Below are positions 1-64,000 of a stretch of 64,000 nt of DNA, piece by piece. Position 1 is the first letter of the stretch. Every line of letters starts with the position of its first letter. The notes under the pieces were generated by a model. The model did no database searches. It was not told the origin of the DNA and was given only the letters and a program-made list of their open reading frames with translations. A program made the position numbers and the translations under genes. This stretch comes from Cylindrodendrum hubeiense (lineage: Eukaryota; Ascomycota; Sordariomycetes; Hypocreales; Nectriaceae). The DNA lies in contig JAANBB010000001.1 of assembly GCA_014621425.1 (NCBI GenBank), positions 434,001 through 498,000 of the forward strand. Reading direction: 5' to 3'.

Positions 1-196
1 AGACAGGACCGTACTTGGCCGCCCATTTCTGCGTGACACGGGCGTGATCTGTGCCCAACTGCCAAAGGTTTCCAAAGATGGGAACGCCGGGGATCTCGGG
101 AAGACCCTTGATCTTGGGGGTGTCGGTCGCGTTTAGAAACTTGATCAAAAGATAGATGACGACAACGCCGATGGCGTACAGTATTTGATTAGACAT
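1..196 (-). CDS. Cytochrome P450, N-terminal part, probably CYP504 phenylacetate/3-hydroxyphenylacetate hydroxylase (cut by window edge)
   Basis: The minus strand reads from an ATG at 196 to the window edge, 65 codons without a stop. Residues 2-20 are a hydrophobic membrane anchor (SNQILYAIGVVVIYLLIKF). A proline/glycine hinge follows (PEIPGVPIFGN), then a KWAAKYGP block, the usual order of a microsomal fungal P450. The haem-binding Cys region lies outside the window. The family call rests on this start and on the neighbour: homogentisate dioxygenase is read divergently 482 bp away, and in Aspergillus the CYP504 enzymes PhacA/PhacB make homogentisate or its precursor from phenylacetate. P450 identity is fairly safe; the CYP504 assignment is inference. 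Confidence 0.75.
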   Translation of the reverse strand, partial: MSNQILYAIGVVVIYLLIKFLNATDTPKIKGLPEIPGVPIFGNLWQLGTDHARVTQKWAAKYGPV

Positions 197-678
197 GTTG
201 AAGTTGTTGGCGAGTGATGACAGAAGCAGCTCACAGTACCGTCCTCATGATCTTACTTATGCTGCTGCGAGGGATGTCACATCGGCAACCCGCATCATGA
301 AACGTCACAGGTTGAGATCCCCGCGTTTTCGGAATCGGCCACGACCAGTTACATGCAGCGGATAAATAATCGCATAGACTTTGAGCAGGTTGTCTTGAAG
401 TAACGTGTTCCCGAATCCGACTCCGCGGGTTGATTCCGATTCCGTGCCGATTCCAGACCCGCCAGGCTAGACACGGCTTAGCGTCCCGTCGGTTACTCAG
501 TCTTGAGGATCCTCCGAGATGTAAATCATCGGGCTTTGTATAAAGAATGAGGTGCTGCAATACACGGAAATTCCGATATTGCGGGTGCTATCTTACGGAT
601 TGGTTGTCTAGTGGAACAACTCGGAGCCCTTAATCCATTTTGCTCATAGATTCTCTCACTACTCTCCACCTATTAGCC
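197..678. other. Intergenic, divergent promoter region
   Basis: This lies between the divergently read P450 and homogentisate dioxygenase genes and probably holds both promoters, which would suit co-induction. A 109-codon open frame on the minus strand has no recognisable content. I see no other feature. Confidence 0.5.
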
Positions 679-2087
679 ATGCCTCCATCGGTGTTCCCAA
701 CTGCTGAAAAGTACCAATACCAGAACGGTTTTGGTTGCTATCATGAGTATGTATAAGGTGAAATACTGAACCTTCTATACTATATACTAATTATCATAGG
801 ACTGAAGCTATTCCAGGATCGCTCCCCGTAGGCGCCAACTCCCCGCAGAAGCCCCCCTACGGCCTCTACGCGGAAAAGTTCTCGGGCACTGCCTTTACTG
901 CTCCGAGACACAGCAATCTCCAGTCATGGCTATACCGTATCTTGCCGGCCGCAGCACATCGCCCGTTTGAGCTCTCCAAGACACAGCCCTCGGGTCATTC
1001 GCTACAAGGCAGCGTCCCACAGTTCACGCAGGTCCCGAACCAGTTGCGATGGGATCCTTTCGATATCGCCGACGACGCCGATTTCGTAACTGGGTTGCGA
1101 CTCGTCGCGGGCGCAGGCGACCCGGCCATCAAGTCCGGCTTGGCGATTCATGTCTACGGCGCGGGCCGCAACATGGACGCTCATCAGGCCTTTTACTCGG
1201 CCGACGGTGATTTTCTCATCGTCGCACAGCACGGCTCTCTGGATATCCAGACTGAGTTTGGCAGGCTGCTTGTGCGCCCCGGCGAGATTGCCGTGATACC
1301 CCGCGGAATCCGTTACAGGGTTGATTTGCTGCAGGGCCCCATCCGAGGCTACATACTCGAGCTCTTTGAGGGACACTTTCAACTTCCCGAGCTGGGACCC
1401 ATCGGATCAAACTGTCTGGCAAACGCCCGAGATTTTCAAGCACCGGTGGCTGCGTACGAAGATGACGAGACCGAGTGGCGTATCACGGCCAAGTTTGGCA
1501 ACCGGCTGTTTGACGCTATCCAGGATCACAACCCATTCGACGTCGTCGCTTGGCACGGCAACTATTATCCTTACAAGTACGACCTCGGCAGATTTAATAC
1601 CGTGGGAAGCATCAGCTACGATCACCCAGACCCAAGCATCTTCACTGTTCTCACAGCTCCGAGCCCCATCGCGGGCACAGCAGTCGCCGACTTTGTCATC
1701 TTCCCGCCACGCTGGCTGGTCGCTGAAGACACGTTCCGACCGCCGTGGTATCACCGCAATACCATGTCTGAGTTTATGGGCCTGATCTCTGGGGACTACG
1801 ACGCCAAGGCGGCAGGCAAGGGTGGCTTCCAGCCTGGCGGCGCGTCTCTGCACAACGTCATGGGTGCTCATGGACCAGATTCGCAGACGTTTGAAAAGGC
1901 GAGTAATGCTGAGTTAGCGCCGCAGAAGGTTGGAAGTGGAAGCATGGCGTTCATGTTTGAGAGTTCTTTGATGTTGGGCGTTACTGAGTGGTCCTTGAAC
2001 AAATGCCAGAAAGTGCAGGAGTTGTATAACGAACATAGTTGGGGAAAGCTCAAGAGACAGTTCTCACCTCCGAGTTTGCCGCTATAA
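679..2087 (+). CDS. hmgA: Homogentisate 1,2-dioxygenase
   Basis: This enzyme opens the ring of homogentisate to maleylacetoacetate in tyrosine and phenylalanine/phenylacetate catabolism; it is a cytosolic Fe(II) enzyme. Two exons, 679-746 and 800-2087, join across a 53 bp intron to give 451 residues, normal for the family (about 445). The N terminus has the family signature NGFGCYHE, then [20 protein letters not shown] and [17 protein letters not shown]. The iron-site region is visible near the C terminus: [16 protein letters not shown] supplies a His and a Glu ligand and NVMGAHGPD a second His. The intron splits the Glu codon of YHE; the single long open frame that starts inside exon 2 misses the true start. 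The divergent P450 supports a small aromatic catabolic cluster. Confidence 0.96.
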
Positions 2088-2484
2088 CTAGCGAGGATAA
2101 TCAAGACACTAGGGTGTACCATAGTATGTTAACTGTGCTAAAAAAAAATACAATGCGAGCACAACCTAGATCGATTCATAAGTCATCTCTTGACCCCAAA
2201 CAAGCTGAAAATTATTCGCGGTGGAGACAGGTGCCTATGTGGCGTCTAGAAAGGTCGCCATGAAGCTCCTTCTGGATACTGAAGAGGTTTAAAGATTGGG
2301 CTGATTTCAGGATGATTCATAATATCCAATGGTGCCACAAGAGATTTCCACTAGACCTATATAATATTTCGAGGGGTGGGGATATATGAATAAATTACAT
2401 AGAAGAGTGCAAAGGCTTTAATCTTGGAGGATGACCGAGGATATTAAACAAGGAATGGATATGGATTAATAAATAGATACCTCC
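2088..2484. other. Intergenic, tail-to-tail 3' ends
   Basis: AT-rich 3' flanks of two convergent genes. No gene, repeat or RNA is recognisable. Confidence 0.5.
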
Positions 2485-5400
2485 TTAGTCCACTGTGGCT
2501 CCTTCGTCGCCTCCTCTGCGCCTCCGATTACGAGCTGGCGGGACTCCTCCAAACACAGGGTGAAAATAGGGTATCGGAATAAATGTATGCTGTAAGACTG
2601 GAGAAGGGGATGCCTTTTCACGCGGATTTCGCCCATTTTTACCGCGGCCTCCAGCCTTTCCCTTGGGAATGTATGAGCCATCCCAATATCTGTGTCTAGA
2701 ATCTGCAGCTTTTTCTTGTTTTGAACGCTTGTCTGAGGTGGAGGGCTGGGGGTTGACACCGTCGAGATCGACCCCTTCGGCTTTGTGGTTGACTGGACCT
2801 AGTAATTCTTTCCCTGACTTAGTGTCGGAAGAGTTATTTGGGTGGCTTTCGATAGCCTCGTTGCAGATATTTTGTTGAATAATTGTCGTTGGTGCCTGGT
2901 CTTTGGCGTCTAACCCTTTTTCTCCCCCTATGCCTGGAACATTATCTGGCTCTTGAACTGGAGACCTTTTCTCAATAACTGTGTGGCTCGTAAACTCAGA
3001 GTTGACTAAAGTTGGGGTTTCTTCAGCATCTTCGTCTTTGGCGTTCTCTCTAAAGACACCCTGCTCCTTGATTACTGGCTCCTTTGGCTGTACATCCTCT
3101 GCAGAGTTGTACGTTGAAGTAGCCTCCTCTGTCGCCGTCGTCCACGACTCGGCCACCACAGATCCATTGCCTGGAGAAATGACTTCATCATTTGACATCC
3201 CTGAGTCAGTAGTCCGTGTGGAAGCCGTATCTTGGTCGTTGTGATCCGGTGTCGAAACGACTACCTGGGATTGAGAAGGCAGCTTGTGCTTTTGGGTCGA
3301 CTCATCGCTTTGCCTCGGCTGCTCGTTCTGTTGTTGAGTAACAGTTTCTTTGTCGTCCGAGATAGAGCCCTCAGAAACTGATCGAGAAGTGTCGCTTCTA
3401 TGAGCTGCCGGCGGATAGTGCATAAATACCGGAGGCGACTGGAAATGTAACCCCCCAAACATGACCGCCGTCGCCAAGGCAGAGATGGAGTCAATAATGG
3501 GATCAAGTAGCTCTTCTCGTAACATTCGAACACTCCTGCGTAGTTCTCTCTCCTTCTCTTTTCTCGGCCTCCCGCTGCGGCTATATACCGACGTGTAGGA
3601 GTCATAGCTGGCGACGCTGGAGCCCCTAGGGGAGTACGGCCTAGAATACTCGTACTCCTTCCTGTGGTTTGAAACGTCGTCTTCGTCGCCACCCTCTTCA
3701 TCCTCTTCGGATTCGTCGATGATAACCGAATTCATTCCCGGTGGCTCTGGCGCCGGGGGCGGAGGCGACGTTGTTGAACCCGAAGGTGCCGGCGAGGAGG
3801 GCCGATGATAGCTTCCACGACGAGCACGGCCTGGGCGGAAAGGGGGCGGCATTGGTGGCGGGCCTTCAGTTGCTCCCGCATGTCTGGCTTGTATGGCATC
3901 GAGCTCATTCCTCAACCGATCTGCCTCATCGAGCGCTTCCATAGCCTGTCGAGACTGCTCTTCCATTAGAGACCGGAACTTTTCGGCTTGTTCATCTCTC
4001 GCTGCTTGCTCTGCTTGAAGGGTTTTAACCACCTGCAGAGTAGATTCGATGTCCTTTTTGATCAGTTCCTCGAAGGATTTTAGTTTGTCCAACTCTGCCC
4101 TTGCCCACTTTTCCGTCTTTTCCTGTCTCTTTTTCTGCATTTCAGACGCTTTGCTGATGGACTGTTCAAACTCCCGTTGGATCAACTCCTCAAACTTCTG
4201 TCGATTCTCTCTCTCTGTCTTTGCGAATCTTTCCGTCATCTGCAATTGCTCCAGCTGAGCTTGAGTTGCCTGCTTCATAGACTCGTCAATGTCCCGCCTC
4301 AGGGTGTAAAATTCCTTTTGTCGTTTTTCCTCAATTGCAGCCTTTTCCGCCCTTTCTCTTTCTCTTTCTCGTTCTTCTGCAATCGTCGCTCCTGGTGCCG
4401 GTGCCGGTGCCGGCTCCGGAGGGGGTGGCATTGGCATATGTTGTTGATGAAGGTAGGGATTAGGCCCCCCTGGGGGATATTGAGAAACCATGGTCGCGCC
4501 ATATGGCATACTTGCCGACTCGCCATAAACCTGGAATGGTGGGACAGCCGACCCGCCATAAATCATGTCCGGAGGCGGGGGAGGTGGCATGCTGGAGGGT
4601 GGACGTTGAGGATATCTCCTACTGCCTGGCATAACGGGGATGACATACGGATTGGCTGAGGCCGGAGGGTACTGATGCTCAGGTATGGGCTGCGGATAGT
4701 CGTGAGCCACACTATCCCTGTGATGAATGGAATGTCCGGGACGGGGTCTGCTAAACGGAATCACAACGTTCCTATGGCGTGTCGCACTGCGGTGCGAGTC
4801 ACGACGGTGGAGCCGGACTGGTTCGTCGTCGTCGTCAAAAAAGTCAGGACGGAAGCCAGGAGCCCGCGAGAAGCGACGGTTCCTCGGTGGTGGTCCTGGT
4901 GGGGGGGACGCACGCGGATGTTCGCGTATCACACTCGGCGGATTAGGGTAACGTGAGCTCCTCGACGGTCTGCGCGCAGATCCAGGTCTGGTCGACGCCC
5001 TGCGAGCGTTGGTTCCAACCTCTTCACGGAGAATTCGCTCCGGGGGTGGCCTTTCTCGAAATCGCACCTCGGGCGATCCTTCTCGAAGTTGTACTAGAGG
5101 CGGCCTTTCTCGGCGTGGTCCCGAAGGCGGGCTCGGTCTACGCGCGTAGGGTCTTATGCGAGGAGAGTCGTCAGGACGTTGGCAACCCTTCGAGGCGTGA
5201 CATGGAGTGAGACTCACCGGGATTGTCGCCTGTGTACGTATGCTGCGGAGGCAGAATCCGAGGGTTGGATGTCTTCGTACTCATCCACATCGTCCTCTTC
5301 ATAGTCCGTCTCATCCTCGCTATGGAAGTTGTCACCTCTCTCCCTATACTCGACCTCTACGTCCTCCCATTCTGTATCCCGCTCCCGCTCCCGCTCTCGA

Positions 5401-5633
5401 TCCCGCTCTCCCCGATCTCGACTCCAGTGCTCATAGACCACCTCTCGAACTCGATCGCCACTCTGAGGCCCCTCTATTCTCGTGAGGGCCGAATCGGCAG
5501 ACCTCGCACGCCCATGTCTACGCTCAACCCTGTGAGTTGCTGGGGGCGGTCTTCTGAAGGGTTGCGCGGCGTTCATCACTCGCGCGGTGGCGTGGCCGCG
5601 AAACGGCGGGTAGCCTGGTTCTGGCTCCATCAT
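2485..5633 (-). CDS. Large proline-rich, coiled-coil protein of unknown function
   Basis: Two exons (5218-5633 and 2485-5137) join across an 80 bp intron with a GTGAGT donor and CGCGTAG acceptor, giving about 1022 residues. The start is one of two adjacent ATGs at 5633/5630. Residues 1-139 carry Arg/Glu dipeptide runs and an acidic stretch (DETDYEEDDVDEYED). Next comes a basic, Pro-rich region with several PPPGPPP and PPPPPP runs. A long charged coiled coil covers roughly residues 390-560. An acidic block (ESEEDEEGGDEDD) follows, then one short ordered-looking segment near residue 690 (DPIIDSISALATAVMFGG), and a low-complexity polar tail. No catalytic motif is visible, and there is no signal peptide or membrane segment. 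A scaffold or nuclear role is possible but not shown. Confidence 0.75.
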
Positions 5634-5693
5634 CGATTTTGGGGTTGCGCAACGACGTGTAACTTAGGTCTGGATTCATCGTCAATTTTGGGG
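5596..5693 (-). repeat. Diverged 49-bp tandem duplication across the start codon
   Basis: On the minus strand the segments 5693-5645 and 5644-5596 align end to end without gaps: both begin CCCCAAAAT, and the ATG at 5679 in the first copy matches the ATG at 5630 in the second. Translated from these ATGs the copies read MNPDLSYTSLRN and MEPEPGYPPFRG. The 49-bp offset is not a multiple of three, so only the downstream copy is in frame with the coiled-coil protein. Confidence 0.8.
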
Positions 5694-6119
5694 TTGGGAG
5701 ACGGCTGAGGGAAAATGTAATAAGCCGCATACAAGGGTGTTCTGCGTCGGAGGCTGACAGAACTCCCTGTCCTTTGCGGAGTACTCCGTACAACCTCGCC
5801 GCATAGAGCGCCTGCGGGAAGCCTTGGCTGCTGACGGGCTGGCAAACAGGAAATTGAACGAGCTGAAGACATGCCGGTCTAGTCCTAGTTGCGCTCGGCT
5901 ATCTTTCAACAGCTTCTGGTTGGTTTGCTGCGGGCCATAAAACACCCCTGGTCTCAGCCCGATCACAGCCCCATTTGCAACAAACGAGGCAGTGTGGGAG
6001 AACCCTGTCGGGTTGGCAACTGCAGATTGGTTTAAGAACGGCCGTCATTAAATAAATAGGTAGTCTCCCGGGCCCTCCGCTCCATCCGGAGTGGGGGCCA
6101 AACACCATCACTCAACACC
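5694..6119. other. Intergenic, divergent promoter region
   Basis: Lies between the coiled-coil gene and the first SesA-like gene, read in opposite directions. Short open frames overlap here on the minus strand, but none has family content. No clear regulatory motif is seen. Confidence 0.45.
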
Positions 6120-6755
6120 ATGTCCGGCGCAGAGATTATAGGCCTCATCTCTGGCATCATCTCCCTGATCGATGCATCAATCTCGGTGTACAACGCCGCC
6201 GCAGATGCGTCTGGGCTGCCATCATCTTTCCGTGATGTGGCCTCACGACTCCCGCTGATCAAAGACTCGCTCTCCACGGCGCTGAAGGCCCTGGAGGATG
6301 ATCCTCAAACGCCCGAGGCCGCCGGCGCCCTCACGTCGATGCTTACAGCTTGCAGCGACAAAGCTGTCGCCCTCGAGGCTATTTTCCGGGCCGTCATCCC
6401 AGGAGAAGGTGCTTCAAGGCTTGAGAGATATGGCAAGGCTATGAAAACGCTGCCCAAGGGCGGAAAGGTAGAGACCTTGATGGCGGGGATCCTGGCAGAT
6501 CTACAGGTGTTGGTCTTCCACCAAACATTCAATGTTGCGACGAGGGCGCAGATTGAACGGCTGATTGCGGGGGCGTCGAAAGGGCACGAAAAGGAGATCG
6601 CAAAGCAAGCTTCTCCATCTATGACCTTTCACAATACAGGGACGGGATCTCAGATCGTTCACTCTGGAGATGGGACTCAGAATCTCAATATGGGCTCGGG
6701 TCAGCAGTTCACCGGCGATGGGTTTTCGGGTACATTCTACTTTGGCTCGAAATGA
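6120..6755 (+). CDS. SesA-like cell-death effector with C-terminal amyloid-type motif (effector 1)
   Basis: Intronless, 211 residues. Residues 1-130 match the all-helical SesA type of N-terminal domain seen on fungal NACHT and P-loop NTPases: a hydrophobic first helix (EIIGLISGIISLIDASISVY), then GLPSSFRDVASRLPLIKDSL and a second helical bundle. The C-terminal 40 residues differ sharply and are Gly/Gln/Asn rich: NTGTGSQIVHSGDG (172-185), then TQNLNMGSGQQFTGDG. The G-x-G-x-Q repeats resemble sigma/PP-type prion-forming motifs used in fungal amyloid signalling. The gene ends 85 bp from the 3' end of a convergent NLR whose N terminus carries the same motif. By analogy with HET-S/NWD2, the protein would be an executor templated by the receptor. 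Family and motif are visible; the cell-death role is inference. Confidence 0.85.
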   Translation: MSGAEIIGLISGIISLIDASISVYNAAADASGLPSSFRDVASRLPLIKDSLSTALKALEDDPQTPEAAGALTSMLTACSDKAVALEAIFRAVIPGEGASRLERYGKAMKTLPKGGKVETLMAGILADLQVLVFHQTFNVATRAQIERLIAGASKGHEKEIAKQASPSMTFHNTGTGSQIVHSGDGTQNLNMGSGQQFTGDGFSGTFYFGSK

Positions 6756-6840
6756 AGACTGTTCAATGATTGATATATATCTGTGCTTATTATTTTACTG
6801 AAGCATGAAACTGCGTAAAATCAAAAATCACTCAAGTCTT

Positions 6841-9800
6841 CTATACAGTTCCGCCCGCACTCCGCAGAAGTCCCTCGATGACATTTTGCCTTCCCGCGAA
6901 CACTATCGCTGTCCACCCGTTATTTGACCGCGCATTCACGTCGGCCCCCGCGCCCAACAGAACAGACACAAGGTTGACCTTTCCCGTTTGAGCGGCAAGG
7001 ATCAACGGCGTCCTGTCATACTCATCTTGGATATTGATATCTGCGCCACCCTCCACCAAGGCGGTAACAATGTCCTCGTTGTCGAGCAATACTGCACGGT
7101 GGAGAGCTGCATATCCTTCCTTGTCCTTTACATCCGGGTTTGTAGATTTAGTTAGTAGAAACCGTATCCCTTCGACGTACTTTTGACCAAGCGCCTGATG
7201 AAGCACCGTCAACCCATCTTTGTTCTGGACATCGCCTGACGCTCCGTTGTCTAACAGCACTTGTATCATGGCCGGGTCCTCACTCTGCATCGCGATGCTG
7301 AGGGCTGTCAGGCCATCTTTATCTTGGATTTCCGCCACACCTCCTCTAGATGTGAGGAGTCCAGCGAGATCCTTGTGCTTCTTCTTCACAGCCCGATGCA
7401 AGGCTGTGTCCCCCATCCCATCCTTCACCTTGGCGTCAACCTTCCGATCGAGAAAGTATCTGACAATCTCAAGGTGTCCAAGGAACGAAGCCAGGTGCAG
7501 GGCTGTCATTCCATCTGCATTAGCATCATCTGCCCTGGCGCCGTTCTCGCAGAGCAGCCATACGACTGAGAGGTCCTTCCCTTGGACCGCTAGGTCGAGA
7601 CAGCTATTGCCCCTCTTGTCTCGGAGAGCGACTGGTACATTACTCATGACCAAGATCCATATAACGGAGCTGAGCTTGTTCTTCACTGCATAGTGGAGAG
7701 CTGTCTGACCTCGGTCATTCTGAGCATCTGGCTTTGCCCCGTGTTCTAGCAGCATCCAGACAATGGTCTTTTCGCTCGTCACGGCCCCCATCAGCGCTGT
7801 TGATCCATCCTTGGCTTTGTCGTCGGCGTCGGCTCCATGGTCGAGGAGCAGCTGAACTACCGCTTGGCGATTGTGATATATTGCCCACCTCAGTGGCGAG
7901 TACCCAGTTTGGTCATCCCTCGCATCGACCCTTGCACCCATGCTTAGCAATCGGCGTACCATCTTGACATCCCCGTTTTGGGCCGCCATTCTGAGCGGAA
8001 TCCACCCATCGACACTTGACGGACGATTGATGTCCACTCCTTTCTTGAGGAGGATATCGACGATGTCGTGTCGCTCTCGGTCCATCGCCTCTCTTAACGA
8101 GGTCCAGCCTTCATCCTCGGTGTCGATGTCTGCCTGGTTCTCGGCTAACAATTTAGCAATGGATGAGGGTCCAGAACGCATTGCCCATGTTAACTGTGTA
8201 TACCCCCTTCCCCCACGAATAAATACTCGCGCACCGGCCTTGACGAGTTGATGCACAACATCTGTGCAATCCTTTGTCGACGACATGAGTGCTAGATGCA
8301 GTGGAGTATCGCCCTTTCGGTCTTGAATATTTGTATCGGCAGACTTCTTTGCCAACAACTCGACCAAGTCACCTCGGCCCTCCTTTGCAGCCCAATGGAG
8401 GGCAGTCCGACCATCTGCACATACAGCATCCAGTTTTGCTCCATCTTCAATTAGACGCTCCGCCCAGTCTCGGCGATTGAAGTATATAGAAGCGTGCAAT
8501 CCAGTCATATCAGCCAAGGCAGGACTGGACTTACCAGCTATGATCTGAAACACAGTCCTTACTTTCTCATCGTCTTTCAGGAATGCCATGACTAAGTCCT
8601 CAGCTTCGACATCGACGTACTTCTCTTCCAAGCTGAAATGATTGAACCAGTATCTAGCGGCGTAGCTGAGGAGGGGACGCTCTGTTTCCAGCTCTGACTC
8701 GTCAAACAGCAAATACCTCAGACACAATTTCGCCACATCCATGTCAAACCCCTTTTGTACAATACTGTGACTCCACAAATAGTTCAAGACTGACTCGTGG
8801 ACCAGACTGAGCACCTTTGTCTTGGAGTCCATTGTTACCAGCCCAGCACAGACAGAGACTAAATCTGCCTCCGCTGGTAGAAAGTCCTTGTTGAGAGTAT
8901 TCGTACTGCGAGTGATGGCAAAGCTGTGGCAAATCTGCGTAGAATTGAGTGGCTCTCCAGCAAGCACGACCCAAGTAAGGACATGCTGAGCCAGACTAAA
9001 CTGATACTTTTTGGTTGCTGATTTTCTGTCTATTTTGATCTTCATAATTGAGGTCTCAAAGGCGCTGTGGACAGTGTCTGGTAGTGTTTCCAGTGCGGAT
9101 TTGATACCGCCTAGAGTTCCCTGCTCTCCGAGACTGTCCATGTGCAATTTGGCCAGGAGAAAACTTGCGGCAGTTAGTAATTTACACTAGAGTCATAGAG
9201 GAGATACGATACTCACATTCCCCCGGTAGCGTCAGCTACTTTATTGACCACTGTGGCTTCAAAATCCGGATCTGGTTCCTTTGCTATCTCTCGCTGGAGC
9301 ACTCTATCCTCCCGGATTCGACTTCTGATGTACTTTTCAACATCATCACGCTTTGGTTGAAGCTCGAACTTCTGTACTTCTTGGAGGCCCCAAGTGTCGA
9401 GAAATCCACCCCTAGAGGTGACGAGGACCTTGACATTGTCTGGCACTGAGCTCAAAGCGTCTTGGATCTTGTCTCTGGTGTTTTCTTTGACAGAATTCTG
9501 ACAATTATCCAGGCCTTCAACTACCAGGTAGACTTTCTGGAACGTGGCAATCTCGAGGTTAAACAAGTTGATGTAGTCATCTGGGGTGGGAAGAATCCTC
9601 AGATCGAGCCAGTGTTCATACTTGTCCTGTAGTTCTTTCGCTACCTCTTCGGATTTTCGGCATTGAAGTAGTTGTATTAACAAATTCATAAAAATGTTGG
9701 CATATGTTGGCCGCTGTTCTTGCCTGGATCCACTCGGCTGATCCTGTCCATCCTGGAAATAGACGTAGATACAAGCGGTATTTTCAACCCCTTCGGTGGC

Positions 9801-10487
9801 TTTCTGGAGCGAATCTATTATTAAGGACCTAAAATGCAGGTATTTAGTATTCCCAGTTCATTTCATGAAGTGAGGATTTTTTAGTGACGGTACTCACGAA
9901 AGCATTGATTTGCCGGATCCGACTATTCAGCGCTGAACGTTAGTCAAAGACATACCACCCAACATCGTTCAAATAATGCTTACGAATTCCATATATCCAG
10001 AAGAATTTAGATGGATTCTCGATGTTCACCCACTGTTTAAAACCGTCGCCCTCGAGTGCCCATGTGCCAGTTCCTGTCACCATTTGATCTGCGAGAATCT
10101 GATGGTGGGCTCGAAAATCGAGTTTTGACTCAGGTTTGAGCCATTCAATTATGGCAACACCTTGACGCAATTGTTAGCAACAGCGATGGCCCTGGGTTTC
10201 TTTATCGCAGACGCACGGGATGGTAGATCGGAAGTATCATCTCCTTGGTGAATCAACTCAGCCATTTGCGAAGAAGGTCCGTATACTACAAAGTAACGTT
10301 AGCAGCGTATCTCAAAAATATAGTGAGTTTTTTTCTCACTGTTGTAGACTTTCTGCGTCCGAATTAAGTTCTGGACGCCATTATCGCCTTTAAGGACACC
10401 CAGATCTCCATCGCCTTGATGCAATGGCTGCGTGCCGCTGCCTTTGTTTTCGGCTGTAACTTGCCTAGGAGGCTCTGGTGACGGCAT
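6841..10487 (-). CDS. NLR receptor: N-terminal amyloid-type motif, NACHT, about 17 ankyrin repeats
   Basis: Six predicted exons (10340-10487, 10217-10285, 9984-10160, 9898-9922, 9217-9828, 6841-9163) give 1117 residues. The first in-frame ATG after an upstream TAA is at 10487; longer open frames here start without ATG. Residues 14-27 read NKGSGTQPLHQGDG, the motif shared with both flanking small genes, followed by GVLKGDNGVQNL. A linker (VAIIEWLKP, then DQMVTGTGTWALEGDGFKQW) leads to the NACHT domain: Walker A ILGSGKSML at about 132-140, Walker B-like VYLVVEGLDNC, and VKVLVTSR. Walker A sits on a 25-nt micro-exon. A winged-helix-like region follows, then about 17 ankyrin repeats (DGRTALHWAA, KGDTPLHLAL and so on) to the end. 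The ankyrins would sense a ligand; NACHT oligomerisation would expose a motif seed to the effectors. Confidence 0.88.
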
Positions 10488-11043
10488 GTTGACGTGCCCA
10501 AAAACGTTGACGATGGCTCTATTCCTGTCCCACAGTTTCACTGACTCTTGGAAGTGGATGGGAATTTACAGATGAAAAACGGCTGCCTGAGACAAATAGC
10601 GCAGCGTCGCATTTAGAGGCTATGGTTGTGGCTTGGCCAAAATGCACAGCAGGCAAGATGGGGGCTAGTAAATAGTTCAGCGGTAATAATAGGCTGTGAT
10701 TCGTGGCCTGCTTATCCCACATGATCCAGCCAGCTTATGCACGTCCAGCCTCCACTATGCATTTGACGAGGCATTCTCGGCCTCAGAGCCAGGGTTGTGC
10801 TTGATGGTGTGGACATGGGTGTGTTTTCCTAAGAAAGCGGATCAACCCGCCAGCCCATCGAGATTTCCCTCTGTTCTTGGTGTCAGCCGCGAATCTGTCA
10901 CTTCAATCAACGTCTCAGAGATCACATTTAAAATTGCCCTCCTGTGAGATCCGGACGCATCCGCATTTCTCGTTCAAATACAATACCCTAGCTCCACTGA
11001 ATATCTTAGTCGTCAATCCCGGGCCCTTGTCCACCTTTCGAGA
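10488..11043. other. Intergenic, divergent promoter of NLR and effector 2
   Basis: 556 bp shared by the head-to-head NLR and second SesA-like gene, so co-expression is possible. A 67-codon frame on the minus strand looks spurious. No distinct motif seen. Confidence 0.5.
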
Positions 11044-11706
11044 ATGCCGAGCGCAGCGACAAAGAAAACGATCAAGGAGATTGAGCGGCGCATCTCCTCA
11101 ATTGAGACCACCATCGAAAAAGTCAACGAAGTTGAGCAGGGCACCACCCTACCCCAAGCTTTCCCTGTGGTGGCTGGATATCTCCCTCTCGTTGTTAAAG
11201 TTCTCTCGTCTATTGTGTCGCATTTAAAGGAAAAGGAGAGTGCCGAGGAAACTGAAGATGATAAGGAGAGCTACCTCGAAATGAAGGCGGCGGCTGAAGA
11301 ATGGCGCTCTCTGGTGGAGCGACTAGATGACCTTTTCGACACTATCCCGTCCGAAGACTCTAGTGCGTGGGTCGATCGCTATCGCGAGGCCGTGGGCAGT
11401 GATGATAGGCTGGAGGAGGTGATGCGAGCGTTGCTCAGTGGCATTCGTGATATCGCCAAGGTGCCTCTTGTCAACGAGGACGAAATCAAGGATCTCCAGG
11501 AGGCGCTGAAGGTCGTCAAGCGTCTGCCCCCATCGTTGGAGGATGGCGGCAAAACGGGCCAGAATTTTATCAACAATGGGCCTGGGATTATGCCGATCCA
11601 TCTTGGGAAGGGGGAGCTAAACGTCAATTCTGGACCTGGCTTCATGGTCACTGGAAAAGGCGCTCACAGCACAGTGAATTATAACGGACAGAAGCCCCCA
11701 TCCTAG
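11044..11706 (+). CDS. Second SesA-like protein with C-terminal amyloid-type motif (effector 2)
   Basis: Intronless, 220 residues. The helical region follows effector 1 block by block: TLPQAFPVVAGYLPLVVKVL matches GLPSSFRDVASRLPLIKDSL, and a later block ending in LEEVMRALLSGIRDIAKV matches VETLMAGILADLQVL. The C terminus is again Gly rich: NNGPGIMPIHLGKG at residues 177-190, then ELNVNSGPGFMVTGKG. Aligned with effector 1, N, G, G, H, G, G and the following N-x-N-x-G-x-G fall at identical spacing over 30 positions, but the Gln residues are lost. It lies head to head with the NLR. The N-terminal helices are more charged than in effector 1. It could be a second executor, a decoy or a diverged paralogue; the sequence does not decide. 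Confidence 0.8.
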   Translation: MPSAATKKTIKEIERRISSIETTIEKVNEVEQGTTLPQAFPVVAGYLPLVVKVLSSIVSHLKEKESAEETEDDKESYLEMKAAAEEWRSLVERLDDLFDTIPSEDSSAWVDRYREAVGSDDRLEEVMRALLSGIRDIAKVPLVNEDEIKDLQEALKVVKRLPPSLEDGGKTGQNFINNGPGIMPIHLGKGELNVNSGPGFMVTGKGAHSTVNYNGQKPPS

Positions 11707-13081
11707 ACTTTGCTTTACAAGCAGGCTCGAATTTGTACCTTCTGCAGATTGTTAGACTTGGGATCATAAATCCCTCAATATGTATTGAGAGTATGCCAAT
11801 TTCTTTTCTATTATTATTCTCTGCATAACAACCGAGTAGTCTGGCCTTATCTTCGGCTCTCTTGCTTATAATGTCATGGCGTAAATTGAGCCTGGCCAGC
11901 CCAGCCTCAACCGTCCTACCCTCACTCCCCTGACCCGTCTTCCTAGTGCTGGTGCAACGCATATATACAGTCGCACACGAGATAAGGATCAGAAAAGCTG
12001 CAAATGGCCGGAAGTACCGGAAATCGAAACGTCGGAAATCACACCAAATTCAACCAATCCCTAAGGATCAGCGCTGAACCTCTAATTATTAGTACATCAG
12101 CCTCTAATTCTTAGCGCTAAACCTCTAACTCTTAGTGCACAAAGCCCCTAACTCTTAATACTGGAATGGGCAGAAACGCATGCTGGGTCTTGCCGAAAGT
12201 CTGGGTAATAGGACCGCAACCACACAGCCAAGCGAGCGATTGACAACCCGAATACTACATGCGTGTTATTATGCTCTAGTTAAAGAATGTATCGTATGAC
12301 TCGGGGTAAGACAATGTGAATTGGAGAATGTAAGTTCATTGAGTCGGCAACAACGGGCTGTCAGCGACAAGTTCGGCCTTGGTTTAGGACTATTGGCTCA
12401 ATTTAATTGTTGATCAGTCATTGAGATCGCTAAGGGAATATTTTGAGGACAGCAGACTAGACTGTCGACCTTCATCTTTGGCATTCTGAATCATCAGTAT
12501 CTTCAGTCATCTTGGGAGTCATCTTTAGAGATGCTCAGTTGTTAATCTTTTCGGCCCATTTCCCACCATCCTTTAGTGATTCATCTAAACAGACGGTAGT
12601 GCAAGGTGGTATCGATCAGACTTGTCTTCATGGTTCATTTCCATCGTCCCAAGTCCCGACCTTGCCCATCATTGAGGACGGATCGCCAGCTCACATACCA
12701 CACACAACACAGTCCTTTTAAGTGGGTTGCTGGGAGTTCCAGTGCCTCCTCCATGCTCCCCCACCACACGGCAGTATAGAGGACAATATATTCTGTACTA
12801 AAATAATTTACATAGGTAGCCTCTCCAGTGTACGACCAAACAAGTACGCTAATATTCCTAATCCCAACGAGGACATTGGTTCATGGAAGCTTTACGTAAC
12901 GTCACCTTGCTCCGCTTCCCAGGTGCCGCTGCACGACGCCATCTTCCCCGCACTAAACTATCCGGGGTACATGCCGTGTGGTCCGAGGCCTTCGGAATCA
13001 ACTTTTCGTTTTTGTACTCTCGGAATCCTCGTCATCTCCACCCTGAACCACACATTGACCACTTCCGGCTGTCGGTCAAAC
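11707..13081. other. Intergenic, no gene recognised
   Basis: 1.4 kb with a small degenerate tandem repeat near 12.1 kb. Short overlapping frames at 12.5-13.2 kb have no family content. The end of the stretch is the promoter of the next regulator. Confidence 0.5.
12077..12164. repeat. Degenerate 22-bp tandem repeat, four copies
   Basis: Units start at 12077, 12099, 12121 and 12143, each built on CCTCTAAYTCTTAGYRC with a variable tail. There is no terminal inverted repeat or coding sequence nearby that would make it a transposon end. Confidence 0.75.
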
Positions 13082-15417
13082 ATGGCCAGCGTCAAAAAAC
13101 GTCGCTTTCCGTACACGCGCGTCGCATGGTGTGGTCTGCACCTCGTCAGTCTCCAACTGTTCATCGCTAACCTCGCGTTTCAGCGACAAATGCCAGCGCC
13201 GCAAAATAAAATGCAGCGGGGAGCAGCCGTGCAAGGGATGTCGCGAGGGTGACGACATGTGCGTCTACAAACGCACCACGCGCTTCCGCTCCGCACGTCG
13301 TGGCTCGTGAGCTTCTTTCTGTCCATCTCGCCCTCTAATTCTCACTGACAATGACATTCTGCAAGCATTGGCACCAACACGCAAAGCTCGGAGGAGGCTT
13401 TGGAGCAGGATCATGCCATTGTGGTGGCGCCGAGCGTAAATTCGGCCTCTGGTCGCCGGAGTGTCGACCTCAACGCTTCGGCTCCGCCTTCCATGCTGGA
13501 CAACTCTGATTATTATCTTCGTCTTGCTGAGCAACGCCTTGTTGCTTTGAGCCCCGAGCAGAGCGATGCACCCCCACAGCGGCTTCGAAAGATAATGGTC
13601 GGGGCTGAGTCTATGCGACAGCTCGTCAATCATCGCACCGGCGGATCCCCGGGCGGGTTTCTGGCGGCTTTTGAGGCAAAGTACTGGATCAAAGTCATGC
13701 TAATCTATGAAGAAGAAATTGGTCTCCAATATCCATTTCTTGACATCGAGAAATTGAAGTACGACATAAGAGCGATCCGTTTCTCCCGAAGTAGTGCGGG
13801 AGTGCGCTCCACGGCAGCCAAAACCGCCAAAGAAGCGCGCTTGGAAGATGTCGCCTTCGTCATCCACGCAATTGTTTCAACTCTCACGGACCCCGCAGCT
13901 ATTAACGTCGCCAACCCTGTGATTGAAGAGATATTTACAGGTGCCATTGGCAGGACGCAGCTGAATGGCGTCGACAGGGATGAGTTGTGCGTGTTGATTC
14001 TCGCTGTGAGCCCTAATTCCCCAGTCTCTTCATGAACATCATCTGACCTGATACTTAGAGCATGTATTATTTCCTGAGCGACAGGGAGATCACAGCATGG
14101 CGAGGAATAGGGATAGTCATGCGACTGCTGCAGGAGCTGACCTGCAATGGCTCAGACGATCTACGCGTTAAATCTTCGTCCGAGCAGCTGCAAAGTGTAG
14201 GAGAAAAACTATACTGGTCAGCATACACGCTTGATCGCCGCTGGGGCTTTGGCACGGGATTGCCGTTTGCGATTCAGGATTCCGACATTAACCATCATCC
14301 CAGCTTTGCGGTAAGCACCTACTCTGTTCCGTTTCGCATGTTGTGTCTAAATAATTGGCCAAAGGACGATTCATTATCGTGTGCATACCTGAAATCCATG
14401 GTTTCATATGGTAGCGTCGCATCAGATGTCCGAAAGTCCATCCTCGATGCATCACTATCCCTGCCAGCAACATCAGCGTCAACGCGAGATCTACTCAACT
14501 TCCGAGTTGTACGATGGCAGAAGAATCTCCCGGCAAGGCTCCAGTTCCGGGGCGTTGACGATGGGTTTGACGCAGCCAAAGAGAGTCGCGGAGAGTACAA
14601 ACTGCGCCTCATGCTGCATCTCAGAGCAAACCAAATGCGAACCGTTATCCACAGGAAGTCGACAGTACAGTCTGAACCCGGCAGTTTCGATCCCTCCAGC
14701 ATCAACGACATGGTTGAGATAGCGCAGGACACCATCCGCATTCTTGTTGGACTAGCTCGGACGACGGACATTTACCACGCACAGCACAGGACATTCAACC
14801 ACTTCCTGGAGACGGCCCTGTCGTCTTTACTTCTTATTATGTGCTGCGCCGGGGCTGAGCAGAGTGTGTCATGCCTGCAGGATGTCGTTGCAGCAATGGA
14901 GCTTGTACGACAGCTATCGGCACAGTCACCTATCTCACGGAGACTGGGAGACAAATTACAGGGTATACAAGATGTCGTGGATAATATCCAAGCCCAAGGT
15001 CAGGAGTTGCCACGTTCAGCAGATCGTTCAGCCAGCTCGGTAACGGGACCAGAATCGGTCAACGTACAAAGCAACCCAACAAACTCATTTATTTCCTGTA
15101 CAACCGGCTCCCAAAAGACAAATACCGGAGCTGAGGATTCAATGATATCACAACCGGGCTTTGATCAAATTGATCCAAATCTTCAACCAGCCTTGATGCA
15201 GGAACCTCCAGTTGACAGAATCTCGACACAAGGTGCGCTATGTCCACCTATATTTCCATCTACGTCCGACCCCTCCTCAGAACTAGGCTTAGGGATAGCC
15301 CCTTTGCCAGCGTTGGATATTTCGCATGCTTTTGAGTCCTTGGACGGAGACTTTCGTTCCTTGCAATCAACAGAACTCTGGGATATCTTGAAGGACTATG
15401 AGAATTTTGGCTTCTAG
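13082..15417 (+). CDS. Zn2Cys6 transcription factor with fungal-specific TF domain
   Basis: Predicted exons 13082-13128, 13184-13306, 13366-14005, 14059-14310 and 14365-15417 encode about 704 residues. The DNA-binding cluster appears only after splicing: CDKCQRRKIKCSGEQPCKGC, then REGDDMC, with the first Cys codon split by intron 1 (branch CGCTAAC). The basic flank is KKRRFPYTRVA. The middle has a fungal-specific TF domain (YWSAYTLDRRWGFGTGLPFA). The C terminus is acidic and polar, as in an activation region. The fourth intron (14311-14364) is 54 bp and has no in-frame stop, so retention would add 18 residues without a frameshift. A nuclear role is expected; targets are unknown. The nearest genes are the NLR locus upstream and a broken NLR downstream. 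Confidence 0.88.
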
Positions 15418-16022
15418 CGGCCACAAACTATTGTTACAGTTCCCTTGACGCACTAGCAATTATACCTTGTTTATACAAACACTGAAGCATTACAGACCAA
15501 TACATGCATCAATACTTACCCTAATCAAACTCCTTTATTAGGCAAGCAAGGATTTTATGTTACTTCTCGTGCTAATGAAACACGCATTACGCCCAGTGCT
15601 GTTGGTGGCGTTGTGGCCGTTCAGCCAGCCTCACGATTCTCCGGCTCAGCCTGATGTCATTGGCAGCCCATTTTGCGCCCAGGTTGCCATGCATTGTGCC
15701 TAACGCCTCATGTCTGAAATTGAAGGCAGCCCGGTCTAGCGGCCGCCAACGCTTTTCTCGCCCAGCCCTCATCGCGTGAGGCATTTCTGTCCTAATCGAC
15801 GTATCATTGCCGTACATGTTCAAGAACTACATCAGAGGCCACGCGCATATCTTCCGTCAACTTTCCATCATTTTATGCCAATTAACACTCACCATCATTG
15901 ACTGTGACCGCTTGATCCTTCGAATCACAGTTTCACATGTCACAAGACAGAGTCCACATCTGGAAACGTAGTCAACTTCACAAGCGCTTTACTGGGTCTG
16001 GAAACCCCATCCCTGATCCGAA
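15418..16022. other. Intergenic
   Basis: AT-rich spacer with no supported feature. Confidence 0.5.
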
Positions 16023-19000
16023 ATGGAATCAATCAATCTTTTCGTCGCAACGCTATTTGCTCTGGTCCTATCATTTGGAATCTTCGCATTGGGTAGAGTG
16101 ACTGGAGGCCGCCCAACTAGCGCGCAAAAACGCAAGCCCGAAAGTCGCCGGAAATTTCTCACGGTTAAAATCTCAAACATTCCTCAAAGTGTGACGAAGG
16201 AAAAACTCAGCGATATATTAGCGGGGACAACCTCGGATAGTACCAATGCTATCGCATTGTCGTATACGCCATCAGCTATTTCAGGTCTTTCTAAGCGATT
16301 TTGCGTAGCCACTGCAACCTTCCAGACGGCCCCAACATCCAGCGAGCTGGAGACTTCTTTGAAACGCAAGATTGGTCCCGAAGCCAATCGATTGAAAGTG
16401 GATGAAGACTTCTTCGGTCTCACACCACTTGCAGATCCCCTGCAAGACACTGAAGTGGAGTAAGTCGTTACCGCATGGCCTAGAATTAAATGTGGCAATA
16501 TATGAAACTAAATACCACTATCAACCTAGTATTATTGCGGTAACTGGACTTGCCGGGCATGCGTTCGGATCATGGAGGTCCAAAAAGACGAAGTCCATGT
16601 GGCTACGAGATTTCTTGCCAGAATCGATTCCGAATGCACGCATATTGACATATGGCTATGACACTGAGCTCCCTGGAAGCCAGTCCGAGGCATCTATCCG
16701 AGAGTTATCAAGGAGACTCCTCGAATCTATCAAAACCACCAGAGACGGACATCTGGTAAGTGCTCATGACCTTGAAACGTGTAAATTCAAGCTGACATGG
16801 CATAGAGAGATCGACCTCTTATCCTCATTGGGCATAGTCTCGGGGGTCTTGTCGTGAAGGAGGTATGTTAAACTATAGCTCAGGGCACAGCCTCACTGAT
16901 TTTGAGCCTTCTTCACTTGCATGAAATTTCAACTGACCCAACCCAGGCCCTCGTGGAGGCATCTAAAGGCAGTGAAGATGACCGGGCAGTCTTCAGGTCT
17001 TGCTATGCTGTTGTGTTCTTCGGCGTTCCTAACAGAGGCCTTGACAACTCAAGCCTGATGGCTATGGTCAAGGGGCAGCCGAATGAGCAGTTGATTGGAA
17101 ATCTTTCTCCAAAATCTTCCTTCCTAACGATACTTCGCGAACGATTCGATGAATGCTTCACACTCGATGACTCAAAAATAATATGCATATTCGAAACGCA
17201 AATGACCTCGACTGTTGAGGTGAGTTGGTGGAGAGCCTTGCTTACCACAAAAGGCATTACTAACTGTCCATAACAGTGGTCTGCGAATACAGCATCATGG
17301 GAAAGGACCGGGAAGAAAGTCATGATGGTTCCACTAACGTCTGCTACCAATAGCGGCCCTAATGAAAAGGCGTACGATCGGCTATCCATAGACGCAGATC
17401 ATACCAATATCGTTAAGTTCAGTGACCAATCTGACGAGGACTACGCTACAATTGAATCGAGGATAAAACGTTTGGTTACGGATGCGCCAAGAGTTATCAA
17501 AGCCCGTTTTGTGCGCCATACAAAGAGTGAGTCTTCGATCTAAAGAGGAGATTTCAAATATGTATATTAAGACATGACTATAGAATTGTCACGCTTGGAA
17601 ACCCAATATATTCAGGCTCTCAAAGCTCCAAATTACGCATCTTTCAGGAATCACAAGGTAGATGATCCAACGGACGGAACACTCGGCTGGTTCTTGGAAA
17701 ATGAACATTTCCGCTATTGGCGCACGAAAGCTGAATCGTCGGGTCTATGGATACAGGGCTCAGCAGGCCAAGGAAAGACAATTCTCGCCAAATTCCTGCT
17801 GAACCATCTAGAAAATGCCTCTCTTGATCCTGAAACTCACACAACAGTCATCTACTTCTTTTTCTTTGATCAAGATGAGGACCTCAGGACTGTCAGTGCT
17901 GCCTTGAGATCTTTGATCAAACAATTACTTTCTGCTCAAGACGCCTTTCACATCATTTCCCACAACACTACCGTTGAAAATTCTACGATTTCTGACGACG
18001 ATCTATGGGACATTTTGAAAGAGCTGCTTTGCGCTCCTATGTTTGGTACAACATACTGCGTGATTGATGCTGCGGATGAGTGCCAAGGAGATGAAATGAG
18101 GCGAAGATTTCTGAGACTTCTCAAATCGCTCATTCAGTCACAACTCGGCAGAAGACAGATGTCACCTATTCTCAAGGTTCTCTTCATAAGCCGACCAACC
18201 ATTCAATTGAGCCGAGAGCTGAATCAATATCCCTGCATCTATCTGAAGGCAGACCATCGGGATTTGAGAACATTCATCGAGAGCAATATCGATGCCCTTG
18301 GGCTAAGCATGCAATTACCGAAGAATGCAAGTGATTTGTTAGCTGCTCATGCCGAACGGACCTTCTTGTGGGTATCAATCGTTATCAAGAAACTGGAAAG
18401 AGCGTCATCGTTGCTTTCACAAGCAGACTTGGAGCGCATTATTAGCGAGAGCCCATCCGATTTAACGGAACTTTACCGCGGCATAGTCGAACAGATCATG
18501 CAATTGAACGATACTGCGCAACAAAAGCTTTTGGTATGAGCGGTTTACGGTAAACGAGCCCTCACACTCCTTGAGCTCGAAGAAGCTCTTGCAGTTCAAG
18601 ACAATTCAATCGACAAAGAATCTACCGAAAAGTATAGAATAAGTCTCACAAAAGGCGCAATCACCGGCGCTACCGGCGTCATTTTGGAAGTTACCAATGG
18701 AAGGCTATACCTAGTACATCAATCGGCAAAGGATTTCTTCCTCAACAGTAGATACCTTGCAACTGCCCAATTTTGCCGAGGTCTACATCCTAACACGTAT
18801 TTGGCGAGAGTCTGCACGACATTCTTGTGTTTTAAGGATTTTGAGGTTGGCCCCTGTAGTAATCGCGAGGAACTGGATGAAAGGAAGCGTCGGTACCCAT
18901 TCCTTCTTTATGCTGCACGTCACTGGCATCGCCACATTGAGACAGCAGACCAAATCAGCAGTCTTACCGACACTATTAGCCGATTAACCAACCCAGGTTC

Positions 19001-19856
19001 TCCGATTCTTCTCGCTTGGGGAGGAGCATCTGGATTACTAGATCTTGAAAAAGCAGCAACTACATGGGATGTGGCCACCAATGTCAACATTCCGTGGTTG
19101 GCTGGATTTCAATCCAGAGGCACTGTCATCGACGAGATTATGGTTCAAAATGCGGCCAACGGCGGTGTAAGAGGCTACGATGCTTTGAAATCCTCTGTTT
19201 GGGAAAGTGGCGCTCGGGTTACCGCTGAAGCCGTTCACGCAGTTGCCCGTCAATTTGATCAAGAAATGATGCGACACTTCTTGAATAGCTATGGCGACAT
19301 CCTACAAACGCCCGAACTGATTAAGTCAGCGATGGTCAACAGGGAGAACAGTCTTCCTATAATACGATTGCTAATGGAAGTTCAAAATGAGTTTGCTCTC
19401 ACAGATGACCTGATGTCACTGATAGAGATGAATGGGAGCGGCGAAGATATCATACAAATAATCTTGCAAAGGGAGGGAGTTGTTGTCTCGAATACAACTT
19501 TTGCTGCGATCGTGCGCCGCTTCAGTTTTCACACAGTGAAGCTCTTGCTGAGCACACGAGAGGGCTTGGCAGTGACCAATGCGGTACTGGAAGCAGCAGC
19601 AGCGAATCCGGACTCTGAGGCGATAATGGCTCTTCTGCTTAACGAGCTAGGCCAAGACTTCCAGGTCACAGAAGAGATACTGAAAGTAGCAGTAGCGAAT
19701 TGGGACGGGGAGGCGATGATAGCTCTTCTGCTTCAGGAGCGAGGTCAAGACTTCCAGATCACAGAAAAGGTAGTCAAAGCAGTAGCAGCAGCAGCGAATT
19801 GGAACGTGGATGCGATAATAGCTCTTCTGCTTGAGAAACAAGATAAAGATTTGTAG
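16023..19856 (+). pseudogene. NLR: alpha/beta hydrolase-NACHT-helical repeats, broken by in-frame TGA
   Basis: Six predicted exons (16023-16459, 16530-16755, 16806-16862, 16947-17219, 17277-17526, 17584-19856) form one frame of 1171 codons with a single TGA at 18537-18539 (codon 733). A hydrophobic N terminus (INLFVATLFALVLSFGIFAL) is followed by a SERAC1-like lipase/hydrolase: DIIAVTGLAGHAFGSWRS, nucleophile GHSLGGLVVKE and VVFFGVPNRGLD. The NACHT domain has Walker A GSAGQGKTILAKF and Walker B-like YCVIDAADECQ. The stop falls where this family has Trp: KLLV-stop-AVYGKRALTLLELEEAL, so TGG probably became TGA. The rest, with the VHQSAKDFF block and C-terminal helical repeats of about 32 residues, stays in frame. 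A truncated 732-residue protein keeping hydrolase and NACHT could still be made. No readthrough context is evident; a sequencing error is the alternative. Confidence 0.8.
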
Positions 19857-20310
19857 TTTATAGTAAGGATATTTAAAGCAGCAACAGCGGCAGATTCGAA
19901 AGGAGGTGTCCTAAAAGCTCCATGGAGCCTCTTCCACTTGTTTAACTGGCCTCCGTTCTATCTTCAAATTCAGGACTTTAGTTGATCTAGATGTTGCAAA
20001 ATCTAGTTAAATAACCCTCCGGTTAACATGCCCTTATTAAGTCTCATTTATCAACTTTCCTAGTTACCTTTACAGAGGCTAAAAGCAAACACATTCCAGC
20101 ATACCTGAAGCTAGCTTTTGCGAGAACCCACTTATATTTGCCAGCTTATATCGTATAACCCATGTTGCCTTGTCCTAGCTAGATTACTTTCAGTGGATCA
20201 CCTGAATATGTCCTGGGCAGGGCCTGGGCAGGGTATGAGTAAAGCGACGCATGTTCGTGGGATATGCAGGGTAGTCAAGAGCAACTATTGAGCAGACAAT
20301 AAAGCCTCAA
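19857..20310. other. Intergenic with decayed NLR repeat
   Basis: Just after the TAG of the broken NLR the same frame reads FIVRIFKAATAADSKGG, which aligns with the preceding repeat (ITEKVVKAVAAAANW). The TAG replaces the CAG of the DFQ block, so the repeat array once continued. The remainder shows nothing else. Confidence 0.5.
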
Positions 20311-22522
20311 TTAAATAATCGACAAATCAGTGGAGTCTAGCTGGAAGTCCTCCAGAAGTGTCCTCCAATCCAGCATCCCCTGCGTCCCGTCAAATTCTTG
20401 CCCTCCGCTAGCTTCCACCCCATTCTTCCACCCAGCTAAAGCCATGCCATCGTCGACAACTTGGGGTGTCAGACATGCTCCTTCGGTCCCGGAACTATCG
20501 TCTTTGTTTGATGACGATTGCATTATCGAAGCTGCCTTTGACTTGAGGGCCGCAAGAACCATCCATTTTGATTCATTGGTCGCACATGCATCCGACTTCC
20601 GCGTCTTTTCCAGATGATACTCGACCGCATTCAGCGCCCGAGCTGCACTAGAACCTTGCGGACGTACACACAGATACCACAAGATGTAAAGCATCATATG
20701 AAACTGTGGATAAGCGCGCATCGACCAGCGAAAGGGCTTGAGCAGGTCATCTGCCCACATAGCGTCGGCTTCTTCGAGAATTTCCAGGGCTTCAAGCAGG
20801 TTCTCTTCTGAGGCCAGTCCGCTGGGGTTGTTCATAGTCTCTTGCTGCCGCGACACGAGATCGAGCTTCCGTAGAATAAACCGCGCAACGACGATGGTCA
20901 TTCGCTGTTGCGGGACGACGTGGTTGCAGCGGCTGAGAACACCGGCCATCTTTTCCCTAGCCTCACGGACGATCTGCGCACGGAATACCTCCCGTGGAGT
21001 CCCGGTGCCAGCAGTGGATTGCAGCAGCTGGCCGCATGCTCGAGAAACATACAGATTGACCAGAGCCAGCGTCATGCGGGTCCAGCCAGGACGGGCTGGC
21101 GGCAGTTCTTTCATTTCTGGATACAGGTCGACGTCCTCCAGATTGAGAGGCAAGTCAACGCCCGACATCAGCGAGGGGCTGTATGTGTTGTTCAGGCCGT
21201 GATCCTCGGCAGCTCGTCCGTCTCGAGCCACCAAATGCCACCATAGCCGACGTCGCATTTCAGATTCGAATGGGGGCAGGTTGAGCTTTCTTCCGTCTCT
21301 GTGCAGGCCAATCGACTCTGCAGCTCGAATTGCGAGGCCATTCAAAACCCAGATGCCTCGCCCGGAGTTTTGGACTCGCACAGCGGCCTAGAAGGGAGAA
21401 ATCTTTGTCAGCGTCACTCATCAATATCGTGGACCATCACGCACCAAGTAGATCGCCAGGGCTTGTAATAAAACCACAGTCGGGGCTTCAAGAAACTCGC
21501 TGTGCGCAAAGCCCTGCTCGATGCCCTTCTTGAAGCGCTGCAGCCACGTGTATTTTTCGCCCTCGAGGATGCTCGCCACCTCGGAGGGATCCAGCGAAAC
21601 CGTGGCGGAAAAATACACGGCACAGCACACGGCTAAAACCTCGGTCGACGTGTTGTTTGGGTTGTCGATGGCGGTGTAGATGGCGATTTCGTCAGTAGGG
21701 ATGTGAAGGACCTTTGAGCACGGGTCGACGTTGTCTACATATATCCTCCACAGCTGCATGGCCGCCAATTTCGGAGGGAGATATGCGGAGAGCGGCTGGT
21801 CGAAGCACCTGCTGGAGAGGATGCCCATGGGGTTGAATGGCGATGTGGTGGGTGGCTGCGGAGAATGGCTCCGCGGCGTTGACAGCGCCGAGCGGACGTC
21901 ATGTTCCTGGATGGTGTTAGCCACGACGCTCAGTGTCTGAGACAACGGATCTTGCCTGTTCGATGACGCGAGAGAAGAGCACTTCGTTGAAATACTGGCT
22001 GGATGTGCCCTTCTTCAATAGGACCTCATCGCTGGGACTCTCGTCGGCGGCTTCCGACTCGGCGGGTCGAATTGGCGACCCGTAGGTCGGAGATGTTGTC
22101 TGGCTGGTGCCGGAGTAAGGGGCGGTGGTAAAGGCGACGCTGGTGTGACCCGAGTCGGTGCGACCCGTGTTGCTGGGACCTGTGCTGCCGTGACGCCCAT
22201 CGGTATTGCCTGTAGGCGCAGTTGAAAACGGCCTGAAGCTCAATTGCACCTCCTGCTCGCGCGAAACGGCAATCAGCGTCTTCTCCAGGTCCGAAATGCG
22301 GCTGGCGACGTCGGTGATGGTCGTCTTGCGCACGCGGCGGACCGGCGGCCCGGTCTGCGGGTACAGACAAGTATACCCGCCGCGCGCGCACTGGGAGCAC
22401 GGCGACTGCTTGTCGCAGCGCACCTTGCGGCGGTGGCAGATGACACAGGACCGCTCCACCCGGCGTCCGGTGGCCGGCGACCGCGAGGGGCCGGCCATGT
22501 TCAGGGGCCTGGGAGACGCCAT
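20311..22522 (-). CDS. Zn2Cys6 transcription factor with fungal-specific TF domain
   Basis: Three exons (21957-22522 less the splice base at 21956, 21445-21906, 20311-21387) give about 701 residues. The N-terminal cluster is CVICHRRKVRCDKQSPCSQC then ARGGYTC, followed by basic RRVRKTT and a short coiled linker. The TF domain includes YFNEVLFSRVIEQ, joined to EHDVRSALSTP across an intron with a GC donor (CAG/GCAAGA) and AG acceptor, and later GLAIRAAESIGLHRDG with MRRRLWWHLVARD, the family signature. It is read divergently from an MCT-type transporter 1.2 kb away and may control it; that is inference from position only. The C terminus is acidic (LLEDFQLDSTDL). Confidence 0.9.
21907..21955 (-). 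other. GC-AG intron
   Basis: A 49-bp intron with donor GCAAGA, branch GGCTAAC and acceptor CCAG joins the two TF exons in phase 0. No GT donor nearby preserves the frame. Confidence 0.75.
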
Positions 22523-23728
22523 GTGTTACCGTGCGATGCGGGCCTTGGCAGCTGTTGTAGTGTCTCGTAGAGTGCTTGCATCGGTCCTCGTCGGCGCCGG
22601 AGGGGAGTTGCTGGGGGATCGCCAACTGAGGGCTTCGGCGTCGGCTGGTGTTTAAGGAGCGAGCCGAGGAGCCCGGTGCTGTTAGCTTCGGCCGGGCTTA
22701 GGCACGAATACGCAGTGGGCCTCCGTAGAGGGTGCCAAATTGCGCATAATCTCGTCATCAGCGAGAGCGGAGGCGGCACCGCGACGCCAATAGCGCCGCG
22801 GGCTTCCCCAGCTCGCAGCGGCACATGCTCGTCGCAGCGGAGGAGAATGCCTGTTTACCGGCATGGACTCGTGAATAAGCTTCCCGCTGCTAAGATCCGT
22901 GCAGATTCCTCCGAAATGGCCTGTTGAGCGCCGACGAGACTCGTGTCCGGGACTCCCTTGCCTCTGCGCAAACCAAGCGCAAACCAACACCACTTGTCCC
23001 TGTTGCGGCTAGAGCGCCACGTTGAGCCCTGGCCGACTAGACAACCATCGCGGCCTTGGTGACATCTTGGCAGCCGCCTCCCGCCGCGATCCTGTAACAG
23101 AGGCGTCCGGGAAACGCAGCAGCCCTATTCCCGCCATGTGCATCCGAGGTGCCAACTGATTCGATGCTGCACACGCCCGCTGCCAAAGTGGCCGATCCCG
23201 CACGACTCCTGCTCCCGTCCGCGAACCCACAGAAATGCGGCTCGTACGTAATTCCCGCGAGCTGCCCGCTCCACTGTGGAGATGCGTTCAAGAGCCGCCG
23301 TTGGGTGCGTCGGCATCGGTGCCCGTTCTTGCGCCGGCGCCGAGAGGAGCCCGGCCCCTGACCAATACCGGTCTTGTCCAGGCCGAAGAGCGAAGGCGCG
23401 ATGAGAAATTGAGAATTGGTCTTGTGTTTTCCTAGGACCCCTTGGGAGGCAGACCATCTTTGCTTTGTCAATAATCCATTCCTTTCGGGGCCGACATCTC
23501 TGGCCGTCTCTAAACCCGTCCTTCAAACCCCGAGAGTCTCTTCGGACATCGGAACTGCTTCCAGAGCGGCGCATCTGTAAAAGAGCATATAGCAGCGCAT
23601 CTCTTTCCCTTCCAAATCCCATCATTCCCGGTCTTCACCCCATAATTCCCTAGCTTCCGCCTTTCTACATTCACTCCTTTCAGCCTCAATTCGACGACAG
23701 TCCACTTCCACACTCCCTTCTTAACAAC
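22523..23728. other. Intergenic, GC-rich divergent promoter
   Basis: 1.2 kb between divergent regulator and transporter genes. It is GC rich, so many frames stay open by chance on both strands; none shows a domain. It likely holds both promoters, with a pyrimidine-rich 5' leader just before the transporter ATG. Confidence 0.5.
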
Positions 23729-25242
23729 ATGGGGATCAAAGAACCACTGGCCTCGTCGGCCGACTCTCAGATGACCGGCATGACGCTGCAGACCGCAAGC
23801 CCAGAGGTCGACAACGAATTCACGGATAAGTCGTCGGCCACGGAGCAGCCCGATGCGGAGGCGGCTCCCCCCGCCGGCTACAAGAGCGATGCCCCGAACG
23901 GTGGCACCAAGGCCTGGCTCGTTGTTCTTGGTGCATGGTGCACATCGTTCTGCAGTTTCGGATGGATCAACAGTATGCAGCACTCCATCTCTTCCCAACT
24001 TCAAGTCTAACTCGCCCCAGGTGTCGGAGTCTTCCAAGAGTACTACCAGAACAACATCCTCAAGGACTACTCTGCCAGTACCATCTCATGGATCCCTTCG
24101 TTGCAAATCTTCTTCATGATGGCCATGGTAAGTTGCGAGCATCCATTTCCATGACATGACATGAGCTAACTTGACTTCAAGGGCCCCATCATCGGCATGC
24201 TGTATGACCGCTATGGACCTCGTCACCTCATCTTTGCCGGAACGATACTCCACGTCTTCGGCATTATGATGTGCTCACTTGGCAGCGAGTATTATCAGAT
24301 CATGCTTGCTCAGGGTGTCTGCTCTGCTCTTGGAGTCTCCGCCATCTTCCAGCCTGGTAAGCACCACATCATGTACTTGGGTTAGCGACTCAACTAACAC
24401 TCCCAGCTCTCAACACCATTCACGGCTGGTTCAGCACCAACAGTGGCGCCGCGTTCGGCATCCTCGCCACCGGTTCTAGCATTGGCGGTGTCATCTTTCC
24501 CATCATGGTGACCCGTCTCATCGAAGAGGTCGGCTACGGATGGGCCATGCGCATCTGCGGCTTCCTCATCCTCGCCCTGCTCATTGTCGCCAACTTGACT
24601 GTGCGCGCCTTCCACCCTCCTAACCCCAAGAAGATCACCCCTGCGCAACTCGCGAAGCCTTTCCACGAGCCCGAGTTCGTCCTGCTCATCGCCGGCTTCT
24701 TTCTCTTCACATACGGCATCTACGTCCCCATCAACTACCTTCCCGTCCAGGCACTGGCAGCTGGCATGGATACCGGCCTGATCGAGTACCTTATTCCTAT
24801 CCTCAACGCTGCGAGTCTCTTTGGACGTATTTTCTCCGGCGTCATGGGCGACCGAGTCGGCCGGTACAACATCTTCATCATCGTCGGTTACCTCACCGCC
24901 ATCTGGACCCTTGCGCTCTGGATCCCCGTCAACAACACCGGCGGCATCATCGCCTTTGCGGCCCTCTTCGGTTTCTGCTCTGGCGCATACGTGTCCCTCA
25001 TCGCGCCGCTGGTTGCCCAGATCTCGCCCATGCAAGAAATTGGCTTCCGCACGGGTATCGTCTTCTTCATCTCGTCGATTGGTGGCTTGACTACCAACCC
25101 TATCAACGGAGCCATCATGGACGGCCCGAGCGGACTGAGGGGCATCAAGATCTTTGCCGGCGTCTTCTGCTTTGTCGGCACCATGTTTATTATGGCTGCC
25201 AGGGTCCATCGCATGGGATGGGATCTCAAGGCGAAGTTCTAG
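23729..25242 (+). CDS. MFS transporter, monocarboxylate (MCT)-like
   Basis: Exons 23729-23972, 24021-24127, 24182-24356 and 24407-25242 encode 453 residues. A cytosolic hydrophilic N terminus of about 60 residues precedes twelve predicted membrane helices. MCT-type features are visible: GGTKAWLVVLGAWCTSF at helix 1, SISWIPSLQIFFM-like loop (STISWIPSLQIFF), the GMLYDRYGPR loop 2-3, and GRIFSGVMGDRVGRYN in the second half. Substrates in this fungal family are carboxylates and small metabolites, so the cargo cannot be read from sequence. It is a plasma-membrane or vacuolar proton-coupled carrier. The divergent Zn2Cys6 gene is a candidate regulator. Antisense open frames over exon 4 are codon-bias shadows. 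Confidence 0.93.
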
Positions 25243-25797
25243 AGAGCGATTGGATTAACTTGGACTTGGGATAATTACTTGGCATAATCATTTGGGACAA
25301 TCATTTTGGACAATCACTTGGGATAGAAGGCATAGATTTCTCTCACCTCAACCAACGGCTGGCATATAGATTTTTAATAGAGACGCTGTGGACATGGACA
25401 GTGGACAATCAAGACACAAATCAAGATATTATGTCATCATTTGATCTTTGGTTAAGCTGACCGCGGGCGCGTTTCAGAGTCTCCAGCCGTCGACCGCTGA
25501 TTGGGCGGCCCAGGCCCGTGTTTTCGTAGAAGGAATACGGTACTAAGCAAGGGGGTCCTTCAATTTACGCGGAAGCCCGTCTGCCGTTGGCTGCCTTTGC
25601 TGGCTGCCTTGTCGGTGATCTCCCGAAACGATGCTGAGTGAGGCTGAGCCGGCTTGGCTGGGCAATCGCCATTGCTCAGCCCTGGTGGAGATGAGCCATG
25701 TGGGGAAAATACGATGGCGGAGCGGCCGTGTAAAAGGGCAATGTGTCGCTGTCTCGCGGGGCAGCGCCCTCAGACATTTCTCAAACGAAATGCCATC
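25243..25797. other. Intergenic with 13-bp repeat
   Basis: Holds the 3' flank of the transporter, a short tandem repeat, and the 5' region of the glycosyltransferase. The frame of the latter is open from 25654, so a longer N terminus is formally possible. Confidence 0.5.
25264..25328. repeat. 13-bp tandem repeat, five copies
   Basis: Consecutive units ACTTGGGATAATT, ACTTGGCATAATC, ATTTGGGACAATC, ATTTTGGACAATC and ACTTGGGATAGAA lie about 20 bp after the transporter stop, probably in its 3' UTR. Confidence 0.85.
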
Positions 25798-26967
25798 ATG
25801 TCTCGACTCCCCATCTTCCGGGCCCGGAGCCTCGTCATCCTCGCGTGGCTCTGCACCGCCATTCTGGTGCTGATCGCGGCGAGCTCCGCCTACGACCGCA
25901 GCGTGCGAAGCTCATCGCCCTTCATTCCAGCCAGCGTCGCGAATCACGGCCACTCTGCCCCGTCCGGCACCTGTCCGCCGCCGTCGTCGACCACGCCGGC
26001 GCCTGCGAATGCCCCCGGAGTCGCCCGCGCCCTGTCCCCTGCGGAGCTGCTCTGTCGCCCTGCGGCCTCCTCCGCAGACGTCCCGAAGCTGCTGCACCAG
26101 AGCTGGAAGACGACCCAGCTCCCCGCCAAGTTCCAGAAATGGAGCGACAGCTGTCGCCAGCAGCATCCCGATTGGGAGTGGGTGCTCTGGACCGACGACG
26201 ATAATCTCCGCCTGGTCAAGGAACACTTCCCCTGGCTGGAGGAGACGTACCTGGGCTTGCCGGGAAATATCTACAGGGCTGACCTGGCGCGGAATCTCTA
26301 CATGTACAAGTTTGGCGGGTAAGTGGCCCTGGAAGCCCACATCCATGAGTCGTCGCTAACAATGGCCCTTTTCAGCGTCTACGCCGACCTCGACACCGAA
26401 TGTCTCCGCTCCACCCCCGACGGCCTCGAAGAATACAGCATTCCTTTCTCCGGCGTCAACGAGACCACCGGCGATGCAGAAGCCTCCGCCAAGATTGCCA
26501 TTTTCGGGCGAATGGGCACCGACATGACCTACGAGCAGTCCATCCCCAACGCCTGGATGGCATCATCACCGGGCCATCCCTTCTTTCTACGACCGCTCGA
26601 ATTTGCCCATGACGAGCTCGAAAAGAGCACGAGCTATCTTCGCCAGCTGTTGTGGAAAACCCCCAACGCCGAGCACATGACCGGCCCGATCGCGTTGCGC
26701 AAGACCATCATGGCCTACAGGTATTCGGGCGCCGAAGACGAGGTTGTATTACTGCCTGGGCGTATGGTGTACCCGTACAATTGGAAGGAGCACGGAGATT
26801 TTCTTTCCGTGTGTTCTGCTGAGCAGGAAACGTTTAACGCGACCGTATGCAAGGAAAAGCTCGAGGTGAAAAAGAAGGGGAGCATCTCCATCACGTACTG
26901 GAGTCATACTCATAAAGGGGCGGGTTCGGACAAGCACAACATTGAACTTATTAGCGCGGATAAATAG
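25798..26967 (+). CDS. GT32 family glycosyltransferase (OCH1-like)
   Basis: Two exons (25798-26318, 26376-26967) give 370 residues. I start at the ATG at 25798 because a signal anchor then lies at residues 11-28 (SLVILAWLCTAILVLIAA), typical of a type II Golgi protein; upstream in-frame ATGs (from 25654) would bury it. The catalytic domain shows PKLLHQSWKTTQLPAKFQKW, WEWVLWTDDDN and the metal-binding DXD as DLD at 178-180 within GGVYADLDTE, split by the intron. GT32 members transfer mannose or other hexoses from nucleotide sugars in N-glycan, sphingolipid or capsule-like glycan synthesis; acceptor unknown. Late motifs include TGPIALRKTIM and SHTHKGAGSDKH. It stands alone, with a transporter upstream. 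Confidence 0.93.
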
Positions 26968-27387
26968 GGAACTGGAATATACCATGGGCGCATTTGCGGG
27001 TTTGTTTTACACCATTGTCTTGAGACGACGTGCGTGATGATGTCGATGTGGTGATTTGAGTATGGTCTAGGGTAGCTTTCGCATTTTCAGTACCACGCAA
27101 TCAAAATGTTCAAGATTCCACAAATTATTTGGGAAATCACAGGTATCTTTATCTAGACTCTCCAATGTGTTCGTTTATTGCTCTGAATTCTGCTCATGTT
27201 TAATTAAACTAGGTGGACGAAGTGATCGTAGCTCGGTGAGCGTCGTAACGGAATACAGCCTATTCATTAATGTAGTCACTTGAGATGGAACAGCCGTTAT
27301 TGAGCCAACAGAATTATTTTAATATGAGCAGCTTTTGTAACAAGAGTGCATAATATGCATCGATGACATGCGTCGCTAAGAAGGGTA
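26968..27387. other. Intergenic, tail-to-tail 3' ends
   Basis: AT-rich 3' flanks of convergent genes. No feature recognised. Confidence 0.5.
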
Positions 27388-29047
<1,660 letters not shown>

Positions 29048-29591
29048 GTTGGAGATGTCAGATATCGGGTGTGATACTGTCAATGTGATTCTCAAAGTGG
29101 CCAATGAGATGCTATTGTCTAATATCCAATGAGTGTATTTAATGTGTGTCTGTACATCTATTTACTCGCGGTCTGTCCCATGGCTCTTATGTCCCAAGAC
29201 GGACAAGGTACACGACGTAGCGCCCCGTGAGATGAGCATCTCGCCATCTTGAAGCCAGGCCGGAAGAAAACCACACGATCCAACTCGCCCGACTCGGACT
29301 AATGCTCCATGCCCATTCTCCACGAAGCACATCTCCCCCAATCGATTCTCCGGGCCCCGAGGCACCCGTGTTCCGCGGATGATTGAGACGGAAAAATAGG
29401 ACCAATCATGCGTCGTCTGGTAGCGGCCCGCTATGATAAGGCCGTAGCGAGCGACCACCCCGAATCGAGATGGTTCCGCAGCCCGGATATAGCGATTTCC
29501 ATCTGTCGAGGGAAGCTCAACAAGGGTGTTGTAGCACACACCTCCAGGGCGCCATGAAGGTTCGCGGATTTCGACGTGTCATGTCGTCAAC
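29048..29591. other. Intergenic, divergent promoter of amine oxidase and regulator
   Basis: A 125-codon minus-strand frame at 29162-29539 has no family content and probably is not a gene. The region likely carries both promoters. Confidence 0.5.
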
Positions 29592-32268
29592 ATGTCGGAA
29601 GCAAATGCGTCTGCTATACACGGGCCGTACAGACGAAAGGTCACGCTGGCCTGCGATTCCTGTCGCAAACGACGAGTGAGTACTGCCGTCTGTCGAGGTT
29701 GGTGTATTGCGTCCCTGACGAGCTGCGCATCAAGGTCAAGTGCAGCGGCACGCAGCCATGTACATTCTGCTCAGAGAGCGGCAAGCAATGCGCCTTTGAC
29801 AGCAAGAACCGCGGCCGCCGAGGTCCCAGGCCGCGCCAGCCCGCCAACCATGTTCCGCGAGTGACACAGCAATTGGCTCCTCGACGGCCTTCTCTGGAAT
29901 CAACAAGCACCGCTTACATCGAAGCTTCCGTCGAGGCTCCGATTGAAGCTCCAGTCGACATCGCCATCACGCCTCCCATCGAAGCCACGATCCAAGTCTC
30001 GGTGGAGCCCGTCTGGATGCCTTCTGATCTACCGAGGGTCGAGGAAATCGACAAGTCGGATGATGAGAGCGCTGTTGAAGGAGACGACGTCCCTGATCCA
30101 GCCGAGTGGAAGCCCATATTGGAGCAACTGCTTGCTCCCACATCAATCACTGATACGTATGAGAAAGAAGATGAGTACCAATGGCCAATGTACAGTGAGC
30201 TGATTGCATGCAATAGTCTACCAGAGCTGGATCTGGACCTGATGTGTCACCTCATCGAACTTTTCTGTACTCGAGCCGACACACAATTCAAGTCGCTGCT
30301 GCCTCCCGCCCAAGTCAACGAACAGATTCTCCAGAGGACCATCTCACGGGGACTGGTCCTCGCCATTTGCGCTTCCAGCATGAGATTCTCCGTCCACAAA
30401 TCTGCAAGACAGGCTCACTCTGCAGACCTTGCGCAGATGATGGGAGACGAGGCACGGAACTGTGTGCAGACGTCGAACCCCAACGAGTCGCAAATAAACA
30501 ATATTCGGACAATTTGCATTCTCGTTGACTTTGAAGCGAGTAAGGACTGTGGCCGGCGTGCATGGATGGACATTGGTTAGTCAAACGCATACTTGTGGCC
30601 CCAGAACCTTGCTCACAGGTGTACCAAGCGATGGGACGAAGTCTAGTGCAATTGACCAGATCAAGTCGCGATGTTGGCTCAGATTTAACACAAATATTGG
30701 ACGCGGCCGAGCTGCATCTCATCATGGCCGAGCTATCTCACTCCATCGGACATCCTTCACTACAGCCACCAAGTTACCGGAGAGTGAGGCGACCAAGGCC
30801 AGACAACAGAGTGGCTTCGTTCCCCGAGGGCACTCGGCGGTTGTTGGACCTGCTGGAAGTTCTTGTTGGGATCAACCAGTTATGTGTCAAGCCATTCAAA
30901 GAACATAACCCGGTACCTTGGAATACTGATTCCGATTTTCGAGTGTTACAAGATGAGCTGGAAGAATACCTACTCTGGTATCCATCCATATTCCGAATGG
31001 GCCCCAAAGAGTCTCATGGTACGATTGACCAGGAAGATGGCGATGCGCCAATGTCTTCTCTTATCTGGCACTGTTCCGCCATTCTTCTCAATCGAACCTT
31101 TCTACCGATACCTGAGAGGTGCAAGACCGCAAACGAGAGCACAACATCGCTGATTCGATGTCTCGATTTCCCCGAGGCTCCCCCGCTGTTCTTGAAGGAG
31201 CGCACTCACCGGTGTGAATCTAGCGCAGACGCGATATGCGACATTACCCAAGACATCATTAGCAAAGGAGGCTTTTTCAGCGTAAGGCATCGCGAATCCC
31301 CTGATTCTTGTCACCTATCTGACGCGCTTTAGCATACTCTCCTCCTTGGATATTCCTGTACGCAGAGTGCGCTGGTGCTCATAAATCGTCTTCACCGGTC
31401 ATCGAAACCATATAACAAGCGGGTTGTAGAGAACCTCAAGCTGATATTTATCGTCCTTGGAGCTGTGAGGACATTTTATTCGCCAGCACAAGCATGGGTA
31501 AGTAATTTGTGGTACAATCAAGTCAAGTTTAGGGAAGCCGTCCTAACGCTCGCTCTCTAGATCGATGTGCTATTTCGAGCTCATGATATCAATACGCCTC
31601 TGAGCCATGTCTCTGGAGATCTGGACCTGGCTTTTAATAGCTACTTCAGTCGATTCATCGACATTGAAGAGCCTGTCCTCATCCCACTGGACCCGAAGGA
31701 GAGCAAAGACAAGTCAGATGCCGAGACGCATCCGCATGAATCTCCCAAAGAAGCGCTAGTCAACAGGAAAGTGTCGGACCGACCTGAATCTGCAGAGCAA
31801 TCCTCTTCCTGGCTTCAGACTTACGTTGGTCACTTGGCTGGGGATATCCACGATGAAGACGATGACATGAATGGAATTCAAGACCAGTCGATGGCGGATG
31901 ATTTTGCAGATGCACGCCAAACAGGGTTAATGAAGCCAGCTAATGCAGCTGGGCGAGCGCGAACCGGAGAGAACCTAGCTGCACAAGGAGGGGGGAAAGG
32001 GGCGGCTAACATGGCTGGTGTGATGATCTTGAGCAAGGGGTATACACCATTCCCCCAACCACCCGATGAGATGACCGAGAATGGAAATGGGCGGGTCTCT
32101 TTCCCAGGGGATATGGACGATTTGTATCCCGAGCTGTTTAGCCAGATTCCGTCGCTGGGGGATTTCATCGGAATGGGTCATGAGATTCCGATATTCCCAG
32201 GACTAGGCGCGCTGATGGATGGGGATGATATCTGGTCGGATGTTTTGAGCAATACCATGTTACAGTAA
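29592..32268 (+). CDS. Zn2Cys6 transcription factor
   Basis: Exons 29592-29675, 29735-30575, 30629-31281, 31333-31497 and 31561-32268 give about 816 residues. The cluster is CDSCRKRRVKCSGTQPCTFC then SESGKQC; intron 1 falls between the Arg-Arg and Val of CRKRR/VKC, a common position in this family. A linker with repeated Glu-Ala-Pro steps (EASVEAPIEAPVDIAI) follows. The TF domain includes LELDLMCHLIELFC-like residues (LDLDLMCHLIELFC), FKSLLPPAQVNEQI and ILLNRTFLPI. The C terminus is long, acidic and Gly/Pro rich, as in an activation domain. The exon 2-3 join is less certain: the frame needs the CCAAG acceptor at 30628. It is head to head with the amine oxidase, its probable target. Confidence 0.87.
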
Positions 32269-32778
32269 GCCTAGATATAATGAAAGAGGCAAGTCTCTCG
32301 TAAAATAAGACATTTTAGATGTGAGAACCTGCCAGAACATCAATTACCAATTCCGAAGCCGAAAGCCTGTGCCCGGACATGACTCGGGGTGTGCCACACT
32401 CAACCGTCTTCCCCAGTGCCCCGTTAAATAGATAGATCTGAATCCTAACCCTTGTCTGCGTAGTAATCTCGGCATCCTTCACAGGGCCGCATCCCAGCAA
32501 CCCCACACAAGCTAGAGTTCCCCCTCCCCGGTACCCCCCCAGTTGCCCCCTTGTCCTGACGTCCACCTGACTCCACCTCTATCACCAACGCGTCTTGTGG
32601 CGGACACTACGGCAGTTCGGGTCAGAGATAAGCGCACTCTCACACGCCGAACCCCGCTGCTCGGCCTGGGGCCTGGTCTTGTGTTCGGTCATCCTGCTGC
32701 CGTGTGCGTTTCCTTCTCCTCTTCATCCCATCCCGGCGAGCAGATCCAATCTGTAGATATCCCGTCGAGAAACACATC
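32269..32778. other. Intergenic
   Basis: Pyrimidine-rich towards its end, as in a fungal 5' leader. No other feature. Confidence 0.5.
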
Positions 32779-34489
32779 ATGGAGCGCAATCTTCCCCGAG
32801 CTGAGCGACAGAATGACAGGGGCGCGTGCTGGACGTGCCTCGAGAGGAACTGGCCCTGCGATGGTGCTCTGCCACGTGAGTGATGACCCCTTACTCCTCC
32901 AGACTTCCTGGTACCGGCAAAAGGACACGCGCTGACTGAACTCTCTTCGCGTCTTAGGTTGCAAGATATGTTCACACAGCGGAGTAAGATGCCGAGGCTA
33001 CGGTGTCCGAATGCAATGGCCGACGGGCGTGGCCAACCTCAAGGCGCGATCGCGATGGAGACAGACTAGAGCAGGTTCGAGTTCGACTTCGCCGTCCCCA
33101 TTGCAGGTCGATCGATGCACCTCAGCCCCGCAAGGATCCATGTCCGCCCTGGGACTGCCGGCAGAAGATAGCTTCTTCATGCAGCATTTCGTCCGTGTGT
33201 AATCCCGACTGGATGATGTTTGCTGCTTGCTCCCTTACTCACGCTTGTGAATTAGAAAACGTCGCCAGGATAGCCCTCGCCGTCGACTATGATGGAAATG
33301 GCTATCGGTCCCTGCTACCAATGGCGATGCAAGAACCCGCTTTGATGGGCGCTGCCATGGCTGTGGCCGCATCACATTACAGCCGATGGCAGCACACGAG
33401 CGATCTGACGTCGCGCAAGTATCTTCGGGCCGCTGCGAAAGCGCTGCGAAGTAGGTTTTCAACACCAAGTCTTGTGAACAGCCCTGTGACGCTTGCGTCA
33501 ATGTTGCTATTTGTTTCATACGAGGTAAGAACTCTGCATCATCTTGGTCAAACAAACTGTTAATCATATGCCAACAGGTATTTGCCGGCTCGAGTCGATG
33601 GAAAGGACACTACGACGCAATTAAAGGCTGGATCAGATCCCGGGGCGATTGTTCAGATCTAGATCCCTTCCTGAAAACCTGGGTCTGCTTGCTCGATACA
33701 CAAAGTGCCTTGAATATGGGATCGCCGGCAATGCCTGAGCTCGAAGCATGGCTCGACGGGACGATTGAGGCCGTTAATCAAGAGGAATCAGTTGATGCGC
33801 TTTTTGGATGCTCTTCCAAACTACCAAAACTCATGGTGAGTCACTCTATAATCCAGTTTTCGTCTTCGTGTTCTGACCTCAAACAGTGGGCGGCTTCTCG
33901 TTTATATGCTGCATCCAAGTCTGCAGATATGAGTCGCGACGAGCTCGTGGCGCAAGCGGACGCTTTACAAGACAAAATCCGCTCCACCGAAATTCCCCTA
34001 GATTCTCACCCTCTTGTTGGTATATCATGCCACGGTAGTCCAGAGGCATTCTCAACGAGCGTAGGCATTGAGCAGGAGGAATTGAGGAGGCGAATGGTAG
34101 CAACAGCAGAGATCTTTCGCCACGCCTCACACATTTACGTATACCGGATCGTCCACGGTCCAGAGGAGCCCTTGACACCTGAGATGCGAATTTCGCTTGA
34201 TACTGCGCAACATTTGCTTACGGTTGTGCCCGACGCGTTAGGTCCGGGAGCAAATCTGGGTTGGTGTCTGGTGGTGCTTGGTTCAGAAATGGATCTATTA
34301 CACGAGAGAGACTATGTTCGGTCGCGATGGGCTGGGCTTCACCTTCTGGGCATCTACAACACCAAGAATGGGCAGAAGATCTTGGAGGAGACTTGGTCTC
34401 ATCGAGATTTGGTAAACCAAGGACAGGCAAGTCCTGAAAGATGGCAAGACATCATGCAACGAATCGGTCAATCACAAATATTAGTATAA
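32779..34489 (+). CDS. Zn2Cys6 transcription factor (PF11951-type)
   Basis: Five predicted exons (32779-32875, 32958-33194, 33256-33524, 33578-33835, 33887-34489) encode 487 residues. The zinc cluster is CWTCLERNWPCDGALPRCKI then CSHSGVRC, spaced C-x2-C-x6-C-x6-C-x2-C-x6-C; intron 1 splits the Arg codon of LPR. After the cluster comes FFMQHFVQNVARIALAVDYD and SLLPMAMQEPALMGAAMAVA, the start of the fungal TF domain 2 family. The last intron (33836-33886, 51 bp) has no in-frame stop and could be read through. The gene is tail to tail with an NmrA-like enzyme gene, 97 bp apart, and may regulate neighbours; target unknown. Confidence 0.85.
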
Positions 34490-34586
34490 TTGATACCAGC
34501 ATATTTCAAGAAAGCTTTGACGGACACTAGTGACGGCATTTCTGACATCTCTCGATTATATCTTCAACTACCCCGCTACTTTCACT

Positions 34587-35651
34587 TCAGCGCCCCTTCC
34601 AAGCCAGCTCGAGAATATCCTCAATCTTTGTCGGCGTTTCCGTCCTTCCGGCAAAATGGTCGACCAAATTCAGGTGACTCGGAAGCTTGTCGAAGTCATA
34701 CGCACCAAGGGCCATCGAAGCCTCGAGGTCTGCCGTCAATGCCGTGATTTGGGCCACTCCCCCGGGGAATTGCTCAGCAACAGCAATATTCCCTGGCAAG
34801 GTCAAACTCTCGTGTTTCAGTAGCGCTGGAACCGACTGGTACGTGACCTTGAGCTTGCGGCCTAGATTCTTCTCGGTCAGAGCAATTATCTCGTTGAGAG
34901 TCATGCTGCTTGAAACCGTCGTCATGACCCGGGGCCACTTGTCTAGTTCAAGAGCGAGAGCTGTGTATTTGGCGACATCCTTGGTGAAGGACATAGCCAA
35001 CTTGGTATTTCCGTCACCGGGAACATATGCAACGCCGTTGGTGGGGTCGATAACAACGAATAGCTCTCGAAGATGTGTGGTAATGTTGGGCATCCCGAAG
35101 TAGTCCATAAACATCCCGGGGTAGATGTACGAAAATTCAAGGCTGGTCTTTTCTAGCTCTCGTCTTCCGACTGCGTGGAATTTCTTATCCGGATATGGGA
35201 GAACATCATCCCCGAGGTCATAGTCGACGTTAAATTCAGATGGGATGAAGCGCTTCACAGAGGAAGCTTGGTCGGCAGCCCGAATGAGCGTAATCTGAGA
35301 GTCGCTGGCGGCTTGAAAGTCCAAAGCAAAGGTACAAATAACGGTATGGATGTTGTGCTTCGCCAGTAGTTCGGCTACTTCGGGCTCTGAACTGTAATCC
35401 GTCTGGATGAGAGGAAGATATGACTTTCCTGTCAATGGCGACGTGCGAGTGGCAAAGTCTTTTGGCATCTATGCGGAATAAGTCATGTGAATTGAGAGTA
35501 GTTTGTGCCGCTGACACCATTTACAAGATATGAACAAGAAACTTACCTTCCGAGACATAATATATACTTCATATTTGCCGGTATTGTAAAGAGCATCAAC
35601 GATAAGACGACCTAGGTCGCCTAGACCACCGGCGACAACAATGACAGACAT
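34587..35651 (-). CDS. NmrA / isoflavone reductase-like NAD(P)-binding protein
   Basis: Exons 35547-35651 and 34587-35468 (78 bp intron) give 328 residues. The N terminus is an atypical short-chain dehydrogenase Rossmann fold: VIVVAGGLGDLGRLIVDAL with GGLGDLG at 8-14. Downstream: HNIHTVICTFALDFQAASDS and KRFIPSEFNVDYD, the latter characteristic of the isoflavone reductase/phenylcoumaran benzylic ether reductase branch, which often has Lys in a catalytic position (here PDKKFHAVGRRELEKT). Fungal members act in secondary metabolism or as redox-sensing regulators; the reaction here is unknown. The next gene is a Dabb-domain protein read in the opposite direction, a possible partner. Confidence 0.9.
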
Positions 35652-36222
35652 ATTGCAGTGTTAAATCTGGTTTAAATTGTTGTAAAATTGAGTTGGCTGT
35701 GAATAGATCAGGCGGAATTTGGCTGTAGAAATACTTTGCGAGACAGCAAGAGCAGCCAGCTAATAGGCCATGTAACAATCGGACTGGGTTAGACGGCGGA
35801 AGTGGTAATTCCGACTCAGAGATCTGGATTATCTTTCTATTGGTGCCCACTTTTACGTATCGCTGATAGCCAGTATGCGATTATAACCCAAATGATTAAA
35901 TACTGTTTCTCTCGAATTGGGGGTGTCATCTGCGTCATGACTGACCCTATTCTACGTTGTTTCGATCTATTTGATGACATTAAACAAGGTTACAAAGAAC
36001 AAACAACTCGAAGACGTTGATTGGATACAAAAGCTGTCGGAGGGTTTAATAAACCATCGGAGATTTTCATAAAATACATCGGAGGTTTAAGAAAAACCAT
36101 CGGCGCTTTTAACTGCAATGATTGTGAAACATTTCAGATACCGGCGCGCACACATAAATAGACGCTGTCATTTCGGCTTTTGGCATTTTCGGCCTACTTT
36201 TGCGACGTTGTTAGCTGCCACA
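35652..36222. other. Intergenic, divergent promoter with CGG repeats
   Basis: Separates the NmrA-like and Dabb genes, read divergently. It carries four regularly spaced TCGG sites (separate entry). The Dabb frame is open from an ATG at 36118, so the leader may be shorter. Confidence 0.5.
36033..36117 (+). promoter_or_regulatory. Four CGG-containing repeats about 21 bp apart
   Basis: Units start at 36033, 36054, 36076 and 36097; each has TCGGMGN followed by an AT-rich tail. CGG triplets sit at 36037, 36057, 36079 and 36100, spaced 20, 22 and 21 bp, about two helical turns. CGG half-sites are what Zn2Cys6 proteins bind, so a regulator array is possible. Confidence 0.45.
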
Positions 36223-36546
36223 ATGTCTTCCGTACCCGTTCAACGTGTCACGCTGTTCAAAATCCCCTCTCTTGAAGACCAAGCTCGTTTCATCGATATA
36301 TACCGCACAATACCGACACAAGCTAAGAAAAACGGCAAACCATACATTATTTCCGCCTCGGTTGGGCCAACATTCGACGACGTCCGCAATCAAGGCTACA
36401 CCCTCGCAGTACATGCAGTATTTGCGTCCGTTGAGGATATGAAGTACTACGACGATGAGTGTGCAGCCCATGGGGAAGTAAAGAAGGTGGCCAAGACACT
36501 TCACAAAGAAGGGTCAATGACGGCATATTTCCAGAGTGCTATTTGA
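36223..36546 (+). CDS. Dabb (stress-responsive alpha/beta barrel) domain protein
   Basis: A single exon of 107 residues from the ATG at 36223; an in-frame ATG at 36118 would add a basic, non-conserved 35 residues. The sequence has the ferredoxin-like Dabb pattern: VQRVTLFKI strand, KKNGKPYIISASVGP, YTLAVHAVFASVEDMKYYDD and an AHGEVKKVAKTLH helix. Dabb proteins are small dimeric barrels; some are stress induced and plant and fungal relatives act as cyclases on polyketides. No neighbouring polyketide synthase is present here, so enzymatic use is open. Confidence 0.88.
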   Translation: MSSVPVQRVTLFKIPSLEDQARFIDIYRTIPTQAKKNGKPYIISASVGPTFDDVRNQGYTLAVHAVFASVEDMKYYDDECAAHGEVKKVAKTLHKEGSMTAYFQSAI

Positions 36547-38166
36547 TTCAGTCTTCAATCATGGCAGAGCGGGAATATGGTGGGACATGGTAGGCGGGAT
36601 GGATATTATATCATGCTTGACAGGACTGGAGTGCGATGGTTGTTAAAAAGCTTCGTGGCAGCCACTCGGAATGGATAAAATGACGTCAATCAAAAATAAC
36701 GAGTAATTCAAACCATGGGGAATCAGTCAACGCGGATTAGTGCGCACCAAATATCCACGAAACTTACGGGGTAGACTCTGTATTCTAAGGCAGCAGACAA
36801 GAGCTTGTGTCACAAAAACAGTGGCTTGCGGTCTGCAGTAGTGTTGACATGGATCTAATGCAAGGATGCCCCGCTGCGGCTACAGGAACAATGTTGAAGA
36901 GGTGTGGCTACTGTACAAGACTGGGGTGCACCTTCAGTTAGAGCAGAGGACGATTTGTGGTATCGATATTTATTTCTGTCGATGAGCACAAAGAAACCCC
37001 TGAAGGGTATGGTTTCCACTGGCCAGGGCATCATAAGCTTTCCCGCTGGATGGGAGTATTCAGTGTTGGTATTCCGCTGTCATGTAGGGTTCGGAACAAG
37101 GAAATATCGTGCAATACCTGATTCCGGTGTTTCAAACTTCCGAGTGCACCTGTCGAGCTGAGCCGCAATTGGTACAGGGTCAGAGCGTACTAGGAAGTCA
37201 TGGTCTAGGACCCATGTTATTCCTGGGATTGTCGATGACGGATAAAGATAGGCAAGGTAACCATTTGCGGTACCCCCGCTGGATGAGCTGGTGGAGAAAG
37301 TTCTCAAGCTTTCGGGTGAAAGGATGCAGGTTTTCAAGGTCAGATATGTCACTCTGATATCCACACTCGCAACAGCTACTGCAGCCTGTCTTATGATTCC
37401 GTAAGTTATGTAATTGATATTTAGTGGGCATCAATGAGGTTGGTGCCTATCAGTTCGTTGTGTTGTTTATCGGCATTCGCTGATATGATGCACTGATAGC
37501 ATGAGGTTAGACTGCGGGGTGTGCTTGCCACAATCACTTATCGCCATCGAATCAGAGAATGATCCAACACTCATTCCGGAAATGGCTTTGACAAATTGGA
37601 TGCTGTTCCGGCCATTTCAGACATGGCGGGGAAAAGATTGGTTGTAATTGATACGCAGCTCATGCCCGTGACCACGCTACGCGTCGGTGTACCTGCGTGA
37701 CCACCGTCATTGTTTAAGGTAGGATATGTAGTTTGTGTTACGGAGGCGAGACGAATATGGTAATATTTGCTGCACTATAACGCCTGATTGCCTGAAAGAG
37801 CCGATGAATTGGAAGAAGCTAGTTTCAGCTGCGACTCGAGCTACTTTGAGGACAAACTTCGGATATCCGTACCAAAAGGATAGCCTTTTAGCATGGAGAT
37901 CATGGACTTCTGTTACAGCTCATCATGGTTTCATGGAATGGATTAATTCAATAGCATTGTGATATCAATCGCACCAGAATATAACTTTTGCCCATCGTGT
38001 TGAATCATCACTTTTGTGAAACTTAACTAGGTATTTGATTACATCCTAAACAGGATATTAAGAGAGCTTGTCGAAGCTTCAGATGCTGTGCACATAGAAA
38101 ATCTATCTAAATGCATCTAAATGCATCCAATCCAAAACCCTCCATTTCATAACTGTGCAATTGCCC
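36547..38166. other. Intergenic, no gene recognised
   Basis: 1.6 kb of AT-rich sequence with short, overlapping frames (longest under 100 codons) and no family content. I see no repeat or RNA. Confidence 0.5.
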
Positions 38167-40114
38167 TCATTTCCCTGCCTCTAACCCTTGACTACCTGTT
38201 GCAGGAACGCCTTCAACTGCCACAAAGTCAAGGGGACCAGTGTATCGCGTTCGGCCGTAAAAGAACCAAAGTGCCACTGACAGGATAAACACAGAGCCTA
38301 CAATGGTTGATGCGTAATTCCTATCAAATCGGTTAGCGACTAGTCTTCACTGCTGGATAAAATGTTCCACTCACATCGAGGCTGCTGTGACAGGATTATA
38401 TACTGGGAAGGACATGAACAGAATCATGAAGCACCCGAAGAAAAAGCCAATGAAATGGATGATCGGCCCGAATCGTCCCAGGTGAAAAGGCCCTTTAACA
38501 AGGTCTTTTTTCCACATTGCGTAAAAGATGTTGATGCCAATTGGCAAGACATAAGACAACTGGAATGACACCAAAACACCAGCCATGATGCCATAAAAGG
38601 CAGTGGTATTCCAAATGTAGATCATAAAGATGGCGATGGATGGAATAATCATGACCAAGTTGGCAAGAATGGGAACATTCCAGCGAGGATGTAGCTTGGC
38701 GAAAGCGGGGGGCAACATGTTGTCGCGGCCCATTGACCAGATGGCTCGGGCCGCAGCTCCCCAGAGATCAAATCCTGCGGCCATAGCCACAGATGAACTG
38801 AGGCAGTTCAGGAAGACCGAAACACCAACCTTTCCAGTGCTGTTGACCAATATCTGGGTAAAGGGGCTCATAAGGCCAATGGGCGAGCCGAGGACGGCGT
38901 CGACGTCGCCGATGCAGAAGAGGACGGTGATGATAAATGGAAGAGTCATAATTGAGGTAGCTCCAGCTTGTAGGACCACTGTTTTATCGTCAGCTACCTA
39001 CTTGAAAGTGCATGTAATGGAAGGAAATTGTAACTTACTGGCTCTCGGAACATGGATATTGGCATTGGGGATCTCTTCGCTGTAGTGGGTAGCTGTGTCT
39101 AGAGAGAAGTAGGCATACAGAGCAGAAAGGAGAGAGATGCTCCAGGATACAAAATCGCTATCCCAGCCGGTATTGTTCTGGAAATGAGTAAAGACATAGT
39201 CGGCGTCGTGCATCTCATTTGTTGTGCCAGCTAAGACACCAATAACGATGAGATAGCCGACAACGTGGATGACAAGAACTGGATATATCTGTTAATATGA
39301 GAACGAAGGTTGGTGGATATGACAAACATACTAGCTGTGTTCATGTGATGAAGGCTGTTGACAGCAAATATATTGACCACAATCCATGAGAACATGCACG
39401 CAATGCATATCTATTGACAGGTAAGCAATTAAACTAATCAGATTAGATCAATATCGACGAACCAAGAATGCATGCCATGTTTTCGGTTCGTAGGCTTGCG
39501 ACACTGCGACATACGACTGGATTTGGACGGCGACACCCATTCCACATGATATGGCTCCCAGCCAAGAGCCGCAGAGCCCACACCAAGCGGTGATCCAGCT
39601 CTAGAAAATGATGGATTAGATCGAGTGCCATCGATGTTGAACGGGAAGATTGTTTACCAGGGCAGGTGCGTATTTTCTAGGAGCGAGGTTGGCAACCCAT
39701 ACATATTGTCCTCCGGCAGACGGCCACATGCTACAAGTTGGAGAAGTCAGCACGACAAATACGAATCCAAGGCTGCAATAGTAACAACAAACCTAGCAAA
39801 TTCTGCCAAGGCACAAGCCATGCAAGTAATTCCGATCGAGACAAAGACCCAGCCCCAGAGGAGGCCAACAGGGCCACCTCCTGTCAGGCCCTGGGCGATG
39901 GAGGCAGTCCATCCTTCCCACTGTACGCACTGAGTCAAACATGGGCATGGGAAGAGACAAGGGTTTTGATACGTACGGCTCCGGATGTGCAGACAGCAAT
40001 GCCAAAGGCAGTCCAGAAGTTGAACCGCTTCTTGACAGTGGTGCGTTGGTCGGGCTCTACGTTGGACGGAGCCTGCGCCAGGCTGACGTCCGACTTCTTG
40101 TCGGATGTGGACAT
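38167..40114 (-). CDS. APC-family permease, GABA/choline type
   Basis: Eight exons (39977-40114, 39793-39920, 39658-39730, 39463-39600, 39332-39410, 39039-39278, 38375-38978, 38167-38320) give 517 residues, normal for fungal UGA4/HNM1-like carriers. Twelve membrane segments are expected. Motifs: RFNFWTAFGIAVCTSGAWEG at helix 1, GGPVGLLWGWVFVSIG, SMWPSAGGQYVWVANLAP (family signature), SYALFSLDTATHYSEEIPNA-like segment (FSLDTATHYSEEIPNA) and AIWSMGRDNMLPP. It would import GABA, choline or a related amine or amino acid at the plasma membrane. Exon 5-6 uses the CCAG acceptor at 39279 to keep frame. It heads the catabolic-looking block to the right. Confidence 0.92.
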
Positions 40115-41344
40115 GGTGAGATAGGGTCACTGAGTCACTGAGGGTTGGGGAGGAATGTGCTGAGTCTTGGTGATGGAACCCTAAGGGGTGATAGTGGGCG
40201 GCTTGGGGTCTTATAGGTGTATGCAGCGTTGGTCAAGAACAACATGGTAGTTTGGCCTTACCACACCACTGTATTGGAGTAGGGGCAGGGAGGACATAGA
40301 AGGGTGTCGCTGAGGCTGGCAGGTCAATCCCTCCGCTGGAGCTAGCTGCGGTACCAGCGGGCGTCGCGCATCTGGTTATCAGAACCTATCTCGGCCCCTG
40401 TGGCGGCCGGTGGAGCGGGCTACAGGGGTCTCTTCGTAAGCCAGATACTCAGATAGGCGATTAGCCAGGGCTGAATGTTGGGGTGACAGGCGATCTCGGA
40501 TGGTTTCTGCGTCACAGATAGGTGATTACATGGCAAGCTGATCCCATGTGCATCTCGAACCGTCGAAGGAGGAACAATGAGAACCTGAGATAACGTCTTG
40601 CGTTCCGCAGTGCCCGCCTGTTTGGCAAGCGTTGAACTCGTGGCCATTCCGATCGTATACAAGCATATATCACTATTCAATTATACGGGACAAGTCAGAT
40701 GGCGTCCGGCCGGGTGGATGGATATGACCAAGACGTCAAAGTCAAAACTTGGCCACGCAACATTCCAAGCATCATCTGTTCGACTAGGCTTGTTGAAATT
40801 ATCATAATATCTACCCCTCACTCGTAACCGAAATCCACGTCAGGTCACGCATGAAGCATCATCGACTCAGGAATTAATCCTCCATCCTTGGGCCAACGCC
40901 TTGTCCCAGGGGGCGATATGAGAGACCCTGGTTAGCGGTAAACATGGATGCACACGGTCTCGACGAAGTGCGGGGAAGTGGATCCTCACGGGACCGATGC
41001 ATTGCAGATAGAGGGAGCGAAGCCGTGTGGCGAAGCGTGGGCTCATGCATCTAGTGCAGTGGTGGTGGTGTGGATGTGCTCTGATACGACACACCTGGCG
41101 CCGGAGTGTCCGGAGTCCGGAGACTGCTGTCAAGGTACAGAATGGAGAATCTTAGCTGCAGCATCTCAAAAATTCAAGGATTCAAGGGCAAACTTATCAA
41201 GTTCATTTCATGTCTTTTCCTTTTCACCGAGCCCACATTGTCACAGAGAAACTCGACTGAGTCGTCACTTGATGCAGCTACGCGAAATTATCCTCTGGGA
41301 ATCCGTTAGATGATGTATAGTTGCGTAAAAATTCTACTGCTAAA
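40115..41344. other. Intergenic
   Basis: 1.2 kb upstream of the permease. It includes three CCGGAG hexamers in 22 bp (41101, 41110, 41117) that could be Zn-cluster protein sites. No gene seen. Confidence 0.5.
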
Positions 41345-42751
41345 TCACAACTTCGGCTTCACATGCTTTCTAGCCTCTGGACTATAATCTCCACCCGCAG
41401 GAAGCGACAGCTCCTCAATCGTACCAGGCTTGTAGCTCTTTACATCTGCCGCCAGGTGGTCAAAATGCTTCTCAGACTCGCTTGCAATATCATACTCAAT
41501 GACCCAATCCGGTCGTGGGAGATTCAGAATCTCGGGGTGTTTGTGCAAATCCGGGCCATCCCAGTCCACATTATGATAGCCGTCCCGGACAGTGATGGAG
41601 GCCATGTGCGTGACGTGCGACCTATTGAAACGAATCCTCTCAAACACTCGAAGCGCCAAGGGAATGTCCCTATTCGATCGCTTAAGCGCAATTGCAAGTG
41701 CCACACCGTCCTCCATCGCCTGCGAGCCTCCCTGTGCGGATGTAGGGAGATGGCAATGCGCCGCGTCTCCGATTAGCGTGATCCGCACGGAGGGGCTCAG
41801 CCATGTCCGCAGGGGGTCTCTCCAGACGAGCTTGTAGTCGACCAGGTTCTTCTCTGGCGTGGCTTTAACAATCTCCACTAGTTTCTGGTCAAACTGGCCT
41901 TCAGCCAGGCAAGCGAGGACATCCTCCTTTTTGCCAGGGAACGACCAAGATTCGCCAATATCTTCAGTATCCTAAAGAGATGTCAGAAATGTTGTCTTGT
42001 AATCTTATGGGATTTAAGCTCTTACCTTGTGGGTGAGGACCCAGCCCAGATCCTTTCCCTTGTTCCAGGTATAGACGATCATGTGTAGATCCTTGGCAAC
42101 CCAAAGTCTAGTAATATCGACAGTGGGATCGCAAAAGTCTTTCAAGTGTTCGTTCTTCTGATGCTGCTCATCCAAAGTGAAATAAGCCCGGAAAATGGCA
42201 TAACCACTGTTGACTTTGTTGTCGGGAAGTCCGAGGACCTGGGCCCGAGCAATGGAACGAGGACCATCTGCAGCGACGACAACGTCGGCGAAGAATTTCT
42301 GTCCGCTGGCTGTCTCGACACCCGGCTTCTCCTGGTCGATATACTTGACGACGCTCTGGCCAAACTCGAACTTGACTCCAACCTCTTCGGCATAGTCCAT
42401 AATGACCTTGTGCATCTGTCCACGGTGGCCAGCATACTGTCTCCAGTAGTGATGCGGCTCGAGGATCCAATCCTCCTCCCAAAATAGAGTGCCATCAGGC
42501 TTGCAGTACTTAAATTTATCGCCCTGGTTGATGCAGATCTTCATGAGTTCACGGCCAATGCGACCATTGTCCCAGTTCTCAATGATTCTGCCACCATTGG
42601 GGAAGAAGTCGATGATGTCGCCGTAAGCCAAGCTCGTGGGATACGTCTCAACGATGGTGGCATTCATTCCTCGCAGACGGCATTCAATGGCGGCTGTGAG
42701 ACCGCCAAAACCAGCCCCGACAATGAGGACATGCAGTGGGTCGGTAGCCAT
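41345..42751 (-). CDS. FAD-dependent monooxygenase, salicylate hydroxylase-like
   Basis: Exons 42026-42751 and 41345-41971 (54 bp intron) give 450 residues. The start at 42751 (MATDPLHVLIVGAGFGG) puts the dinucleotide-binding GAGFGG at 12-17, the expected place; an ATG at 42787 would add 12 residues. Further class A flavin monooxygenase motifs are VVVAADGPRSIARAQVLG (the DG motif) and ITLIGDAAHCHLPTSAQGGS (the GD motif). Such enzymes hydroxylate aromatic acids or polyketide aromatics with NAD(P)H and oxygen. There is no signal peptide, so it is cytosolic. The nearby MFS carrier, cupin and aldehyde dehydrogenase support an aromatic or amine catabolic role, or tailoring of a metabolite. Confidence 0.92.
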
Positions 42752-43252
42752 GACTAGAGTGAAGATGGCCGTAGAATATGATTCCAAAGAGGTGTGATGA
42801 TGGTGTAGATGGATGATTCAGGGCAAGTGAGAGCCGTGTGATGTAGCTGGCTTCTTCACTTCGACGATGGGTTTCTGAAGCTTTCGCAATTGACAAGTAG
42901 TAAGATTGATGATTATCATAAAGCTTCATAGGATTGTCCCGACATCGGGCCTTTCGTCCGGTGGAGAAATCGCGAAAGAGGAGAAGACGGATGAATATCA
43001 AAATGCCTCCACAAATCGACATCACGATATCAGGATCTCACGCTGGAGTTGATGCGGAACTCGGAACGGAACGAGCACTTGTTAAACGGGATAAGGGCAT
43101 AAGCCACGATTGCGGTTCCTGCATTCTCCACTCTTATCGCTAGGCGACAGACAGCTTGCAATTGCCCAATGAAGCTTTGATCCTCCTCACACAAGGAACA
43201 ATTCGTGATTGGCCCTGCCGTAGCTCCCCTGTCAACCCTCCCTTCCCTGGAC
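42752..43252. other. Intergenic
   Basis: Promoter region of the monooxygenase and 3' flank of the transporter. No feature recognised. Confidence 0.5.
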
Positions 43253-44638
43253 CTAGAACCTCTTGGGACTTACTAGCCCCACGCTTATCGCGCGGACCGC
43301 CACAAAGCAGCACAGGGCAATTGTGTATGCTAAGCCGACAAAGACGATCAGGCCGAGATAGCTATTGTCAGCAGCCTGCAAGATCCGACCGCCGAGCGGA
43401 ATGCCAATCAGGGATCTACCAGCAGAAGTGCGTCAGTCGATAGGGTCCGAAACAAAGCCCGAAACAAGGAAGGAAGAGTCTTACCCAAAGCTAGCAATGC
43501 TGTAGATGGCTGTGAATGTCTTTCCGTAGTCTTCTGTTTTGCACAGCTGCCCTATGCACACTGGAACCAGGCTAATGCCGCTACCACTTCCAAGTCCGAA
43601 CAGGACGACAAATGCCGTGAGACCTGCAAGTTTGTGCCCGGCTGGAAGCCATATCCCCAACACCGATACTAGACAGAGACTCAAGGCCGCGATTTGTGCA
43701 TTGAATCGGCCCCATTTGTCTCCGAGCCAGCCGGGGAGCCACCTGCCCACCAGGGAGCCGACGTTCAACAACATCACCATCCGGTAGGCTGTATTAGTAG
43801 ACATTCCGTGGGAATGGGCATATGAAGTGATGTAGGTCATCGGGATGAACAGGCCCAGCTCAACGAAGAATGCTCCAATTGCAAGAATGGCCATTCTTGG
43901 TGTCATCAGGATACGAGGATCTGGGAGGAAGCTCGCGCCCGACGTTTTTGTAGGGAGAAGGCGACTGCGCATCAGCAAAACACCTACCACCACAAATGGG
44001 ACCATGATCAGAGCCATAGCTCTCATCGTCCAAGCGAAGCCGATCTTCGGTAGGAGAGCTCCAAGGATCAGAGGCGATAAAATACCACCGACGCTTCCAC
44101 CCGAGATGGCCATTCCCGTAGCCAGGCCACGGCGTCCGAGGAACCAATGCTGAATGGTCCCGATGGCAGATGTAAACAGCAGACATGTACCCAAGCTGCC
44201 AAGCAAACCGAAGCAGAGGAAGAAATGCCAGTATTGCTGGCAGAAGCCGAGGATGACATAGGTCGCTAGTAACAGCACGGCGCCGCAGCACGAGAGCACT
44301 CGCGGCCCTTTGGCGTCAAAGACCGGCCCGAGAGGTAGCCCAGCGAAGAAACTAAAGAAGTTGTAGAAGCCAAAAATCCAGCCAATGTCACCCGTAGTTT
44401 CGTCTTTGAGCTGGTGTTGTGAGATCCAGCTTTGGTAGACGCCGACGGAGTTCATCATGGAAAGAGCCGCGAAGAAGGAACAGAAGCAGCCGAACAAAGT
44501 CATCCAAGCTGTTTTCCCTCCATCTGGATAACTCTCCTCGGCCGAGGTGACATCTTCGCTCGCGACTTCTCGGGCTTCATCCTCGTCGGGCTTGTCGACT
44601 CGGCTGTCGCTCATGGTGTTATAGTTTGTAGTCGCCAT
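43253..44638 (-). CDS. MFS transporter, monocarboxylate (MCT)-like
   Basis: Exons 43485-44638 and 43253-43415 join across a 69 bp intron to give 438 residues; ATGs at 44659 and 44614 are alternatives. The cytosolic N terminus is acidic; YPDGGKTAWMTLFGCFCSFF begins helix 1. Others: SVGVYQSWISQHQLKD, FAGLPLGPVFDAKGPRV (loop 2-3), GTIQHWFLGRRGLATGMAIS and SLVGRWLPGWLGDKWGRFN. The last exon supplies the final two helices and ends at SPKRF. It is a different paralogue from the transporter at 23.7 kb. It probably moves a carboxylate or an aromatic acid handled by the adjacent monooxygenase, which is inference from context. Confidence 0.92.
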
Positions 44639-45013
44639 TCGGTCAGTCCTGATTGTCAAGAATAACGTCTTTGGTTTTGTTGATTTCTTTCAATTTCTTT
44701 CTACTGCTTTCAGTGGCGACGTCGGAACGGATTCAATATTGTGTACCATTTCGCACTCGGCGCACTCGGCCGGCATGATTCCGAGCAAGCGAGCTACGAA
44801 CGCCGATTTTGGGCCGATGCGCGCCCCGATTTGAGTCGGGGATTAATACGCGATTGGTCGTCACGCCAATCTTGGTTCCGCATCCATCTTCATCACATAA
44901 GCGATGAAATAGCTTATAATGAACCAAGATTCAATCATTCTATGAGTTTTCGATCATCCAACTCTTGCATCAGGCATTTTACGAACTTTAAACACTTTCA
45001 TAAAATATTTATC
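44639..45013. other. Intergenic, divergent promoter
   Basis: Between the divergent transporter and cupin genes. AT-rich next to the cupin start. No specific motif. Confidence 0.5.
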
Positions 45014-45500
45014 ATGGTTTTTGAGTGGAAAGACGAGGGCAAGCTTCACCGCGTTCCCAAGCTGGAGCCCGGCCCTCCCAACGTTTACTTTGGTGAGTAC
45101 ACTTGATGCTGCACTCAACCTCAGTCTCAAGTTGAAATTTGCTAATTTGTCACACAGGCGATGTCTTCTGCACTCCTTCTACGGATGCTCCCAATCCTCT
45201 GACTGGATCCTTCTTCCTTCTCGAGAAGATCGAGGCTCGGGAGCCTGCTCCCAAGTATGACTACGATGAGAGTGGTGTCGTCCTGAAGGGTAAGTCCACA
45301 CTGCATTCATATGGTCATTACGTACTGACAAAAGCCCCCTTTCAGGCGAGCTACACATTGAAGATGAGGAGGGCAACACTGCCAAGCTTTTGCCCGGTGA
45401 CACCTTCTTCGTTCACCGTGGTAGCACTATCATTTTTTCTACCCCTCGTTATGCAGTTGCTTACAAGGTTGCCGCTCGCCATGGCCATGTTAAGCTTTAA
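45014..45500 (+). CDS. Small cupin, EutQ-like
   Basis: Three short exons (45014-45092, 45158-45289, 45346-45500) give 121 residues; no single open frame shows it. The product is one cupin barrel: GSFFLLEKIEAREPAPKYDY, then GVVLKGELHIEDEEGNTAKL and PGDTFFVHRGSTIIFSTPR, ending in YKVAARHGHVKL. This matches the C-terminal domain of bacterial ethanolamine-utilisation EutQ, a form common as a stand-alone fungal protein. The canonical cupin His pair is mostly absent, so metal binding is uncertain. It may act as a small-molecule isomerase, lyase or binding protein in the flanking catabolic set. Confidence 0.85.
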
Positions 45501-45831
45501 GCAGTTTGGGGCCCAAATATAACATCATATCACAATAAATAGTATTATCAATAGAATCTGTTTGTCAGTTTCGCGAACATGGCTCCAATTTGTCGGCCCT
45601 TTGAACCGTCCTGGCACATGTAAACCTTCAACCACACACGGAATTGGTAATCTCAAGATCAACTATACAAAGATAAGAACAGGAATAAGTGACATAATTT
45701 CTTCAACCAACTTTGGTGAAAAACGTGTCATTTACGCGATCGTTAGCGAACCAAACTCGCAACTACAAAGTAGCAAAATGATTCAAGATAGTATGCCACT
45801 ATACGCTTCCAAAATACGTTCAATTAACAAA
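45501..45831. other. Intergenic, tail-to-tail
   Basis: 3' flanks of the cupin and aldehyde dehydrogenase genes. Nothing else seen. Confidence 0.5.
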
Positions 45832-47477
45832 CTACTCATCCTCCGAGGGAAGAATATTATACTTGACAGTCTTGGTAGTCAACCATCCATCCAGCGCCTC
45901 CTCCCCCATATCCCGGCCGAATCCAGACTGCTTCACGCCGCCAAACGGCGTATTCGCATGCAAAATTGCCCAGCAGTTAACAGTCACCTGTCCACTTTCC
46001 AATGCTTCTGAGACCCGCTGCGCTCGGTTCACGTCTCGGGTGAATATGGCGGCACTCAGACCATACTCGGAGCTATTGGCCTTTTCGATGACCTCAGCCT
46101 CCGTTTTAAACTTGGCGATAGACTAGTATTGTTAGCATTAAAGGGGAGTAAATATCCCTAGAGAAACTCACTGCAACAGGCCCAAATATTTCCTCCAGCA
46201 TAACTCTCGAGTCTTCGGGGACATCGGCAAAGGCCGTGCTGGGAACAAAGTTCCCATTTCCAGAAATGTCCTGTCCTCCGACAAGTAGTCGGATACCAGA
46301 CTGCTTCGCATGAGTGATGTACTGCGAAATCTTCTTTTTCTGGTTGGCACTGATGACCGGACCCTTGGTTGTCTCGGGTAATAAAGGGTCTCCGTGGGTC
46401 GTTCCTACGAGCTTCTCTGCAAAAGCCAAAAGAAACGCGTCATAGATGCTCTCGTGGACGTAAATGCGAGATCCAGCTGCACATACTTGTCCGTTATTTG
46501 CTGTGATACCAATCGTCGTCCAAAAGACAGCATTATCAAAGTCGGCATCTTTGAAGACGATGGATGGACTCTTGCCACCTAGCTCCAGGGTCACCTTCTT
46601 GAGGTTTGAGTCGGCAGCTGCGTGCATGATCCGGCGACCGACTAGACCGCTCCCAGTGAAGGATATCTTCTTGACTCCACGGTGCTCTGCTAACGCCTGG
46701 CCAGCAACAGATCCCTCGCCGCAGATGATATTGATGACTCCTGGTGGGAATCCAGCTTCCTTGACGAGACTGGCCAACTTCTGACCAAATAAGGGTGCTA
46801 GCTCTGGTGTTTTAATGATAAGAACATTTCCAGCCGCAATAGCAGGTGCGAGTTTCCAAATCGTAATCATGCTATCCTCAAGGATCAGTTTCAGTTCTAT
46901 AGATGCTCATTCATTGTACTCACAGTGGTGAATTCCATGGAATAATGGCAGCACAGACTCCAAGTGGCTCTCTCCGGGTGATTGCGTATCCCTGCGGAAT
47001 ATCCAAAAGCTGACCTGTGATTTTGTCGGCCCAACCAGCGAAGTATCGCAGGGTCTCAAGAGCTTGCGCAATATGCAGCCCTTTGGATTCTCTGAATATG
47101 ATTCCAGCGTCAAGCGCCTCGAGTGAAGAGAGGTCGTCCGCATCTCTCTCGATCAAGTCGGCCAGCTTGTTGAGAAGCTGGCCTCTCTGAGCGGGAGCGG
47201 TGGATTTCCACGATCCTTTAAATGCCTTCTGAGCAGATACGACGGCGGAATCGACGTCTTCTTTCTGGGCGGCTGACAAGGAAGCTAAAACTTTGCCAGT
47301 AGAGGGGTTCTCCGTGTTGATCTGAGATGCGTCTGCTGCTGCAACAAATTCATTTCCAATGAAGAGGCCGGTCTCCACTATGATATTTGTATTAACATAT
47401 GATCAGTGTGAAGATTAAATGGTGCACACACCATAAACTGATTTCCCTTCCACTCCCTTCAATTCAACTTGAGGCAT
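45832..47477 (-). CDS. Aldehyde dehydrogenase (NAD(P)+)
   Basis: Four exons (47432-47477, 46924-47377, 46172-46871, 45832-46122) give 496 residues, standard for the family. The first exon is only 46 bp (MPQVELKGVEGKSVY). Motifs: IIPWNSPLMITIWKLAPA, GEGSVAGQALAEH, ISFTGSGLVGRR (cofactor), the general base in TLELGGKSPSIVF, the nucleophile Cys in NNGQVCAAGSR, and EEIFGPVA near the end. It oxidises aldehydes to acids in the cytosol. It could clear aldehydes made by an amine oxidase or serve the local monooxygenase pathway. There is no C-terminal targeting signal. Confidence 0.96.
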
Positions 47478-48541
47478 CTTGACGATAGGGGGGTAAGCAG
47501 GCGATATAGATGGAAAGACAATCAATTCCGGATATTCTCCTACAACGATGAAAATTATCACTTAGCGATTTAGAACGGCAGATCTATCTGCTCCCTGCAG
47601 TACGCAGTCAGTAGCTTATAAAGCGTCGTGCCAGTTACGAAGGGGGTGCTGGCACTCCTGACCCACCGTTCGGCAGGAATGGGGCCAGTCACATTAAAGT
47701 CCGCCTGGATTGCACTAAAATAATCACCGAAAACCGGCGGGTCACGTTTAATGGATTTTTCCGGGACATTTACTACAAATGGATGCGCCTTAGCATATGT
47801 TTCTCCATTCCGGATCTATTTCTAAAGTGGCGGATCCGTGATATTTACTGCTCCATTTGTAGTTTGCGGAATCATATATCCTATTTAGCTATCCGGATAA
47901 TTTCCACGTCATGCATCTCTACTTCCTGATAGAAACCTGATTTAGCACAAGACCCAGATGAGCAATGGGCTTTGTTCTTTCAATCACCCCCCCCCCCCCC
48001 CCCCCTTCCCATTTAGTATTTATTGGCTTAGTTCATAACGTCTAGCCGAATACCTGTGTATGGTGTTGACGCTCTGTAGGGTAGGTTACTGCGAGAATGT
48101 CACATCACAAGAAAACCACCTACTCCGCATAGAGTACGGTGTGTGTATTTGTTACTGGAAATGCTAGGGTAAAAGTCTAGCTAATAACTACTGAAAAAAA
48201 TCTACGGTATTATTTGTAAAGGAATACTGTTCTACCTCTCCCAAGTGGGCCAATAGAGTTTGGGCCAACAACCGCTACGAAATTAATGGCGATGCGACTC
48301 CCAAGACTGGCACATCCCACAGCCTAATAATTCTATCGTACATGACCCTATCATATCGTCAGATAAGCTTTTCAGCTTACATCACTAGCTAAATTGGCTC
48401 TCTGATTGCAACCGGGGGTATTCGCTTGAGCGAAAGGATTTGACCCCTGCTGACTAAGTCGCGTTGGCGGTAATTAAAAATTCATTGAAATGCGGAGAGG
48501 CCTGTCTTACGATCAAGCATTTTACCATCACAGCTTCAGCA
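47478..48541. other. Intergenic, divergent promoter
   Basis: 1.06 kb between the divergent aldehyde dehydrogenase and membrane-protein genes. It has a perfect 12-bp inverted repeat (ACTACAAATGGA at 47772-47783, complement at 47852-47863), a CGGATCCG palindrome near 47831, and a long C run. Confidence 0.5.
47987..48005 (+). repeat. 19-base poly-C tract
   Basis: An uninterrupted run of 19 C. The length may be unreliable in the assembly. Confidence 0.8.
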
Positions 48542-49686
48542 ATGTCTCCCCCTGAACGACAAGTAGAGAGCCAAGAGAGCCGGCTGCATCGTGCTCTCTT
48601 GGCTCTGCCCATGCTCGTCTTGTCAGGTGTCGCGACTATGGCGTTTGGCATGGCCGAGCCAATGGGCCCTGTCCTCAACAATATGCTTGACACTTCACTG
48701 TTCGACTGGAACGGCGTAAGCGCGCCTATTATCCGTGAATTTTACGGCATTGGATTGGTTGATCTAGTACTTGGACACATTACTGTTGCCTTTGCACAAT
48801 TGCAGTTCTTTTCCGACCAAAGAGCATACTGGCAGTCACTCGTCTTCCTCACTGATTTCGCTGGCATGTATGCTATTTTGCTCCTCGAGTCTTGCAGGCC
48901 ATCCAACCAAAAGACGCTATTCCATTTGTAAGTTTTTTGACCTGGTGTTGGTCGGCAGCTTCTGACCTCAATTGCAGTCCATTCCTGCTCGCCTTTCTAG
49001 CGCAGTTCTTGGGCATTGGAACACTGGGCCCGCTCTATTTTTACCTGTTCTACGTCTTTACGCCTATCGAGAAGCTCGAATCACCGAGCTTTCACCTCAC
49101 GAACTGTTCGTCATGTGTTGCTGTTCTCCCAACAGTCTTATTGGTGTATCATGTGCCGCACCTGCCTTCCTACTTCCACCCAAGCCTGGAAGCTAGAAAC
49201 TGGTGGAACTGGATATGGCAATTGTATCCTATTTGGGGATCAATTGGCATGTTTGCACTTTCAAAGATGGTGTCACTGGGAGCCCGCGGTGAGGTCGCGG
49301 AACAGAAGCCTCAGCTTAAAACCCTCAGGGTGACTGTCGGTGTCCTTGTTGCGATTAACATTTCTATCTACTGGTACACATTGTACAACTCGGCCTTTTC
49401 GATATCAGAAATGTTTATTCCGAAGTACTTTTCCGACAAACCACAAGAAGCAGACGTTGCGCTTCGCACGATTATCCAGTACGACTATCTTTGTACGATT
49501 GCTGGCGGGTTTATGTGGCTGGGTTATCACTTTCGGGATCTTGAAGTGGCCGGATATTGCAGGATTCGTTACACTAGAACCCTCTACATCGCAGGTGTCA
49601 TCAGCTACCTGTTTAGCCCCGGAACATTTCTTCTCCTTGGCTGGCTCGCGAGAGAGGAACTGTTGGCTACGAAAGGAGACGAATAG
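48542..49686 (+). CDS. Multipass membrane protein of unknown function
   Basis: Exons 48542-48927 and 48978-49686 give 364 residues; the frame is also open upstream (ATG-less to 48464), but MSPPERQVESQESRL is a natural start. About eight hydrophobic segments can be counted, for example LLALPMLVLSGVATMAFGM, YWQSLVFLTDFAGMYAILLL, PFLLAFLAQFLGIGTLGPLY and LRVTVGVLVAINISIYWYTL. There are no catalytic or transporter signatures that I recognise. It is convergent with the pectate lyase and divergent from the aldehyde dehydrogenase. Confidence 0.8.
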
Positions 49687-49822
49687 TACAGACACCATCA
49701 CTAGACTCGACCATCGCGGAAGAGGCATTATTCCTTAAGAATGTACAACTGAAATATATAGACTTGAATGGTTATGTATGTATCTAAGTAACTCCGTCGC
49801 GAGTCTATTGGAGCGAATGCCA

Positions 49823-51071
49823 CTACCAGTGTGTCGTGGCACCATCAGTTCCAGACACAGGGAGCAAAAAGTTGCTCGCAGTAATCTTTCCAGTTGAAGC
49901 TCGAGCTCCAGTCACCAGGGACGTATCGGTGCTGATGAACTTGGCGTTCGTCCAGGTGGTACCGTCCTGCCAAGAGTTGCTTGTAGCAGTCTGGCTTCCT
50001 GTCAAGGTAACCTGCGAGGCAGACGCGGTCTTGCCGAGGTTGAGGGCGGCAATGTTATCCGTGAGGGTGGAGGTGCTGCTAGCCAGCTTGAATCCGACAT
50101 CTCCGTTGTTCCAGGCGGTGTTGTGAGTCAAGGAGAAACTGCCAGTCTGGCTGTTATCGGTGAAGCCCTTAGCAGCGTTGTTGAAGGCAAAGCAGTTGGT
50201 GATGACGTGATCCGCATCTCCAATATCGCCGGCGTTGCCACCTCCAAGCTTGAAGCCATTGCCATCACCCTCAAAATCAGTGAAATCCCAGCGGTTAACG
50301 CCATTGCCCCACGAGAGGGTGTCCTTGATCAAAACGGATGATTTAAACTCCCAGAGGTCTAGACCATCGTCCACGTCTAATTTCGAATAAGTCAGCATAG
50401 TGATAAGAAATAGGGATTCTGGGGTAAAGGAGTCTGAACGTACTGTTCCAAAGACGAGCTCCAATGAGCTGGTTGCCTGCGCCGGTGCCTTCCTTGCAAG
50501 CAAAGCCGTCGGCACTCTCTCCGTTCTTGCGCGGGTCGCGGTTCAGGTACGAGTCAAGGTATAGAACCTGGTTGTTGGCACTGGCACCCTCGATCTGGAA
50601 ACCCGTCTCATAGTTGTCGTGGGTGACAATTCGCTCGAAGTAGTTGTTGGAAGAGTCCCGGTTGTAAACTCCGTAAGGCCCATTGATGAGGGTCAGGCCA
50701 TAGAACTTCCAGTAGTTGCCGCCCTCGATGTGGAGGATGCCGCGATCGGCATTGGCCAGCGAGGCACCAACTGCGGCGGGAGTTCCCGTCAGGGCCTCAC
50801 CGTCGATAATGACGACTTCGCTGCCATATGCCTTGAGTGTGTATGGCTTAGCAGATGTGCCACTCTTCTTGATCTGAATGTTGGTGGTGGGCTTGAAGGT
50901 TCCCGCACGCAGGTAGATAGTGTCTCCTGCAACGGCAAGGTTGACCGCTGATTGGATTGATAGCAGCGGGGAGGTGATGGAGGCAGAGCCGCTATCAGAG
51001 CCCGAGGGAGAAACATAAATGTCTGCTGCCCAGACCAAGCTAGGCAGGAAGAAGAGCGAGAATGACTTCAT
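49823..51071 (-). CDS. Secreted pectate lyase, polysaccharide lyase family 9
   Basis: Exons 50444-51071 and 49823-50376 give 393 residues. A signal peptide (MKSFSLFFLPSLVWA) is cut before ADIYVSPSGSD, the usual start of the PL9 parallel beta-helix. Family blocks: SIQSAVNLAVAGDTIYLRAG, GFQIEGASANNQVLYLDSYL, ADGFACKEGTGAGNQLIGAR, NNVDDGLDLWEFKSSVLI and SWGNGVNRWDFTDFEGDGNG, followed by FKLGG; the last blocks hold the Ca-binding Asp residues and probable catalytic Lys. It cleaves de-esterified pectin by beta-elimination outside the cell, which suggests plant-cell-wall use. One 67 bp intron falls within the Asn codon of WNNVDD. Confidence 0.95.
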
Positions 51072-51923
51072 TTTGATAGACGAGAGGGAATGGAAGAGCT
51101 GGGCAGTTCAATTCCTTGGCTCAGAAGCTGAGAAATCCTCATCTTATATTCAGGATATTAGCCTTATGCTTACAAGTATTGTGATGAACGACCCCCTTTC
51201 TGTTTTTGTGAGAAACGCCGAGCCAGAACAGGCCCATTTGGAGATGCCGACATGGTTGGTGGACAATACAACGACCGTTTGGGGAGCCTCCGACGCCTCC
51301 GCTTTTTACCGTGGACTTTTAGCGACTTCCGCCTATCACCAGCCAAGCACGGAGCCCAGATCCCTGTCCGCCGGGATATTCGAAACAGAGCTGACACTAT
51401 TTTGGCTTTGGCGTCCACTTTTGGAAACGGAAGAGTAGTTTATTCCGAACCTTGAAATGGGCGATGGAGAAATAAGGACAGGAATCGCCGGATTGACCAT
51501 GCGAGTTAAGCTTTGCAAATTAGTGGTAAACTGCACATCGATTACGTTCCCGTTAAAGTCACCGCTAGTGCTGCGACCTAGGAAAAATAATGGAGCCCCT
51601 CAAACAGTGTATCGCCAGACTCTCGTGTTAAGCAGGAAGATGTATCAGAGTTTCTCAGGTAGCTAAAGTCGGCTGCTACGGAAAGTATGCCTCGATCATG
51701 ACCCATCCCTTCGAACCATACTTGTCACTGCCGTGGGCTGGATCTACCACGCCGCCGCTCTGTCTGCCGCTTTCTGACTAGTATACTCCTGAATCCGGGC
51801 TCTGGGGATTACACGGATCACGTAGACCCAAATTACGCAATCGTAAGCTCCTCCCCCTCTAATTTTGATTGATGGACTTCGTCGGACAGAAATGGCGACA
51901 TTCCCTTCTTCAATGCCACGTCC
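51072..51923. other. Intergenic
   Basis: 0.85 kb upstream of the lyase. A 139-codon plus frame at 51019-51438 overlaps the lyase start and shows no family content. No other feature. Confidence 0.5.
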
Positions 51924-53779
51924 TCAGAAAAGGTGCCATAAATGTCTGTATCGTCTTGCCGCCCAGCCCCCTTCACCTCGAAAATCAGGCACAACGTGGT
52001 GTATAGTGTCGAAGCGGTGAGAAACCCTGGTCATCGGAGTCAATAGTGGCATTGCAGATGCGAAGGAGATTGCTTTACCAAACAGATAATTCCCAAGATA
52101 ATATTTGTAAATGCCATCAGACACAACGACACTGGGATTAGCGGCAGCAATCATCCCGGGCATGGTTGGTGCAAATCCAACTACCCATGCAATGATTGCC
52201 CTCCAGTTGAAGCCATAGCTATACCAGTACGAACCGTCGGGAGAGCCAGTATACAGCTGGCTCAGTTGGATTCGTTGCTTCCGGATTATGAAGTAATCTG
52301 CGATCATGATTCCAGTGAGAGGACCCATGAACACAGAGAATGATGCAGCAACGGTCACGAAAACCGACGCAGTGTTGTAGAACAACCAGGGTTGCACGGC
52401 CCACGACAGGAGGGCACAAATGATACCGCCGCGCCGGATATTGATCCAGTTGGGGAAAAGACCAGCCAGGTCCATGCCTGCGGCAAATCCGTTTCTATTT
52501 CCGTCAGTGGAGTTATATAGAACTATGCAAAATCACGTACCCGAGAGTGTTTTCTGCTAGCTGACTGATAACGAAACCTAGACTGCAAAAGAAGGCAGCC
52601 GCTCTAGCCTTTGCTGAATAGTCATCCAGCATCTACTGGAGGATTATTACCAGGGGGTTCCAGTATGCCTCACCACCGTAAATTGTCATAGTTGCAGAGG
52701 CAGTCAAAATACCAAAGATGGGCACAACCATGCCGGGGACAAGGAGAGAGAAGATCATGCCAGGAACCTGGACGCCTTGCTTGTGTGCAAAACGGGTGAA
52801 ATCGGATTGGTTCAAGATTCCTGCCGAGATATTGCCAACAGATGCCACAATACCGTATATCCAAGCCCAGCTAGTCGTCATCGTTGCGGGTTGAGTAGCA
52901 CCGGAAACAAACAATGGTCCCGCGCCACCGGCTGTTGTACAAGCCCAAATGGTTATTCCCATCATGACGAAGAAGGTGACAATATTAGCGATGGCGACAG
53001 GAAATGCGACCTTTTCCACGCGGATGAGCTAGTAGCAAGATCTAATCAGTTCATTAGACACTAAAATTGCCAAGATCAACCTACCAACATGGGAATCGAA
53101 ATGACCTGGAAGATGACGAAGCCAACAAAGTCGCGGGTAACCATGTTTGCACTCGCGGGCAAAGTATTTTCCAAGGTCAAGAAGCTGTAACTCCAACTGC
53201 TCAGCAAAGCAGATACACACAGCCCACCAAGCCAAGCTTGAGAGCCGAACCAGACAATACTCAGCATAATTCGAATCAGTTGGCCAATGTATGACCCATA
53301 AATGCCAAGAACGACTCTATTGTCTGTTTTAGTATTCACGAATACCCTGGAGAGATTGAACTGCTGAAGGAGGGTCCGAGTCTGCCCGGCGATATACTGA
53401 CCTCTGCGACATGGTGAAGCCGATGTGCCATTCTCCACCACTCCAACCATTCGCCACAACCAAAGCAGATATCAGCACTCTAGCTACGAGCATGACGCCA
53501 ATAGTGTGAGGAACTGTGAGACCTAGTGATAGCAGCGAGGAGCCTCCCGCCCATGCCGTAATGCACAGACTAGATAAGAAGCAGTCAGTCTCCGGGAAAT
53601 TGCCACAAATTAAGGTGCACTTGCTTTGCAATAGATCCAAACCCGAGGAAGGTCGCGAGCCCCCAAGTACGACGGCTAGGAGGGAGCGGGGCAATATCAG
53701 GGTTAATCCATCGCGTCGTTTCACAGCCCGACCAACTATCATTCTCAATCTTCAACTTTTCTATCAGTGACTTGACCAT
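51924..53779 (-). pseudogene. NCS1 family permease (nucleobase/allantoin type) with in-frame TAG
   Basis: Five predicted exons (53625-53779, 53402-53569, 53085-53316, 52541-53028, 51924-52494) make one frame of 537 codons interrupted by TAG at 52635-52633 (codon 317). Before the stop: RTWGLATFLGFGSIA, a GC-donor intron, ITAWAGGSSLLSLGLTVPHT, GIYGSYIGQLIRIMLS and SVGNISAGILNQSDFTRFA (NCS1 signature). The stop sits in IYGGEAYWNPLVIILQ-stop-MLDDYSAKARAAAFF, where relatives have Gln-Trp-Leu before DDYS, so TGG to TAG is likely. After it the frame continues intact: AENTLGNGFAAGMDLAGLFP, INIRRGG, GPLTGIMIADYFII. A 42-bp intron could hide the stop but would delete conserved DDYS residues. Probably a recent null allele of a uracil, allantoin or similar proton symporter. 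Confidence 0.78.
53570..53624 (-). other. GC-AG intron
   Basis: 55 bp, donor GCAAGT, branch CTGAC, acceptor CTAG; joins SIA to LCITAWAGGS in frame through an Asn codon. Confidence 0.65.
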
Positions 53780-54736
53780 GGTCAATTGTATAAATTGTAT
53801 CCTTGGTTGAAAGGTTTCACAGAAAGTCCGGCGATAAGTACAGGCGTGCGTCGCTGCGGGGAATTAACGTGACCGATGCAATGGGTGATCGATGGGGACC
53901 GGTGAAGGCCTTATGAGCCAAGAAGTGATTGCAATCATGCGGCGCAGACTTTCTTATCGTTTATCTAGAGATAGTCCACGGTCGGATGGTCGTGTACGCG
54001 GACTTGGTCCCAAAATGAACATGGCCGATCCAAGTTGAGCAGATGTGCATAATACTGCATTATCAGGCGTGATAAGGACTGAGGAGTAGCGACTTAAAAG
54101 GTGCGAATCAGCCTTGTGATCGTACGTCATCCAATACGCGGGATTGATAAGATAACTGGCCTACTGGGGGGTGTCATCACTTCCGTAATTGGCTGCATGA
54201 ACAGGCGATCTTAGCACAAACATCCCCCACCTTTCATGGGTGGTGAATTCGTGCATGTCGGATTTGTTCTTCCACTTCTTGGCTTTTGCGACTGACGTCA
54301 GCCAGGGTTAATTTCAGCTGCGTCTCGTGCTCTGAGAGAATAATTTAGACAAGATCGCTGGGTGCGACGTTTATTGTGACTTCCTTAAGGCTGGCGGTGA
54401 CATTTTCGCATGTTGGCTAAAGAGAACTTGATCAACGTGGTTTCTAGTCTCAGACCTCGGCGGCTCGCAGCGGCTAAGTTTGGTAAGACTGCTAATATCA
54501 ATCCACTACTTAAGAAGCAGCAGTGAGGCAGGTATCTTAATCTCAGAGCCTCATTTCCGCGTTTGAGGGGTTTTCTCAGATCAACTCACAGGACCACTCT
54601 CCTTTTTCAAGACGCAAGCCACTCTACAGCAAAAGTTTATCTCTATACTGCGGCGGTGAGAATCGGAAAGAGTCTGGACAGTAGAATGAAACTTCCGGTT
54701 CTATTATTTAAAGTGCGTATCATTATTCTAATATGT
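53780..54736. other. Intergenic
   Basis: Promoter side of the NCS1 gene and 3' flank of the rhodopsin-like gene. Short frames only; no feature supported. Confidence 0.5.
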
Positions 54737-55972
54737 CTAGGGTGTATGTTCATCTCGCTGGTATTGCCCAATACTAGGGAGACTACCAATGTTATCGTGG
54801 CCCGTATCCCGCTCCTCCACGCACTCTCTTGCTCCAGTACTATATGAACCGTGAAGAATATGTTCTTCATCATCTCGAGTACTCCAACGTGATCTGATTT
54901 GACTGAAGAACTTGCTGCAACCTGCAGGTATAATAGGCAGCAATGGGCGTAGCGCTGGGAGCGCCCCGACGATGATTTGCGTTGCGGCTTCAGTTGAGCC
55001 AATTAGATCTGAAATTGATTCATCAGTTAGTTCCAACTAATAATGCGGAGGAGGCATCACGGATTTGCTTACAGGTAGCATAAGACGACACTGAGCGGAC
55101 GCTGAAAATCAATCGAGCAATGGTAGCTAAGATTGATGTCGCTCCAATAGCAAGAATACAGGTTAGGGCAATCTTCTCTCTTCTTGGTGTTGCCTTTAAC
55201 CTTCTGAGCATCCCAAAAGGTAATATGAAGACTTGAATTTCGATGTTAGTTTGTAGAGGGTCAAGCGGGCAGTATTTCTTACCAAGCAGCTCTGCAACAA
55301 TACCGATAGACCAATTGATCAAGAGGGTTTCGGAAGCATCCAACAAGGTGCATTCTGTGTTGATGGACCTGATAATACACCAGTAAGTGCATGAGCTTGA
55401 ATGTAAAAAGGAATGACAGCATACCAGTTTCGTGATATGTCCGTCCCACACCAGAAGAGGTCCACAAATGCTGTCGTCAAGAAAGCACAAACGTTATAGG
55501 CCGTTATGATATATAGGCCTATTCGCAGTTTTGTCTCGGATATTGGGAAGAGCTCGTTATAGAATGCGAGAAGGCTGAATCTTGGAAAATAAAAACCCAA
55601 GTCAAAAACGAGATCGGCTGCATACAGCCACTACTAGGTTAGTTGATTATTTCGCATTATTGAATTCAACTTACCTTATTAAATCCTTCGGTAAAGTCCA
55701 GGTCAAAATCATCATGAACATTTAGGAATGACCATGTATCCCCCGCTACAAGAGTTAGGAAGGTCAGGAAGGCGATAACGAGAAAAACGTCAGACAGCCA
55801 AAATGACCACATGCGCCTGGATGTGCGCACTGCTATTCGGGCAGAAATAAGAATAAAGCAAATTGCAATTAGAGTCCACTCCGAGGCCTAAGGAATGGAA
55901 TTAGAGGTCGCTGGAATACATGTGAATCTCGAGGGTTCAACTTACCAAGTAGCCCGTTGCGGAGAGCGCCAT
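54737..55972 (-). CDS. Fungal rhodopsin-domain (PTH11-like) integral membrane protein
   Basis: Six exons (55946-55972, 55675-55887, 55425-55630, 55283-55368, 55073-55231, 54737-55008) give 320 residues. Seven hydrophobic segments follow a short extracellular start (MALSATGYLASEW): TLIAICFILISARIAVR, MWSFWLSDVFLVIAFLTFLT, the FYFPRFSLLAFYNELFP block typical of this family, and later IALTCILAIGATSILATIAR. The SSYATYLIGSTEAATQIIVG and ALPALRPLLP blocks end the membrane region, and a soluble tail follows. Relatives include PTH11-type receptors but most have no CFEM domain and no known ligand; this one also lacks CFEM. It is slightly short for the family, so an exon may be missed. Role as a surface receptor is only a guess. 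Confidence 0.85.
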
Positions 55973-58900
55973 GTTCTTTTTACTTCGTTTTTTTGCTTCT
56001 TGACGAGGAGCGTGATGGAGGCATAACACCAGCCGATTACAAATCAGTTTGGGGAATTTTTTTTCAACCACAGTGACGGTGGACCTGCGCGCAGACAGAG
56101 GATTAGTTATAGCCACAGTCTGAAAGCAAAAGGCCTGGGCTCAGGACCCAGGAATGCCGGACCTCCTGGCTAGTAGAGCTCCCGCCAATCATACCCGGTA
56201 TGCATGTTGGTGTGGGTTCAGAAAGCTTCCTGGTTGGCTGAATTTCACGATCTTACATTCCTGAGCACGGATTGGAATGTTGGAGCGACAACTAATTTCA
56301 GTTCGAGCGTTTTAGCTCAATGTCTAAAAGCGCGCTGGGATATTCCCCACCCGTTTCAGTGTAGATCTATTCAAGACATGATGCAATCTAATTCCATGTC
56401 GCCGGGTCAAGCGGGGAGGCTATCCGTTAATTCTCACCAGTTTCAATATGATGTCTATGAAACACATCTGCGACCAATGGGGGCTGCTATTGACGCCATA
56501 GGCTCTTTATGCCACAAAATCATCCTCACATAAGGGTCAAGGTATCGCAGCGAAGATCTCAATGGTTTGGGGCTTTGACCTCTGTTGCTTTGACCTCTTT
56601 AAGGTCTGTGACATCATTCAGACTCTTTGACCTCTTTGATAAGATTAGATCTTATTTCCTTTTCTCCATAATCTCATTTTATCTTATTTATCTTGAGTAT
56701 TGCGATTCGCACAGATAATTCTTACTATTTGCACAGATGAAGTTCGCAACCTCACTTTCTTCGCGTCACAAATTCGATTGATACCTACACATTTGTAATA
56801 GCCTGTGGCCCCGCTACTGCCAAATCGTTACACAAAGCATTTCTGATGTTTCCCCATAAAAACAACATCTTTTTGCCGGTCTTGCTGTTCCGGCTATGAC
56901 GACAGCTCCGGTTGTAGCCAGGATGACACCATCCACAGCAACTGAAGACAGTCCCGTCGACGCCTTGTTGCCTCTAACTTATCCGCCTCTCTTTCCTCTT
57001 CCCCTTGCATGTAGTGATAAAAGTGCATTTTCAACAGCAAGAAAAGCGGTCAATAACATAGGAAGCTGTAAGGAATTGACCTGTTGTGTATGCGACATGT
57101 CGTGTGGTTTTATTTGTGCGAACCAACCACATCCACCAGCCGCAAATGCTAGCTTTAGGGTAGCGGAAGTGATATCCACCAAAACCCGGAACCACGACCA
57201 CACCTCAATCTCGTAAGCAATTGACGGTCTGAATGCTCAGAGTATGTGATCATATGCTATGAAGTGAAGTCATCAAATAATAGGGAAACCCCTTTGAGAA
57301 TGAATGGTTGTGGTAGCAACAGGGCTGGGCCCAAGGAAAATATGGAAAACTATAGGTGCACATAATACTTTGAGGTCCGACAAAGATGCCGGGTAAAAGA
57401 TAGAGTCTGGTAACGCCTTAAGTATCCCCGATAGCTCCTAGAGCTCGTGCACGTGTCACCCCTGGCTAGCAAGTCATGACCACCCAACATAAGATAAACA
57501 GCCTTACCTTGACCATTCGATTGTGCCCTTTATAAGACCATCCACTGGGCAATCTGTTAGCTAGAAATCAAAATCTTCTCTATGCTCCCTTTATACCTGA
57601 CACTGTGATAGGGGTGATGGTATTCATATGGTTTTTGGGATCGTTTAGGGCGGTACCTGGTCCTATTTAGTATTTCTATATTTCTTGTTGCACAGTGGCA
57701 CTCAATGCTATCACTACAAAGTTGGTAATCGAAAACTATAGTACACATTCATAAGATGGTATCGGCCCTCTTGCTATTTCGGTCTGACTATACCATCCTT
57801 CTGGGAGGTAGGTCCGTGGACAACGGTGTCTGGAGAGGCCGCTCGGATTAGACGGTCATACTAATTCTCCCGATAGTGGAGAATTTTACATGTCGCTCCT
57901 CCTTATTGTACGGGCACCTGTATCATGTTCAACAGGACACCATCGACCATGAGCCCCGGGACACTCATCAAAAGCACACAATTTGTTGTATTCTTTCCTT
58001 CCGAAATTAACCATACTAACCACATGAGCATACATGTCTAAGAGACATGTCCATATGAATTCCCGAACTGCAGAATGAAGTTTCAATCGGGAATGGCTTT
58101 TTAGCAGACCATGGGTACATCTAAAAAGCGGGGCGAAGCCTTTGAGTCTAGAGAAGGACTTCTTGAGTAGGAAACACATAAAAAGAACAAGGAAGTCAGT
58201 ACTATTGGTATATATGTGGGAAAATTTCCCATTGCCGAATTTGCTAGAGAAAGGTTTGCCGACCCATACGAAAGAGAGACCACAAGACCCTGGATGGCCT
58301 AATCTATTACAAGGTATTCTCTACTCAGTTTGTACTCGACCAACGCCAAAACAGGCACACCGGAAAGTAGCCGCTCAACTGCACCTGGCTTGGTTATCCT
58401 TAGTCGTGTTGGCACAGCGGGGACCTCAACAGTCACATGCAGGTCCACGCCAAGAGGTTGCCTTCCAAATGTGGGTGGCTGAGGTGCGGAAAACAATTCA
58501 TCCGGAATTTCGTCTCAAAGGTAGTGTGCAAAGCTCAGAAATGGTCTGTTGAGAAAGAGTAGAAGCGACCTGAAATTTATACGTAACCCCCGCTAATGGC
58601 CCATTACCTTAGTCTAAACAAAGGAACTCGCTTCATTTTTATTTTTAACCATAATTGTACTATTATTCATTGTAACACTTCGTATCTATGACGTATTATA
58701 CCCCTTGTTACGGATCTCGTATACTTCAAGACCTCCGTAGTACCACTTTCCTACTACGGCTAGTGTCAACAAGCCCTGTAACCAAATGCACCGGCTTTTT
58801 GTGTTCTCGATGTATGAACCCTGGTCAAAGAAGTCTTCGATGCCGACATGGATTGGATGTAGAAATGCCGAGGATATACATAGGCGCTCGAATAGTTTAT

Positions 58901-59539
58901 TGCAAGGGGAACTTTTGTGGTCAACCGTCACGTAAGGTTATTCTATGCAGATCATTGGCAAGGAAGTCTGGGAGCCTTCCTAAAACGGGACTTGCGCCGA
59001 TAACTTGCGTGCTACCTTAAGAAACTTAAAGTGTAGTTCCTTACTAATCTAATGCTTGGCGTAAGACCCTGGTGCGGAAGCCAAGCAACTTTGCATTGAA
59101 AAGCCTACCACATTCCCCTTTTAGTTGCCTTCCGATTCAAGATAAGCTTACCCGATCTTGGCAAGATCTCGGTTAACGGGTTGTTGAACCCGAATGCGAC
59201 TCTAGATGGATCCTGAGTGGTTGTACTCAGGTATAATGCCAATGCCGAGATGCAATGCTCTAATGCAGGCCACCCAATTGCTGATCAGAAGACACGACAT
59301 GATGGGTAATATTGACGCAATGTTTGGCTGCTCCTTCTTTTCTGAGTCTCTGTGGCAGGTACCATTGTGGATTTAATTTTCTGCCTCCCCTCTCTGCAAA
59401 GCTATAAAGAGTGACTGTGTTCTCTGGTGCAAACGACTTACCTAGGTTGAAGTCTGCAATAGTGTCGGCTTTCACGCATCCGCCTCCTACCACCTATTCT
59501 TCTGCCAGCTTCTCTCTCTTCTTTTGAAGTATCTTCATT
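55973..59539. other. Gene-poor region
   Basis: 3.6 kb without a recognisable gene on either strand; the longest frames (56204-56533, 58142-58552) have no family content. CTTTGACCTCT occurs three times (56573, 56588, 56625). No terminal repeats or transposase/reverse-transcriptase motifs were seen, though a decayed element cannot be excluded. The last 200 bp are the pyrimidine-rich leader of the next gene. Confidence 0.5.
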
Positions 59540-61099
59540 ATGGTTCGTGCCGCCGTATACGCCGCCTTCGTGGCAGTTGCGGTTTCACGGTCACAGGCCA
59601 AGGAGATCGAGCCAAATGATGCCGTGGGTGCAGAGTTGTATGACTCCGGCATTATCCACAACAGGCTCATTGCCTTGAAGAAGGTATGACTGACATGAAC
59701 GGCTCTAGACCATCGCTAATGCAGAGCATAGGCCGAGTGGGCTCGCCAGGAGGAAGCAGGGGCGTTCGCGAGCGAACAGTGGCCCGAGTTAGGTTACACT
59801 GCTTGCGTCGACGGATGGGCGGAAGCTATTCAGGGAGACCGAAACAATACCTTCCGATGCCACAATGTTCGTATAAGCCTCCTACTCGTGCCTAACAAGA
59901 CTGAGATTAACATTTTTATACAGGCCGACCTCCATTCTTTTCTCAGCCATGCAGCGCTGGGTAGTCCTACAGCTCATGGCTCCTCTTCTTGGGGATGGAC
60001 CTCAGATGACGGTCGCGAATTCGTGGCTATCGGGCAATATGATGGTACTGCCTTTGCTGAGATCAACAAAGACGGCAAACTACTCTACCTTGGCCGATTA
60101 CCTCAGTATTCTGTACCCTCACAGTGGCGCGAAATTCGCACCTATCAGCACTACGTCATCATCGGCTCGGAGGCTGTCGGCCATGGCATTCAAATTTTCG
60201 ACTTGGAGAAATTGTTAACCATTGACCCGGAAGAGCCTGTTATTTTCGATGCCAAAACTGATCTCACGAGCCATTTCAGTGCTCTACTACCCGTTGGTCG
60301 AGCCCACAATGTTGTGATCAACGAAGAGCTGAAATACGGTGCTGCTGTTGGTGCTCAACCCCGAACTGATCCAAATTGTCTATCTGGACTCAACTTTTTC
60401 GACCTTACCGACCCATCTAACCCAGAGTCTCTGGGCTGCGCGAAGGGTGATGGGTATGTTCATGATGCCCAATGTCTTGTGTACCGTGGACCAGATGAGC
60501 GTTATCAAGGACGTGACATCTGCTATGGTTACAATGAGGACACATTGACGATTTACGATGTGACGGATAAGGCAAACGTCACCAACATTATTTCTCGCAT
60601 TTCATACGAGGGTGCATCCTACACTCATCAGGGATGGGTTCTTGATACCCAAAACCAAGAGTTCCTTGTTCTCGATGACGAGTTAGATGAGCAAAGAGGA
60701 CAAGGTCCGGCTAGTGATGGTTTCCCCGTCACGTTCATTTGGGACATTCGAGATCTCGAAAACCCCAAACAGACGGGGTACTTCAAGCACCCCACAAAAT
60801 CCATCGACCACAACCAATATGTGATCGACAAGTACATTTACCAATCTCACTACGGCGCTGGTCTTCGGGTTCTCGACGGTCGTTCCATCCCCGAAGATCC
60901 CACGGGTGGCGGCGTCTGCGAAGCTGCGTGGTTCGACATTTACCCCGAGGATGACGATTTGCCAGGAGGTGGCTCTGTGTCATTTGTTGGAACTTGGTCA
61001 TCTTACGCATATTTCAAGTCTGGCTACATCTTCATCAATACCATTGAGCGTGGTGGCTGGGTTGTGAAGTTGACGGGCAAGGAGTGTCCTGACGCGTAA
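59540..61099 (+). CDS. Secreted LVIVD/beta-propeller protein (choice-of-anchor B type)
   Basis: Exons 59540-59683, 59732-59866 and 59924-61099 give 484 residues. A signal peptide is clear (MVRAAVYAAFVAVAVSRSQA). A Cys-containing segment (GYTACVDGWAEAI, then NTFRCHN) precedes DLHSFLSHAALGSPTAHGSS. Propeller-like repeats follow: GRLPQYSVPSQWREIRTY, ARAHNVVINE-like (GRAHNVVINEELKYGAAVG), LTIYDVTDKANVTNI, YTHQGWVLDTQNQEFLVLDD and SIDHNQYVIDKYIYQSHYGA. The DGYVHDAQCLVYRGPD and YTHQGW blocks are shared by bacterial and fungal choice-of-anchor B proteins, often annotated as regulatory P domain proteins. Function is unknown; it is probably extracellular and may bind metal through its Asp/His clusters. 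Confidence 0.88.
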
Positions 61100-61279
61100 T
61101 AGCACACGAAGTGACGGAATTTGACCTTAGGTTTTACGTGCTATATAAATTGAGGTCAATGAAAAGACAGTTCTTTAATTTTTATCACAGAATAGTTTAC
61201 GCCTCTCTTTGAGCAAATTCATCTTTTTATGTGCCAAAATAGTAATTGTTCTTTATTTACAACCCTGACACGGATTGGC

Positions 61280-62473
61280 CTACGAGCAACGTTGGTGAAG
61301 TGTTTCCATTGTGGACACACTTTTGGCAAGTCTGGAGAATTGCGATTTAGGCCCCATGAATGAAATATCGCTCCCCTCTTCTTCATAGATTTCCATTTGT
61401 TCCCCTCCAGGCGTGCCTCCTTCTCGGGGTTCTGTCATTCCATACTTGTCAATACCAGCATCCTTTGATTCCACGTGTCCCTGGGTAATGCGGTAAAGGA
61501 AACGGTCGGCGTCTGAAAGCAATTTTTCGGCATCCCCATCCTTTGTAAGATGACCGCACGCCAGCTTCACACGGCGTGATACAGGTTCTGTCGATGCTGC
61601 TGCTGTAACTTTAGTGACCTATCGTCATGGCCCACTGGGAAATGGTGCTTACCAGTCTCTTTATTCCACTCGTCTACTAGACTTCTGAGCTTTCCCAAAG
61701 TCTCGGTGTATATGACAAGGTCCCCCTCGGGTGGGAATAAAATAGGGTACCACTCGTAAATCGTATCGCCTGCAAATAGGACTCTTTCTTGCGGATCCCA
61801 TAGGGCGAGCTCATCGGGGGTATGGCCAGGCGTCTGGTAAATCACTAACCCCAGGTCCTCACCTGCACCGTCAACCACGTGCTGGCCATCGCTGGCCCAA
61901 TGGGTCACCTTGTACTGTGGCGTCTCCATTCCAACATAGCGACAAAGAGATGTCGTTGGCAACCGATTTGGCCCCTCAATGAAATCTCTATCGTTTCCAC
62001 TCGCCCAAACAACAGTTCTATTGTCTGCAGCAAATTGGGGAACTCCGCCTTCAAAGTTGTGAGTAAATTGTGAGATACGAAGGTACAAAAGACTTACCGA
62101 TATGGTCAAAGTGGCAATGAGAACATATTACTGTATAGCTCTTAAATCCGCCAGGGTTCAACGGCTTGTTTTCGTTAACAGCTAGCGGGCACGTTTCCAG
62201 AAATTCTTTGAGAGACGTGAGCTTGACACCTGGGTCCCTGGCAATTCCGCCAGAGCCCGTATCGACAATGACAAGAGTAGATGGGTATGCCTTAACATAA
62301 ATGAAAGGATTTTCATCCCATTTGTCCTCTTCGACTATCAAGAAAGTAGTTGGGTTCAGCTGGCTGGCGGAGAAGCAGGTGCCAGGCTCTGCTGGGGGAT
62401 TCCTCGGTACAGCCACAGCCACGCTTGAACCTGTAGGGGAAGGGATTCGGCACATATTGAAGATGAGATACAA
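61280..62473 (-). CDS. Metallo-beta-lactamase-fold hydrolase
   Basis: Exons 62098-62473, 61653-62048 and 61280-61608 give 366 residues (start may be the ATG at 62455). The metal site is visible: VICSHCHFDHIGG (HxHxDH), YQTPGHTPDELALWD with the third His, the bridging Asp in VLFAGDTIYEW, and the last His in KLACGHL. The second intron is only 44 bp (GTAAGC donor, AAAG acceptor); without it the frame ends early at LYHAV, so it is needed to reach KLACGH. This is a soluble zinc-type hydrolase of the fungal MBL family related to lactonases and glyoxalase II; substrate unknown. It is convergent with the LVIVD gene. Confidence 0.88.
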
Positions 62474-63274
62474 TTGTACGAAAAATTATCCAGATGAACC
62501 GTCCTTTAGTTATACTATGGACATCCGGCTTAGCTTAATGAAAGCCCCAGGGAATTATCCAATGTTGACGTCACCTGCAACTGCGGAGAGTCATAGCGCC
62601 GAATTCCCTCATCCCCGCCGCCGGCCACATCATTTTCCGGCGGGACGGGTAGTTTATCTTCCACGGCCCGCAGAAATTCCATCGGGAATAGGTCGGTAAG
62701 CCTTAGTTCTACTGTACTCGTCACACATGACTCAACTAGTCCAATTAACGGAAGAAGGCAAGGTCAATCGCGAAAGGTAATTCTGCTGGGATGACTCGTG
62801 TAAAACTCGGAGAAGACTGTACATTGAAGTGAGGAGGCGTCCCCAGCGAGACTTCAGCAGCGACACAGTGAATTTAACTACTCTGGCAGTTCTGCTGGAC
62901 GTTTTCTGAGTTCAAGTACTATCCTCTAGCATTTTACTGATTCCGCCGAGATGGGTAACTGATAAATGTAATGGCGGGGTTACTTTTTGCTCGTTTACGC
63001 ATGTTGAGTTTGATAGCGGAAAAATTCCCCAAAGTGGCCTAATGCGCCTCAACCACGGTAAATGAAGAATAACGCTTGTTGAGGTGCTCAGCAAGGAAAT
63101 CGGTGGCAGTGAGTTGATCAGCAACTGTCGCTAGTGTTTTAATTTCTCAAAGCTTAGGAATAATGTAAACAAATTTCATTTAGAAGACGTCAAACATTTT
63201 TAGCATACCAAATATTTGCACTTATTTCAGAGCCAACACTTGTCCAACGAATTAATCCGAATCACATTTTCCGC
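62474..63274. other. Intergenic
   Basis: 0.8 kb with no gene or repeat recognised. It includes the hydrolase promoter and the 3' flank of the oxoprolinase gene. Confidence 0.5.
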
Positions 63275-64000
63275 CTATTCTCTTCCCCTGCCGCCACCTA
63301 CTGGTGTATGAATGATAATACCGTCACCTTTAGCAAACGAGGCCGTTGCTTTTCCTCCAACATTAACAACTAGTCCATTGTTTCGCACCCATAGATTCTT
63401 CCCCATAGCTCCATTTCCTCCTCCGGCACCACCTTTGGGAGCCCTCGAACGGCGCTCGGAGAGAATCGATACCTGAACATCCGGCAGCAAGAATTCAATA
63501 TCACGGATAATGCCGTCTCCACCAAGATATTGACCCTTGCCCCCAGACTCTGCCCCGATGCTGAATTCTCTAAGTAGAACAGGATATCTCTTCTCAAAAA
63601 CCTCAGGATCAATAATGCGCGGGTTCGTTATGTGAGTATGTACGCCACTGGTTCCATTCCACGTTGGTCCTGCTCCTGCTCCGCCACCGATGGTCTCATA
63701 GTATCCAAACCCTTTTTCGATCACTTCTTGACCATTCTCATCAATTCTTTTCCCGCCAATACCGAAAGTCAAATTGTTCATACAACCCGAGCTGTCAGCG
63801 CAGGCATCAAACGCCGTCAGGATGACATCAGTAATCCGTTGCGATGTAAGCACATTTCCTCCCACAACGGAAGCCCCTGTGGCAGGAGGCAGAATGAATT
63901 TATCGGGAATGCGAATATCGATGGGGTTGAGACACCCTTGGTTCAAAGGGATCTCAGATGTGACGACGGACCGAAGAAAATAGATAATTGCAGAATGCGC
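63275..64000 (-). CDS. 5-oxoprolinase / hydantoinase B, C-terminal part (cut by window edge)
   Basis: The frame is open from the window edge to a TAG at 63277-63275, 241 codons, and begins upstream of the window. Family blocks of the hydantoinase B domain are clear: SEIPLNQGCLNPIDIRIP, GNVLTSQRITDVILTAFD, YYETIGGGAGAGPTWNGTSG, VHTHITNPRIIDPEVFE and REFSIGAESGGKGQYLGGDG, then ERRSRAPKGGAGG and TPVGGGRGRE at the C terminus. In fungi this domain follows hydantoinase A in an ATP-dependent 5-oxoprolinase of about 1280 residues (glutathione cycle) or stands in related hydantoinases; the missing half decides which. Confidence 0.93.
   Translation of the reverse strand, partial: AHSAIIYFLRSVVTSEIPLNQGCLNPIDIRIPDKFILPPATGASVVGGNVLTSQRITDVILTAFDACADSSGCMNNLTFGIGGKRIDENGQEVIEKGFGYYETIGGGAGAGPTWNGTSGVHTHITNPRIIDPEVFEKRYPVLLREFSIGAESGGKGQYLGGDGIIRDIEFLLPDVQVSILSERRSRAPKGGAGGGNGAMGKNLWVRNNGLVVNVGGKATASFAKGDGIIIHTPVGGGRGRE

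What the first reader, a model, noticed from the sequence alone, without database searches (positions are those of the whole stretch)
6120..11706. Three-gene amyloid-signalling candidate: one NLR flanked by two SesA-like proteins with the same motif
The NLR N terminus (residues 14-27, NKGSGTQPLHQGDG), effector 1 C terminus (NTGTGSQIVHSGDG) and effector 2 C terminus (NNGPGIMPIHLGKG) align without gaps as N-x-G-x-G-x4-H-x-G-x-G. In known systems (HET-S/NWD2; HELLP-SBP-PNT1) a receptor-borne motif templates the amyloid fold of an adjacent executor. Motif position (receptor N terminus, effector C terminus) and gene adjacency fit exactly. Two SesA-type proteins on either side of one ankyrin NLR, rather than one HeLo or hydrolase partner, may be undescribed.
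Basis: partly seen in the sequence, partly recalled or inferred. Interest (0 to 1): 0.85.

Follow-up and report, generated by a model that had tools for sequence, protein, structure and literature searches.

The report
Fungal prion-like immune gene trio
Three neighbouring fungal genes, an immune-type receptor and two partner proteins, share a short motif of a kind thought to pass a self-copying amyloid signal; the arrangement is of a known sort, but one partner belongs to a separate, conserved class that seems to lack the usual membrane-killing helix.

Summary
In Cylindrodendrum hubeiense (Nectriaceae) an ankyrin NACHT receptor (10487-6841, -) lies between two SesA proteins, E1 (6120-6755, +) and E2 (11044-11706, +). 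The 14-residue pattern occurs three times in six frames of the window, once in each gene (expected 0.002; pattern chosen after the fact). E1 passes Pfam NACHT_sigma, so the motif is of the sigma type, not HET-s or PP; E2 and the receptor do not reach that model. The same columns recur in E1, E2 and receptor relatives, and the deposited gene model keeps the motif-bearing N terminus. The locus is of the ses/het-eN kind described in 2012; that paper already mentions ankyrin receptors, varying gene order and loci with two adjacent sesA copies. Not found described: E2 is a separate SesA clade in which the hydrophobic first helix seen in the 31 other SesA proteins examined is replaced by a charged one while the motif is kept. 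I read E1 as the membrane-active executor and E2 as a non-killing motif carrier that relays or dampens the signal. This species' E2 has none of the motif's three glutamines, so degeneration is possible. Templating and amyloid formation are untested.

The parts
6120..6755 (+). E1: SesA protein with C-terminal sigma motif, 211 aa, no intron
   Evidence: PF17107 125.5 bits and PF17106 34.6 bits, both above cut-off
6126..6197 (+). E1 helix 1 (residues 3-26), strongly hydrophobic
   Evidence: model helix H3-26; best 19-residue Kyte-Doolittle mean 1.91
6147..6512 (+). E1 SesA domain (residues 10-131)
6624..6746 (+). E1 sigma motif (residues 169-209), submotif order A-B-A
   Evidence: PF17106 match; low-confidence tail in the model
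6756..6840 (.). 85-base convergent gap between the stop codons of E1 and NLR
6841..10487 (-). NLR gene, 1117 aa, predicted exons 10487-10340, 10285-10217, 10160-9984, 9922-9898, 9828-9217, 9163-6841
   Evidence: splice model; same N-terminal protein as deposited G7Z17_g118
10371..10448 (-). NLR N-terminal sigma-like motif (residues 14-39)
   Evidence: N14, G18, Q20, G25, D26, G27, N36, G37, Q39 invariant in the 7 NLRs aligned
9213..10173 (-). NLR nucleotide-binding part (NPHP3_N, a NACHT-type domain) with P-loop GILGSGKS across exons 3-4
   Evidence: PF24883 on the exon-5 frame (E 3.2e-13) and, below cut-off, the exon-3 frame; P-loop by splicing
6844..8415 (-). Ankyrin repeats of the NLR (approximate bounds)
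   Evidence: PF12796 E 1e-139, 12 stretches; PF00023 14 stretches
10488..11043 (.). 556-base divergent gap between NLR and E2 start codons, possible shared promoter
   Evidence: promoter role is inference
11044..11706 (+). E2: SesA protein of a separate clade with C-terminal sigma-like motif, 220 aa, no intron
   Evidence: PF17107 59.6 bits; clade support 100/99
11053..11127 (+). E2 helix 1 (residues 4-28), charged instead of hydrophobic
   Evidence: model helix H4-28; best 19-residue mean -0.41, ten D/E/K/R in residues 1-26
11572..11655 (+). E2 sigma-like motif (residues 177-204); its three Q/M positions read M, L and M here, where the 7 relatives keep Q at the second and third
   Evidence: no PF17106 match in this copy

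Best explanation
A sigma-type (ses locus) NLR signalling unit. Inferred working: ligand binding by the ankyrin part makes the NACHT receptor oligomerise; its clustered N-terminal sigma motifs adopt a cross-beta fold; this templates the C-terminal sigma motifs of the two SesA partners encoded on either side. E1, with a hydrophobic first helix comparable to the N-terminal segment that HET-S needs, is then freed to attack membranes and cause cell death. E2, a separate SesA clade with a charged first helix, carries the motif but probably does not insert through that helix; it would relay, scaffold or dampen the signal. Shown here: gene structures, domains, shared and conserved motif, the two SesA classes. 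Not shown: amyloid, templating, cell death, and the role of E2.
For: SesA domains in E1 and E2, NACHT_sigma in E1 above cut-off. NLR with P-loop and ankyrins and no N-terminal effector domain found. Motif unique to the trio in the window. A profile of 15 E1-family tails without the window finds the NLR exon-1 frame at E 7.5e-4, the best of the 911 window frames apart from E1 (E2's frame 4.4e-3; next unrelated 1.6), and five Fusarium NLR N termini at 3.8e-5 to 1.9e-4. Steady columns agree between the families. Co-location: E1 and E2 relatives on a longest contig of the same length in Ilyonectria robusta (tags AUP68_09995/09994), Dactylonectria macrodidyma (807926/807929) and D. estremocensis; E1 and NLR relatives with adjacent tags in Neonectria magnoliae (QQZ08_005458/005459). 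E2 motif identity to I. robusta 78% against 63% for its domain. E2 clade 100/99; helix-1 hydrophobicity -0.41 to 1.04 in 7 E2 proteins against 1.48 to 2.23 in 31 others. Published: HET-S exposes a ~34-residue N-terminal membrane segment, whose TMHMM signal HET-s lacks, though other predictors see it in both (PMC3531502, passages including part of the abstract, and section 13).
Against: The NLR N terminus gives no Pfam hit in this species or in the three relatives tried. With the E1 profile the two Neonectria NLRs score only E 6-7, full-length P0036 0.015, and 9 of the 17 NLR hits nothing at E 10; with the E2 profile the NLR frame (0.012) barely beats an unrelated frame (0.034). PF17106 is precomputed for only 6 of 27 E1-family proteins, and 1 of 4 E1 relatives rescanned passes its cut-off. 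E2 here has no PF17106 match; its best relative reaches 18.6 bits against 27.6. E1's motif is no better conserved than its domain (76% v 79% to I. robusta). E1-E2 motif identity is not higher within a species than between (37% in C. hubeiense, 45% for its E1 against I. robusta E2), unlike the within-cluster similarity reported in 2012. A complete trio was seen only in this species. The five closest E2 proteins keep another hydrophobic stretch near residue 40 (1.28-1.86), so E2 may still bind membranes.
Confidence: 0.78

Rival explanations
1. Both SesA proteins are ordinary killers run in parallel by one receptor; E2 merely uses its second, hydrophobic segment (residues ~37-60) for membrane insertion.
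For: E2 and its four closest full-length relatives have a hydrophobic 19-mer starting at residues 36-40 (1.28-1.86); a single NLR activating two effectors is a published idea (PMC5485727, passages).
Against: Helix 1 is less hydrophobic in all seven E2 proteins than in any of the 31 other SesA proteins; in HET-S the N-terminal segment is the critical one.
Confidence: 0.3
2. E2 is degenerating in this species: its sigma motif has lost its glutamines and no longer responds to the receptor.
For: L and M where all 7 relatives keep Q in the second and third submotifs; no PF17106 match.
Against: Open frame intact; SesA part of the model confident (block means 72-94 over residues 1-160); M at the first position is also in 3 of 7 relatives, so M is tolerated; the NLR shares L at column 16, found in no other NLR (1 of 7) or E2 (1 of 8) row, though in 2 of 27 E1-family rows; the tree does not show E2 here as unusually fast, since the Dactylonectria copies lie farther from the shared fork.
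Confidence: 0.25
3. The resemblance is only a shared G/N-rich, low-complexity composition and means nothing.
For: Glycine-rich tails align easily; the Pfam sigma model does not reach the NLR or the window's E2.
Against: Shuffles that keep composition reach the scores in at most 1 of 5000; the same columns are steady in 27 E1-family, 8 E2 and 7 NLR rows; E1 passes the curated cut-off.
Confidence: 0.05

Closest known systems
ses (s) locus of Nectria haematococca: sesA, sesB, het-eN (sigma element)
   Same: SesA protein with C-terminal sigma motif next to an ankyrin NACHT receptor with the motif at its N terminus (PMC3321046 passages; PMC516043 abstract and section 15)
   Different: No hydrolase (SesB) gene in the trio; a second, distant SesA instead; receptor and E2 motifs do not reach the Pfam sigma model
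ses-type loci with two adjacent sesA copies (Daskalov 2012)
   Same: Two SesA genes at one STAND locus; stated in the text
   Different: The passage does not give species, does not say the copies flank the receptor, and does not say whether one has a charged first helix; figures are not held
HET-S/HET-s and NWD2 (Podospora)
   Same: Works like it: receptor N-terminal motif, effector C-terminal motif, neighbouring divergent genes; a killer and a non-killer differing in the N-terminal segment (PMC3531502)
   Different: HET-S and HET-s are alleles with HeLo domains and the HET-s motif; E1 and E2 are distant paralogues with SesA domains and the sigma motif
HELLP/SBP/PNT1 (PP motif)
   Same: One receptor thought to serve two different effectors (PMC5485727 passages)
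   Different: Different effectors and the PP motif; in this genome a separate HeLo-looking plus SesB-like pair with PP-like termini exists on contig C325

Membership tests
sigma-type ses/STAND locus | SesA-domain effector gene next to an NLR gene | tested here: met
   PF17107 in E1 and E2, both adjacent to the NLR
sigma-type ses/STAND locus | Receptor with NACHT-type domain and repeats and no N-terminal effector domain | tested here: met
   PF24883 above cut-off on the exon-5 frame, PF22939 below its cut-off (22.2 bits), ankyrins; N-terminal 81 residues match no Pfam family at E up to 10
sigma-type ses/STAND locus | sigma motif at effector C terminus by the curated model: E1 | tested here: met
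   PF17106 34.6 bits against cut-off 27.6
sigma-type ses/STAND locus | sigma motif at effector C terminus by the curated model: E2 | tested here: inconclusive
   Not reached in the window; of six E2 relatives scanned four give 18.6, 15.7, 14.5 and 9.7 bits, all below cut-off, and two give no hit; aligned columns agree
sigma-type ses/STAND locus | sigma motif at the receptor N terminus | tested here: inconclusive
   Curated model not reached in 4 of 4 NLR N termini; own profile from E1-family tails E 7.5e-4 for exon 1, 0.015 for the whole NLR, 3.8e-5 to 1.9e-4 for five Fusarium NLRs, 6-7 for two Neonectria NLRs, nothing for the other 9 of 17
sigma-type ses/STAND locus | Three-fold A/B submotif order (GxGxQFNxx, GGTQNINT) | tested here: met
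   By eye, E1 reads GTGSQ / GDGTQNLN / GSGQQF, as A-B-A; consensus from PMC3321046
sigma-type ses/STAND locus | Motif forms amyloid and is templated by the receptor | not testable with these tools
   Needs peptides or expression
HET-s (HRAM) motif system | HET-s motif and HeLo domain in the effector | tested here: not met
   No HET-s or HeLo family listed for E1, E2 or the NLR pieces at E up to 10; one E1 relative, P0011, has a HeLo match at E 0.098, below cut-off
PP-motif system (PF17046 profile) | Pseudopalindromic motif in effector and receptor | tested here: not met
   No PF17046 hit in E1, E2 or NLR pieces; the genome's two hits above cut-off lie on C325
MLKL/HeLo-like helical bundle | Same fold by structure comparison | tested here: inconclusive

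The most novel reading that the evidence does not exclude
One receptor commands a matched pair of SesA proteins: a killer (E1) and a conserved, disarmed sibling (E2) that takes up the same amyloid but cannot insert its first helix, so it sets the threshold of, or spreads, the death signal: a built-in HET-S/HET-s-like pair at one locus rather than as alleles.
Probability: 0.3. Interest if true: 0.72.

Novelty: new variant of a known kind. Interest (0 to 1): 0.42.

Why it matters
In the passages I read, amyloid signalling in fungi is described with receptors and executors; a conserved partner that keeps the amyloid tag but seems to lack the killing helix would show how such self-copying signals are limited or relayed. 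The published ses locus controls a bistable, infectious cytoplasmic state (PMC516043, abstract and section 15), and a receptor with one armed and one unarmed SesA would give a defined, testable system for asking how the threshold is set.

Tried and rejected
HET-s and PP readings: no such families in E1, E2 or the NLR pieces. Recent tandem duplication of E1 and E2: rejected, 22% domain identity and separate clades. Within-cluster co-evolution of E1 and E2 motifs: not seen in the four species compared, one of whose E1 tails is shortened. Faster evolution of this E2: not borne out; its end branch is long next to P0002 and P0003, but the Dactylonectria copies lie farther from the shared fork. On checking I therefore lowered the degeneration rival from 0.30 to 0.25. 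Sequence searches of solved structures gave no credible relative; the low E-values for the E2 alignment are repeat and designed proteins. Foldseek gave nothing at E 0.001 for either model; HET-S did not appear among the rows shown, which excludes nothing.

Rows dropped: of the 17 NLR hits (P0036-P0052) seven were aligned. P0041 is a partial record and was left out; P0043 was read and begins without such a motif; P0051 lacks the N terminus; P0045-P0050 and P0052 were not read, only scored, without a hit from the E1 profile. P0006, an N-terminally short E2 copy from I. robusta, is in the motif counts but not in the helix test or tree; the self-hits P0001 and P0009 are in neither.

In-genome SesA relatives: C73, C92 and C777 lie just before a NACHT frame, and may be in-cis fusions or pairs, not resolved; C46 carries a sigma-like tail followed, by eye, by a NACHT-like remnant with stops; tblastn with the NLRs (E 1e-3) found nothing in the pieces fetched from C46. 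They were therefore no use as a matched-motif control.

Literature: no paper describing a SesA class without the hydrophobic helix was seen in the listings; subscription journals are not held, so this is weak. No paper was read whole; PMC9815663 and PMC12258605 were seen as passages only.
Full report
Setting. The window is part of a 748,395-base contig of a 47.5 Mb genome. Its NLR is 100% identical over the compared region to G7Z17_g118 of Cylindrodendrum hubeiense, a member of the Nectriaceae.

Gene structures. E1 is an intronless 211-residue frame at 6120-6755 (+); E2 an intronless 220-residue frame at 11044-11706 (+). The receptor lies between them on the minus strand. With five small introns (53-69 bases) it reads as 1117 residues from 10487 to 6841. 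The deposited protein (1047 residues) has the same N-terminal half, motif included, and leaves out two stretches in the ankyrin part where my frame is open; neither version has transcript support here. E1 and the receptor converge (85 bases between stops); the receptor and E2 diverge (556 bases between starts).

Domains. E1: SesA 125.5 bits and NACHT_sigma 34.6 bits, both above cut-off. E2: SesA 59.6 bits, no sigma match. Receptor pieces: NPHP3_N (a NACHT-type domain), a GPIID_WHD match below its cut-off, and ankyrin repeats (12 stretches of PF12796, 14 of PF00023); nothing for exon 1. The spliced protein has the P-loop GILGSGKS.

The motif is real. In six frames of the window the pattern N.G.G....H.G.G occurs three times, in the three genes, with 0.0019 expected. 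The pattern was taken from the three sequences, so the small number overstates the case; shuffles of the tails, independent of the pattern, reach the observed alignment scores in 0, 1 and 0 of 5000. A profile built from 15 E1-family tails (of 26 relatives; window left out) finds the receptor's exon-1 frame at E 7.5e-4, second only to E1 among 911 window frames (E2's frame 4.4e-3; next unrelated frame 1.6). Of the 17 NLR hits it finds five Fusarium receptors at 3.8e-5 to 1.9e-4 at their N termini, the window's own at 0.015, two Neonectria receptors only at 6-7, and nothing in the other nine. A profile from five E2 tails is much less decisive (0.012 for the exon-1 frame against 0.034 for an unrelated frame).

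What is conserved. Counts on the aligned motif. E1 family (27 rows): G5 and G14 in 27, Q7 in 26, N1 in 24. E2 clade (8 rows, taken from an alignment that also holds E1-family rows): N1, G5, G12, G14 in 8, Q7 in only 4 (M in 4, the window's among them). Receptors (7 of 17 hits aligned; the four Fusarium rows are near-copies): N1, G5, Q7, G12, D13, G14 in 7. The shared H is a frequent family feature (16 of 27, 7 of 8, 3 of 7), not a mark of this locus; the exact pattern is matched by 10 of 27, 6 of 8 and 1 of 7 rows. E1 shows the three submotifs of the published sigma motif in the order A-B-A (consensus in PMC3321046). The Pfam sigma model itself is patchy in this family: precomputed for 6 of 27 E1-family proteins, above cut-off in 1 of 4 E1 relatives and 0 of 6 E2 relatives rescanned, and silent on four receptor N termini.

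Neighbours in other species. E1 and E2 relatives share a longest-contig length in Ilyonectria robusta (adjacent tags), Dactylonectria macrodidyma (tags three apart) and D. estremocensis. E1 and receptor relatives have adjacent tags in Neonectria magnoliae. A full trio was seen only here; other fungal DNA could not be fetched.

Two classes of SesA. A tree of 38 SesA proteins (P0006, an N-terminally short copy, and the two self-hits left out) separates the seven E2 proteins with 100/99 support. In the same 38, the most hydrophobic 19-residue stretch within residues 1-32 has a Kyte-Doolittle mean of -0.41 to 1.04 in the seven E2 proteins and 1.48 to 2.23 in the other 31, with no overlap. The rows are related, so the rank test (p 5e-5) should not be read as independent evidence, and 26 of the 31 were collected with E1 as query; the two in-genome SesA proteins C46 and C777, distant from E1, are also hydrophobic. 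P0007, the first E2 row to branch off as the tree is drawn, is intermediate (1.04). The five closest E2 proteins keep a hydrophobic stretch further in, starting at residues 36-40. In HET-S, the buried N-terminal segment is what enters membranes, and HET-s, its non-killing prion counterpart, lacks the TMHMM signal (PMC3531502). SesA is described as remotely related to HeLo and HeLo-like domains (PMC5485727 passage). From this I infer an armed E1 and an unarmed E2.

E2 in this species. Where all seven relatives read Q in the second and third submotifs, this E2 reads L and M; the first reads M, as in three of seven relatives. The receptor also reads L for Q at column 16, unlike the other six receptors aligned; among 27 E1-family rows L occurs there twice, not in the window's E1. 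Either E2 and the receptor have changed together, or both are decaying at that site. With one species this is only a lead. E1 and E2 motifs are no more alike within species than between, which is against tight cluster-wide matching. E2's motif is better kept than its domain between C. hubeiense and I. robusta (78% v 63%), E1's is not (76% v 79%).

Wider genome. Four further SesA frames were found; three precede NACHT frames and one has a sigma-like tail followed, by eye, by a broken NACHT-like stretch. The PF17046 (Ses_B) profile hits a separate pair on C325: a protein that looks like a HeLo protein and a hydrolase-like one, both ending in a PP-like motif (domain names there are my reading, not a search). 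So the genome seems to hold at least two different amyloid-motif systems.

Verdict. The finding is a sound observation of a sigma-type ses locus. Two sesA copies at one STAND locus, varying gene order and ankyrin receptors are in print (PMC3321046 passages). The part worth following is the conserved second class of SesA.

Noticed in passing
L045/L046/L048/L049 (contig C325:21490-23664): A HeLo-looking protein and a SesB-like hydrolase on opposite strands, both ending in NxGFQLGxNTG, a PP-like motif; tblastn with the window's, a Fusarium and a Neonectria NLR (E 0.01) found nothing in the 19.9 kb fetched.
   Followed up: partly
L040 1-1200 (contig C46:266700-267899): A SesA protein with a sigma-like tail, followed by a NACHT-like stretch with stops, looking like a decayed SesA/receptor pair.
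   Followed up: partly
L044 ~179-256 (contig C556:242478-242555): A short sigma-like stretch (22.9 bits, below cut-off) in a 39-residue frame.
   Followed up: no
L035/L036, L037/L038, L041/L042 (contigs C73, C92, C777): SesA frames directly upstream of NACHT frames on the same strand, possibly one-protein versions of the same system.
   Followed up: partly
13059-13310 +: A short frame with the cysteine spacing of a Zn(II)2Cys6 transcription factor (recognised by eye, recalled, not searched).
   Followed up: no
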